This document shows positions 1-39,889 of a stretch of DNA of 39,889 nucleotides, in pieces (the stretch's first letter is position 1; each line of letters starts with the position of its first letter). The notes under the pieces were generated by a model. The model was not told where the DNA came from, did not search any database, and saw only the letters and a list, made by a program, of their open reading frames with translations. The position numbers were made by a program, and so were the translations under genes. The DNA comes from a virus, in IMG/VR virus record IMGVR_UViG_3300022818_000071, positions 1 to 39,889 of that record; one strand, written 5' to 3'.

Positions 1-99
1 CATAATAGCCTCACTGAAGATAAACTATGGGGGCATATAGAGTTTGATGAATGTAAAATTTATATAAAGGGTAGTCTAAACGAACAGACTCTTGATGAA
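1..99. repeat. Terminal direct repeat, left copy (circular-assembly overlap)
   Basis: Bases 1-99 are identical to 39791-39889. The metallopeptidase reading frame continues across the join without a break. An exact overlap of this length is typical of a circular or circularly permuted genome closed by a k-mer assembler. The true genome length is then 39,790 bp. Headful packaging would give such permutation, but a physical 99-bp terminal repeat cannot be excluded. Confidence 0.93.
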
Positions 100-228
100 G
101 TATTTTTTCATGAAGTTTTACATGGAATAGACCATGACTATTGCCTTAATTTTAAAGAGTCAGAAATTGACAGATTATCTCATGGGATAACAGCGTTTTT
201 AAAAGACAACAATTTACTAAAGGAATAA
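1..228 (+). CDS. Small zinc metallopeptidase-like protein (HEXXH), 3' part
   Basis: Joined across the genome ends, the protein has 97 aa. It carries HEVLH at residues 59-63, the HEXXH zinc-binding and catalytic motif, followed by H67 and by acidic residues E75/E77 that could give a third ligand. This resembles short phage and SprT/ImmA-type metallopeptidase cores. There is no HTH domain, so it is not a full ImmA. The connector gene starts 2 nt after its stop, placing it in the late head operon. A role in prohead proteolysis or host-protein cleavage is possible but not shown. The motif is directly visible; the function is inferred. Confidence 0.75.
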   Translation, partial: HNSLTEDKLWGHIEFDECKIYIKGSLNEQTLDEVFFHEVLHGIDHDYCLNFKESEIDRLSHGITAFLKDNNLLKE

Positions 229-230
229 TT

Positions 231-737
231 ATGCCTGAGCAATTAATAGGAATTATAAGAGAATATATAGAGGATTCAACAGCACCTTATGCAGTTACTG
301 ACGCTGTAATTGAAAGGTTACTTAACAAAAGTCGCCATTATGCTGAGAATTATTATCAGATATTTGCAGAGGATTATCCGTATCACAATGTTAGCAAAGT
401 CTATCTAATCAAATACAATAATCTGATGAACGTGATCCTCAAAGATGGTGCAGATGTTGTTATAGCTGATACTAATTACACTATTGATGTTGAGAATGGT
501 CTGGTTACGTTTGACACTGGTTATACAATACCGAGTGCAGTTTATGCAGAGTTTAATTATTTTGACTTGTACGACACCGTAGCAGAGTGTTGGAAATACC
601 GCATGGCTCTTGCTCAAATATCGGGAGATGTAAAGTTAGGAGATGAGACTTTGCCTAAAGATAAGAGTTACCATGAATATTGTTTGGAGAAATATTGGAA
701 TTTTAAGCAGAGCAAGAATATTACTATGACAAGATAG
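231..737 (+). CDS. Head-tail connector / adaptor protein
   Basis: This 168-aa protein is first in the connector series that continues with the genes at 1240, 1626 and 1965 and leads into the tail tube gene. The N-terminal third is helical (LIGIIREYIED, AVIERLLNKSRHYAENYYQ). The middle is beta-rich (YTIDVENGLVTFDTGYTI), and the C-terminus is helical again (YHEYCLEKYWNF). This helix-beta layout fits gp6/gp15-type adaptors that bind the portal ring. The assignment rests mainly on gene order. The accessory island sits between this gene and the capsid gene, which are normally adjacent. Confidence 0.6.
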   Translation: MPEQLIGIIREYIEDSTAPYAVTDAVIERLLNKSRHYAENYYQIFAEDYPYHNVSKVYLIKYNNLMNVILKDGADVVIADTNYTIDVENGLVTFDTGYTIPSAVYAEFNYFDLYDTVAECWKYRMALAQISGDVKLGDETLPKDKSYHEYCLEKYWNFKQSKNITMTR

Positions 738-740
738 TTC

Positions 741-769
741 TTGACATATTGATACCTTTATATTATGAT
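741..769 (+). promoter_or_regulatory. Sigma-A type promoter, repeated type, copy 1
   Basis: The -35 is TTGACA at 741-746 and the -10 is TATGAT at 764-769, with a 17-bp spacer. The spacer end CTTTATAT and the downstream leader (AAAGGAGTCTA before the ATG) are shared with four other copies at 31961, 33257, 33942 and 38171. It drives the small RHH gene at 807 from just after the connector gene stop. Confidence 0.88.
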
Positions 770-806
770 GGACTTATTTATTATCAATTATAAAGGAGTC
801 TACATA

Positions 807-932
807 ATGAAAATTCTAACATTACGATTGCCTGATGATTTATATGATAAGATTTGGGAAATACATACTGACACCCGAAACAATATCAACTCGATTATTA
901 TTGAGCTGGTGGAGAAGGGGTTGGAGAAATGA
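807..932 (+). CDS. Ribbon-helix-helix DNA-binding protein (Arc/MetJ-like), 41 aa
   Basis: The reading frame begins at ATG 807, 7 nt after a strong AAAGGAG site in the conserved leader. The N-terminal strand (KILTLRLPDDLYDKI) and the following two helices match the minimal RHH fold, which dimerises and binds operators. It is the first gene of a promoter-terminator cassette and overlaps the next gene by ATGA. It may regulate the repeated promoters that precede it and the other cassettes, but that is inference. The fold call is good; the target is unknown. Confidence 0.72.
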   Translation: MKILTLRLPDDLYDKIWEIHTDTRNNINSIIIELVEKGLEK

Positions 933-1177
933 AAATATTTTGTATAAAGTTTAATGAAGTTGATTACGACCAGTATGAAGGATTTGTTATGGCTGCTGAA
1001 AATGAAGAATCTGTAATTAAATATTTACAAAAAGGAAATTTTGAAGACGATACAACAATATCGTTGATTGATTATCCTGAAGGAATCAACTGGGAAGCAG
1101 GATATAAAATTAAAGAATTAAAACCTGAAAATTATAAAAAAGAAACAATAATATTGGACAGTTTTAACGCAGGATAA
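929..1177 (+). CDS. Small conserved phage protein of unknown function
   Basis: This acidic 82-aa protein has a beta-strand start (MKIFCIKFNEVDYDQYEGFVM) and ends in ILDSFNAG. Similar short proteins with that ending occur in Bacillota phages and I know of no function for them. The ATG overlaps the RHH gene stop. It is the last gene of the cassette, and the terminator at 1201 follows. There are no membrane segments and no catalytic motif. Confidence 0.6.
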   Translation: MKIFCIKFNEVDYDQYEGFVMAAENEESVIKYLQKGNFEDDTTISLIDYPEGINWEAGYKIKELKPENYKKETIILDSFNAG

Positions 1178-1200
1178 ACACCACTAACAATTTAAAATTA

Positions 1201-1227
1201 AGAGTCTCTTAACGGAGGCTCTTTTTT
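1201..1227 (+). terminator. Intrinsic terminator closing the RHH cassette
   Basis: An 8-bp stem (AGAGTCTC with GAGGCTCT, one G-U pair) around loop TTAACG is followed by six T. The T-run passes directly into ATTGGAG, the Shine-Dalgarno site of the head-closure gene at 1240. Confidence 0.85.
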
Positions 1228-1239
1228 ATTGGAGTATAA

Positions 1240-1626
1240 ATGACACTTTACGAATCAATTCGACTAAGGCAATCAAACATCATCGCACAAAATCCAGCGT
1301 CTATTATTATAAGCAGAATTTCAAATGTTGACGACGGAGCAGGGGGCTGGGTTCCAACAACGTCAACTTTACCCTCCCAGACTGTAAGAATCTATGACTC
1401 TACTGTTAAGGATATGGCAGTATTACTGGTTTCTGATAGTGGATATCACAAAAGCAGAATTAAGAAAATGATTGGACTTTGGAATTCGGACTTCGAACCA
1501 GAAAATGAAACGTTTTTAGATACATTTAGTTATAACGGATCAGATTATAAAATTGTTGATGTGAAGCCTAAGAAGACACAGGATTATGTTGTATACAAGG
1601 AAGTTTTCATTGAGGAGGTGGCGTAA
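1240..1626 (+). CDS. Head closure / head-tail joining protein
   Basis: This 128-aa protein is beta-rich after an N-terminal helix. The order adaptor, this gene, gp10-like, tail terminator, tail tube matches SPP1/HK97-type neck modules. The segment RISNVDDGAGGWVPT followed by strands and the ending YVVYKEVFIEEVA fits phage stoppers such as SPP1 gp16. The start follows TTGGAG fused to the terminator, and its end overlaps the next gene's ATG. Confidence 0.62.
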   Translation: MTLYESIRLRQSNIIAQNPASIIISRISNVDDGAGGWVPTTSTLPSQTVRIYDSTVKDMAVLLVSDSGYHKSRIKKMIGLWNSDFEPENETFLDTFSYNGSDYKIVDVKPKKTQDYVVYKEVFIEEVA

Positions 1627-1964
1627 TGGCTGGGAGTGGTGCTGTAATCGCCAAAATGTGGTCTTGGGCTACTCTAAAACGTGCAGGTTGTGAAGCTGTT
1701 TCACTTGTTGCCTCGTCTAACGCAGTAAATTATGCTAAAACAAATTACAGATGGCAACCTCGAACAGGTTATGCACATGGTAGTATTCATGGCGGTTTCT
1801 TTTGGGAAAGTCCAACAGTGCTAAAGGCTTATGTTGCACATAGCGCTTCATACGGAATATATTTAGAATTAGCCAACGATAGGCACTATGCAATTTTAGA
1901 AGAAGCAATAAGTGAAGTTCAAGATAGCTGGTTCAATGGAATAAAAAAGGTGATGGATCACTAA
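1626..1964 (+). CDS. HK97 gp10-like neck / tail-completion protein
   Basis: The 112-aa product ends in the pattern usual for gp10-like tail-completion proteins: a basic tyrosine-rich stretch (YRWQPRTGYAHGSI), a strand with YVAHSASYGIYLELAN, then a C-terminal helix. It lies between the head-closure and tail-terminator genes, with start-stop overlap upstream and a 0-nt gap downstream. The family is usually somewhat longer. Confidence 0.6.
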   Translation: MAGSGAVIAKMWSWATLKRAGCEAVSLVASSNAVNYAKTNYRWQPRTGYAHGSIHGGFFWESPTVLKAYVAHSASYGIYLELANDRHYAILEEAISEVQDSWFNGIKKVMDH

Positions 1965-2348
1965 ATGAGAAAATCAATAATTGTTGAACTTAAAAAAATA
2001 ACAGATTTTAGCAATCGTATCTATCAAGCTTTTGCCGCTCCGGTTGGAGTATTGAAACCTTATCTTACTGTAAAACTAACTGGGGAAAACCCTGTTGTAA
2101 ATAACAAAGTAGCCTCTGTATTGGAGTTTCAAGTTTACATTTATAATAGCCCAGGGTCATTTATTTCACTTGATGATTTGGAGTTGAAGGTTAGAAAACA
2201 ATTACATGGAGTATTACTCAGCACAGATGAAAGCCCATCAAGACATTTTTCGGTATACTACGACAGAACGTTGCCAGATTTTTTTGATGATATTTCTAAC
2301 TTATTTCAAAAGACCATATATTTTTACATTCCACTTGCAAGACACTAA
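1965..2348 (+). CDS. Tail terminator protein-like
   Basis: The 127-aa alpha/beta protein sits just before the tail tube gene, where the tail-terminator gene (lambda gpU/SPP1 gp17 type) is found. These form a ring that ends tube polymerisation and joins the tail to the head. Visible features are an N-terminal helix (FSNRIYQAFAAPVG), a strand pair, and a C-terminal strand IYFYIPLARH typical of the fold. The HNH cassette inserted after it separates it from the tail tube gene. Confidence 0.58.
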   Translation: MRKSIIVELKKITDFSNRIYQAFAAPVGVLKPYLTVKLTGENPVVNNKVASVLEFQVYIYNSPGSFISLDDLELKVRKQLHGVLLSTDESPSRHFSVYYDRTLPDFFDDISNLFQKTIYFYIPLARH

Positions 2349-2372
2349 ATTTAAGCACAAATTAACAAAATA

Positions 2373-2438
2373 TGGTATAATATTAGTATATAAAATATGG
2401 GGGAGCCTCAACCTCCCCCGCCTGTTGAGGAGGCAAAA
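2373..2438 (+). promoter_or_regulatory. HNH leader copy 1: extended -10 promoter plus kissing-hairpin RNA over the ribosome site
   Basis: The promoter has an extended -10, TGG-TATAAT (TATAAT at 2376-2381). Hairpin 1 pairs GGGGGAG (2399-2405) with CTCCCCC (2413-2419) around loop CCTCAAC. Hairpin 2 pairs GCCT (2420-2423) with AGGC (2431-2434) around loop GTTGAGG (2424-2430). The two loops are exact complements over 7 nt. The AGG of the Shine-Dalgarno site is in the second stem, so the closed form should hinder translation of the HNH gene at 2439. The same architecture with different loop sequences precedes two other HNH genes, at 16455 and 27207. Confidence 0.85.
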
Positions 2439-3029
2439 ATGGGATTTAAAAAAGGTTATATAATGTCTGAAGAGCATAAGCTTAAAATTGGATTAGCCAA
2501 TAAAGGCAAAAAACGTTCAGACGAACAAAATAAAAAACAAAGTGAAAATAGTAAAGGACGTATTCCCTGGAATAAAGGTTTAAAAGGTGTTCAACCTTGT
2601 TCAGATGAAACAAAACTTAAAATGAGCCTGGCTAAAATGGGTAATATAAATTGTTTAGGTTTTGAGCATACAGACGAAACTAAACTTAAAATGAGTGAAG
2701 CTAATAAAGGTAGAACAAGCTGGCTCGGGAAAACAGGTGAAAAATCCGCAAATTGGAAAGGTGGGTTAACACCTAAAATTTTAATAATTAGGCATAGTAA
2801 CGAAATAAAGGAATGGCGAACATCAGTATTTGAACGTGATGATTATACTTGTCAAAGATGTAGAGAAAGAGGCAAAGAATTAAATGCACACCATATAAAA
2901 TCTTTTGCTGAACATATCGAACTTAGATTTGAAGTTGATAACGGCATTACTTATTGCAAACCTTGTCATGAAATAGTTAGTAAGGAACAAATGAAAGGAA
3001 ATAAATATGCTATAAAAATTAAAGCCTAA
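2439..3029 (+). CDS. HNH homing endonuclease with NUMOD3 repeats
   Basis: The protein has 196 aa from ATG 2439, chosen because it follows GAGGAGG. Residues 1-100 hold several NUMOD3-like DNA-binding repeats (EEHKLKIGLANKGKK, DETKLKMSLAKMG, DETKLKMSEANKGR). The C-terminus is an HNH domain with CQRCRERG, then LNAHHIKSF and YCKPCH as zinc and catalytic elements. Such free-standing homing endonucleases nick or cut alleles that lack them and spread by repair. It interrupts the step from the neck genes to the tail tube gene and brings its own promoter and terminator, so it is a self-contained insertion. Confidence 0.92.
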   Translation: MGFKKGYIMSEEHKLKIGLANKGKKRSDEQNKKQSENSKGRIPWNKGLKGVQPCSDETKLKMSLAKMGNINCLGFEHTDETKLKMSEANKGRTSWLGKTGEKSANWKGGLTPKILIIRHSNEIKEWRTSVFERDDYTCQRCRERGKELNAHHIKSFAEHIELRFEVDNGITYCKPCHEIVSKEQMKGNKYAIKIKA

Positions 3030-3062
3030 GCTTTTTAATATAAAATTTATAATAGCAAATTA

Positions 3063-3088
3063 AGCACCTCATTTTGGGGTGCTTTTTT
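3063..3088 (+). terminator. Intrinsic terminator after the HNH gene
   Basis: GCACCTC pairs with GGGGTGC (G-U tolerated) around a short T-rich loop and is followed by six T. It ends the HNH cassette just before the tail tube gene's ribosome binding site. Confidence 0.82.
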
Positions 3089-3111
3089 AATGCAAAGAAA
3101 AGGAGTATATC

Positions 3112-3666
3112 GTGGCTATCCTATATGGGGTTCGACAGGTAAGAATATTATCAGAGTTAGACAGCGGCGCAGCAGACGGATCAGCAAGCGCTATAAATTC
3201 TACTATGATTCAGCAAATGGGATTAACACCGGTCTACATTGACGGTGCAGAAACCATTCAGCGTGGTGGAGATTCAATTAAGGCAATAGTAAAAGAGGAT
3301 GACAATTTTGTAGGAGTAGATTTAACACTGGATTTTGCAGCATTAGAACCAGCATTAAAAGCAGCCATTGCCGGTGGAGTTGTTGTCGGTGATAAATGGA
3401 GCGCTCCTAAGTCTTCAACAGAATATCCTTATCCATTTAGGTTAAAAGTATGGCAGACAGTTGAAACAGAATCAGACAGTGAATCTACTGAAAATGGCTT
3501 TGTAGAACATGAGTTTGCATTCTGTAAAGGCAGACTTGGCAGCATTACTGGAAATCAGCAGGCTTTCACTAACGATCAGTTTACAGTTAGATGTAGAAAA
3601 AATGCTTCTAATCCATCAAGTATAGAGGCTGCATGGTCTACGGATGAAGTTTCAGCAATAGTATAG
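3112..3666 (+). CDS. Major tail (tube) protein
   Basis: This 184-aa protein starts at GTG 3112 after AAGGAG. It is the right size and position for a siphovirus tail tube subunit, with the frameshifted chaperone and tape measure next. The sequence is rich in small and beta-forming residues (DDNFVGVDLTLDFAALEPALKAA; HEFAFCKGRLGSITGNQQAF), typical of tube beta-barrels. A central loop, rich in S, T and E (TVETESDSESTENG), may be surface-exposed on the tail. Confidence 0.82.
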   Translation: MAILYGVRQVRILSELDSGAADGSASAINSTMIQQMGLTPVYIDGAETIQRGGDSIKAIVKEDDNFVGVDLTLDFAALEPALKAAIAGGVVVGDKWSAPKSSTEYPYPFRLKVWQTVETESDSESTENGFVEHEFAFCKGRLGSITGNQQAFTNDQFTVRCRKNASNPSSIEAAWSTDEVSAIV

Positions 3667-3673
3667 GAGAAGT

Positions 3674-4078
3674 ATGGACAAACTAAAAATAACAAACATA
3701 GGCGATTTACAGAAATTCAACGAGGGTGAAATTGTAGAGTTACCAAGTTTTGATGACTCTACACCCTTCGTTGCTAAATTAAAACGTCCATCACTGCTTG
3801 CATTATGCAAGGGTGGACAGATACCGAATACCCTATTAGGCGCGGCGCAAGAGTTGTTTGAAGGCAAGCAGAAGTCAGATATTAAAAAGTATGCTGAAAT
3901 ATTGGATGTTGTTTTAACTGCTGCTATGGTAGAGCCGCAATATGGGGAGGTGGAGGGTTTACTTTCAGATATGCAGAGGCTGGCAATCTTCGCCTATACG
4001 CAAAATGGAATTAAAGCCCTCATTCCGTTTCTCGAAATCGAACGCATTCAAAAGGGTAGTAATATTAGCAAAGAATAA
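3674..4078 (+). CDS. Tail assembly chaperone, short form (gpG-like)
   Basis: This 134-aa acidic helical protein lies directly between tail tube and tape measure, the invariant place for tail assembly chaperones. The N-terminus binds a beta region (FNEGEIVELPSFDDSTPFVAKL), followed by helices (LLALCKGGQIPNTLLGAAQELFEG). An overlapping frame continues past its stop and gives the long form. Chaperones of this type coat the tape measure protein during tail assembly and are absent from mature virions. Confidence 0.82.
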   Translation: MDKLKITNIGDLQKFNEGEIVELPSFDDSTPFVAKLKRPSLLALCKGGQIPNTLLGAAQELFEGKQKSDIKKYAEILDVVLTAAMVEPQYGEVEGLLSDMQRLAIFAYTQNGIKALIPFLEIERIQKGSNISKE

Positions 4079-4244
4079 TAACAAAGTTGTGTCTGATATT
4101 TTGGGTATAGAAGATTTATATGAGAAATTTTGTATAGACGAAGTTTCTGATTATCTATATTTTCAATGGAGAAAAGAAGCAAAGAATAAAGAAGAAGTAA
4201 AAAATTTAGTTAGTAAGCACGCCAAGAAGAAGGTTTCCGGTTAA
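3674..4244 (+). CDS. Tail assembly chaperone, long form by programmed +1 frameshift (gpGT-like)
   Basis: The second frame is open across the end of the short form and ends at 4244. Moving from the first frame to the second needs +1 (or -2), not the lambda-type -1. A good candidate site is AAA-G at 4070-4073, where a lysyl tRNA on AAA can re-pair with AAG. Reading then continues AAT-AAT-AAC instead of GAA-stop. The extension of about 56 aa (EDLYEKFCIDEVSDYLYFQWRK in outline) ends in a lysine-rich tail, as in T domains that recruit the tube protein. The exact slip site is inferred. Confidence 0.7.
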
Positions 4245-4290
4245 CCTATAAAACCGGTCTTTAAATAGGCAATTAATATAGCAAACTATA

Positions 4291-4313
4291 TCGCTCATTT
4301 AGGGCGATTTTTT
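4291..4313 (+). terminator. Intrinsic terminator between chaperone and tape measure genes
   Basis: TCGCTC pairs with GGGCGA (one G-U) around a short loop, followed by six T. The T-run merges with ATTGGAG, the tape measure Shine-Dalgarno site. It probably tunes read-through, giving less tape measure than chaperone. Confidence 0.75.
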
Positions 4314-4327
4314 ATTGGAGATAAATT

Positions 4328-6946
4328 ATGGCTTTCGACTTAGGTTCAATATTCGCTAGCGTGGGCGTCGATATTTCAAATTTGGATAAAGGCCTTATGC
4401 AGGCGCAAGTAAAATTAGCGGCTGCTGACAAGACTATCACTGGTTACGGGCAAAAATTAACCGCAGCATCTACAAAGATGATGATAAGCGGGGGGCTAAT
4501 GGTTGGTGCGGTTGCTGGAGTTGCTATAGCCGCCGTTAAAATGGCATCAGAGTTTGAGACGAGCATGAGAAACGTAAACTCTATCTCAAAATTGTCCGAA
4601 GGTGAATTCAAAAAACTTGGCGAATCTGTTGTTGGTATCAGCAAAAAGTTTCCGCAATCTGCCAAAGAGTTAGCCGATGGTTTATATGATATTGCTTCAT
4701 CTGGTTTTCAGGGTGCTGCTGGACTTAAGGTACTCGAAGCTTCTGCAAGTGCAGCAAGTGCAGGTTTAACTAATACTGCAACATCTGCTAAGGGAATCAC
4801 AGCTGTTTTAAATGCTTATGGACTTGAAGCTGAGGACGCTGCTGCAATATCAGATACCATGTTTAAGACAGTTGATAAAGGAGTTATAACTTTTGAAGAA
4901 TTATCCTCAACTGTTGGCGATTGGGTAGGTATGTCAAAGGCTGCTAATATAAGTTTCAATGAAGCCTCTGGTGCAATTGCGTACATGACAACTAAAGGTA
5001 TAGATGCTTCTGAAGCTGGTGTATCACTTCAAAGAATGCTCACAGGTATTATCAAGCCGTCTGAAGATATGGCTAAATTTATCCATAATGCCGGTTATGA
5101 ATCAGGCGAAATGATGTTAAAGACCTTAGGACTTACCGGCACAATGAAACTTCTTAATGATGAAACTGGTGGAAGCATTACTAAGATGATTGACTTGATA
5201 CCTGAAATTCGTGGTGTTCGTGGCGCAAACGCTCTGTTAGGTGCAGGTTATGAAGAACTTACTGGATTTATGGCGGACTTTAAAGATACTACCGGCGCAA
5301 CTGCGATAGCTTTAAAAGAACAATCCAAATCACTTTCATTTCAATTAAATATATTAAAGAATAACGGCACTGCTTTAGCAATAGAACTTGGAAATAAATT
5401 AATACCCTCTATAGCTGGGATTGTAAAAGGTTTAAATGATTTAAAACCTGAAACTAAAGATACAATCTTTCTTTTTGGTGAATTATTATTAGGAGCGGTA
5501 GGCTCAGTCGGTGGATTACTTTTATTAGCAGGTGCAGCAGGAAAAGTTAGATTAGCTGTTATAGGTCTAAATACTTCTATGGTTACTTTTGCCGCTACTG
5601 GTTCAGCATTCTCTAAATTTGCAGGTAGTATGGCATCTTTTCTTGCAGTATTTGGCGCACAAACTCCTGCTATCGGTGCATTTATTGATGACATGGGGTT
5701 GCTTAAAAATGCAAGTGGAGATTTGCAAGTAGTGGCAAATAATATGAAAGGTGCAATGCTTGCCAACCAAGCAAGTTTTGACTCCTCTGTTGCTTCAAAC
5801 CGACAATCAATAACAAATATACAAGACCTTTTAAAGACTTTTAATGAGGCTACACCTGCTACTATAGCTAAAATTTTAGAGTTAAATACTGCTTATAATG
5901 ATGGTTTTATTACTATCGGACAGTTTAACGATAAATTATACGATTTAACACTAACAATGGAGACTTCGGCAACAGCCGATGCAAAGAAAAAATACTTTGC
6001 AGATTTGACTACTGAGGCAATGAAAGCTCAGGGTGCTACTACTGCTGAAATAACCGCAGCACTTCAAGGAGAAACTGCTGCTACCGATGGCGCCTCAACC
6101 GCAACAGATAATCTTTACAGCTCTTTATTTAGTTTCTTTTTACTTTCCGCTGATGGTGAAACAAAAATAAGAGCATTAAATGACGCTTACGCTGCCTATA
6201 CTCAGGCAGTAAAAGATAATGGTGCAGCAAGTGATGAAGCTAAAACTGCAAAAGAAGAATGGATTAGGCAATTAGATACTGAAATTGGCGCGACACTACC
6301 TGCTATAATCGCAAAAACTGGTGAAATGACTTTATCTGATAGAGAATTATTGTATGCAATGCAGGATAACATTGATAAAGCACAAGAAGCCGGAGTTATT
6401 ACAAGAGCGCAAGCAGAGGAAACAGCAAATACGATTCAGTCCACTATTGATAATACTTTTATACCAGCACTTGCAAGAGGCGCACAGACACTTACTGAAC
6501 TTGGTAATATTGTTGCAGAACCAGAAGTAAAAGTAGATATAAGTGATGTAACATCAAAGATAGGCCATGTAGCTTCAATGTTATCAGATATTAATGGTAG
6601 AGTAGCCACAACATATATCGATACAGTTTCTAGAAAAATTTATTCAATGGGCGGTATAGTAGGTATGGCTTCCGGTGGAGTAGTTTTACCACAAGCAGCC
6701 TCGGGTATGGTTGTACCACAAACTGGCCGTGCTATTCCTATCCTTGCGCATGAATACGAGGATATAGTCAATACTTCACAACAGAGAAATTTAGCAGAGT
6801 GGATTATGGGTAAGGCTAATAGTAGACCTGATGGCAAGAGTACAAGCAATGAAGTAATACTACATACCATAATAAATTTAGATGGTCAGGTTTTATGGGA
6901 AAACAATGAAAAATTTGACTTAAGAAAATTAGGGGAGAGGGTATGA
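4328..6946 (+). CDS. Tail tape measure protein
   Basis: At 872 aa this is the largest gene, and it directly follows the chaperone genes. The N-terminus (LGSIFASVGVDISNLDKGLMQAQ) and the segment MASEFETSMRNVNSISK match the TP901-type core, which is rich in A, G and S. Hydrophobic stretches near residues 57-70 and 385-410 are membrane-segment candidates for DNA ejection. By the usual 0.15 nm per residue, the tail would be about 130 nm. A glycine-rich hydrophobic patch near residues 775-800 precedes the C-terminal beta region. The stop overlaps the next start by ATGA. Confidence 0.95.
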   Translation: MAFDLGSIFASVGVDISNLDKGLMQAQVKLAAADKTITGYGQKLTAASTKMMISGGLMVGAVAGVAIAAVKMASEFETSMRNVNSISKLSEGEFKKLGESVVGISKKFPQSAKELADGLYDIASSGFQGAAGLKVLEASASAASAGLTNTATSAKGITAVLNAYGLEAEDAAAISDTMFKTVDKGVITFEELSSTVGDWVGMSKAANISFNEASGAIAYMTTKGIDASEAGVSLQRMLTGIIKPSEDMAKFIHNAGYESGEMMLKTLGLTGTMKLLNDETGGSITKMIDLIPEIRGVRGANALLGAGYEELTGFMADFKDTTGATAIALKEQSKSLSFQLNILKNNGTALAIELGNKLIPSIAGIVKGLNDLKPETKDTIFLFGELLLGAVGSVGGLLLLAGAAGKVRLAVIGLNTSMVTFAATGSAFSKFAGSMASFLAVFGAQTPAIGAFIDDMGLLKNASGDLQVVANNMKGAMLANQASFDSSVASNRQSITNIQDLLKTFNEATPATIAKILELNTAYNDGFITIGQFNDKLYDLTLTMETSATADAKKKYFADLTTEAMKAQGATTAEITAALQGETAATDGASTATDNLYSSLFSFFLLSADGETKIRALNDAYAAYTQAVKDNGAASDEAKTAKEEWIRQLDTEIGATLPAIIAKTGEMTLSDRELLYAMQDNIDKAQEAGVITRAQAEETANTIQSTIDNTFIPALARGAQTLTELGNIVAEPEVKVDISDVTSKIGHVASMLSDINGRVATTYIDTVSRKIYSMGGIVGMASGGVVLPQAASGMVVPQTGRAIPILAHEYEDIVNTSQQRNLAEWIMGKANSRPDGKSTSNEVILHTIINLDGQVLWENNEKFDLRKLGERV

Positions 6947-7332
6947 ACCAGCAGAGAATTTTAATTGGCACAACTGAGCTTTCATTAATGGAGAGAACTT
7001 TTAACTCTAAACCTTATCCTATCGAGGAAATAGTAGAGTGTGAAAACGGATCAGAAACTCAATATTACGTTGGAGTTAAAAATATATTTGATATAACTTT
7101 TAGTATGCTTCCGGCTACTGACGCTAATGTTGAAGATTCTAAGGCTGGTCGTAATACTTTAAAAGCCTTATATGATTTGCACGCTTTTACAACGTTGACT
7201 TTATATAGTGAAACAGGGGCTACTATAACTTATAATGTCAGGTTTACTTCATATAGTGAAGAAGCTATCAGACCGTGGGCTGGCGATGTTGACTGGAGAT
7301 ATAATATTAGTTTTTCCTTAAAAGAGGTATAA
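6943..7332 (+). CDS. Distal tail protein-like (Dit N-domain)
   Basis: This 129-aa beta-rich protein lies between the tape measure and the tail-associated protein, the position of the distal tail hub. It has strands with KNIFDITFSMLPATD and a C-terminal WRYNISFSLKEV typical of tube-like hub folds. It is shorter than classical Dit proteins (about 250 aa), so it would be a ring domain without the receptor-binding galectin part. The function is inferred from position and size. Confidence 0.58.
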   Translation: MNQQRILIGTTELSLMERTFNSKPYPIEEIVECENGSETQYYVGVKNIFDITFSMLPATDANVEDSKAGRNTLKALYDLHAFTTLTLYSETGATITYNVRFTSYSEEAIRPWAGDVDWRYNISFSLKEV

Positions 7333-9192
7333 ATGCAGACTATAACAACAGCAGCAAGATTAGCTTTTGAAACTTCACCGGTTAAAAGAAAATATAAAGT
7401 TTTTATAGATTGGGTTACAAAAGGAGACGTTACTGGAACAGTTACCGCAGGAGAATTTAACTCAACATATTTTAGCAAGGATAATATATCCAATGATAAA
7501 TCCTACTCTCCATATAAGCCTTTTATATTATCCAATTCAATGCGCTTAGGTGATAATGTCCGCTTAGTTTCAAATAAATATGATAATGGTTGGATGGGTG
7601 CAAACAGAAGTAATACAAGCGGTGTTTTTGCCAGTGCCGAAGTTATATCGGAAATATTTACTACTGTAGTCCAGACAAGGCAATTGATAGTAATAGGAAA
7701 CCAGTATAATTATCCTGTCAATATGGATTTATATTATAGAGACTCTACAGATACAAACTGGGTTTTATGCCAAAGTTACATATCTTTAACGGATTATACC
7801 ACAATTTATGAGTTTTCTGTGATGACGACCATTAAGGGTTGGAAATTAGAGATAACTAAAATTAATTTAGTTGATATGTTCGTTAATATTATAAAAATCT
7901 TGACAGGATTTAGAGAAGATGTATCAGCTGATTTAATCAAAGACCCAATGGATATTTTTAAACAACTTGAATATGATAAGGGGTCAATTAATATTGGTAA
8001 TATTAGTTCCAATACTTTAACTCTTAGGCTTAATAATACCAGTCAAAAATATAATCCTGAGAATACCGGCTCTCATCTGTATCCATATTTAAGGTATAAC
8101 AAAGTAATTCGACCGTTTATTGGAATTGATTTAGGGGATTCTATTGAATGGTTTGCACAGGGGAAATATTACATAAGGTCAATAGATACAAAACCTGATA
8201 TGACTGTTGAAATTTATGCAGTTGACAGGATGTTCTTTTTAGATGACGTGGATTTTAACAGTTCAATTGTTTACAAAAATTATACAAAGTCTGAACTTGA
8301 GCAGGTAATTGTAGAAGACTTTGGCTTAGGTGCAACAGAATATGATATTGAGGCAACAACAGACGAAATTCCTTATGCTTATTTTACACCAAGAAAATAT
8401 GCTGAAAATATTAAACAACTTGAAATTGCCGATGGTGGGGTGGCATTCTTTGATGAGTTAGGTTTTTTTATCTCTAAAAGTAGAGGCTGGGCAGAGTCAC
8501 AAATATCTGCTTATTATGATGACAGCATAATAATAAAAGGTTCTGCTTCAACCCCGGTAATTGCTTCGAGCATGAAAAATTATATCAGGATTAAATCAAA
8601 CCCGTTATATGAGCAGGCGCAACAGGTTGTTTATAATTTAACTCAAAGCATTACTATACCAGCCAATGGAACAAAAGACGTAGCTTGTTATTTTGACACT
8701 AAACCATGTCTTGATATTGTTGACGCAACCTTTACACAGTCAAGCACACACATAACAATAACAGCGCAATCTAAATATAGTTTTGTAACATACCTGACTT
8801 TTGCAAATTCAGTAGGAGCTGATGAGAATGTTTTAACAATAGAAATTCAGGCAAAACCTTTAGAGGCTACTGGAGCAAATGAAGTTATTGCTCAAGATGC
8901 TACATTAATTGATATCTATGGTAAATCAGAATATTTAATAGACTCTGAGTTTATACAGGGCATGAATTATGCGCAGATTTTAGCAGATGATTTACTTGTA
9001 GACTATAAAGACCCCGAAGCATTGGAAATTGAGATTAAGGCTACAACAAGACCATATTTACAGCTTGGAGATACTATAGAAGCTACAAGCAGCAAATTAA
9101 ATATAATTAGTATTCTATATAAAATTACAGCCATAACTCTTAAATGTGGTACTGCTATAACTGATACATTAAAATTAAGAAAGATACAGTGA
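7333..9192 (+). CDS. Tail-associated / baseplate hub protein (Tal-like)
   Basis: This 619-aa protein occupies the place of the Tal/gp27-like hub downstream of the distal tail gene. The middle (about 190-420) contains the hub-like pattern of beta strands (SINIGNISSNTLTLRLNN, FAQGKYYIRSIDTKPDMTVEIYAVD). The C-terminus (ATTRPYLQLGDTIEATSS ... KITAITLKCG) matches the second hub barrel seen in many Gram-positive phages. The N-terminal 170 residues look like a separate beta sandwich. I see no peptidase motif. Confidence 0.68.
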   Translation: MQTITTAARLAFETSPVKRKYKVFIDWVTKGDVTGTVTAGEFNSTYFSKDNISNDKSYSPYKPFILSNSMRLGDNVRLVSNKYDNGWMGANRSNTSGVFASAEVISEIFTTVVQTRQLIVIGNQYNYPVNMDLYYRDSTDTNWVLCQSYISLTDYTTIYEFSVMTTIKGWKLEITKINLVDMFVNIIKILTGFREDVSADLIKDPMDIFKQLEYDKGSINIGNISSNTLTLRLNNTSQKYNPENTGSHLYPYLRYNKVIRPFIGIDLGDSIEWFAQGKYYIRSIDTKPDMTVEIYAVDRMFFLDDVDFNSSIVYKNYTKSELEQVIVEDFGLGATEYDIEATTDEIPYAYFTPRKYAENIKQLEIADGGVAFFDELGFFISKSRGWAESQISAYYDDSIIIKGSASTPVIASSMKNYIRIKSNPLYEQAQQVVYNLTQSITIPANGTKDVACYFDTKPCLDIVDATFTQSSTHITITAQSKYSFVTYLTFANSVGADENVLTIEIQAKPLEATGANEVIAQDATLIDIYGKSEYLIDSEFIQGMNYAQILADDLLVDYKDPEALEIEIKATTRPYLQLGDTIEATSSKLNIISILYKITAITLKCGTAITDTLKLRKIQ

Positions 9193-9213
9193 CAATTCAA
9201 TGAGGAGAATTAA

Positions 9214-11013
9214 ATGACAACAATATATACACACGCACCTATTATATTTGCACCTGACACAATTATGAACGCTGCTTGTGCAAATCAGGAAATACATGAA
9301 AAAATGGACGATATAGATCTCCTAAAAGCCGATAAGTCTTATGTTGATTCGATATTGGTTAGTGGTTCCCCTAAGGGTGTTTATGCAACACTCGCCGCTT
9401 TAACAGCAGCTATACCAGCAGGGAATACAAACATTTATTTAGTTACGGCGGATGGTAAATGGTATTATTGGAACGGTGCTGCATGGACAGCAGGTGGTAC
9501 ATATCAAAGCACTGGTATAGCAGATGGCAGTATAACTCCGGTTATGCTAAACAGCGAAATACCAAATACTAAAAATACTAATAATTTATTTATAAAATCA
9601 ACCGCAACATTGGGCAAATATATTAGTGATACCACTGGTTTGGAGGTTGTAAATGCGGCATTTGGATATGTTACATTAAATGTAGTTCCTGGGGCATATT
9701 ATTTTGTCAATTATAATTATGGAGCAAATGGTCATCGTGGGGTATATTTTGATTCCGGAGGTAGCAATATTTCAGCTATTGACGGGACAACATATTATTT
9801 TGTTAATAAAACAGACGGCACTCGTCTTGCATTTGTGGTCGCTGCAACCGCCGCTACAGTTAAAATCAATTTTCTTGTCGCTGACATTGATAATGTTATT
9901 ATTTTTCAGGATGCTTCAAAAGTCCATGACGGTGTGACAATTGAAGATAAATGGCTTGATAGTAATGTCGTAAAACGCAGAGATATCCCATTTGTAAGTA
10001 ATATATTAGATGATATAAACAGTGTAACAATAATAGATTATGCCTATACCAGTGTTTCTCACCCATTTATTAGCAGCACAACATTCGGACAAAATGCTCC
10101 AATCCCTGTTACAGCAGGAGAGATATATCTTGTGGAAAACTTTACAAGCACCTATGCACCTTCTACGCTTTCTACGAGAGGTATTTTTTTAGATGCCAAT
10201 TTTATTTATGTTAGTTTATTGGTAGCTGATGATTCTACTTCTTATTCTCCAAAATATACTGTCCCAGCAGGGGCCGCATATATGATGGTTTTGTTTGAAA
10301 CAGCATTGTTAAGCACTTTTTCTATTAAGAGGATATATAGTCCAACAGTAAACGACATGATGATTAGGAGAAATGCTATATACCCTGGATATTGGATTTC
10401 TAAAAAATGGGTTAGTTTTGGAGACAGTATTACCTATCGCGAATTATGGCAGCCAGATGTTGTAACCGAGCTTGGGTTAGTACATACCAATTGCGGAATC
10501 GGAAGTACACAACTTGCAGGGACAGGAGCAACGGCATTCTGGCAAGATGCCAGGTTAGATGTTGTCAAAGCAGCAGATCCCGATGTCATAACTATTCTGG
10601 GCGGTGCCAATGATCTTGTTGGTGAAATTCTCATAGGGACAGCAGCAGAATTTGCAGCAGCACTGGGAGCAAAAGATACTAATTTATTTCTGGGTGCTTA
10701 TTCTTACATTATTGAAAATCTATTGACTTGGAAACCAACACTTAAAATAATATTATTAACTACTACTTATGCACATTTAGATGGGGCAACAATGGCACCA
10801 GCAAGCGGTCTGCGTTATACCGATTATGCAAATGCAACAAAATTAGTCGCACTCTATTATGGTTTGCTCTATGTTGATTTACACGGAGAGGCAGAGGTGA
10901 ATAAACTCACACAGTCTACTTACACATCAGATGGTATACACCCAAATACTGATGGCGCAAAAGCAATTGCTAAACTGGTTATTGCTGGGCTGGAAAAAAT
11001 TAGTCCATTTTAA
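9214..11013 (+). CDS. Tail tip protein with SGNH esterase domain
   Basis: The protein has 599 aa. Residues 1-110 give a phage-attachment region (DIDLLKADKSYVDSIL, then a WYYWNG-containing beta segment). The middle has two similar beta-sandwich carbohydrate-binding-like parts. From about residue 390 there is an SGNH/GDSL hydrolase with all blocks: FGDSIT (Ser), GGANDL (Gly/Asn) and DGIHPN (Asp-His). SGNH domains on tail tips typically remove acetyl groups from host polysaccharide. It is last in the tail operon and is the best candidate for receptor binding. The catalytic motifs are seen; the substrate is unknown. Confidence 0.85.
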   Translation: MTTIYTHAPIIFAPDTIMNAACANQEIHEKMDDIDLLKADKSYVDSILVSGSPKGVYATLAALTAAIPAGNTNIYLVTADGKWYYWNGAAWTAGGTYQSTGIADGSITPVMLNSEIPNTKNTNNLFIKSTATLGKYISDTTGLEVVNAAFGYVTLNVVPGAYYFVNYNYGANGHRGVYFDSGGSNISAIDGTTYYFVNKTDGTRLAFVVAATAATVKINFLVADIDNVIIFQDASKVHDGVTIEDKWLDSNVVKRRDIPFVSNILDDINSVTIIDYAYTSVSHPFISSTTFGQNAPIPVTAGEIYLVENFTSTYAPSTLSTRGIFLDANFIYVSLLVADDSTSYSPKYTVPAGAAYMMVLFETALLSTFSIKRIYSPTVNDMMIRRNAIYPGYWISKKWVSFGDSITYRELWQPDVVTELGLVHTNCGIGSTQLAGTGATAFWQDARLDVVKAADPDVITILGGANDLVGEILIGTAAEFAAALGAKDTNLFLGAYSYIIENLLTWKPTLKIILLTTTYAHLDGATMAPASGLRYTDYANATKLVALYYGLLYVDLHGEAEVNKLTQSTYTSDGIHPNTDGAKAIAKLVIAGLEKISPF

Positions 11014-11071
11014 ACTATGCAAATAATAAAATTTGAGAGATAATCACATTTTGAATTGAGGGGGCGGTATT

Positions 11072-11503
11072 GTGAAAAAGACAATATTAATTTCAGTGAT
11101 TATTTCAATAATAACATCCTTAACTGTGTTTTTTGCACTAAGTATTTTCATGCCCAATAAATTAAGTATCGGCGAAAATTACTATGAAGTCGGTGGGGTG
11201 ATAAGAAACATTGGTGAAGGATGGTTTGCGATAGATGATTCAGGCCATGAACCTATCGGCATTACTAATGTAGAAACGACAAAGGATTCGGTTGTTATTC
11301 ATTATTCAAAGGCGAACAAAGCGGTATTTTTTTCAGTAACCCCAGATGAAACGATGACATCAGAAGGGTATACAATGGGGGCATCTGTCGGCTTGGACAA
11401 TGCAATAATTAATATCTATGATAAGGATCACAATATCATCAATCCAAATGATTATAAAAACAGCAAAGGTAATATATGGGTTAATGGAAGATTTAAGAAA
11501 TAA
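11072..11503 (+). CDS. Membrane-anchored small protein, function unknown
   Basis: The GTG start at 11072 follows GAGGGGGCGG. The 143-aa product starts with KK and a hydrophobic helix (residues 4-28), then a soluble part (YYEVGGVIRNIGEGWFAIDD, beta-rich). The helix lacks a lipobox cysteine and may be an uncleaved anchor. It lies between the tail tip and lysis genes. Superinfection exclusion is one possibility for an exported phage protein, but nothing here proves it. Confidence 0.55.
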   Translation: MKKTILISVIISIITSLTVFFALSIFMPNKLSIGENYYEVGGVIRNIGEGWFAIDDSGHEPIGITNVETTKDSVVIHYSKANKAVFFSVTPDETMTSEGYTMGASVGLDNAIINIYDKDHNIINPNDYKNSKGNIWVNGRFKK

Positions 11504-11575
11504 TACGATTATGCTAAATGAACCAATTTTAACAGAGCCTATCAAATAATATTAAGATATAAATTTAAAGTTATC

Positions 11576-11600
11576 AGCTCTCCATTCGGGGGGCTTTTTT
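11576..11600 (+). terminator. Intrinsic terminator before the lysis genes
   Basis: AGCTCTCC pairs with GGGGGGCT (two G-U pairs) around ATTC and ends in a run of six T. It lies 73 nt after the preceding stop. Confidence 0.78.
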
Positions 11601-11612
11601 ATTTGAGATTTT

Positions 11613-11726
11613 ATGAGGGCAGTAAAAGAAGGCAAAAAAGTTAAGACTGAAATATCAGCAGAGCTTGTAACTACAGTAACGGATGAAGTTAGTAAACAAC
11701 TTGCGGATCAGCCAATTATAATATGA
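11613..11726 (+). CDS. 37-aa small protein in the lysis region
   Basis: The frame ATG 11613 to TGA 11726 encodes a lysine-rich start (MRAVKEGKKVKTEIS) and a helical end (ELVTTVTDEVSKQLADQP). The start follows TTTGAG fused to the terminator T-run, as in other terminator-start junctions of this genome. Small XkdX-like proteins occur at this place in many Bacillota phages, but the match is not clear. It could be non-functional. Confidence 0.45.
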   Translation: MRAVKEGKKVKTEISAELVTTVTDEVSKQLADQPIII

Positions 11727-11740
11727 GGGAAGTAAATTAG

Positions 11741-12160
11741 ATGACACAAAATGAAATAAGCAGACTCTCAATAGTAGAGACCAAAATCAATGACATGATT
11801 GAAGGTCAGGTTACTTTAAAGGAATTTTTAATTGAGCAGATAAAGGCTCAAGAAAAAGCAATTGGTATCGCTATGGTTGGACAAAAAGAAGCAATTGGTA
11901 TCGCTATGGTTGCCTCAGAGAAGGCAATAGTCAAGGCAGAGATTGCTAATGACTTGCGTTTTGAAGAAATGAATAAAAGAATCAGTGATTATGTTGAGAG
12001 CACTGATAAAAATATTAAAATACTTACGGAAACTAAAGATATGAATGCTGGTGCAAAAACAGGGGTAACAGAATCAAAAGTAGATTTAACAAGGTATCTT
12101 GGCTGGATTGTTTCAATATTATCAATAGCAGCAGTAATAGCTACAGCATTATTAAGGTGA
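11741..12160 (+). CDS. Membrane-anchored coiled-coil protein (XhlA-like)
   Basis: The 139-aa product starts with a coiled coil (SRLSIVETKINDMIEGQVTL) and passes through repeated KEAIGIAMVxxEKA units and RFEEMNKRI. It ends with one transmembrane helix (LGWIVSILSIAAVIATALL, residues 119-137). This layout is that of XhlA and related accessory holin proteins. It lies 5 nt before the first wall hydrolase. The coil contains an exact 24-nt duplication with 33-nt spacing. Confidence 0.7.
   Translation: MTQNEISRLSIVETKINDMIEGQVTLKEFLIEQIKAQEKAIGIAMVGQKEAIGIAMVASEKAIVKAEIANDLRFEEMNKRISDYVESTDKNIKILTETKDMNAGAKTGVTESKVDLTRYLGWIVSILSIAAVIATALLR
11856..11912 (+). repeat. 33-nt tandem duplication in the coiled-coil gene
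   Basis: The 24-nt unit at 11856-11879 recurs exactly at 11889-11912, a period of 33 nt or 11 residues. An 11-residue period fits a right-handed or hendecad coiled coil and indicates recent in-frame duplication. Confidence 0.85.
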
Positions 12161-12165
12161 TATAA

Positions 12166-13416
12166 ATGACAGAATTCATTCCTGGAATTTCATGGCAGAC
12201 TTTCAACTGCAAAAATAAAGCACAAACAAACGAGCTGGTTAATGCTGGATTTAAGATGTTAAGGATTTTCATTGACATGGCAAATTTACCTCAGGGAGAG
12301 CCAACACAAGCGTATATAAACAACTTTATGAATACAGAAGATGGGCTTTCGCGCTGGACATATGAGGGTAAAACTGGATTATTTCAGAGCAACGCTACCG
12401 TAAAAGATAGTTTTGACTTCTGTTTAAAGAATGGATGGCTGCCAGTTTGTTGTTTCGGGTACAGAGAAGAAACTCCTCATAATTGGTTAGGGCGTGCGCC
12501 TGGAGAAGATAAGTTTAATTGGCTTGGTAAGTTTGCCAAGTCTTTTGCCGAGTATCTTGCCAACCTTGGATTTCCCAGAGCGGATGCAGAAATTTATAAT
12601 GAACCTTCAAAATTACAACAGTTTGGTTTCGGATGGGATGCATATTCTAAATTAGCTTATATTATGGGTTCTAATTGGAAGTCAGTTAATCCTAATTATA
12701 AACTTCATATATTTGCAGATGACTCATTTAGAACGGGCTATCTACAGAATATAATGACTAATATTGATTTAATCAGAATCACTGATTATATTTCAATCCA
12801 CGTTGGAGTCGGTACAGAGCAGCAAGAGTGGGATGACAGGCAGATTTCTAAGGTTAAACAAACCATATCTAAATACCCTCACTTAAAACTTGCGGTAACT
12901 GAAATGAGTCCGAATGGTAAATGGGAACACATGAAACAATTAATTGATAACGGTGTTTCAATGTATGGTTTATTCTGGGCTATTAGAAAAGAAGAGGTTG
13001 GAACCGCCTTTGTTATTGATGATGTCTGGATGATACATTCTGATGGAAGCGTCCAATGCACTTCACCCACAAAGAGGGATATCTTGACTTCTTTTAATCA
13101 TACTTATTATAAACCTTATATATTACAGGAGATTGATGACGATATGAAATTAGATAAATATTATAAAGTCGGTTCTCAGGGAATCGGAGTTAAATTTATT
13201 CAGATGATTTTAAATGCTGAACTTGAGCCTGAACCTAAACTTGTTATTGATGGTATCTTAGGCGCAAACACTACTTCAATTATTAAACAATACCAGAAAA
13301 ATTATAACTTAGCTCAAGATGGTATTATCGGACCGGCCACGATGAAAGTAATGATATTTAATAATCCTGAAATTTGGGATGAAATTGAATATAACTATGC
13401 TATAGGTGAAAGATGA
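12166..13416 (+). CDS. Endolysin-like: clan GH-A type glycosidase with C-terminal peptidoglycan-binding domain
   Basis: The 416-aa protein has a TIM-barrel glycosidase domain at about residues 1-305. YNEP (E146) looks like the GH-A acid/base motif and VTEM (E246) the nucleophile strand; the 100-residue gap between them is normal for the clan. Residues 330-400 form a PG_binding_1 domain (VGSQGIGVKFIQMIL; VIDGILG; QKNYNLAQDGIIGPAT). Usual phage lysins are GH25, GH24, amidases or peptidases, so this catalytic fold is uncommon. It follows the XhlA-like gene and precedes two more wall hydrolases. The wall role is inferred from context and the binding domain. Confidence 0.75.
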   Translation: MTEFIPGISWQTFNCKNKAQTNELVNAGFKMLRIFIDMANLPQGEPTQAYINNFMNTEDGLSRWTYEGKTGLFQSNATVKDSFDFCLKNGWLPVCCFGYREETPHNWLGRAPGEDKFNWLGKFAKSFAEYLANLGFPRADAEIYNEPSKLQQFGFGWDAYSKLAYIMGSNWKSVNPNYKLHIFADDSFRTGYLQNIMTNIDLIRITDYISIHVGVGTEQQEWDDRQISKVKQTISKYPHLKLAVTEMSPNGKWEHMKQLIDNGVSMYGLFWAIRKEEVGTAFVIDDVWMIHSDGSVQCTSPTKRDILTSFNHTYYKPYILQEIDDDMKLDKYYKVGSQGIGVKFIQMILNAELEPEPKLVIDGILGANTTSIIKQYQKNYNLAQDGIIGPATMKVMIFNNPEIWDEIEYNYAIGER

Positions 13417-13863
13417 ATGACGACTCAAGAGATATTTATATCTAAAATCGCACCCAAAGCAGTAGAGGCTAATCAACTTCATAATATCAAATCTTCTCTT
13501 ACTATTTCACAGGCAATCATTGAGAGTAACTGGGGTAAATCTTCACCTGGGAATATGTTATTTGGGATGAAATGGTTCCCGAATTGTGGCTATGATTATC
13601 AGTTATTAAATACTAAAGAATTTATAGGCGGAGTTTATGTAACCGTTAAAGCTAAGTTTAAGAAGTATAAATCTTGGGATGACTCAATTAGCGACCATAC
13701 AAATTTACTCCTTACAAGCCGGTATGCGAAAGTATTGACAGCTAAAAATTATATGGAAGCCACGCAGTTTATAAAAGACTGTGGGTATGCTACAAGTCCT
13801 ACTTATCCGGCAACGCTTAGAAATGTTATAAAACAATATGAATTAGATCAATATGATTTATAG
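13417..13863 (+). CDS. Glucosaminidase-family endolysin (GH73, FlgJ-like)
   Basis: The 148-aa single-domain enzyme shows the GH73 landmarks: LTISQAIIESNWGKSSPGNMLFGMK with the catalytic Glu in IIESNWG, FKKYKSWDDSISDH, and YATSPTYPATLRNVIKQY at the end. GH73 enzymes cut the beta-1,4 bond after N-acetylglucosamine in peptidoglycan. It has no cell-wall binding domain. It starts directly after the stop of the upstream glycosidase gene. Confidence 0.9.
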   Translation: MTTQEIFISKIAPKAVEANQLHNIKSSLTISQAIIESNWGKSSPGNMLFGMKWFPNCGYDYQLLNTKEFIGGVYVTVKAKFKKYKSWDDSISDHTNLLLTSRYAKVLTAKNYMEATQFIKDCGYATSPTYPATLRNVIKQYELDQYDL

Positions 13864-13871
13864 GTGATTAT

Positions 13872-14240
13872 ATGGATAAACAACTTACAGCTAATTTTCG
13901 TTATTCAGAGTTTTGGTGTAATGGAATTGAACCACCAACTGGATATTACCTGAACATTTTAGCTCTTGCAAAAGAATTACAAAAAGTTAGGGATGCCGTT
14001 GGAAGCCCCATAACCATAACGTCAGGGTGGCGAAGCAAAGAGCATAATACAAGTGTTGGAGGCGCTACAAATTCTCAGCACTTAACAGGTAAAGCTGCAG
14101 ACATTAAATGTTATAAAATGCCTGCAAATTTTCTCTTAGTTTATTTAGCAAGATATGGAGCTTTCACTGGATTTGGGGTAGACCCCACATTCAATCACGT
14201 TGATATTAGAACAGGTAATTTAACAATCTGGCATTACTAA
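13872..14240 (+). CDS. Peptidase M15 family D,D-peptidase-like endolysin
   Basis: The 122-aa enzyme contains SGWRSKEHN, NSQHLTGKAADIK (zinc ligands His and Asp) and NHVDIRTG (third ligand His), the M15_3 signature. Such enzymes cleave D-Ala-containing crosslinks or stems. It follows the GH73 gene by 8 nt, so three wall hydrolases with different bond specificities are cotranscribed. Confidence 0.9.
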   Translation: MDKQLTANFRYSEFWCNGIEPPTGYYLNILALAKELQKVRDAVGSPITITSGWRSKEHNTSVGGATNSQHLTGKAADIKCYKMPANFLLVYLARYGAFTGFGVDPTFNHVDIRTGNLTIWHY

Positions 14241-14247
14241 TAATAGT

Positions 14248-14318
14248 TCCCAGAACGCAAAATGCGTACTAGTCTGGGACAGTGTGCGCTTAATCCCGTC
14301 GCCTTGTAACGGGGTTTT
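14248..14318 (+). terminator. Two hairpins between the M15 gene and the phosphoesterase gene
   Basis: Hairpin 1 is TCCCAG (14248-14253) with CTGGGA (14274-14279), enclosing ACGCA-AAA-TGCGT. Hairpin 2 is CCCGT (14295-14299) with ACGGG (14309-14313), then GTTTTATAATT. Hairpin 2 looks like a weak terminator; hairpin 1 has no T-run and may protect the lysis mRNA. Confidence 0.6.
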
Positions 14319-14341
14319 ATAATTCTACTAAGGAGGTTCTA

Positions 14342-15172
14342 ACGAGTAAACTTAATCCACCCGATCTATTTGAGATACATGGCAAAATTAAAACAATAAA
14401 GTATATAGAACTTAATTATAGCGAAGATTTTGAGGAGTTAGATATTATCCCGCTCTCATGTTTTCATATAGGTTCAAGTTTTTTTAATGAAAGCAAACTT
14501 CGGGGGCATGTTAAATGGATTTCAGAAAAAGAAAATAGACGTGCTTGGTTATTGGGAGATATATTTGACGCTATTTTAGATGGAAGCCCTGGCAATATGC
14601 ATGAAGCGGTATGTTCTTTAAAAGACGCTAAACTTCTTGCAGAGGATATTTTAAAACCGATAGCAGACAAAATTGATTTAGTCGTTCCAGGTAACCACGA
14701 TAACCGTATATTCAACAAAACTACTGACGAAATAATATTTGACTTATGTAAGTATTTAGGTATTGAAAGGAAGTATCATTTTGGAGATTATACCGGCGTA
14801 ATAAGATTTGGCAAGCAAACCGTTAACCATAATAAGCCTGTTGTTTATTCATTTTTTTGTACTCATGGAAGTGGGGGGTCAACAACACCAGCGGGTAAAT
14901 TAACAAGATTACTTGGTATTGCTGAAATAGTTAAAAACTGTGATTTATATACTATGGCGCATATTCACGATATGTTAACTTGTAAATTAGAACCATTTAC
15001 TGTGGACAGTAGAAACGGTAAATTAGTATCAATGGTGCAAACATTCGTATCATCATCAAGTTGGCTTGACTATGGAGGGTATGCACTTGAAAAGAAATAT
15101 AAACCAGCTAAGACAGGCAGCCCAAGAATAAGGCTTTATGGAGATAGAAAAGACATCCACATTTCAATCTGA
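14342..15172 (+). CDS. Calcineurin-like metallophosphoesterase with apparent ACG start
   Basis: The frame is open from upstream and no ATG, GTG or TTG lies near its ribosome site. The AAGGAGG at 14330-14336 is 5 nt before ACG 14342, giving a natural start MSKLNPPDLFEI and 276 aa. A later TTG (14552) would delete the first metal motif. Motifs: CFH at 40-42 where DxH is expected, GD at 72-73, GNHD at 117-120, TH at 174-175 and HIH at 207-209. The Asp of DxH is replaced by Cys. Phage relatives act as nucleases or phosphodiesterases. Function here is uncertain because of the missing ligand. Confidence 0.72.
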   Translation, partial: TSKLNPPDLFEIHGKIKTIKYIELNYSEDFEELDIIPLSCFHIGSSFFNESKLRGHVKWISEKENRRAWLLGDIFDAILDGSPGNMHEAVCSLKDAKLLAEDILKPIADKIDLVVPGNHDNRIFNKTTDEIIFDLCKYLGIERKYHFGDYTGVIRFGKQTVNHNKPVVYSFFCTHGSGGSTTPAGKLTRLLGIAEIVKNCDLYTMAHIHDMLTCKLEPFTVDSRNGKLVSMVQTFVSSSSWLDYGGYALEKKYKPAKTGSPRIRLYGDRKDIHISI

Positions 15173-15198
15173 TTTATCCGGGAATCCCAGTTAGTTGG

Positions 15199-15239
15199 GT
15201 GTACAACATTTTCTCATGTGTAAAAAGTAAGTTGTACAC
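15199..15239. repeat. 9-bp perfect inverted repeat GTGTACAAC / GTTGTACAC
   Basis: GTGTACAAC at 15199-15207 and its complement GTTGTACAC at 15231-15239 are 23 nt apart. There is no T-run, so a protein-binding site or RNA stem is more likely than a terminator. Confidence 0.7.
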
Positions 15240-15276
15240 AAGTTGAATACAAATATGCCAGCACGAATTAAGATTA

Positions 15277-15310
15277 GGTTGTCATAAACATGTCAATACG
15301 GTTGTCATAA
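15277..15310. repeat. Direct repeat GGTTGTCATAA, two copies 23 bp apart
   Basis: The 11-bp unit occurs at 15277-15287 and 15300-15310. The second copy ends at the ribosome binding site of the gene at 15319. A pair at this spacing, two DNA turns, could be an operator. Confidence 0.6.
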
Positions 15311-15318
15311 GGAGAATT

Positions 15319-15507
15319 ATGGAATTTATACGCTACACAAGCAAGTCAGACCTTAAAGATTTAAAAAATCATTCTATAGATTTAAAAGATTTCATATCAA
15401 ATACCGATTCTGAAAAAGACACAATAGAGGATTACAAACCTGACGAAGTTTTTCCTAAAGACTGGTCGTCTATTTATGAGGTTACTATAACCATAGAAGA
15501 TATATAA
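15319..15507 (+). CDS. 62-aa acidic protein of unknown function
   Basis: ATG 15319 follows AAGGAG. The product is rich in D, E, K and S (MEFIRYTSKSDLKDLKNHS ... WSSIYEVTITIEDI) and has no recognisable domain. It stands alone between the phosphoesterase gene and the long non-coding region. Confidence 0.5.
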   Translation: MEFIRYTSKSDLKDLKNHSIDLKDFISNTDSEKDTIEDYKPDEVFPKDWSSIYEVTITIEDI

Positions 15508-16005
15508 GATAGTATGCGATAACACAAATTATATCGTATAAATAAGATGTTAAAGTTACCTGACAGATAACCTGTAAATTGATTATTGTCTGGTAAAATA
15601 CAACACTTGTAGTATAAATTAACAACAATCTGTATAGTGGCACTATTAATTATACCCTAAATATGCCAATAGTAGTATTATATCACGTTATTCATACCAA
15701 AAATGGTATATTTTACACATAATTGACACCTAAAGGGTATTAATTATCTACAATTTGTAGTCAGTTAGTGAAATATAAGTTTCAGTTGTGCATTATAGAC
15801 GCTGAAAAGATACCGAACGGGAATATCCTATACGTTATTTAGAGAAATATTAAATAACATGGGACGTACCTGACACTGATAGCTACAGTGAGGCGTTCAG
15901 GATAGGGTTGCTGGTTATCCTTATATATCGGCTTCACGCCATTATATAAAAAACCATGCAATATGGTCGGCAAGTTGCCATATTACCAAGTAGATTGCCA
16001 AGTTT
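15508..16005 (+). ncRNA. Hairpin-rich non-coding region upstream of the tmRNA-like gene
   Basis: No reading frame with a good start is present. At least eight inverted repeats follow each other: 15513-15540 (TATGCGATA/TATCGTATA), 15556-15596 (TTACCTGACA/TGTCTGGTAA), 15612-15655 (10 bp with one bulge), 15694-15709 (ATACCA/TGGTAT), 15748-15760 (CTACAA/TTGTAG), 15780-15807 (TTTCAG/CTGAAA), 15834-15858 (GTTATTT/AAATAAC), 15869-15901 (CCTGA-CACTG/CAGTG-TCAGG) and 15921-15949 (TTATATA-GGC/GCC-TATATAA). This density suggests one large structured RNA or an origin. Large ornate phage RNAs such as ROOL and GOLLD are often next to tRNA genes, but I cannot test identity. Confidence 0.55.
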
Positions 16006-16085
16006 GGGGGCGAGTCTCGGTCTCGACAGGTGTAAAGCCGATGTGCAAATCCTGGACGTGGGTTCAACTCCCACCGCCTCCACCA
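16006..16085 (+). ncRNA. Minimal tmRNA-like RNA: tRNA-like domain only, no tag frame
   Basis: The acceptor stem pairs GGGGGCG (16006-16012) with CGCCTCC (16075-16081) and includes a G3-U70-type wobble, the alanine identity pair of tmRNA. Discriminator A and encoded CCA follow. The T-arm is GTGGG-TTCAACT-CCCAC (16058-16074). The D-like segment GGTCTCGACAGG and the 3' CCTGGACGTGGG match Bacillota ssrA. A P2 stem CAGG/CCTG closes a 20-nt loop. Normal tmRNA has about 350 nt with a tag frame and pseudoknots; these are deleted here. There is no recognisable anticodon arm. It could be charged with alanine but cannot tag proteins. Confidence 0.78.
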
Positions 16086-16125
16086 ATTTCTCTACAATAT
16101 AAAAATTTATACTATAAGGAAACAG

Positions 16126-16260
16126 ATGCCATACTTTCAACGTTTTAATTTAACTTTCGAACAGTGTTTAAAGCAATCGCTTTGCCCTGAATGTGGAGCG
16201 CCGTTAGCTTTTAGAGAGGGTTGTAAAATGTGTCATTCGTGTTACTGGAGCGCCTGCTAA
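16126..16260 (+). CDS. 44-aa zinc-ribbon protein, like the C-terminal tail of class II ribonucleotide reductase
   Basis: The frame ATG 16126 to TAA 16260 gives two Cys pairs in the order CPECGAPL ... EGCKMCHSCYWSAC, a zinc ribbon. The pattern CPECG-x-L-x(n)-EGC-x2-C-x2-C-x3-C resembles the tail of adenosylcobalamin-dependent ribonucleotide reductases, where it re-reduces the active site. Here it is free-standing. A ribosome site AAGGA lies 8 nt upstream. The stop overlaps the next start (TAATG). Confidence 0.6.
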   Translation: MPYFQRFNLTFEQCLKQSLCPECGAPLAFREGCKMCHSCYWSAC

Positions 16261-16370
16261 TGGAAATAATATTTAAAGATGACAAGGTTATCGACATTAA
16301 GGGTTATCCTACAGGGTGGCCGTATGATAAGGAAAAAGATATTAGCCTGTTAAATAGGTTATATACCTAA
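16260..16370 (+). CDS. 36-aa small protein, unknown
   Basis: ATG 16260 overlaps the preceding stop (TAATG), which implies coupled translation. The product (MEIIFKDDKVIDIKG, then a proline-tryptophan motif GWPYDKEKD) has no known domain. The promoter of the HNH cassette begins right after its stop. Confidence 0.45.
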   Translation: MEIIFKDDKVIDIKGYPTGWPYDKEKDISLLNRLYT

Positions 16371-16373
16371 CAA

Positions 16374-16450
16374 TTAAGTTGTTTTTGTGATATAATAATT
16401 ATATAATAAACATGGGGATAGCGCACACTATCCCCGCCTATGTGCGGAGG
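16374..16450 (+). promoter_or_regulatory. HNH leader copy 2: extended -10 promoter plus kissing-hairpin RNA
   Basis: The promoter has TGA-TATAAT (TATAAT at 16391-16396). Hairpin 1 pairs GGGGATAG (16414-16421) with CTATCCCC (16428-16435) around loop CGCACA. Downstream, TGTGCG (16441-16446) is the exact complement of that loop and lies between CCT and AGG of the Shine-Dalgarno site. Stem and loop sequences differ from the other two copies, but pairing is kept. The upstream TTAAG and GTTTTTGTG are shared with copy 3. Confidence 0.87.
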
Positions 16451-16454
16451 AAAA

Positions 16455-17177
16455 ATGGAAGTTAAAAGATGTCATAAATGTCAAGAAGTAAAATCTGTTG
16501 AAGAGTTTTCTAAAAATAAGAGTACCCCTGATGGCTTACAGTACAATTGTAAAATTTGCCATAATCTAAGTGTTCGTGAATATGCTAAAGCCAATCCTGA
16601 AAAAGATAAAGAAACACAAAAACGACAATATAAAATTCATATTGTGGCGAGAAAAGAATATAATAAAAAATGGCTTGAAGTTAATAAGGACAAGGCTAAA
16701 AAAACTCATACCACTTGGCGCTTGACTAACAAAGAAAAAATAACAGAAAGAGATAGAAGATATCTAAAAAAAAATTGGGATAGGATTAAAGAATATAATA
16801 GAAAATGGTATCTTGCCCATAGAATATTAAAAGTAAAAATAAAAAAAGACCCTATATTTTATAGATTAAACAGTATTATAGGTTCAAAAATAGGCCATTC
16901 ATTACATGGAAATAAAAATGGCCGCCATTGGGAAAATCTTGTTGGGTATACAGTTCAAGATTTAATTAAACATTTAGAAAAACAATTTACAGATGGGATG
17001 TCATGGAATAATTATGGGTTTTATGGTTGGCACGTAGACCATATTATACCAAAAAGCTTTTTTGAATTTACGTCGTCAGATGATATAGAGTTTAAATATT
17101 GTTGGTCTTTAATAAATCTACAGCCTCTATGGGCAACAGATAATAAGAAAAAACATAATAAAATAATTTATATCTAA
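16455..17177 (+). CDS. HNH endonuclease, homing type
   Basis: The protein has 240 aa from ATG 16455 after CGGAGG. The N-terminus has a zinc motif (CHKCQEVK ... CKIC, residues 6-40) like other phage nucleases that begin with a Cys4 finger. The middle is a long basic helical region (residues 45-125). The C-terminus has the HNH core WHVDHIIPKSFF, LINLQPLWATDNKKK. It is placed between the small-gene cluster and the holin. The shared leader marks it as part of the same mobile family as the HNH genes at 2439 and 27207, although the proteins differ. Confidence 0.92.
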   Translation: MEVKRCHKCQEVKSVEEFSKNKSTPDGLQYNCKICHNLSVREYAKANPEKDKETQKRQYKIHIVARKEYNKKWLEVNKDKAKKTHTTWRLTNKEKITERDRRYLKKNWDRIKEYNRKWYLAHRILKVKIKKDPIFYRLNSIIGSKIGHSLHGNKNGRHWENLVGYTVQDLIKHLEKQFTDGMSWNNYGFYGWHVDHIIPKSFFEFTSSDDIEFKYCWSLINLQPLWATDNKKKHNKIIYI

Positions 17178-17191
17178 AGGGGTGATTTAAA

Positions 17192-17551
17192 TTGTTAGAA
17201 AATATTGATTGGAAGTTAATAGTAATTTTAATACCTATTTGTATGGCATTAACAGAGTTTGTGAAGAATCTGACTAAAGATAAGTTGGGTCAATGGTCTA
17301 TAGCAGTGAGTATGGGATTAGCATTTGTAACTGTATTCTTATTTGGTATGGGAGATGCCGCATTTGCTTGGCAACCATTTGTAAAGATGAGCATAATGGT
17401 AGGCTTGGGCGCTTGTGGTCTTTACAACGGTACTACTCAGGTAGGATATGCAATTGTAAATAACATATCTAAGGCACAAGTTAATGTTAATACACCTAGT
17501 GGAAAAGATTCAAACATTAAAATTGATATTACAAAAGAAGAAGTTAAATAA
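17192..17551 (+). CDS. Phage holin-like membrane protein
   Basis: The TTG start at 17192 follows AAAGGGGTGA. The 119-aa product has hydrophobic helices at about residues 8-26, 36-55 and 62-80 and ends in a charged soluble tail (SGKDSNIKIDITKEEVK). This size and pattern fit class I/II holins that make lesions in the inner membrane to release endolysin. It is some 3 kb from the endolysin genes, with the HNH gene and non-coding RNA between them. Confidence 0.72.
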   Translation: MLENIDWKLIVILIPICMALTEFVKNLTKDKLGQWSIAVSMGLAFVTVFLFGMGDAAFAWQPFVKMSIMVGLGACGLYNGTTQVGYAIVNNISKAQVNVNTPSGKDSNIKIDITKEEVK

Positions 17552-17584
17552 ACTTAATTCACAGTTAGGTTGACAGCTAAGTGG

Positions 17585-17619
17585 GGTCGGTATTCAAAAG
17601 ATATCGACCTCTTTTTTTT
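17585..17619 (+). terminator. Intrinsic terminator after the holin gene
   Basis: GGTCGGTAT (17585-17593) pairs with ATATCGACC (17601-17609) with one G-U, followed by CT and eight T. It separates the late lysis block from the early region. Confidence 0.88.
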
Positions 17620-17655
17620 ATTGGAAAAATAATTTATAGTAGGCTAATATTTCTC

Positions 17656-17684
17656 TTGACAAACATTGTTTATTGTTATATATT
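17656..17684 (+). promoter_or_regulatory. Promoter of the regulator / early operon
   Basis: TTGACA at 17656-17661 and TATATT at 17679-17684 with a 17-bp spacer form a consensus-grade sigma-A promoter. It lacks the spacer sequence of the five repeated promoters. It stands 38 nt before the XRE gene and the long early operon. Confidence 0.85.
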
Positions 17685-17721
17685 AATATTATTAATAAGG
17701 GTCTTAATTGAAAGAGGGGAT

Positions 17722-17946
17722 ATGATACGTAATAGTTTAAGCATTTACAGAAAGAGGGCGGAGATAACACAATTTGACGTTGCTGAAAAACTGGGTACAA
17801 AACAGTTTATTGTTAGTTTGTGGGAATCAGGCCAGCAAGTTCCAACAGTTGAACAGATAGAAAAAATGGCTACAATATTTAATACCACAGTAAGCAATCT
17901 ATACGACCAGAAATTTTTATTAGCATTAATAGAAATGAATAAATAA
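17722..17946 (+). CDS. XRE-family helix-turn-helix regulator, 74 aa
   Basis: The start chosen is ATG 17722, following AGAGGGG; longer reading would cross the promoter. The HTH is ITQFDVAEKLGTKQFIVSLWESGQQVPTV in two helices, followed by IEKMATIFNTTVSNLY, a complete Xre/Cro domain. There is no C-terminal peptidase or dimer domain. It begins the early operon and probably controls its own promoter. No divergent repressor gene is present. Confidence 0.88.
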   Translation: MIRNSLSIYRKRAEITQFDVAEKLGTKQFIVSLWESGQQVPTVEQIEKMATIFNTTVSNLYDQKFLLALIEMNK

Positions 17947-18026
17947 TGGACAAGAGATTAAAGCAGATAATTGATGAGTTTTATAAGGCAAGTTTAAAAG
18001 CAGAAAAGAAAAGAGGCAAAAAATGA
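17946..18026 (+). CDS. 26-aa basic peptide
   Basis: ATG 17946 overlaps the regulator stop (TAATG), and the stop overlaps the next ATG (ATGA). The product is a lysine-rich helix (MDKRLKQIIDEFYKASL). Chained overlaps on both sides support translation, but its short length keeps confidence low. Confidence 0.4.
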   Translation: MDKRLKQIIDEFYKASLKAEKKRGKK

Positions 18027-18178
18027 AGATAGTTTTATTATTCAACAGATGGCCTGTTCCAAGTTTAGTTGAAAGTATTGTTGTACTTTTATTATTAGTA
18101 GCAGTAGTAGCAATTTTTTATGTTATTGACAAATTAAGACAAAAGAAGTTAAATAATAAGAGAAAGGAATCAACATGA
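18023..18178 (+). CDS. 51-aa single-pass membrane protein
   Basis: ATG 18023 overlaps the preceding stop. One hydrophobic helix covers about residues 15-36 (LVESIVVLLLLVAVVAIFYV) and is followed by a basic tail (KLRQKKLNNKRK), so the N-terminus is probably outside. No family is recognised. The end overlaps the next start by ATGA. Confidence 0.55.
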   Translation: MKIVLLFNRWPVPSLVESIVVLLLLVAVVAIFYVIDKLRQKKLNNKRKEST

Positions 18179-18402
18179 ATAAGAAAAACACAATAGATTA
18201 TATCAGACCGGCTGGAGCGTTCCCGCAGACTTTTGAAGGCTGGGAAAAATACCAGGCTCAGTTTGACAATATCAATGATGCAGATGATTTTTTTGAAGGT
18301 CTTAACAATAAAAGTGTAAAAAGAAACAGAACAGAAACATGGTGGGGAAATGATCCAGATTTAAGACAGCACGAACGAAGAGAAAGGAAGTGGTTTAGAT
18401 GA
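18175..18402 (+). CDS. 75-aa early protein, unknown
   Basis: The product is rich in aromatic and charged residues (AFPQTFEGWEKYQAQFDN; ETWWGNDPDLRQHERRERK). AAAGGAA lies 6 nt before the ATG. Both ends overlap neighbours by ATGA-type junctions, so it is in the tightly packed early operon. There is no known domain. Confidence 0.55.
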   Translation: MNKKNTIDYIRPAGAFPQTFEGWEKYQAQFDNINDADDFFEGLNNKSVKRNRTETWWGNDPDLRQHERRERKWFR

Positions 18403-18536
18403 CTAACTTAGAAAAACAATTAGATGAATGTAATCTCTGGCTATATAAAATTCTAAACAAAGTTGCAGATATGAAGTTAAATTTAAAGGTTCAGGAGACT
18501 TTAAGAAACGAGTTAAAGGAGCAGCAAGATGACTGA
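18399..18536 (+). CDS. 45-aa coiled-coil early protein
   Basis: ATG 18399 overlaps the previous stop. The sequence is heptad-like throughout (LEKQLDECNLWLYKILNKV). The stop overlaps the next start (ATGACTGA). It may be a small subunit or inhibitor; no function is recognisable. Confidence 0.5.
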   Translation: MTNLEKQLDECNLWLYKILNKVADMKLNLKVQETLRNELKEQQDD

Positions 18537-18711
18537 CGTATATTGTGGTAAAACAGCGTGTATCAACAACACCTGGAAGATGATAGAAAACAGGCAGTAT
18601 CACGTCTGTATAGCGGAAGAAATAGAGATAACCAAAGACGGTAATTGTTTTAACTATGAAGTGCCGGAATTGCCATTTAAGCCAATTATTTGGAAAGGGG
18701 TTGAAAATTAA
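18529..18711 (+). CDS. DUF1540-like cysteine protein, 60 aa
   Basis: Cysteines in YCGKTACINNT, HVCIAEEIEI and NCFNYE match the spacing of DUF1540, a small metal-binding domain (C-x4-C, C-x-A-x2-I, C-x-Y). The role is unknown. It directly precedes the ERF gene with no gap. Confidence 0.55.
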   Translation: MTDVYCGKTACINNTWKMIENRQYHVCIAEEIEITKDGNCFNYEVPELPFKPIIWKGVEN

Positions 18712-19557
18712 ATGGAACTTAAAAAGAAATTAATTGAAGTTTCAAAGTCTATAGGTTATTTGCAAAAGGATAAGAAAAACACGATGCAGAATTACAGTTA
18801 TTTATCCGAAGCAAAAATCAAGGATACCATTCAGGGTAAATTTGAAGAGCATGGCATAGTTTTTAACTACTCGACAACAGATGTCAGGGAATATGAAATA
18901 AGTCCTACCAGTAAAGGAACGAAACAGTTTTTAACCATAGCAAGTGGAACTTACAAATTTTTGGACGCCGATAGCGACATGGAAATCTCCGGTACTTGGT
19001 TTGGCAGCGGATCAGATACCGGAGATAAGGGATTATACAAGGCAATAACCGGCGGTATTAAATATGTGTTAAATACAAACTTCCTTATTCCTACTGGTGA
19101 TGACCCTGAAAAAGATGACAGTGATAATGGTAATGGCAAACCTCCGGTAAAGCCTAAGCCTCCAAATATTGCTACTGATAATGCCGAAACTAAATATTCT
19201 TCCAATAGTGAATATTTTGAAAACTATGACTGGTCTAAAGTAGATTTACAAACCGTTCCTGAAGTTCTTGAGTGGGGTAAAAATCCTAAGACCGGAAAAA
19301 GTATGGTTATTAAAAATGCAGAAATAGTAACCAAACTATATTTCTTAGCTTTAGATTCTATGCCCAAAGAAGAAGTAAGCCAATTTTATCTTGATATAAC
19401 CGGAAAGAAATACGGCTTTACTTATGAGCATATTCATGTAATAGCAAAAGCATTAATGAGTATGGAAGATGATAAAAAGAGTAAAGGAGGTTCAAAAGAA
19501 GAATTAAGAGAAGCATTTGAGCAGGCAGAATTTGTTGATGAGGACATACCGTTATAG
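18712..19557 (+). CDS. erf: ERF-family single-strand annealing recombinase
   Basis: The 281-aa protein shows typical ERF sequence in the first 135 residues: a start helix, NYSYLSEAKIKDTI, then GTWFGSGSDTGDKGLYKAI, GGIKYVLNTNFLIPTGDD. ERF proteins form rings and anneal complementary strands in recombination-dependent replication and genome circularisation. After residue 140 a lysine/proline linker leads to a C-terminal helical region (VSQFYLDITGKKYGFTYEH) that may bind partner proteins. A highly permuted genome, as here, fits a phage with an annealing system. Confidence 0.93.
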   Translation: MELKKKLIEVSKSIGYLQKDKKNTMQNYSYLSEAKIKDTIQGKFEEHGIVFNYSTTDVREYEISPTSKGTKQFLTIASGTYKFLDADSDMEISGTWFGSGSDTGDKGLYKAITGGIKYVLNTNFLIPTGDDPEKDDSDNGNGKPPVKPKPPNIATDNAETKYSSNSEYFENYDWSKVDLQTVPEVLEWGKNPKTGKSMVIKNAEIVTKLYFLALDSMPKEEVSQFYLDITGKKYGFTYEHIHVIAKALMSMEDDKKSKGGSKEELREAFEQAEFVDEDIPL

Positions 19558-19617
19558 AAAGGAGGCTCTTAAAACATATTTAGCAATATAGTGTTTAGCA
19601 AGCAATACCAAACAAAA

Positions 19618-19640
19618 GCAGGGAGCCGCAAACTCCCTGC
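19618..19640 (+). promoter_or_regulatory. Stable hairpin upstream of the 3D-domain gene
   Basis: GCAGGGAG (19618-19625) pairs perfectly with CTCCCTGC (19633-19640) around a 7-nt loop. There is no T-run. It sits 14 nt before the gene start, near AAAGG. It could be an RNA-processing or translational element. Confidence 0.6.
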
Positions 19641-19654
19641 AAGAAAGGTAAGTC

Positions 19655-20188
19655 ATGACTAAGAACATTACCATAATTATATTAGCACTAATTATAACTT
19701 TAGTATTATTTTTATCCTTAATGATGTTCTCAAATTATCAGCACGATATGCTTTCAATGGCAGACCAGCAATTAAAGTCTGACAACCTACACCTCGAAGC
19801 CCTAAGCGGAATATCTAAAGAACTTAATAATGTTAAAGATGATGCTAAAATACTTGAAAATAAATATATCGCTCTAGGCAAGGAGAAAGGTTTATCAGGT
19901 AACTGGCAAGAGTTTGTCTTAACGGCTTACACCCCAAACGATGTAAGCCAAGGTACAACTGATATTACGTTTATCGGAATCCGCGCTAATGCAAAAATTC
20001 CTATTTGTGCAGTAGACCCGACTGTTATTCCAGTAGGCTCAATAATTGAAATAAAAGACTATGGATATTTCTTAGCAGCAGATACAGGGCTTGCGATTAA
20101 AGGTAATAGAATTGACCTGTTATTCAGCAATAAAGATGAAGCAATTAATTTTGGCAAAATTATAAAAGATGTGAGAGTGATTAAATGA
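19655..20188 (+). CDS. Membrane-anchored 3D-domain protein (cell-wall lytic family)
   Basis: The 177-aa protein has an N-terminal membrane helix (residues 5-25), a coiled coil (about 30-75), then a 3D domain. That domain shows FVLTAYTP, VDPTVIPVGSIIEI and AADTGLAIKGNRIDLLF, with the three conserved Asp. 3D domains resemble the barrel of MltA-type lytic transglycosylases and occur in Bacillota RpfB- and YuiC-like proteins. It lies among replication genes, not lysis genes, so it may act early at the cell envelope. The stop overlaps the next start by ATGA. Confidence 0.85.
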   Translation: MTKNITIIILALIITLVLFLSLMMFSNYQHDMLSMADQQLKSDNLHLEALSGISKELNNVKDDAKILENKYIALGKEKGLSGNWQEFVLTAYTPNDVSQGTTDITFIGIRANAKIPICAVDPTVIPVGSIIEIKDYGYFLAADTGLAIKGNRIDLLFSNKDEAINFGKIIKDVRVIK

Positions 20189-20451
20189 GCAAATATAGAT
20201 GTACTTATATAAGTGGCAGTGGGCAAGAATACAATGAGGGTATTTGGATAATAAAAACAAAAACACCAAAAACTCTAATAATGGAAAAAGTGAGTGAAAA
20301 TGGAATTTATGGCAATTATGAAAAAGGTGAAAAAATAAGATGTCAAAAAGGGAATGGCAATCCCTTAATTGAATATGATGATGGTACATTTACTATTTAT
20401 CCAAATCAAAATGGAACACCTTATTATTTTGAAACTATTAGTGAAAGTTAA
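20185..20451 (+). CDS. 88-aa beta-rich protein, unknown
   Basis: Overlaps the previous stop (ATGA). The sequence alternates strands and turns (YRCTYISGSGQEYNEG; LIEYDDGTFTIYPNQNG). It is coupled to the 3D protein gene upstream and to the replication gene 4 nt downstream. No family is recognised. Confidence 0.5.
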   Translation: MSKYRCTYISGSGQEYNEGIWIIKTKTPKTLIMEKVSENGIYGNYEKGEKIRCQKGNGNPLIEYDDGTFTIYPNQNGTPYYFETISES

Positions 20452-20455
20452 ATAA

Positions 20456-21259
20456 ATGAGCAATCAAAAAGCAGGATTAGATTACTTTCCACTAGATGTT
20501 TACATTGAGCAAGACGATAAAATGGCATTAATCCAAGCTAAACACGGGATTATAGGATATGCAGTTGTCCTTAAAATGTTTACCAAAATCTATTCAGACA
20601 AAGGTTACTACTATCCATGGAACGAAGAAACACAGTTATTGTTTTCAGCAAGGGCAGGAGCTGATTATAACAAAGTTATAGAGATAATAAGTGATGCTAT
20701 TAAATGGAAAATATTTGATGCAGATAAATTTGAACAGTGTCAAATATTAACATCAAAAAGAATACAGGAAACATATTTAGAAGCAACAAAAAGACGTAAA
20801 ACTGTTGAACTTTTTAAGCCTTATTTACTGCTAAACGGGGATAATGTAAACATCTTGGCTGGAAATGTAGACATTATCGAAGGAAATGTAGACATTTTGA
20901 AACAAAGTAAAGTAAAGGAAAGTAAAGTAAAGGAAAGTAAAGAACCCCCTACCCCCTTTAATGAAATTGAAAAACTTTATTTAACACACTGCATACTACT
21001 TCCAAGTATCCAAGAATTAACCGAACAAAGAAAAACTTTAATAAAAGCACGATGGCAAAAGCATAAAGATTTATCCATATTTGAAAATCTTTTTAAGAAA
21101 GCCAATGCGAGTAAGTTTCTTACTGGAAGCAATAAGGAAAATTGGAAAGCAAGTTTTGACTGGCTTCTAAATGTAAATAATATGATTAAGGTTTTAGAAG
21201 GCAATTATGACAACAAAAAACCAGTTATGGGTGGAGGCAGACGATATGAAAACTATTGA
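20456..21259 (+). CDS. Replication initiation protein, Lin1244/DUF4373 N-domain
   Basis: The 267-aa protein begins with GLDYFPLDVYIEQDDKMALI and continues KHGIIGYAVVLKMFTKIY, the Lin1244/Lin1753-type N-domain that resembles DnaD-family winged helices. A linker has two copies of KVKES. The C-terminus (IEKLYLTHCILLPSIQELT ... FLTGSNKENWKASFDWLLN) is DnaD/gp-like. Such proteins bind the phage origin and load the helicase, here encoded next. The linker repeat comes from a 15-nt tandem repeat (about 20905-20940). Confidence 0.82.
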   Translation: MSNQKAGLDYFPLDVYIEQDDKMALIQAKHGIIGYAVVLKMFTKIYSDKGYYYPWNEETQLLFSARAGADYNKVIEIISDAIKWKIFDADKFEQCQILTSKRIQETYLEATKRRKTVELFKPYLLLNGDNVNILAGNVDIIEGNVDILKQSKVKESKVKESKEPPTPFNEIEKLYLTHCILLPSIQELTEQRKTLIKARWQKHKDLSIFENLFKKANASKFLTGSNKENWKASFDWLLNVNNMIKVLEGNYDNKKPVMGGGRRYENY

Positions 21260-22571
21260 TACCACAAAACTAAATGAAATGTCAGTCAGGGATTACGACC
21301 TTGAAAAAAAGATACTCAAAACCATTATCCTGGATAAGAAGAATTTAGACTATATCAACTCATTAACCGAAGATGATTTTTGTAATGATGGTTTCAGGGA
21401 AATATACAAAGTGTTTAGGGAAATGTCTGATAAGGAAATTCCAATAGATATAAATTTGATTCCAAGAGAGACAAAAATATCTCAGCCATTTACTGAAATG
21501 ATGGTAGTAGATAGTTTATTTAACTGGGAGATGTCAACCTATATTAACCGCTTAAAGCAGATTTCACAGCAACGCAAGATACAGCAATTAATGTATAAGG
21601 CCACTGTAATGGTTAAGGAGGATAAGACGCCGGAGGAAATATCCTATTGGCTTACTAATGAAATATCCAAGTTTACCGTAGCACCTGTTGAGGATATGGA
21701 AAAGCAGAATCTTAGGATTAATACTGAGTTATTAGAGGAGTTACAGCAAGAGGATTATTTCGGATTAACATCGGGATATGCAAACCTGGATTACAGGATA
21801 AGAGGTTTTGCCAATGGCACATTCACTATTTTAGGTGGCACACCATCGGCGGGTAAAACTACATGGCTTCTTAATATCGTTAACCACTTGTGCAAAAAAG
21901 GTAAAAGGGTTTTACATGTAAATCTTGAAATGTCCCACATGATGATGCAAATGAAGATACTATCAATTATTACCGGAATATCAACGTCACTTTTAATGGC
22001 TACCAAAAAGAATATATTGGAAGATCAATGGAAACAAATAACAGATACCTTAAATTTAATTTCATCTTATAAATGGTTTAGGATAGGTGAAAAAGATACT
22101 ACAGTTTTTGATATTGAAAATGCCATTAAAGAACAGGGCGGATTTGATATTGTTGTTGTTGACTATTTGCAATTAATGAAACCAGTTCACGCAAGTAAAT
22201 CAAGGTATGAGGATGTGTCTGCAATATCCAGGGACCTTAAAAAACTTTCAACAAAATACAATATTCCGTTTATCGTGGTGGCTTCAATCAATAGGGATTA
22301 TGCCAATAGAGACGACAAGATGCCAATGATATCGGATTTAAGAGACTCAGGCAATATTGAATATGATGCAGATTTAATCTTGTTTTTATCAAGAGAATCT
22401 CTGTTTGCAGAATATGATGAGAGAAAACACATGATGACAAGTTTTGAATATGAACATAGAGCGGAATTATTAGTGGCAAAAAATAGGTGGGGGCAATCGA
22501 ATAAAAAAATACCATTCTTTTTTGATGGTGAAAAATCATTATTCATGGAGGTAACAGATGAAGTCGATTAA
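21246..22571 (+). CDS. dnaB: DnaB-like replicative helicase
   Basis: The start ATG 21246 was chosen because GGAGG lies 8 nt upstream; the longer frame from 21207 has no ribosome site. It gives 441 aa. The N-terminal domain (residues 1-130) is the DnaB N-domain (YDLEKKILKTIILDKKNLDY in outline). The RecA-like core has Walker A GGTPSAGKTT, Walker B IVVVDYLQLM, and SGNIEYDADLILFL. It unwinds DNA 5'-3' at the fork. It overlaps the initiator gene upstream by 14 nt and the next small gene by 14 nt. Confidence 0.94.
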   Translation: MKTIDTTKLNEMSVRDYDLEKKILKTIILDKKNLDYINSLTEDDFCNDGFREIYKVFREMSDKEIPIDINLIPRETKISQPFTEMMVVDSLFNWEMSTYINRLKQISQQRKIQQLMYKATVMVKEDKTPEEISYWLTNEISKFTVAPVEDMEKQNLRINTELLEELQQEDYFGLTSGYANLDYRIRGFANGTFTILGGTPSAGKTTWLLNIVNHLCKKGKRVLHVNLEMSHMMMQMKILSIITGISTSLLMATKKNILEDQWKQITDTLNLISSYKWFRIGEKDTTVFDIENAIKEQGGFDIVVVDYLQLMKPVHASKSRYEDVSAISRDLKKLSTKYNIPFIVVASINRDYANRDDKMPMISDLRDSGNIEYDADLILFLSRESLFAEYDERKHMMTSFEYEHRAELLVAKNRWGQSNKKIPFFFDGEKSLFMEVTDEVD

Positions 22572-22692
22572 ACAACTATCACTTAAAATCTATAATTCTA
22601 TCAAGAGGTTCTTTAAAGACATGGCAGTATTACAAAGTGAGATTATGAAGTTTGATGAAGAATATAAACAATATTTGGAGGGGAAGAAATAA
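22558..22692 (+). CDS. 44-aa basic helical protein
   Basis: ATG 22558 follows GGAGG with 6 nt spacing and overlaps the helicase gene end. The product (SIKQLSLKIYNSIKRFFKDM, then a coil KFDEEYKQYLEG) is helical and basic. There is no homology I recognise. Context suggests a replication accessory. Confidence 0.55.
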   Translation: MKSIKQLSLKIYNSIKRFFKDMAVLQSEIMKFDEEYKQYLEGKK

Positions 22693-22693
22693 C

Positions 22694-23065
22694 TTGAAAT
22701 TATCCACTATAAAGCACCGCACCAATAAGGCTATAAAGAAGAAACTTGATATCCTATGGTCGTTAATAGTCAAGAAGCGTGCCGGCGGAGTTTGTGAGGT
22801 TTGTGGTAAATCAACGAATCTTAACAGTCATCATATAGTGGGACGTAGAGTATCAGCTTTAAGATGGGATGTTAGAAATGGATGTAGCCTTTGCGTGTTA
22901 TGCCATAGATTTTCAAATAATTCCGCACATAATAATTCACCGTTATTTGATACTTGGATGAAACGCAATAGACCTGATGACCTTGAGTATGTTTTGGAAC
23001 ATTGTAACGATGTTTTTGATAAAGATTATCAAAGAATTGAAGACGAGTTAAAGGAGCAATCATAA
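22694..23065 (+). CDS. HNH nuclease, NinG/Rap-like context
   Basis: I place the start at TTG 22694, after GGAGGGG, giving 123 aa. The protein has GVCEVCGKSTNLNSHHIVGRR and CSLCVLCHRF, which is a zinc-stabilised HNH core. It lacks the kissing-hairpin leader of the three homing-type HNH genes and lies tightly inside the replication operon. It is therefore more likely a regular phage recombination nuclease (Holliday or structure-specific) than a homing enzyme. Confidence 0.8.
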   Translation: MKLSTIKHRTNKAIKKKLDILWSLIVKKRAGGVCEVCGKSTNLNSHHIVGRRVSALRWDVRNGCSLCVLCHRFSNNSAHNNSPLFDTWMKRNRPDDLEYVLEHCNDVFDKDYQRIEDELKEQS

Positions 23066-23202
23066 CCATAGCCGAAACAATTAAGGATTTGATTGAAAGA
23101 GAGCGAGTGGATATAGACAGTAATGAGTTTGAATCAATATCAATAACAGTTCAAGACAACAAAGTAACAGGGTATAAAATCCTTAAATCTAAAAAAGTTT
23201 AA
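23062..23202 (+). CDS. 46-aa protein with apparent ATA start
   Basis: AAGGAG (23051-23056) lies 5 nt before ATA 23062, which overlaps the HNH stop as ATAA, mimicking the ATGA junctions common here. From that start the product is MTIAETIKDLIERERV ... VTGYKILKSKKV, a natural-looking small protein. ATA starts are rare. A single G-to-A change from ATG or a sequencing variant would explain it. The later GTG (23108) has a poor ribosome site. Confidence 0.55.
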   Translation: MTIAETIKDLIERERVDIDSNEFESISITVQDNKVTGYKILKSKKV

Positions 23203-23230
23203 TTTAAAGTAAGCCTGACGTAGAAAACGA

Positions 23231-23281
23231 GGGATTACAAATTGGCACTTAATCAAGTGTCAGTCTGTAGTCCCTTTTTTT
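23231..23281 (+). terminator. Large branched intrinsic terminator ending the early operon
   Basis: Outer stem GGGATTACA/TGTAGTCCC (23231-23239, 23266-23274, one G-U) encloses an inner stem TGGCACTT/AAGTGTCA (23243-23250, 23255-23262) with loop AATC. Seven T follow. It is the strongest terminator in the genome. Confidence 0.9.
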
Positions 23282-23307
23282 ATTGCCAAAAACTAAAAGG
23301 AGGAATC

Positions 23308-23631
23308 ATGGATTATTACGAAATCACTAAGGCTATAAGAATGAAGTTAGAATACGTACACGCTGCGGCTGGCGAGAAAGATGCAGATAATATTTCTTTT
23401 GATATCCCAGATATTTATAAATCTAATTTTGAGGATATTATTTGTGATTATGTTGACGCTCTTGCGGAAGTAATGCGAGTTAAAAATGCAAACAAAAGGG
23501 CAATATTAATTATGGATGCTTTAGGGTATAACCAAGAGGCAATGGCTGATACATTGCACATAAAACATCAAAACGTTAGTAAAAATATAGCATGGCTAAA
23601 AAGATTTTTTAGTAAAGTGGGTGCGGAATAG
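23308..23631 (+). CDS. Sigma-70 region 4-like / ArpU-type late transcription regulator
   Basis: Start ATG 23308 follows AAAAGGAGG; 107 aa. The C-terminal half is a sigma-region-4-like HTH (AILIMDALGYNQEAMADTL, then IKHQNVSKNIAWLKRFF). Such proteins just upstream of terminase genes switch on late transcription in Bacillota phages. It is isolated by the big terminator upstream, so it likely has its own control or depends on read-through. Confidence 0.75.
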   Translation: MDYYEITKAIRMKLEYVHAAAGEKDADNISFDIPDIYKSNFEDIICDYVDALAEVMRVKNANKRAILIMDALGYNQEAMADTLHIKHQNVSKNIAWLKRFFSKVGAE

Positions 23632-23722
23632 CGTGTCAAGTCGCTATACTTAAAGTATAAGTAAAAAAATAAAACTTAGAAATATTGTCCAGAGAAGTTA
23701 TATAAAATCTGGAAGGCGGGCG

Positions 23723-23944
23723 GTGGGGCATGGAACTAAGGGATTATTAACTATGGAGACATTATTGAAATATAACGAAGTAGACTTAGGCATTTACAGC
23801 CACGATGATATTAAGAAGGCTGACAAGTATAGACCAGTTTATAAACGACTGTCCGGCAAATCTCTTGAAGGCTTGGCAAAAGCATACAATGGGCTGGGTA
23901 TGAAATTTAAAGACGTATCGGATGAGATTACGAAATGGAAATAA
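23723..23944 (+). CDS. Small protein before the terminase genes, unknown
   Basis: The frame starts at GTG 23723 (after GGAAGG) or at ATG 23753; I prefer neither strongly. From ATG it gives 63 aa with a central SHDDIKKADKYRPVYKRL and a C-terminal helix GMKFKDVSDEITKWK. The end overlaps the next start. No family is recognised. Confidence 0.5.
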   Translation: MGHGTKGLLTMETLLKYNEVDLGIYSHDDIKKADKYRPVYKRLSGKSLEGLAKAYNGLGMKFKDVSDEITKWK

Positions 23945-24114
23945 CATTTACAGCTTCACTCCCGCCGATTCAGAGTGCAATAAATCTGGATGGCAACGGT
24001 GATGGGGCGAGAATAAAATTAGATATACCGAGAAGTGATATCAAGGCAATATTAGAATTACAACAGATGACGGGTAAAAGTTTTAAGGTGGTAATAACGG
24101 ATGAGCGATACTGA
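23935..24114 (+). CDS. 59-aa conserved phage protein
   Basis: ATG 23935 overlaps the previous stop. The sequence METTFTASLPPIQSAI-like start (here MEITFTASLPP) and GDGARIKLDIPRSD is a short beta protein that I recognise as common in Bacillota prophages, usually next to terminase genes. The function is unknown. The end overlaps the small terminase start. Confidence 0.62.
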   Translation: MEITFTASLPPIQSAINLDGNGDGARIKLDIPRSDIKAILELQQMTGKSFKVVITDERY

Positions 24115-24415
24115 TAATACAGATAAAAAAACAGATAAGGACTATTTATTTAAGCCAGGTGAAAGTGGCAATCCTAATGGCAGGCCTAAGGGGCAGAAAA
24201 ACTATTTAACCTTAATGGAAGAAGCTTTAGAAAAACGAGCAATCCAAGAAAAGGTTTCTTACTATGATAAATTAGCTGAATGGTGTTTTAGATATCCTCA
24301 AACAGCAACTGCAATATTAAAGAAGTTTATACCTGATAAACAACAGACTGAAATAACAGCGCCTGAACCAATAGAAATAAAGATAGTATACGATGACAAT
24401 ACAGAAGGAAGTTAA
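24101..24415 (+). CDS. Small terminase-type protein (DUF5681-like)
   Basis: The 104-aa protein carries FKPGESGNPNGRPKG at residues 17-31, the DUF5681 signature, then a helical region (LTLMEEALEKRAIQEKVSYY) and an acidic tail. It sits directly before the large terminase, with its end overlapping by 23 nt. By position it is the DNA-recognition subunit (TerS) that binds pac or cos sites. DUF5681 proteins are often annotated so without proof. Confidence 0.68.
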   Translation: MSDTDNTDKKTDKDYLFKPGESGNPNGRPKGQKNYLTLMEEALEKRAIQEKVSYYDKLAEWCFRYPQTATAILKKFIPDKQQTEITAPEPIEIKIVYDDNTEGS

Positions 24416-25592
24416 TGCTACAGCAGTTTACAGATGGCTCAAAAATACTACTGCAAGAACAAATATTCTTAGAGGCGGCAGCCGAAGTTCAAAAACATAT
24501 TCTTTAGCACAACACATTATTTTCAATAAGCTACTTTCATGCGATAACAGGGTAATAATTATTGCTATGAAAACCCTGCCGGCATTAAAGAAAACAGCGC
24601 TGAAATTGTTTACCGATTTGTTGGACGAATATATTGGCGCAAGTAATTATAAATTTAATAAGACTGATAAGGAACTCCGATATAAGAATAATTTAGTTTA
24701 TTTCATGGGATTAGATGAACCGCACAAAGCGGCAAGTTTAGATTACAACGATCTATGGCTTGAAGAAGCGACTGACTTTAGTTATGAAGACTTTAAACAG
24801 TTTAATATGAGGTCGAGCCGTAAGGGTGGCAACAATCAATTATTTTTAAGTTTTAATCCTGTTAGTGCGCTTCATTGGATAAAGACTGAAATTGTAGATA
24901 AAAATAAACCAAATGTAGCCGAGCATATCTCAACATATAAAGATAATATCAAGAATTTACCTCCCGAAATTATTGCAGAAATAGAAGACTTAATCAATCA
25001 GGATGATAACTTCTATAAAATTTATGCTTTAGGCGAATGGGGTGTTCTTGAAAATATCATCTATGGCAAATGGAAAACTTTTGATGAGTTACCGGAAAAG
25101 ATTGATGATATTAGTATAGGCGTTGACTGGGGATTTAACTCCCCGAGTTCTATTTTAAAGTGTTATTGGATAGACGGTAAAGTGATATGGGAAGAATTAT
25201 TTTATGCCGGCGGATTAACACAGTCTGAACTTGTTGATAAGGCTCTTAAATTAATACCGGAGGATCAGCGTAAACTTTCAATGTTCTGTGATAGTGCTGA
25301 ACCTGCCTTAATACAAGAATTTTATAATGCTGGTTTTAATGTACATAAAGCTAAGAAAGATGTAAATGACGGTATCGATTATTGCAAGACACATTTACTC
25401 GGCGCAACAAAAGACAGCATAAATCTAATTAAAGAATTAAATTCTTATTCATGGAAGAAGGATAAGAACGACAACGTTATTGATGAGCCAGTTAAATTTA
25501 TGGATCACTTAATGGATGCCGGAAGATACGCAACTTATTCAATGAATTATAACAATAGAGTAAACCAAGACTTTGACTTTTCACTAAGATAA
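24393..25592 (+). CDS. terL: Terminase large subunit
   Basis: The 399-aa packaging motor has the ATPase with Walker A RGGSRSSKT (residues 27-35), Walker B LWLEEATDF (about 117-125) and the C-motif FNP region. The nuclease domain begins with GVDWGF and has CDSAEPALI and a late DHLMDAGRYA, the three acidic blocks. It resembles PBSX/SPP1-type terminases. The permuted ends fit headful (pac) packaging. Confidence 0.96.
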   Translation: MTIQKEVNATAVYRWLKNTTARTNILRGGSRSSKTYSLAQHIIFNKLLSCDNRVIIIAMKTLPALKKTALKLFTDLLDEYIGASNYKFNKTDKELRYKNNLVYFMGLDEPHKAASLDYNDLWLEEATDFSYEDFKQFNMRSSRKGGNNQLFLSFNPVSALHWIKTEIVDKNKPNVAEHISTYKDNIKNLPPEIIAEIEDLINQDDNFYKIYALGEWGVLENIIYGKWKTFDELPEKIDDISIGVDWGFNSPSSILKCYWIDGKVIWEELFYAGGLTQSELVDKALKLIPEDQRKLSMFCDSAEPALIQEFYNAGFNVHKAKKDVNDGIDYCKTHLLGATKDSINLIKELNSYSWKKDKNDNVIDEPVKFMDHLMDAGRYATYSMNYNNRVNQDFDFSLR

Positions 25593-25614
25593 ATTTATAT
25601 AGATAAGGAATAGA

Positions 25615-27129
25615 ATGTACGATCTAAACAATATTGTTAAGCTGGCTAAAATAACAGAACCGACAATTTTTTCAGATAATGAACTTGAAAAAATCAATGG
25701 ACTCATCAAGTTTCAAGATTACTATGAGAATCGCTGCTTTAAATATATTACCGAAGTTTACCCCGAATATAGACATGGTGGGAGCGAGGGCAAGGATTAC
25801 AGACCAGCTAACATTCCCCTTAACTATGGCAAGTTTATAATTGATAAGTTAGCAGCATGGCAATTTGAAATCGGCATTGACTTTAACTGTGAATCTGAAA
25901 TTAGCCAGAATAGAGCAGACGAGATTGAAAAGGATTTATATGATATTCATAAGAAAAATTTAATGGATATTAAACTTCTTCAATCTGCAACCGAATCCAA
26001 TATAGCCGGCAGTGTTACATTTAAATTAAAGTATGAAGAGGATGAGAAGTATCCACGTATTTTAATTAGAAACAGAATTGAAACATTTGCCATCACTGAA
26101 TTTGATGATTATGAGAAACTTGTTAAAGTTCATTTTATAGCGTTTCAAGATGAAAAAACTATATGGAAACAGACTTATGAATTAGTTAAAAATGAGGTAA
26201 CTAAGAAGAATGTATGTTTTATATCCGAAGAATTATTTGATACGAAAGATATTAAGACTCCTTCAAAGGTTATTCATGAAAGGCAGCCATTAGGATTTAA
26301 CGGTAAATGGTTAGACTTCTTACCGGTGTACATTATTCCTAACATGGCGCAACTTGGCATGATTGATGGCATATCTGAACTAAGGGATTTAATCCCTGTA
26401 ATTGATGAAATATGCAAAAAGTATTCCGATTTATCAGATTCATTAAGGTTTGATATGTTTGCTATAACAGTATTCCTTAATGCTAAGATTCCAGAGGGGC
26501 CAGATGGTAAGAAACGTCTTAAGGGGAAAGCAGGCGCAATCTGGTCTTTAATAAGTGATGGCCCATTTGAAACAGTTAAACCTGAGGTATTCAAACTTCA
26601 AGGCACTTCTAATATTTTACCAACAGTTCAATATCATATCGATAGTTTAATGGCTGCATTATTTGAGTTGGCTGAATGTGTTAATATCACACCGGCTACA
26701 GTTCAGGGCTTACCTGCATTGTCAGGCATAGCATTAAAACTATTGTTTGCTTCAATTATATCTAAAACTAATCGTAAGAATACTGTATGGGAAAACAAAC
26801 TTGCAGAAATCTATATGGGAACTCTTAAACTTAAGCAAATATATGAGGGTTATGATATACCGGAAGATTTAAACATTGAGATTATAACACATGTTCCAGT
26901 TCCTGCAAACGAATTAGAAGCAGTACAAATAGCAACAGAAAAAATTGCCGCTGGTCTTAGTGCAGTAGAAACTGAAATGAACGCTTTAGGTGTACAAGAT
27001 ACTCAAGCTGAAATGGCTAAAATATTAGCAGAGAAATTACAGTACGATAAAGTAATGAATGTAGACCAAATAAACAACCAAACTAATAATAATCCAGTAG
27101 ATAATACACAAACAAATCAAGGTAATTAA
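25615..27129 (+). CDS. Portal protein (SPP1 gp6-like)
   Basis: The 504-aa protein follows terminase by 22 nt. Its N-terminal region (FQDYYENRCFKYITEVYP, RPANIPLNYGKFIIDKLAAW) and central LFELAECVNITPATVQGLPALSG are the portal family signature in Gram-positive phages. A glutamine/asparagine-rich tail ends it. The portal ring is the DNA entry vertex. The HNH cassette lies after it, before the MuF gene. Confidence 0.92.
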   Translation: MYDLNNIVKLAKITEPTIFSDNELEKINGLIKFQDYYENRCFKYITEVYPEYRHGGSEGKDYRPANIPLNYGKFIIDKLAAWQFEIGIDFNCESEISQNRADEIEKDLYDIHKKNLMDIKLLQSATESNIAGSVTFKLKYEEDEKYPRILIRNRIETFAITEFDDYEKLVKVHFIAFQDEKTIWKQTYELVKNEVTKKNVCFISEELFDTKDIKTPSKVIHERQPLGFNGKWLDFLPVYIIPNMAQLGMIDGISELRDLIPVIDEICKKYSDLSDSLRFDMFAITVFLNAKIPEGPDGKKRLKGKAGAIWSLISDGPFETVKPEVFKLQGTSNILPTVQYHIDSLMAALFELAECVNITPATVQGLPALSGIALKLLFASIISKTNRKNTVWENKLAEIYMGTLKLKQIYEGYDIPEDLNIEIITHVPVPANELEAVQIATEKIAAGLSAVETEMNALGVQDTQAEMAKILAEKLQYDKVMNVDQINNQTNNNPVDNTQTNQGN

Positions 27130-27130
27130 G

Positions 27131-27201
27131 TAGTTTTTGTGGTATAATAAATATATAATAAAACATGGGGAGAGCCGATTCTCTCCCCACCTAATCGGAG
27201 G
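27131..27201 (+). promoter_or_regulatory. HNH leader copy 3: extended -10 promoter plus kissing-hairpin RNA
   Basis: Extended -10 TGG-TATAAT (TATAAT at 27143-27148). Hairpin 1: GGGGAGAG (27167-27174) with CTCTCCCC (27181-27188), loop CCGATT. Hairpin 2: ACCT (27189-27192) with AGGT (27199-27202), loop AATCGG (27193-27198), the exact complement of loop 1. The AGG of the Shine-Dalgarno site is inside stem 2. This is the cleanest copy. Confidence 0.88.
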
Positions 27202-27206
27202 TTAAA

Positions 27207-27737
27207 ATGATATTAGAAGTTTTAGAAGCAAAGACAAAAAGAAGTGGCAATAGGGCAAAGTGTAATTGTGATTTTTGTAAAACAGAATTTATAACAACCT
27301 ATTTTAAAGCTACATATCATAAACATCTTTTTTGTTCAAGAAATTGTTTTATTGAATATAAAAAAATAACATCATTAGGCGAGAACAATAATTTTTATGG
27401 CAAAAAGCATAAACAAAAAAGTATTGATAAATTTTTAGATTCAATTGGTGATAGTAGAAAAGGCAGTGGAAATTCAGGCTGGAATGGTGGTAGAGCAAAA
27501 ACTGATAGTGGTTATGTTTTAATTTTTATGCCTGAACATCCTTTTAAATGTAGAGGAAAATATATTAGAGAACATAGGCTTGTGATGGAGAAGTTTTTAG
27601 GACGTTATTTATTACCCAAAGAGCAAGTTCATCATATAAATGGTAACAGACAAGACAACAGAATAGAAAATCTTATGTTGTTTGCAAGTAATTCAGCACA
27701 TAAAAAATATGAGTCAAGCTTAAAGGTAGCAGTTTAA
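27207..27737 (+). CDS. HNH homing endonuclease
   Basis: The 176-aa protein starts at ATG 27207 after CGGAGG. The N-terminal 70 residues have a Cys-zinc module (CNCDFCKTEF, HLFCSRNCF). The C-terminus is HNH_3-like: YVLIFMPEHPF, YIREHRLVMEKFLGRYL, EQVHHINGNRQDNRIENLML. It lies between the portal and MuF genes, a common insertion place for homing nucleases. A motif between the domains (SGWNGGRAKTDSG) is shared with other phage HNH proteins. Confidence 0.92.
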   Translation: MILEVLEAKTKRSGNRAKCNCDFCKTEFITTYFKATYHKHLFCSRNCFIEYKKITSLGENNNFYGKKHKQKSIDKFLDSIGDSRKGSGNSGWNGGRAKTDSGYVLIFMPEHPFKCRGKYIREHRLVMEKFLGRYLLPKEQVHHINGNRQDNRIENLMLFASNSAHKKYESSLKVAV

Positions 27738-27738
27738 A

Positions 27739-28686
27739 ATGTCAAACGAGTATCTAGCACATTATAAAAAACAACAATCAGACTATATCAAACTTGCGGA
27801 TTTTCAGGATAAAGAATTGGCAACATTATATGATTCTGCTGCTGATGATATAGGTGCAAGAGCTGAATTTATAATAAGAAATAATGACTTATCTTATTCA
27901 CAAGCGAAAAAACAGATAGAACCTTTAGTCAAAAAAGTTGATATATTATCAGCCGACTATAAAAATTTAATTTATGATAGTTTAGACAAGGTAGCCGCAG
28001 TAGGTATTGAACCAGCTGCTTTAATAATGGGGCTGTATCAATCAAGTTTAGCAAAACAAGGTATTAAGATTGGCCTTGATAAAACATTAAAGGATATACC
28101 GCAAGCAGCAGTCAAAGCAACCTTTAATAAAATATGGCCGGATGGACTAAAACTAAGTGATAATTTATGGCTTACGGATAGAAGGTCGCGACAGGAAATT
28201 GAACGAATAATAATGCAGAATATCGCCAGTGGAGGTAGTGCAAGCAACAAGGCGACCATATCTGCTTTAGATAATTTGCTTAGGCCTGATTATAAGAAAG
28301 CAAAATTAACGTCTTTACACGGTAGAAAAGTTTCTTATGAATCCAGCAGATTGTTAAGAACTACAATGAGCGAAGCTTTTAATGAATCCAGTAGATTAAG
28401 TGCTAATGCAAATCCTGGGGTGAGTGGGCAAACATGGTTAGTTAATCCAGGTGCTTGTCCGGAAATATGCATTCCGAATAGTGGCGCAAATGTTAAAGAT
28501 GTTGGATATCCTCCTGGACACCCGAATTGCATGTGTTCTACCCTTGATATAGTGATGTCAATAGAAAAGTTTACCGATAAATGGATAGATTTCATGGATA
28601 ATCCTGAAAAGTATCCTGATTTACAAGACTGGATGATGAATGTTTATAGACCAGTAACACAAGGCAAAAATTGGACTATGATGTAA
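27739..28686 (+). CDS. Minor head protein, MuF/SPP1 gp7-like
   Basis: The 315-aa protein ends with the MuF core: RTTMSEAFNESSRL, WLVNPGACPEIC, YPPGHPNCMCS. The Cys and His residues are characteristic. The N-terminal 200 residues are helical. MuF proteins bind the portal and enter the prohead. No toxin domain is fused. The start is 1 nt after the HNH stop. Confidence 0.9.
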   Translation: MSNEYLAHYKKQQSDYIKLADFQDKELATLYDSAADDIGARAEFIIRNNDLSYSQAKKQIEPLVKKVDILSADYKNLIYDSLDKVAAVGIEPAALIMGLYQSSLAKQGIKIGLDKTLKDIPQAAVKATFNKIWPDGLKLSDNLWLTDRRSRQEIERIIMQNIASGGSASNKATISALDNLLRPDYKKAKLTSLHGRKVSYESSRLLRTTMSEAFNESSRLSANANPGVSGQTWLVNPGACPEICIPNSGANVKDVGYPPGHPNCMCSTLDIVMSIEKFTDKWIDFMDNPEKYPDLQDWMMNVYRPVTQGKNWTMM

Positions 28687-28724
28687 TATAATTTTATTAA
28701 ACAATTTTTTATAAATCAATAATT

Positions 28725-28751
28725 AGCACTCTCTGATGAGGGTGCTTTTTT
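28725..28751 (+). terminator. Intrinsic terminator between MuF and scaffold genes
   Basis: AGCACTCTC pairs with GAGGGTGCT (one G-U) around TGAT and is followed by T6. The T-run merges into ATTGGGG. It may lower scaffold and capsid read-through from upstream or mark a processed end. Confidence 0.82.
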
Positions 28752-28774
28752 ATTGGGGAATCAAGGAGTCAAAG

Positions 28775-29311
28775 ATGGCTGATGCCAACGAAACTGTTGC
28801 TGATGCAACAAAACCCGTAACTGATGTTACAAATCAAGAAGGCCAAAAAGTTTATACAGAGGAATATGTAAACACTGTTAAGGCCTCCGATATCGCAAGA
28901 GGAAAACAAATAAAGGAATTAGAAACTAAGCTCAAAAAGTTTGAGGATGAGAAGCTAACAGATTCAGAAAAGAAAGAGAAACGAATAGCTGAACTGGAAG
29001 CTGAAAAAGCCTCAATTTTAAGCGGTCAAAAAGATAAGGATATTGATAACTTAATCCTCAAAAAGTCAAACGGTAAAAACGTTATAGATATTGACGCTCT
29101 TATGATGTTTGCAAAGAAGGAACTTGCAAGCGTTGAGGTCGTTGATGACAAAGCTGTTGAGGGTGTTATCGATAAAATTCTTAAAGAGAAAGCTTATCTT
29201 GTTTCTACTTCCAATATTATCCCAGGCGATGGCAACTTTAGAAAGAATGATAACGAAATCGCAAAAGACCCTGATAAATTAATGGGTGATTTTTTGCACG
29301 ATAACTATTAG
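28775..29311 (+). CDS. Scaffolding protein (GP20/DUF4355-like)
   Basis: I use ATG 28775, after AAGGAG, which gives 178 aa. It is charged and coiled-coil (residues 35-85: GKQIKELETKLKKFEDEK, KRIAELEAEKAS), with an acidic end. Position before the capsid gene and composition fit phage scaffolds. No protease motif is present. Confidence 0.85.
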   Translation: MADANETVADATKPVTDVTNQEGQKVYTEEYVNTVKASDIARGKQIKELETKLKKFEDEKLTDSEKKEKRIAELEAEKASILSGQKDKDIDNLILKKSNGKNVIDIDALMMFAKKELASVEVVDDKAVEGVIDKILKEKAYLVSTSNIIPGDGNFRKNDNEIAKDPDKLMGDFLHDNY

Positions 29312-29326
29312 AAGGAGTAGAACGAA

Positions 29327-30217
29327 ATGGCAAGACCAGATATCAAATCAAGTTTGTCAGATGCTGCTGGTGGGTTTTTAGTACCAGAGCCTTTAGCAAA
29401 CTCAATATTTATGAACATAGCCAATCAATCGGCTGTAATTCCATTTTTGCAGCCTATACCTATGACAAGCGCAACATTAAAAATGAATGCTCTTGATGAT
29501 GACGTTGTTATGACATGGGTTGACGGCGAGGGTGGAGCAAAGACAGTAAGCAACGAATCACATAAGCAGATTACTTTAACAGCTTATGAGCTTGCTGTAA
29601 TTGTACTTGTAACAGATACGTTACTTGAAGATGCCAATATCGCAATGGATTCCTTAATAAGACAGGAAATCGAAACTGCATTAACACAGGCACTGGAACA
29701 GTCTTATTTAGGTTACTTTGCTGCAACTCCATTTGCACAAACAATTTCAGGCAGTTGCCCAGTAGCAAACACAATAGCTTACGGTACTTACGCTGATCTT
29801 GTTGCTGATTGCTCACAGGCATTAAACAGGCTTGAAGTAAATGGATTTGACCAGAATATCGGATTTGTAGGCCATCCCGCATTAAAGGCAGCATTTAGGG
29901 ATTTAAGAGACTTAAACGGCCAGCCAATATTCCAGCCTGCTAATGCTAAAGAACCAGGTACTTTATTTGGTTATCCTATAAGGTTCACAAGAAACATGGT
30001 AAATACCGGCTCACCATCTGCACATGAATTGATTGTTGCTGACTGGAAATATATGTTTGAAGGTGTCAGGAATGAATTAAGGCTTAAGAAAACAGATGTT
30101 GGTACAGTAGGGGCTAATAACCTGTTTACTGAAAATAAGACCGCTATTAAGGCTTGGGTAAGACGTGGATTTGCTATTAGAGACGTCAACGCAATTGCTA
30201 AGATAACTGGACTTTAA
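29327..30217 (+). CDS. Major capsid protein, HK97 fold
   Basis: The 296-aa protein has GGFLVPEPLANSIFMNIANQ, PMTSATLKMNALDDDV and the C-terminal ENKTAIKAWVRRGFAIRDV, all typical of HK97-type capsids. There is no N-terminal delta domain; the separate scaffold gene replaces it. Translation starts after AAGGAG. The accessory island begins right after this gene. Confidence 0.94.
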   Translation: MARPDIKSSLSDAAGGFLVPEPLANSIFMNIANQSAVIPFLQPIPMTSATLKMNALDDDVVMTWVDGEGGAKTVSNESHKQITLTAYELAVIVLVTDTLLEDANIAMDSLIRQEIETALTQALEQSYLGYFAATPFAQTISGSCPVANTIAYGTYADLVADCSQALNRLEVNGFDQNIGFVGHPALKAAFRDLRDLNGQPIFQPANAKEPGTLFGYPIRFTRNMVNTGSPSAHELIVADWKYMFEGVRNELRLKKTDVGTVGANNLFTENKTAIKAWVRRGFAIRDVNAIAKITGL

Positions 30218-30245
30218 AATAAGTTAAATCTATAAAGACGTTAAT

Positions 30246-30281
30246 GGAGACAGTGCTGAAAATACAGTAAGTGCTGTCTCC
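30246..30281 (+). terminator. Hairpin terminator after the capsid gene
   Basis: GGAGACAG (30246-30253) pairs with CTGTCTCC (30274-30281), with an internal partial stem, followed by TTATTGTT. The T-run is weak, so read-through into the island is likely. Confidence 0.7.
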
Positions 30282-30300
30282 TTATTGTTAAGGAGATAAT

Positions 30301-30651
30301 TTGAAAGTTATATTAAACAAGGCAACAACATACCAGAATAGAATTTTAGCTTATGGTGATACTGCCGATGTTGAATTAAAAGTTGCTGACAGGTGGATAA
30401 GGCTTGGCTTGGCTCATTTACCGGAAGAAGTTAAAACTGAACCAGTCAAAATACCTGTGAAATCTTTTGATGAGTATATTAAGGGTATTATACCACAAAT
30501 CACTTACGAAGATTTAGACGGCATAGCATCGTATATACCCAAAGAAAAAGTTGTAGATATCGATATCATAGAACCTGTTCCGGTAGATAAATATGTAAGT
30601 TTTGATGAGCATAAAGAAGTCAAGATAATTAAAAAAGCCAATAAAAAATAG
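30301..30651 (+). CDS. Capsid-adjacent protein with short repeated domain, 116 aa
   Basis: A TTG start follows AAGGAG. Residues 1-42 (KVILNKATTYQ ... YGDTADVELKVADRWIRLG) form a short domain that I know as common directly after capsid genes in Bacillota phages; it resembles residues 1-45 of the next protein. The rest is charged and ends KKANKK. It could be a minor capsid or vertex protein. The next gene begins directly after its stop. Confidence 0.6.
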   Translation: MKVILNKATTYQNRILAYGDTADVELKVADRWIRLGLAHLPEEVKTEPVKIPVKSFDEYIKGIIPQITYEDLDGIASYIPKEKVVDIDIIEPVPVDKYVSFDEHKEVKIIKKANKK

Positions 30652-31959
30652 ATGAAATTAATTTTAAACGTTGATGCCAATGTGTTTCCAAATCGCCATA
30701 AAGCAGGAGATATGGTTGAGATTCCCGACAACCTCGCCATGAGGTGGATCAACGCTGGCAAAGCGCATTACCCTGGCTACTGGGAGTTTAGAAAAACCAG
30801 TGAATTTAAACACTTATCTAAACAACGTCAGTCTGAGGCATTAAATCTAAATGTGATCTGCTCTGGCCTGATGTATGGCTATTCCGGTTTCGCCGAAGCA
30901 ATGAGAAATATAGCATACTCGTTATACATGAAGGGTTGCTATGTTTCAGTGCAGCCACACGACCATGTCAGCAGTGATATTCTAAATACTGAAAAGGGTA
31001 GAGTTATCAATATGTTGCAAACTTCTACTCTCAAAAATAACTATAAATCTGTACGTATTACAATGACCTCTCCCTTAGGGGTTGTACATAAAGGCGATTC
31101 ATACCGTATAGGTTATGTAATGTTTGAAACACAAGAGACACCGAAAGTCTTTATTGATTCATTGATGATAAATACAGACGAACTCTGGGTTCCTTCAACT
31201 TTTAACTTAAATAATTTTACTAAAGCAGGTTATACACACCCTATATTTTGTATGCCTTTAGGTGTTGACATAGACAGGTTTAATCCTGATACAGTCAAAC
31301 CTTTGGAAATTGGAGTGGGTAATAAGTTTACATTCCTATCTATTATGGGTTGGAGTGCAAGAAAAGGTGTAGACATCCTCATGGAGGCTTATTTAAGGGA
31401 ATTTAATAGTAGTGATAATACTGTTTTATATCTAAAGGGTGGCTGGTATACACAGGAAAAAGCCAGGAACGAAGTTAATCAAATAATCTCTAAAATTGGC
31501 AAAACAGACCCGCCCGAAATCAAGATTGATTTTAACCTTTACAATGATGCACAATTGCCGGGATTATATAAAAGCGCTGATTGTTTTGTTCTACCAAGTT
31601 TAGGTGAAGGCTGGGGATTAGATTACACCGAGGCTATGGCTATGGCATTACCGACTATAGGTACAAGGGCAACAAGCCAATTGGATTTTATGAATGATAA
31701 GAATAGTTTTTTAATAGATGTTGCGGAGTATCGACCAGAACCAGCGACTTGGTGGATTTGCCCTCAGTATAAGAATGAAGATTTTGCAATACCCTCAATG
31801 GAACATTTACAGAAATTAATGAGGCGAGTTTATACCGACAAAGAATTGGCTGATAAAAGAGGCAAGCAGGCAAGAAAAGATATGGTTAAGAAATGGCAGT
31901 GGAAGCATGCTTGCGCCAAGTGGTATCGACGACTAAAAGAATTAGAGATTAATTTATAA
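30652..31959 (+). CDS. GT4-like glycosyltransferase with fused capsid-adjacent domain
   Basis: The 435-aa protein starts with residues 1-45 similar to the upstream protein (KLILNVD ... GDMVEIPDNLAMRWINAG). From about residue 65 comes a GT-B fold: Rossmann half with CSGLMYGYSGFAEAMRN, then YKSADCFVLPSLGEGWGLDYTEAMA. The EX7E pair is E319 and E327, as in retaining GT4 enzymes using nucleotide sugars. It is cotranscribed with capsid genes. The fused domain suggests capsid-associated glycosylation; the acceptor is unknown. Confidence 0.85.
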   Translation: MKLILNVDANVFPNRHKAGDMVEIPDNLAMRWINAGKAHYPGYWEFRKTSEFKHLSKQRQSEALNLNVICSGLMYGYSGFAEAMRNIAYSLYMKGCYVSVQPHDHVSSDILNTEKGRVINMLQTSTLKNNYKSVRITMTSPLGVVHKGDSYRIGYVMFETQETPKVFIDSLMINTDELWVPSTFNLNNFTKAGYTHPIFCMPLGVDIDRFNPDTVKPLEIGVGNKFTFLSIMGWSARKGVDILMEAYLREFNSSDNTVLYLKGGWYTQEKARNEVNQIISKIGKTDPPEIKIDFNLYNDAQLPGLYKSADCFVLPSLGEGWGLDYTEAMAMALPTIGTRATSQLDFMNDKNSFLIDVAEYRPEPATWWICPQYKNEDFAIPSMEHLQKLMRRVYTDKELADKRGKQARKDMVKKWQWKHACAKWYRRLKELEINL

Positions 31960-31960
31960 C

Positions 31961-31989
31961 TTGACATATTGCAATCTTTATATTATGAT
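31961..31989 (+). promoter_or_regulatory. Repeated-type promoter, copy 2
   Basis: TTGACA (31961-31966), 17 nt, TATGAT (31984-31989), preceded by CTTTATAT. It drives the YopX gene at 32022 with leader AAAGGAGTCTAT. The -35 lies within 2 nt of the glycosyltransferase stop. Confidence 0.9.
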
Positions 31990-32021
31990 GGATATATTAT
32001 TTAATATAAAGGAGTCTATTT

Positions 32022-32396
32022 ATGAGAGAAATTAAGTTTAGGGCATGGGATAAAGATAATAAATTGATGTGCGGTATTAATGGTATTTATCAGGGGGTAT
32101 ATGAACCAGATAAATTAGAATTTGATATTTTTAACGAAAAAACGGGGTATCAAATTTATCATGTGTTACAAGATGAAGATATTAAAGTTATGCAATTTAC
32201 AGGCTTACTAGATAAGAACGACAAGGAAATTTATGAAGGTGATATAGTAACAGAAGATGATGAAATAGGACTTGTCAGATATGGTGATGGTATGTTTTAT
32301 GCCTTTAACTACGGTTTTGAACATGCAATATTATCATCTCCAAAAGATTTAGAAGTTATCGGCAATAAATTTGAAAATCCTGAACTCTTAGAATAA
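32022..32396 (+). CDS. YopX-family protein, copy 1
   Basis: The 124-aa protein begins MREIKFRAWDKDNKLM and has VMQFTGLLDKNDKEIYEGDIV and LEVIGNKFENPELL, the YopX family signature. YopX proteins are common in phages; their role is unknown. This is a paralogue of the gene at 38235. It is the single gene of a promoter-terminator cassette. Confidence 0.93.
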   Translation: MREIKFRAWDKDNKLMCGINGIYQGVYEPDKLEFDIFNEKTGYQIYHVLQDEDIKVMQFTGLLDKNDKEIYEGDIVTEDDEIGLVRYGDGMFYAFNYGFEHAILSSPKDLEVIGNKFENPELLE

Positions 32397-32423
32397 TAAA
32401 CATTACAATTTAATATTACTAAG

Positions 32424-32447
32424 GCACTCGAAAGGGTGCTTTTTTTA
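32424..32447 (+). terminator. Terminator of the YopX cassette 1
   Basis: GCACTC pairs with GGGTGC (one G-U) on a GAAA tetraloop, followed by T8. The T-run runs into ATTGGA, the weak ribosome site of the next gene. Confidence 0.85.
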
Positions 32448-32460
32448 TTGGATAAACATT

Positions 32461-33267
32461 ATGATAAATTATATCACCGGCGCAAATGGTTTCGTAGGCT
32501 CACACTTAGTAAAAGCCTTAGAAGATGTTACACCCTTAGAGGATATTGTCTGTATCCCTCACACTGAGATAATGGACACTAAACTTGAACCGTTTGATAA
32601 TCTTTATTTTCTGTCGACTTATGGCAATATGTATTTTCAATATGGTGATAAAATTCTGCAAGCGAATGTTATTGATTTAATTCATCTGTTACTGGAAGCC
32701 AAAAGTTGTGGGTTTAAATTCTTTGTTTACATAAGCACATCATCTGTAGAATTACCAATTCAGACCATGTATTCGAGAACTAAAAAAGCAGCAGAAGAAA
32801 TATTACTATCATTTATTGAAAATTATAATCTGCCAATTTGCATAATTAGACCATTTAGCATAACCGGAGTTGGCGAGCAGAAAGAACATCTTATCCCGAC
32901 ATTAATCAGGTCATGTTTTACCGGTGAACTTGTAAACTTTGTACCCGAACCTATGCACGATTATATCGACGTAAATGACGTTGTTTCAGAAATATTACAG
33001 TTATCGGCTTCTTGTTCTAAAGGAATATTTAGACTAGGCAATAGTTTCGGTGTATCAAACGCAGAGGTTTTAAAGTTAGTAGAAGAAGCCACGGCTTCTA
33101 AAGGCGGTAAGAAAGCCAATATTAATATAGTGGATAGTTTGCGTCCTTACGACAGCAAAGACTGGTTTGCAAAAGATTACATATCAAGAGAGCATTGGAC
33201 TCAACGTAGACCCCTAAATGACACTATAGAGGCGATGGTAGATGATTATTTATTGCTTGACATATAG
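32461..33267 (+). CDS. SDR-type nucleotide-sugar epimerase/dehydratase
   Basis: The 268-aa enzyme has the Rossmann motif TGANGFVGSHL (residues 6-16), a YSRTKKA (Tyr-x3-Lys) active site near residue 103-107, and the IIRPFSITGVGEQ substrate loop. It belongs to the extended SDR family that converts NDP-sugars (4-epimerases, 4,6-dehydratases or reductases). A Ser/Thr upstream, STSSVE, completes the triad. The product sugar could feed the glycosyltransferases of the island. Confidence 0.88.
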   Translation: MINYITGANGFVGSHLVKALEDVTPLEDIVCIPHTEIMDTKLEPFDNLYFLSTYGNMYFQYGDKILQANVIDLIHLLLEAKSCGFKFFVYISTSSVELPIQTMYSRTKKAAEEILLSFIENYNLPICIIRPFSITGVGEQKEHLIPTLIRSCFTGELVNFVPEPMHDYIDVNDVVSEILQLSASCSKGIFRLGNSFGVSNAEVLKLVEEATASKGGKKANINIVDSLRPYDSKDWFAKDYISREHWTQRRPLNDTIEAMVDDYLLLDI

Positions 33268-33285
33268 CAATCTTTATATTATGAT
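33257..33285 (+). promoter_or_regulatory. Repeated-type promoter, copy 3 (leaderless)
   Basis: TTGACA (33257-33262), 17 nt, TATGAT (33280-33285). The start codon ATG lies at 33292, only 7 nt after the -10, so transcription should begin at or next to the A of ATG. The -35 overlaps the last codons of the epimerase gene. Confidence 0.85.
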
Positions 33286-33291
33286 ATAACT

Positions 33292-33945
33292 ATGGATAAA
33301 ATTAAAGTTCTTAACTTATATGCTGGTATAGGTGGCAATAGAAAACTATGGGAAAATGTTGATGTAACTGCAGTGGAGTTAAATCCTAAAATAGCCAAGA
33401 TATATCAAGACTTCTTTCCCGATGACAAAGTTATAGTTACTGACGCACACCAGTATTTATTAGAACACTATCAAGAGTTTGATTTTATTTGGAGTTCACC
33501 ACCATGCCCAAGCCATAGCAGAATGAGATTTTTGAAGAACAACTTTAAAGAGGCAGTTAAAAAATACCCCGATATGCAATTATATGAGGAAATTATTTAT
33601 CTAAAACATTTCTTTAAGGGTAAGTGGGTAGTAGAAAATGTAATAAGTTATTATGAACCATTAATTATACCTCTAAAATCCGATAATCATTATTTCTGGA
33701 GCAATTTTATAATTAATGCACAATGCAGTAAAAATGATAGGGGGATAAGAGGACAAACACCACTTAGTTATAATTATGAATATAATGGTTTTGATTTGTC
33801 AAACCTCGATATACCCAACAGTTTTAAAAAAAATGTTTTAAACAACTGTGTTAAACCTGAACTGGGATATAATATCTTCACCTGTGCCTTCCCTGATAAC
33901 AAAATTACATTAAAAGATTTTACAAAACAATTAGTATTGGCTTGA
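33292..33945 (+). CDS. C5-cytosine DNA methyltransferase, compact
   Basis: The 217-aa enzyme has motif I LNLYAGIGGN (7-16), motif IV PPC (catalytic Cys72), motif VI VVENV (113-117), and a motif X-like NCVKPELGYNIF near the end. It transfers methyl from SAM to cytosine C5. At 217 aa it is far shorter than usual (over 300), with a minimal recognition domain. It may protect DNA from restriction. Its promoter and missing Shine-Dalgarno point to leaderless translation. Confidence 0.82.
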   Translation: MDKIKVLNLYAGIGGNRKLWENVDVTAVELNPKIAKIYQDFFPDDKVIVTDAHQYLLEHYQEFDFIWSSPPCPSHSRMRFLKNNFKEAVKKYPDMQLYEEIIYLKHFFKGKWVVENVISYYEPLIIPLKSDNHYFWSNFIINAQCSKNDRGIRGQTPLSYNYEYNGFDLSNLDIPNSFKKNVLNNCVKPELGYNIFTCAFPDNKITLKDFTKQLVLA

Positions 33946-33970
33946 CATCACAACATCTTTATATTATGAT
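33942..33970 (+). promoter_or_regulatory. Repeated-type promoter, copy 4
   Basis: TTGACA (33942-33947), 17 nt, TATGAT (33965-33970), spacer end CTTTATAT. The -35 overlaps the methyltransferase stop. Leader AAGGGAGTCTATT precedes the GTG at 34002. Confidence 0.9.
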
Positions 33971-34001
33971 AGATATATTAATTAATATAAGGGAGTCTAT
34001 T

Positions 34002-34187
34002 GTGGCGATTGACAAGGATAAGCTAAGCAATAAATTGAATGAAGTATTTACTTTAGAGAATGATAAAGAAGGACATTATCAAATGGTTTTTTATGTTCAT
34101 ACCGATGGAATACAGACAAGGGAAGCAGCAAAAAAATCTTTGATTAAGCATTTAGTAGATGAAATAATATTAGAGGTGTCCAAATGA
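34002..34187 (+). CDS. 61-aa protein, unknown
   Basis: The start is GTG 34002, 6 nt after AAGGGAG in the conserved leader; the longer frame would run through the promoter. The product (LSNKLNEVFTLENDKEGHYQ, C-terminal helix KHLVDEIILEV) has no known domain. Its stop overlaps the next ATG. Confidence 0.6.
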   Translation: MAIDKDKLSNKLNEVFTLENDKEGHYQMVFYVHTDGIQTREAAKKSLIKHLVDEIILEVSK

Positions 34188-34312
34188 ATCTTAATAACCA
34201 CGCAATTTTTATATTGATGGCAGTAATTATTGTTATTACAGTTGTAATGTTGCTATTTCTTGTAATAGCCATTATAAGAAATCCCTGGGTTTTTAGGAGG
34301 AAAAATGAATAA
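34184..34312 (+). CDS. 42-aa single-pass membrane peptide
   Basis: ATG 34184 overlaps the previous stop (ATGA). One hydrophobic helix (residues 8-30, AIFILMAVIIVITVVMLLFL) is followed by RNPWVFRRKN, a positively charged inside tail. Small membrane peptides in such cassettes can be superinfection or host-takeover factors; nothing specific is visible. Confidence 0.55.
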   Translation: MNLNNHAIFILMAVIIVITVVMLLFLVIAIIRNPWVFRRKNE

Positions 34313-34424
34313 ACCAAAAACTATTATTGATTTTGAATTATCAGATAAATTGCTAAATGGCCTTAGAGAAATAAATTTAAAATATCATGGCTTAAAAAAG
34401 AATGATATTGTACCAAGTTGTTGA
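34305..34424 (+). CDS. 39-aa protein, possibly first part of a frameshifted gene
   Basis: ATG 34305 follows TTAGGAGG. The product MNKPKTIIDFELSD ... GLKKNDIVPSC stops early. The overlapping next frame begins in the same sense (YQVVDIEKGL) just where this one ends. A 1-nt indel would join them into one ~75-aa protein. It may be a real stop or an assembly error. Confidence 0.45.
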   Translation: MNKPKTIIDFELSDKLLNGLREINLKYHGLKKNDIVPSC

Positions 34425-34527
34425 TATTGAAAAAGGTTTAAACAGTAGGTATAAAATTAAGAATATTATTACTGATGACAATGGCATAAATAGTAAAATG
34501 GAACTACAAAAGGTTGAAACAAAATAA
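34402..34527 (+). CDS. 41-aa frame, possible second half of the frameshifted gene
   Basis: The frame ATG 34402 to TAA 34527 encodes YQVVDIEKGLNSRYKIKN and a short basic tail. Its own start has a poor ribosome site, so translation alone is doubtful. Together with the preceding frame it would make a continuous small protein. The terminator at 34551 ends the cassette. Confidence 0.4.
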   Translation: MILYQVVDIEKGLNSRYKIKNIITDDNGINSKMELQKVETK

Positions 34528-34550
34528 AGTAAATTAAATATTAACATTAA

Positions 34551-34575
34551 GCATCTCAGTCGAGGTGCTTTTTTT
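34551..34575 (+). terminator. Terminator of cassette 4
   Basis: GCATCTC pairs with GAGGTGC (one T-G) on AGTC, followed by T7. The T-run merges into ATTGGA before the transketolase gene. Confidence 0.85.
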
Positions 34576-34589
34576 ATTGGACAAACATT

Positions 34590-35207
34590 ATGTTAAATAA
34601 ACTTGAAAAAAGGATTATCGATTTATCCTATAAGCATAAATTATCACATATCGGAAGTTGCCTAAGTGTCGTTAATTGTCTTGATGAGATTTACGAAGTC
34701 AAGTGGAAAGATGAGCCGTTTATATTATCGAATGGTCACGCTGGACTCGCTTTATATACTATACTCGAAGAACACGAAGGCAAGGACGCTGAATATCTAT
34801 TAAAGAAACATGGTACACACCCTAACAGATGTTTAGAGGATAAGATATATTGTTCCACTGGTTCACTAGGCATGGGGCTTAGTGTTGCCGTAGGAATGGC
34901 TATAGCAGACCGCAAGAGAAATGTGTTTGTAACTATTTCAGACGGTGAGGCATCGGAAGGCTCAATTTGGGAAGCCTTAAGCGTAGCATCTGATTTTAAA
35001 CTGACTAACTTAAAAATATTCTGTATCGGAAATGGGTACAGTGCGCTAAGGGAAGTAGATTTAGATCAGTTAGATGCCAGACTTAATGCTTTCTATCCTG
35101 TTACGATGATAAGAGCCGACATGAGTAAATACCCTGAATGGTTGCAAGGGTTGAGCGGACATTATTGTGTACTAAATGAGGTGCAATATGCGCAGATTAT
35201 TCGCTGA
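34590..35207 (+). CDS. Transketolase-like thiamine-diphosphate subunit, N-terminal
   Basis: The 205-aa protein covers the TPP-binding (PP) domain: SHIGSCLS (His20), ILSNGH (His50), GTHPN, TGSLGMGLSVAVGMAIAD, and SDGEASEGSIWEA (117-129) with Asn148, the metal-binding GDG-N motif (here SDG). Standalone N-subunits in anaerobes have about 270 aa. It starts at a terminator-coupled ribosome site and overlaps the C-subunit gene. Together they could transfer two-carbon units between sugars. The family match is strong; the substrate is unknown. Confidence 0.88.
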   Translation: MLNKLEKRIIDLSYKHKLSHIGSCLSVVNCLDEIYEVKWKDEPFILSNGHAGLALYTILEEHEGKDAEYLLKKHGTHPNRCLEDKIYCSTGSLGMGLSVAVGMAIADRKRNVFVTISDGEASEGSIWEALSVASDFKLTNLKIFCIGNGYSALREVDLDQLDARLNAFYPVTMIRADMSKYPEWLQGLSGHYCVLNEVQYAQIIR

Positions 35208-35661
35208 TGAGTTACTAAAATATGCCAAAGAAGACAAGAACATTGTAGTAGTATCCTTCGACTTAGGCTATAAACTATGGGATGAATTTGCTAAGCTACC
35301 GGAGCAGTTTTATAACGTTGGCGCTTCGGAAATGGCAGGTACTGGAATTGCCGTAGGACTGGCCTTATCAGGTAAAAAAGTATTCTGTTATTCAATTACA
35401 AACTTCTTACTTTACAGACCGTTTGAGTTTATAAGAAATTTTATAGACTACGAAAAAATACCTGTTTGTTTAGTGGGCTCAGGTAGAGGTGAAGATTATT
35501 CAGATGACGGTATAACTCACTGGTCGGAGGATGCAGGAGATGTTTTAAATACCTTACCGAGCATTATTCAATACTGGCCTGGGATTAAGGATGAAATACC
35601 ATATATGCTTAACGAAATTTTAACTAATAATAAACCAAGTTTTATAAGTTTAAAAAGATAA
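35188..35661 (+). CDS. Transketolase-like subunit, pyrimidine-binding domain only
   Basis: The start ATG 35188 follows GAGGTG; 157 aa. It has the Pyr domain: YNVGASEMAGTGIAVGLAL with the catalytic Glu48, and DGITHWSED with His111, the conserved transketolase His. Usual C-subunits have about 310 aa; the third domain is missing. The N-subunit overlaps by 20 nt, so a heteromer is likely. Two-subunit mini-enzymes of this size exist for sulfopyruvate and phosphonopyruvate decarboxylases, but the residues here are transketolase-like. Confidence 0.86.
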   Translation: MRRLFADELLKYAKEDKNIVVVSFDLGYKLWDEFAKLPEQFYNVGASEMAGTGIAVGLALSGKKVFCYSITNFLLYRPFEFIRNFIDYEKIPVCLVGSGRGEDYSDDGITHWSEDAGDVLNTLPSIIQYWPGIKDEIPYMLNEILTNNKPSFISLKR

Positions 35662-35678
35662 TATGTTGAAGGAGAATA

Positions 35679-35801
35679 ATGAGCGTTGAAGATTTTTTAG
35701 CAATAGAGATGGATAAGATAGAAGACCCACAAACAAAATTAGTATTTAGACTTTTACGCAGTGAACTATTAGGAAAAATTATCGATGTCAAAAGCAAATA
35801 G
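35679..35801 (+). CDS. 40-aa acidic helical peptide
   Basis: ATG 35679 follows AAGGAG. The product (VEDFLAIEMDKIEDP, LVFRLLRSELLGKIID) is helical and acidic. No homologue is recognised. It lies in the sugar gene island. Confidence 0.45.
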   Translation: MSVEDFLAIEMDKIEDPQTKLVFRLLRSELLGKIIDVKSK

Positions 35802-35834
35802 CAGAATATCAAACTTTAGTAAACAAGAGGTAAT

Positions 35835-36038
35835 ATGTTACAAGTTAGCGATAAAGAAAGAAAATTAACAATTATCACAAGGTATGTTTGTGAAAAAATG
35901 ATTACAGATTTGTATAATCATGACTCAACGTTGGAAGATTTTATAAGAAAAAGTTATGCAGGTAATAAGGAATTTGACTATATCGATGGATCTTTTAATA
36001 TCCCAATAAAAATATATATTCCAGAATCAGAGGAGTAA
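35835..36038 (+). CDS. 67-aa protein, unknown
   Basis: ATG 35835 follows AGAGG. The product has a helical start (ITRYVCEKMITDLYNHD) and a beta end (IPIKIYIPESEE). It ends 1 nt before the FkbM gene. Function unknown. Confidence 0.5.
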   Translation: MLQVSDKERKLTIITRYVCEKMITDLYNHDSTLEDFIRKSYAGNKEFDYIDGSFNIPIKIYIPESEE

Positions 36039-36039
36039 T

Positions 36040-36693
36040 ATGCTATCTGCTTTATTTTATCCAAAAGGAACACCCGAAAGCCCGATTAGATTTGATGAAC
36101 TTTACATCCCTCACATTTACAGGGAAGTTTATATCGAATGTGTTTACTCACCGGCTTTTATTAATAGAAGCAATATGGTTGTAATTGACATAGGCGCCAA
36201 TATCGGTATAGTCTCAGCTTTTATGAGAGATTATGCTAAGAAAGTCTATGCTATCGAGCCTAATGTAGATAGTTTTGAAGCCTTAAAGCAGAATAAAGTA
36301 TATAACAACTGGGATAATGTTGAAATATTTGATTGTGCTATTGGTAATATTGACGGTGAAATGATGTTGAATGAATTTGCCGGTAATCGCACCATGCATT
36401 CTTTGACTACAGATTACAAGCAGGGTGGGAAAATGGTTAAGACCGTTTCAATGGACACATTCTTTGCGGATAACAATATTAATGAAGTGGACTTTGTAAA
36501 ACTTGACGTAGAAGGTGGGGAACAGTTTATATTAACTTCACCTGGATTTTTAGCAGTAGCAAGCAAGATTAAGTCAATGGCAATAGAATTTCATTACCCT
36601 GGATGGGAAGGATTAGTAAGCCATCTGGAAAGTTTAGGTTTTAAATCTCAAAGGATACCAAGCAGCGCGATTATTGTATATTTCACAAGATGA
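36040..36693 (+). CDS. FkbM-family SAM-dependent methyltransferase
   Basis: The 217-aa protein has VVIDIGANIGIVSAF (SAM loop, D50), VYAIEPNVDSFEAL, and VDFVKLDVEGGEQFIL, the FkbM signature. FkbM enzymes O-methylate sugars or polyketides and are frequent in surface-polysaccharide clusters. Linked to glycosyltransferases by ATGA overlap downstream, it probably methylates a transferred sugar. Confidence 0.92.
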   Translation: MLSALFYPKGTPESPIRFDELYIPHIYREVYIECVYSPAFINRSNMVVIDIGANIGIVSAFMRDYAKKVYAIEPNVDSFEALKQNKVYNNWDNVEIFDCAIGNIDGEMMLNEFAGNRTMHSLTTDYKQGGKMVKTVSMDTFFADNNINEVDFVKLDVEGGEQFILTSPGFLAVASKIKSMAIEFHYPGWEGLVSHLESLGFKSQRIPSSAIIVYFTR

Positions 36694-37409
36694 CAAAAGA
36701 GAGAGTTTGTTTTTATAGTTACGTTAGTGATGAGTATTACGAGGGCATAGGAACTCCCAAACTGATCAACAGTTTTCATTATTGGCATCCCGACATCGAC
36801 CTTATAATATTCAGGCAAGACACGATTGAAAAAGTCTTTACCGAAAAGAATCTTTACTTTGAGAACGCCAAGCCTACTTTTGCCAAGTTATTAACCGATG
36901 ATTACGATCTGATTGTCAGTATAGACGCTGATACTATAATCACAGCCCGACTTGATGAGATTTTAAAAGATGATTACGAGGTCGGCAGCGTTACACAGTT
37001 TTGCGATATATCACAGCCTAACGTTGAGAATGTGACCGCAGAAATGTATGTGCAGGCCGGACTTGTTGCCTCAAGGAATAAACTATTCTGGGATAGGTGG
37101 GAATATGCCAATAAAGATAGCGAAAAGTACATCTATAAGGAACAGGATATACTTAACCTAGTCTGGTATAACGACGCGGAAGTCTCTCAAATGAGCAAGA
37201 GAATCTTTGACGCAGGTAAGGATTATTATGGTACGAAGTCTCTAGGCAAGGAAAGCCAATTTTATATAAAAGCCGATAAACTAATGTGCAACGGTGAGCA
37301 GGTGTTTATGTATCATAACGCAAGAGGTCATTATATGCCTAAGTTACAATTTGACCAGTTGGGGTTTAATGACGATGTTATAGAATACTTGAATAGGATT
37401 GCAGGGTAA
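36690..37409 (+). CDS. Glycosyltransferase, GT-A fold with DxD motif
   Basis: The 239-aa protein starts RVCFYSYVSDEYYEGI and has LIVSIDADTIITARLDEIL, with the DxD metal/nucleotide-sugar motif DAD at about residue 89-91. Then a run MYVQAGLVASRNKLFWDRW and a C-terminal YHNARGHYMP. This resembles GT8-like or related short transferases. It overlaps the FkbM gene and abuts the methylase gene. Acceptor unknown. Confidence 0.82.
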   Translation: MTKERVCFYSYVSDEYYEGIGTPKLINSFHYWHPDIDLIIFRQDTIEKVFTEKNLYFENAKPTFAKLLTDDYDLIVSIDADTIITARLDEILKDDYEVGSVTQFCDISQPNVENVTAEMYVQAGLVASRNKLFWDRWEYANKDSEKYIYKEQDILNLVWYNDAEVSQMSKRIFDAGKDYYGTKSLGKESQFYIKADKLMCNGEQVFMYHNARGHYMPKLQFDQLGFNDDVIEYLNRIAG

Positions 37410-38174
37410 ATGTTAGAACTTAACCGTGTTTATCAGGGGGATTGCCTTGACCTCATGAATGATATTCCAGACAAGTCAATAGACATGATACTTTGCGATT
37501 TACCTTATGGTACTACTGCTTGTAAGTGGGATACTATAATTCCTTACGAACCATTATGGTTGCAATATAAAAGAATTATTAAAGATAATGGTGCAATAGT
37601 TTTAACAGCAAGTCAACCTTTTACAAGTGCTTTGGTAGTGTCAAATATCAAGATGTTCAAATATTGCTGGGTATGGAATAAGGGCAAATGTAGTGGTTTT
37701 TTAAATGCTAAAAATGCTCCCATGAAAAAAGTGGAGGATATTGTTATATTTAGTAAAGGTACTACAGCTAACAAAAGTTTAAATTTGATGCAGTATTATC
37801 CACAGGGGTTAATATCTTATAATATAAAAAAGAAAAATTATAACCGCAAAAATGATTCGACAACAGGAACAAGACTATGTGGGGATAAGTGGTTACAAGA
37901 ATGGAAAAACTATCACAACACATTATTTTCAATAAGCTACGAAACAAAACCATTACACCCTACACAGAAACCTGTTGCCTTATTTGAGTATCTTATTAAA
38001 ACATACACAAACGAGAATGAAATAGTTTTAGATAATTGTATCGGCTCAGGAACGACGGCAGTTGCTTGTATGCAAACTAACCGTAATTATATCGGCATGG
38101 AATTAGAAGAAAAATATGTAGAGATAGCGAATAAGAGAATTAATGAATTTACTCAACAATTAGTTTTTTCTTGA
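37410..38174 (+). CDS. DNA adenine-N6/cytosine-N4 methyltransferase (beta class)
   Basis: The 254-aa enzyme has motif IV DLPYG (30-34) first, and motif I LDNCIGSGTTAVACM near residues 207-221, with EKYVEIANKRI after, the beta-class order. DLPY is a known variant of DPPY. It modifies phage DNA at short sites. Its stop overlaps promoter copy 5. Confidence 0.92.
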   Translation: MLELNRVYQGDCLDLMNDIPDKSIDMILCDLPYGTTACKWDTIIPYEPLWLQYKRIIKDNGAIVLTASQPFTSALVVSNIKMFKYCWVWNKGKCSGFLNAKNAPMKKVEDIVIFSKGTTANKSLNLMQYYPQGLISYNIKKKNYNRKNDSTTGTRLCGDKWLQEWKNYHNTLFSISYETKPLHPTQKPVALFEYLIKTYTNENEIVLDNCIGSGTTAVACMQTNRNYIGMELEEKYVEIANKRINEFTQQLVFS

Positions 38175-38199
38175 CAAACTGACATCTTTATATTATGAT
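38171..38199 (+). promoter_or_regulatory. Repeated-type promoter, copy 5
   Basis: TTGACA (38171-38176), 17 nt, TATGAT (38194-38199), with CTTTATAT before the -10. Leader AAAGGAGTCTATAT leads to the second YopX gene. Confidence 0.9.
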
Positions 38200-38234
38200 A
38201 GACTTACAATAATTAATTTAAAAGGAGTCTATAT

Positions 38235-38624
38235 ATGAGGAAAATTAAATTTAGAGCATGGGATAAAGAGAACAATGATATGTTAGAGGATGTTTCAACT
38301 TGGACTGATGATTTTACGGATATGCTAAATGAAACTCTTAACTATTATTCAAAGTTCGGAAATTTTGAACTTATGCAATTCACGGGCTCATTCGATAAAA
38401 ATATTAAGGAAATATATGAAGGAGATATTTGTAATATTTGGATGTCTGCTCCATGGGACGAAGAAGTTCCTATTGAGATAACAGGAATAATACAATTTGA
38501 ATATAGTGCTTATTGGTTCAAAGGTATCGAAAGCAATAGTTATGACGATGTATTGAACGAAATTGGTGAATTAGAAGTTATTGGCAACATCTATGAGAAC
38601 GCAGAATTGATGGTGTCTAAATGA
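38235..38624 (+). CDS. YopX-family protein, copy 2
   Basis: The 129-aa protein begins MRKIKFRAWDKENNDM and has LMQFTGSFDKNIKEIYEGDI and ELEVIGNIYENAEL. It is a paralogue of the protein at 32022 with a diverged middle. Promoter, leader and first codons are all alike, so the whole unit was duplicated. Function unknown. Confidence 0.93.
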   Translation: MRKIKFRAWDKENNDMLEDVSTWTDDFTDMLNETLNYYSKFGNFELMQFTGSFDKNIKEIYEGDICNIWMSAPWDEEVPIEITGIIQFEYSAYWFKGIESNSYDDVLNEIGELEVIGNIYENAELMVSK

Positions 38625-38902
38625 TAACGCAATGTAGTATATGCCAAGTCAATACAGTTGGACAGCATGAATGGAACTGTCCTATGAATTCAAACAGTGT
38701 TGAGGTTATGAAAGTTAGAAATGCAGATTATCTAGAATGGCATAATAAAATCCAAGAACTTAAAAAGGAAAATGCAGACCTTAAATCCAAACTTGCCTCT
38801 ATTAAGACACTGGCCAGGTGGGAAGTTTTAACATTGTATGATGAATTTATTACCGACATCTGCAATTTAGCCATAACGGAGAGAGATAAATGTCAACTTT
38901 AA
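38621..38902 (+). CDS. Zinc-finger-like coiled-coil protein, 93 aa
   Basis: ATG 38621 overlaps the YopX stop. An N-terminal CxxC (CSICQVNTVGQHEWNC) gives a Cys/His cluster, followed by a coiled coil (NKIQELKKENADLKSKLASI). It could be a small DNA- or RNA-binding protein. Overlaps the next gene. Confidence 0.6.
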   Translation: MITQCSICQVNTVGQHEWNCPMNSNSVEVMKVRNADYLEWHNKIQELKKENADLKSKLASIKTLARWEVLTLYDEFITDICNLAITERDKCQL

Positions 38903-39042
38903 ATCAATATCAATGGAAACATCTTTTAGAATGGTTTAAAAATCTCCCAGAAGAAGAAAGACATAAGCTAATAGAGATAGACCTTAATCCAATTTTTTTT
39001 AAGGATTTTTTGAAAGATAGACAAACCATAGAGAATAAATAA
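38890..39042 (+). CDS. 50-aa protein, unknown
   Basis: ATG 38890 overlaps the previous gene by 13 nt and follows GGAGAG. The product (MSTLNQYQWKHLLEWFKNLP, KLIEIDLNPIFFKDFLKD) is helical and aromatic. It is the last gene of cassette 5 before the terminator at 39071. Confidence 0.5.
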   Translation: MSTLNQYQWKHLLEWFKNLPEEERHKLIEIDLNPIFFKDFLKDRQTIENK

Positions 39043-39070
39043 TTAGTTTTAATAATTTAATAGCAATTGA

Positions 39071-39095
39071 GCATCTCATTTTGAGGTGCTTTTTT
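39071..39095 (+). terminator. Terminator of cassette 5
   Basis: GCATCTC pairs with GAGGTGC on ATTTT, followed by T6. The T-run merges into ATTGGAG, the ribosome site of the next glycosyltransferase. Confidence 0.85.
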
Positions 39096-39110
39096 ATTGG
39101 AGATAAATAT

Positions 39111-39728
39111 TTGAGTACAGTTTGCACAATAATCTGTTACAACGATTTTCCCTTAATTCAGCAGACGATTGAAAGCGTTGTTAATAAAGTTGACAGGATA
39201 GTAGTTATTGATGGACGTTATATAGATTTTCCTGGAGTTGAGTCTGTAGATTATAGCCTGGATGGCACGCTTGAGTATCTAAAGTCTATTCCTAAGGTTG
39301 AGTTAATGTTTTGGAAGGGTGATGAAATATCCAAGAGAAACTTCTATCTAATGCAGCTAAACGAGGGGGATGTTTGTCTTAACTTAGATGCTGACGAAGT
39401 CTTAATTGGTGATATTCCCGAACTCAAAACTGACTGGGGTATTATCAACTTACAGGATGGACACGGTAAGCATGTTCAACATAGAGCATCAAGGTTCTTT
39501 AAGTATAAAGACGGTATACATTATCAGAATACACATTGCACACTCTATACTAAGGATGATGTTATTATAAATAAACTACAGCAGGTTATTAATCCGTCAG
39601 TGAGTTTCGAACTCGTGACAACTTGTCACATCTTGCACAACTGGCACCTGAGGGATCATGAACGTCAATATAATAAAACCTTATATTATCGCAAATTAGT
39701 TAAATCGGAGGCTGGACAAATTAAATGA
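39111..39728 (+). CDS. GT2-like glycosyltransferase
   Basis: I use TTG 39111, 8 nt after TTGGAG; the longer frame would begin inside the terminator. The 205-aa protein starts STVCTIICYNDFPLIQQTIE and VDRIVVIDGRY, a GT2 Rossmann start, with CLNLDADEVLIGDIPEL providing the DxD at about 102-104. The end (HILHNWHLRDHERQYNKTLYY) is usual for GT2-type phage proteins with a late WHL motif. It overlaps the metallopeptidase start. Likely transfers a sugar onto protein or cell-wall acceptor. Confidence 0.86.
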   Translation: MSTVCTIICYNDFPLIQQTIESVVNKVDRIVVIDGRYIDFPGVESVDYSLDGTLEYLKSIPKVELMFWKGDEISKRNFYLMQLNEGDVCLNLDADEVLIGDIPELKTDWGIINLQDGHGKHVQHRASRFFKYKDGIHYQNTHCTLYTKDDVIINKLQQVINPSVSFELVTTCHILHNWHLRDHERQYNKTLYYRKLVKSEAGQIK

Positions 39729-39889
39729 ATATTCCTTCAACAGTTAAAATAGGTGGTATAATTTTTAACGTAGAGATTGAAAACTTTGTGCATAATAGCC
39801 TCACTGAAGATAAACTATGGGGGCATATAGAGTTTGATGAATGTAAAATTTATATAAAGGGTAGTCTAAACGAACAGACTCTTGATGAA
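39725..39889 (+). CDS. Small zinc metallopeptidase-like protein, 5' part (continues at base 1)
   Basis: The first 55 codons of a 97-aa protein lie here; the rest is at 1-228 after circularisation. The start ATG overlaps the stop of the upstream glycosyltransferase (ATGA), so the two are translationally coupled. The N-terminus (MNIPSTVKIGGIIFNVE) is a beta-rich lead-in common in small phage HEXXH proteins. See the entry at 1-228 for the active-site motif. Confidence 0.85.
   Translation, partial: MNIPSTVKIGGIIFNVEIENFVHNSLTEDKLWGHIEFDECKIYIKGSLNEQTLDE
39791..39889. repeat. Terminal direct repeat, right copy
   Basis: This is the exact copy of bases 1-99. It should be trimmed when the genome is circularised, otherwise the metallopeptidase gene appears as two fragments. 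Confidence 0.93.

Follow-up and report, generated by a model that had tools for sequence, protein, structure and literature searches.

The stretch of DNA analysed here, called the window, is the whole virus record IMGVR_UViG_3300022818_000071 (positions 1–39,889; 39,889 bases), which contains terminase, SPP1-type portal, tail and DnaB-like helicase genes. It also carries three leaders, c1, c2 and c3 (first hairpins beginning at 2399, 16414 and 27167), each in front of a predicted nuclease gene. In all three copies the first hairpin (S1), with a stem of 7–8 bp and a GGGG/CCCC base, is followed, after 4–5 nt, by a segment that is exactly reverse-complementary to its loop and continues into the Shine–Dalgarno sequence (SD). 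The end of the SD (AGG) pairs with a CCT located between the hairpins, and this second hairpin, in which the SD is buried, is called P3; the pairing of loop with loop is called S2. The positions of these features are given in Table 1.

Table 1. Positions of the leaders, their promoters and the genes that follow them in the window
Feature	Position	Strand	Remarks
c1 extended -10 promoter element TGGTATAAT	2373..2381	+	from the sequence; position alike in most copies
c1 hairpin S1, GGGGGAG-CCTCAAC-CTCCCCC	2399..2419	+	loop 2406–2412
c1 hairpin P3, GCCT-GTTGAGG-AGGC	2420..2434	+	loop is the exact complement of the S1 loop; SD in 3' arm
c1 nuclease, 196 aa, NUMOD3 + HNH	2439..3029	+	Pfam PF07460 6.7e-17, PF01844 3.7e-6
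c2 extended -10 TGATATAAT	16388..16396	+	
c2 hairpin S1, GGGGATAG-CGCACA-CTATCCCC	16414..16435	+	loop 16422–16427
c2 hairpin P3 (CCT/AGG) and SD	16436..16450	+	complementary segment TGTGCG 16441–16446
c2 nuclease, 240 aa, endonuclease-VII-like / HNH	16455..17177	+	PHROG 1035 endonuclease VII 1.1e-17; Pfam HNH only 0.065
c3 extended -10 TGGTATAAT	27140..27148	+	
c3 hairpin S1, GGGGAGAG-CCGATT-CTCTCCCC	27167..27188	+	loop 27175–27180
c3 hairpin P3, ACCT-AATCGG-AGGT	27189..27202	+	loop is the exact complement of the S1 loop; SD in 3' arm
c3 nuclease, 176 aa, HNH_3	27207..27737	+	Pfam PF13392 5.7e-13
c3 whole inserted cassette	27130..27738	+	between portal stop codon (27127–27129) and head-gene start (27739)

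A previous reading of this DNA, made from the sequence only, had described adjacent hairpins with exactly complementary loops at these three sites, and the sequence is as it claimed. The same reading placed the SD in the second stem, which holds for all three copies, although in c2 the stem is merely CCT/AGG, 3 bp (S1 is followed there by GCCTA, TGTGCG and GAGG, then by the ATG). The shared extended -10 promoter that it reported is likewise present, as TGNTATAAT, 26–27 nt upstream of S1 in the three window copies. A strict descriptor, which requires a stem of at least 7 bp, complementarity of the entire loop to a segment 2–8 nt farther downstream, and an SD and start codon in register, retrieves from the window exactly these leaders on the + strand and nothing on the − strand. 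It matched eight times in 2330 shuffled windows, that is 0.0034 matches expected per window compared with three seen.

DNA-pattern scans of IMG/VR, together with descriptor scans of fetched loci, yielded ten more intact copies in seven other phage contigs (L217/L101, L262/L237, L245/L263, L265, L270, L296/L284 and L291). The total of 13 intact copies has 11 different loops: CCTCAAC, CGCACA, CCGATT, CCTCGAT, CTCATAC (twice), CTCGTAC (twice), CCTCTAT, CCTAGTAA, CCTTAAC, CCTACT and CCATCAT. The gene at 16455 has its closest homologue in L101 (49% identity), and that gene is preceded by a leader copy of its own, with a different loop. A decayed copy is found at L245:11333-11951, in a sister cassette at the same junction as c1 of the window, where the ATG has become ATA and S2 is lost; its P3 is replaced by a triloop hairpin, CCTTAGTAAGG. 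The five GGGG/CCCC-type hairpins without S2 found elsewhere could speak for chance or the remnant of a terminator as the origin of the leader, yet the probability of such an origin is negligible, given the shuffle control, the ten further copies and the lack of a T-run after S1.

Covariation had been invoked as strong evidence for a real RNA structure when only three copies were at hand, which made a thin case; the case is now carried by 13. Because the MAFFT alignment of the 13 copies misplaced S2, its pairs were anchored by hand for counting, and an ungapped subset of copies was counted as well. All 89 S2 cells of the 13 copies are Watson–Crick, with no G-U, and 101 of the 104 S1 cells are Watson–Crick and three are G-U. 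For an RNA helix with such frequent changes, the complete lack of G-U in S2 is unusual. When tails were dealt among copies, 20,000 permutations never equalled the observed pairing. In the six ungapped copies all cells pair and 9 of 15 pairs changed on both sides, while sliding the partner by 1–3 columns leaves only 46–61% of cells paired. Several copies had been found using S2 as a criterion, and scans with neither S2 nor the nuclease in the pattern were therefore also examined. They gave ten distinct S1-type hairpins, five of them linked to a nuclease and all five with a complete S2 (7/7 or 8/8); the five that do not precede a nuclease have no S2 and match at 2–3 bases. In addition, a model built from seven copies, none of them from the window, recovers the window copies with E values of 5e-9 to 7e-8 in 193 kb. 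Compensatory changes were thus looked for in the ten further copies, and pairing is kept in them. Taken together, these comparisons establish, at the level of sequence, that the leader is a real covarying RNA structure.

P3 is kept in all 13 copies, with 3–5 bp and the SD paired in each. Its base shows an A-U/G-C exchange (ACCT/AGGT versus GCCT/AGGC), and constraint from the SD by itself could explain the remaining P3 pairs. S1 and P3 abut in nine copies, and are separated by 1 nt in three and by 2 nt in one. The letters that stay constant are those of the S1 base, the anti-SD and the SD, and the loop sequences vary. S1 plus P3, with the SD within P3, is the predicted minimum-energy fold of most copies; the predicted fold differs for c4 and, when flanks are included, for c6 and c7. 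This fold supports translational restraint, as in the leaders of T4 and Aeh1 discussed below. We therefore consider it probable that the leader of a mobile cassette hides the SD and restrains the nuclease, and that the copy-specific S2 reinforces or switches this lock. S1 (7–9 bp, GGGG/CCCC base) would sit directly on P3. In the stem of P3 the SD AGGY would be paired to the anti-SD RCCT, and the 5' part of the SD would lie in the P3 loop. Pairing of the SD would lower or delay translation of the HNH-type nuclease, and with translation restrained in this way the cassette might reside in any operon while no excess of a DNA-cutting enzyme is made. The perfect complementarity of the loops, specific to each copy, would reinforce the SD lock or switch it. 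By analogy with known phage leaders, we infer both that nuclease translation is lowered and that this is its purpose. Several observations speak against such restraint: the predicted fold differs in the copies just named, P3 alone is short, the promoter lies upstream of the whole structure, unlike that of T4, and the c14 leader is perfect despite a nuclease whose HNH motif looks damaged.

SD-sequestering hairpins have been described for I-TevI, I-TevII, I-TevIII and segB of T4 and for mobE of Aeromonas phage Aeh1; they are single hairpins, in which a late promoter starting inside the hairpin frees the SD (PMC2988022, PMC3014915). The leader described here resembles those of T4 and Aeh1 mobE in that an RNA structure covers the SD of a phage homing endonuclease, free-standing HNH genes included, and in all 13 copies a paired SD is followed by an endonuclease-type gene. 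Unlike them, it consists of two abutting hairpins with mutually complementary loops, and a single design serves three nuclease types. The promoter, instead of lying inside a hairpin, lies upstream of the whole structure, so that release by a later start, as in T4, is inapplicable. In seg43(25) of Aeromonas phage 25 a very stable hairpin lies directly upstream of the SD of a homing endonuclease (PMC2988022), with the SD free and no second complementary hairpin described, whereas the present leader has both hairpins. Its function is thus most likely a variant of that of known SD-sequestering leaders, with a new architecture in which a fixed promoter and anti-SD are tied to a freely changing pair of complementary loops.

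TGNTATAAT is present in eight copies and a TATAAT-like element in most others, with none evident in c13; the best promoter lies 23–33 nt upstream of S1 in most copies. The predicted own transcripts, which would start about 7 nt after TATAAT, and read-through transcripts would both carry the full leader. The idea that the ATGGGG before S1 opens a conserved leader peptide was dropped, as reading frames differ between copies and some have no ATG. With S1 stable and near the predicted 5' end, and with cassettes lying shortly downstream of the stop codons of highly expressed genes, the leader could instead be a protein operator, or an element that stabilises the mRNA or insulates it against upstream ribosomes or 5' exonucleases. 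This explanation is very unlikely, as it accounts neither for the P3 covariation nor for the complementarity of the loops. Moreover, the use of one leader design by three nuclease types speaks against autoregulation by the nuclease itself.

The suggestion that the leader might sense something fares badly: the conserved unpaired nucleotides that characterize a metabolite aptamer are lacking, both between the hairpins and in the loops, where a ligand site would be expected. Among known RNAs, preQ1-I type riboswitches form a compact pseudoknot over the SD, and HEARO/omega RNA is associated with HNH proteins. The leader differs from both in having no conserved ligand core and no Rfam match.

How S2 forms is a separate matter. 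The sequence-only reading had put forward a kissing pair within one molecule, with an H-type pseudoknot as the alternative fold. In a rigid and approximate A-form model, the two stems could both stay intact in a cis kiss only with a link of about 50–60 Angstrom, and 0–2 nt are present; as these cannot span such a distance, kissing in cis is sterically excluded, and that proposal is not retained. For the pseudoknot, in the same model, L1 has 0 nt for 10 Angstrom and L3 mostly 4–5 nt for about 37 Angstrom (with an 8-bp S1), and because both are too short several strong pairs must open; the fold is possible only if the ends of S1 and S2 fray. In all 13 copies loop 1 coincides exactly with the 5' strand of S2, and in ten of them the P3 loop coincides exactly with the 3' strand; this match leaves kissing in trans and an exchange fold in cis as two live options.

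Tentatively, S2 might form within one molecule, as an H-type pseudoknot that is under strain and alternates with P3. The result would be a translational switch with two states, which temperature, ribosomes or a protein may open or close. A phage pseudoknot operator is known in T4 gene 32, where, as would be the case here, pairing of a loop with a downstream segment of the leader RNA controls translation; that pseudoknot is a binding site for gp32, 67 nt upstream of the start, whereas here the pairing abuts the SD (PMC3014915). A crude energy estimate places the pseudoknot within a few kcal/mol of S1 plus P3, but it ignores the opening of several GC pairs that the short L1 and L3 impose, and a pseudoknot does not explain why S2 should stop precisely at the P3 stem.

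Alternatively, and this we regard as unlikely, S2 may form between molecules, loop 1 of one leader kissing loop 2 of another copy head to tail. The SD would then be open when mRNA is low, and the kiss would lock P3 when leader RNA is abundant; late read-through transcripts would also carry leader RNA. Apart from the steric argument against a cis kiss, pairing in trans would account for loops that are exact S2 strands, as full loop–loop helices with both stems require. The loops of co-resident cassettes mismatch, with 3–5 contiguous pairs at most compared with 6–7 for self. RNA oligomers driven by a pair of complementary loops are also on record for phi29 pRNA and domain III of bicoid mRNA, although neither is an SD leader and the pRNA loops pair over 4 bp and serve DNA packaging (PMC7357161). 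However, the privacy of loops within genomes is not significant, with only six within-genome pairs, equal loops recur between genomes (c5 and c9, c6 and c12), and ribosomes and RNA decay would compete with dimer formation. The strongest form of this idea, in which the flush two-hairpin rod is a self-addressed sensor of mRNA dose whose SD is locked by a private leader–leader kiss at its ends, seems distinctly unlikely. Such a sensor would buffer nuclease output against mRNA amount, protein-free and independently for each co-resident cassette, and if S2 does act between molecules, an mRNA would be measuring its own concentration.

Among intact copies, genome comparison shows the leader to be linked exclusively to predicted nuclease genes: all 13 precede HNH-type genes, which comprise NUMOD3-HNH genes, HNH_3 genes and an endonuclease-VII-like group whose members have a WHxDHI motif; this last group was assigned from PHROGs profiles and alignment, as Pfam does not recognise it. 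An endonuclease-VII-like gene without the leader is found at L323:18139-18759 (−); it has TATGTTATAAT 6 nt before its ATG, which would give a leaderless mRNA. In c14 (L296:4588-5116), the apparently damaged motif behind the perfect leader reads VHRENEIRDDATDG, compared with VHHINGxxxDNRIEN. The c3, c11 and c13 nucleases have similar N-terminal zinc-ribbon-like segments (CxCDxC) and differing catalytic C-termini, which suggests domain shuffling behind one leader.

The window, L296, L245, L262, L270 and L291 belong to related phages, in which the structural genes are syntenic. The cassette also occurs in another group of phages, unrelated to these, in which L217 and L265 share a different terminase/portal set. 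Occupied and empty sites can be paired at the portal/head, terminase/portal and tail-region junctions of related genomes. At the c3 site, between portal and head genes, the stop and start codons of L296 are one base apart, and the c6 and c7 junctions are empty in the window. The cassettes c10, c11 and c12, with differing nucleases, all occupy the terminase/portal junction, where the window has none (L270:8684-9309, L291 with S1 of c12 at 4701 of the reverse complement, and L296:1291-2017). As their loops differ, the idea that the loop is the address of the insertion site was rejected. Presence or absence at defined sites is thus polymorphic, as for free-standing homing endonuclease cassettes. 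The promoter part of c3 is 86–88% identical to those of c2 and c14, which lie at other sites, and 77% identical to that of c9 in the unrelated L265; c5 and c9 have the same leader core, while their upstream DNA and nucleases differ. Promoter, leader and nuclease have therefore moved together and have also been reshuffled. The earlier proposal that promoter and leader travel with the nuclease genes is thus borne out by the occupied and empty sites and by the shared promoter–leader sequence, which show, as far as comparison of loci can, that the three form a mobile cassette inserted between operon genes.

Several other searches yielded no further leader. BLASTN of the promoter–leader against 50,697 phage genomes returned only AT-rich promoter-like or short chance matches, for example around T4 motA; a strict promoter plus S1 pattern gave three chance matches only, and no leader was present among the 80 IMG/VR terminase matches listed. 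Bacterial contigs searched with the gene-2 family gave seven loci, none with a leader, and model R1 found nothing convincing in five of the corresponding genomes. Rfam matched no leader family in the window, where the only match was an unrelated tmRNA-like one, nor in six copy-bearing or flanking loci at E≤1, in agreement with the earlier reading, which had not recognised the leader as a known riboswitch or Rfam family. No prior description was found in open-licence papers, to which the literature search was limited, so that an earlier description is possible. On these comparisons, the leader is an unlisted RNA family tied to mobile phage nucleases. It adds a covariation-supported family to the few leaders known to restrain phage homing endonucleases, and makes testable the question of how a selfish nuclease can be dropped into any operon and yet be made at a tolerable level.

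Two further stretches deserve mention. At L210:3656-3700 an ORF that does not encode a nuclease is preceded by a GGGGATAG hairpin with AACCT and AGGAGGT after it; S2 is lacking there, and the stretch is possibly a simpler relative, or a chance occurrence. In the window, the tmRNA-like stretch at 16006-16085 (+) matches RF00023 with 62.9 bits over only 80 nt; ARAGORN does not call it, and a search of a small sub-window also missed it. It has tRNA-like ends, including CCACCA, and no room for a tag region, and may be a mini-tmRNA, a remnant or an attachment site.
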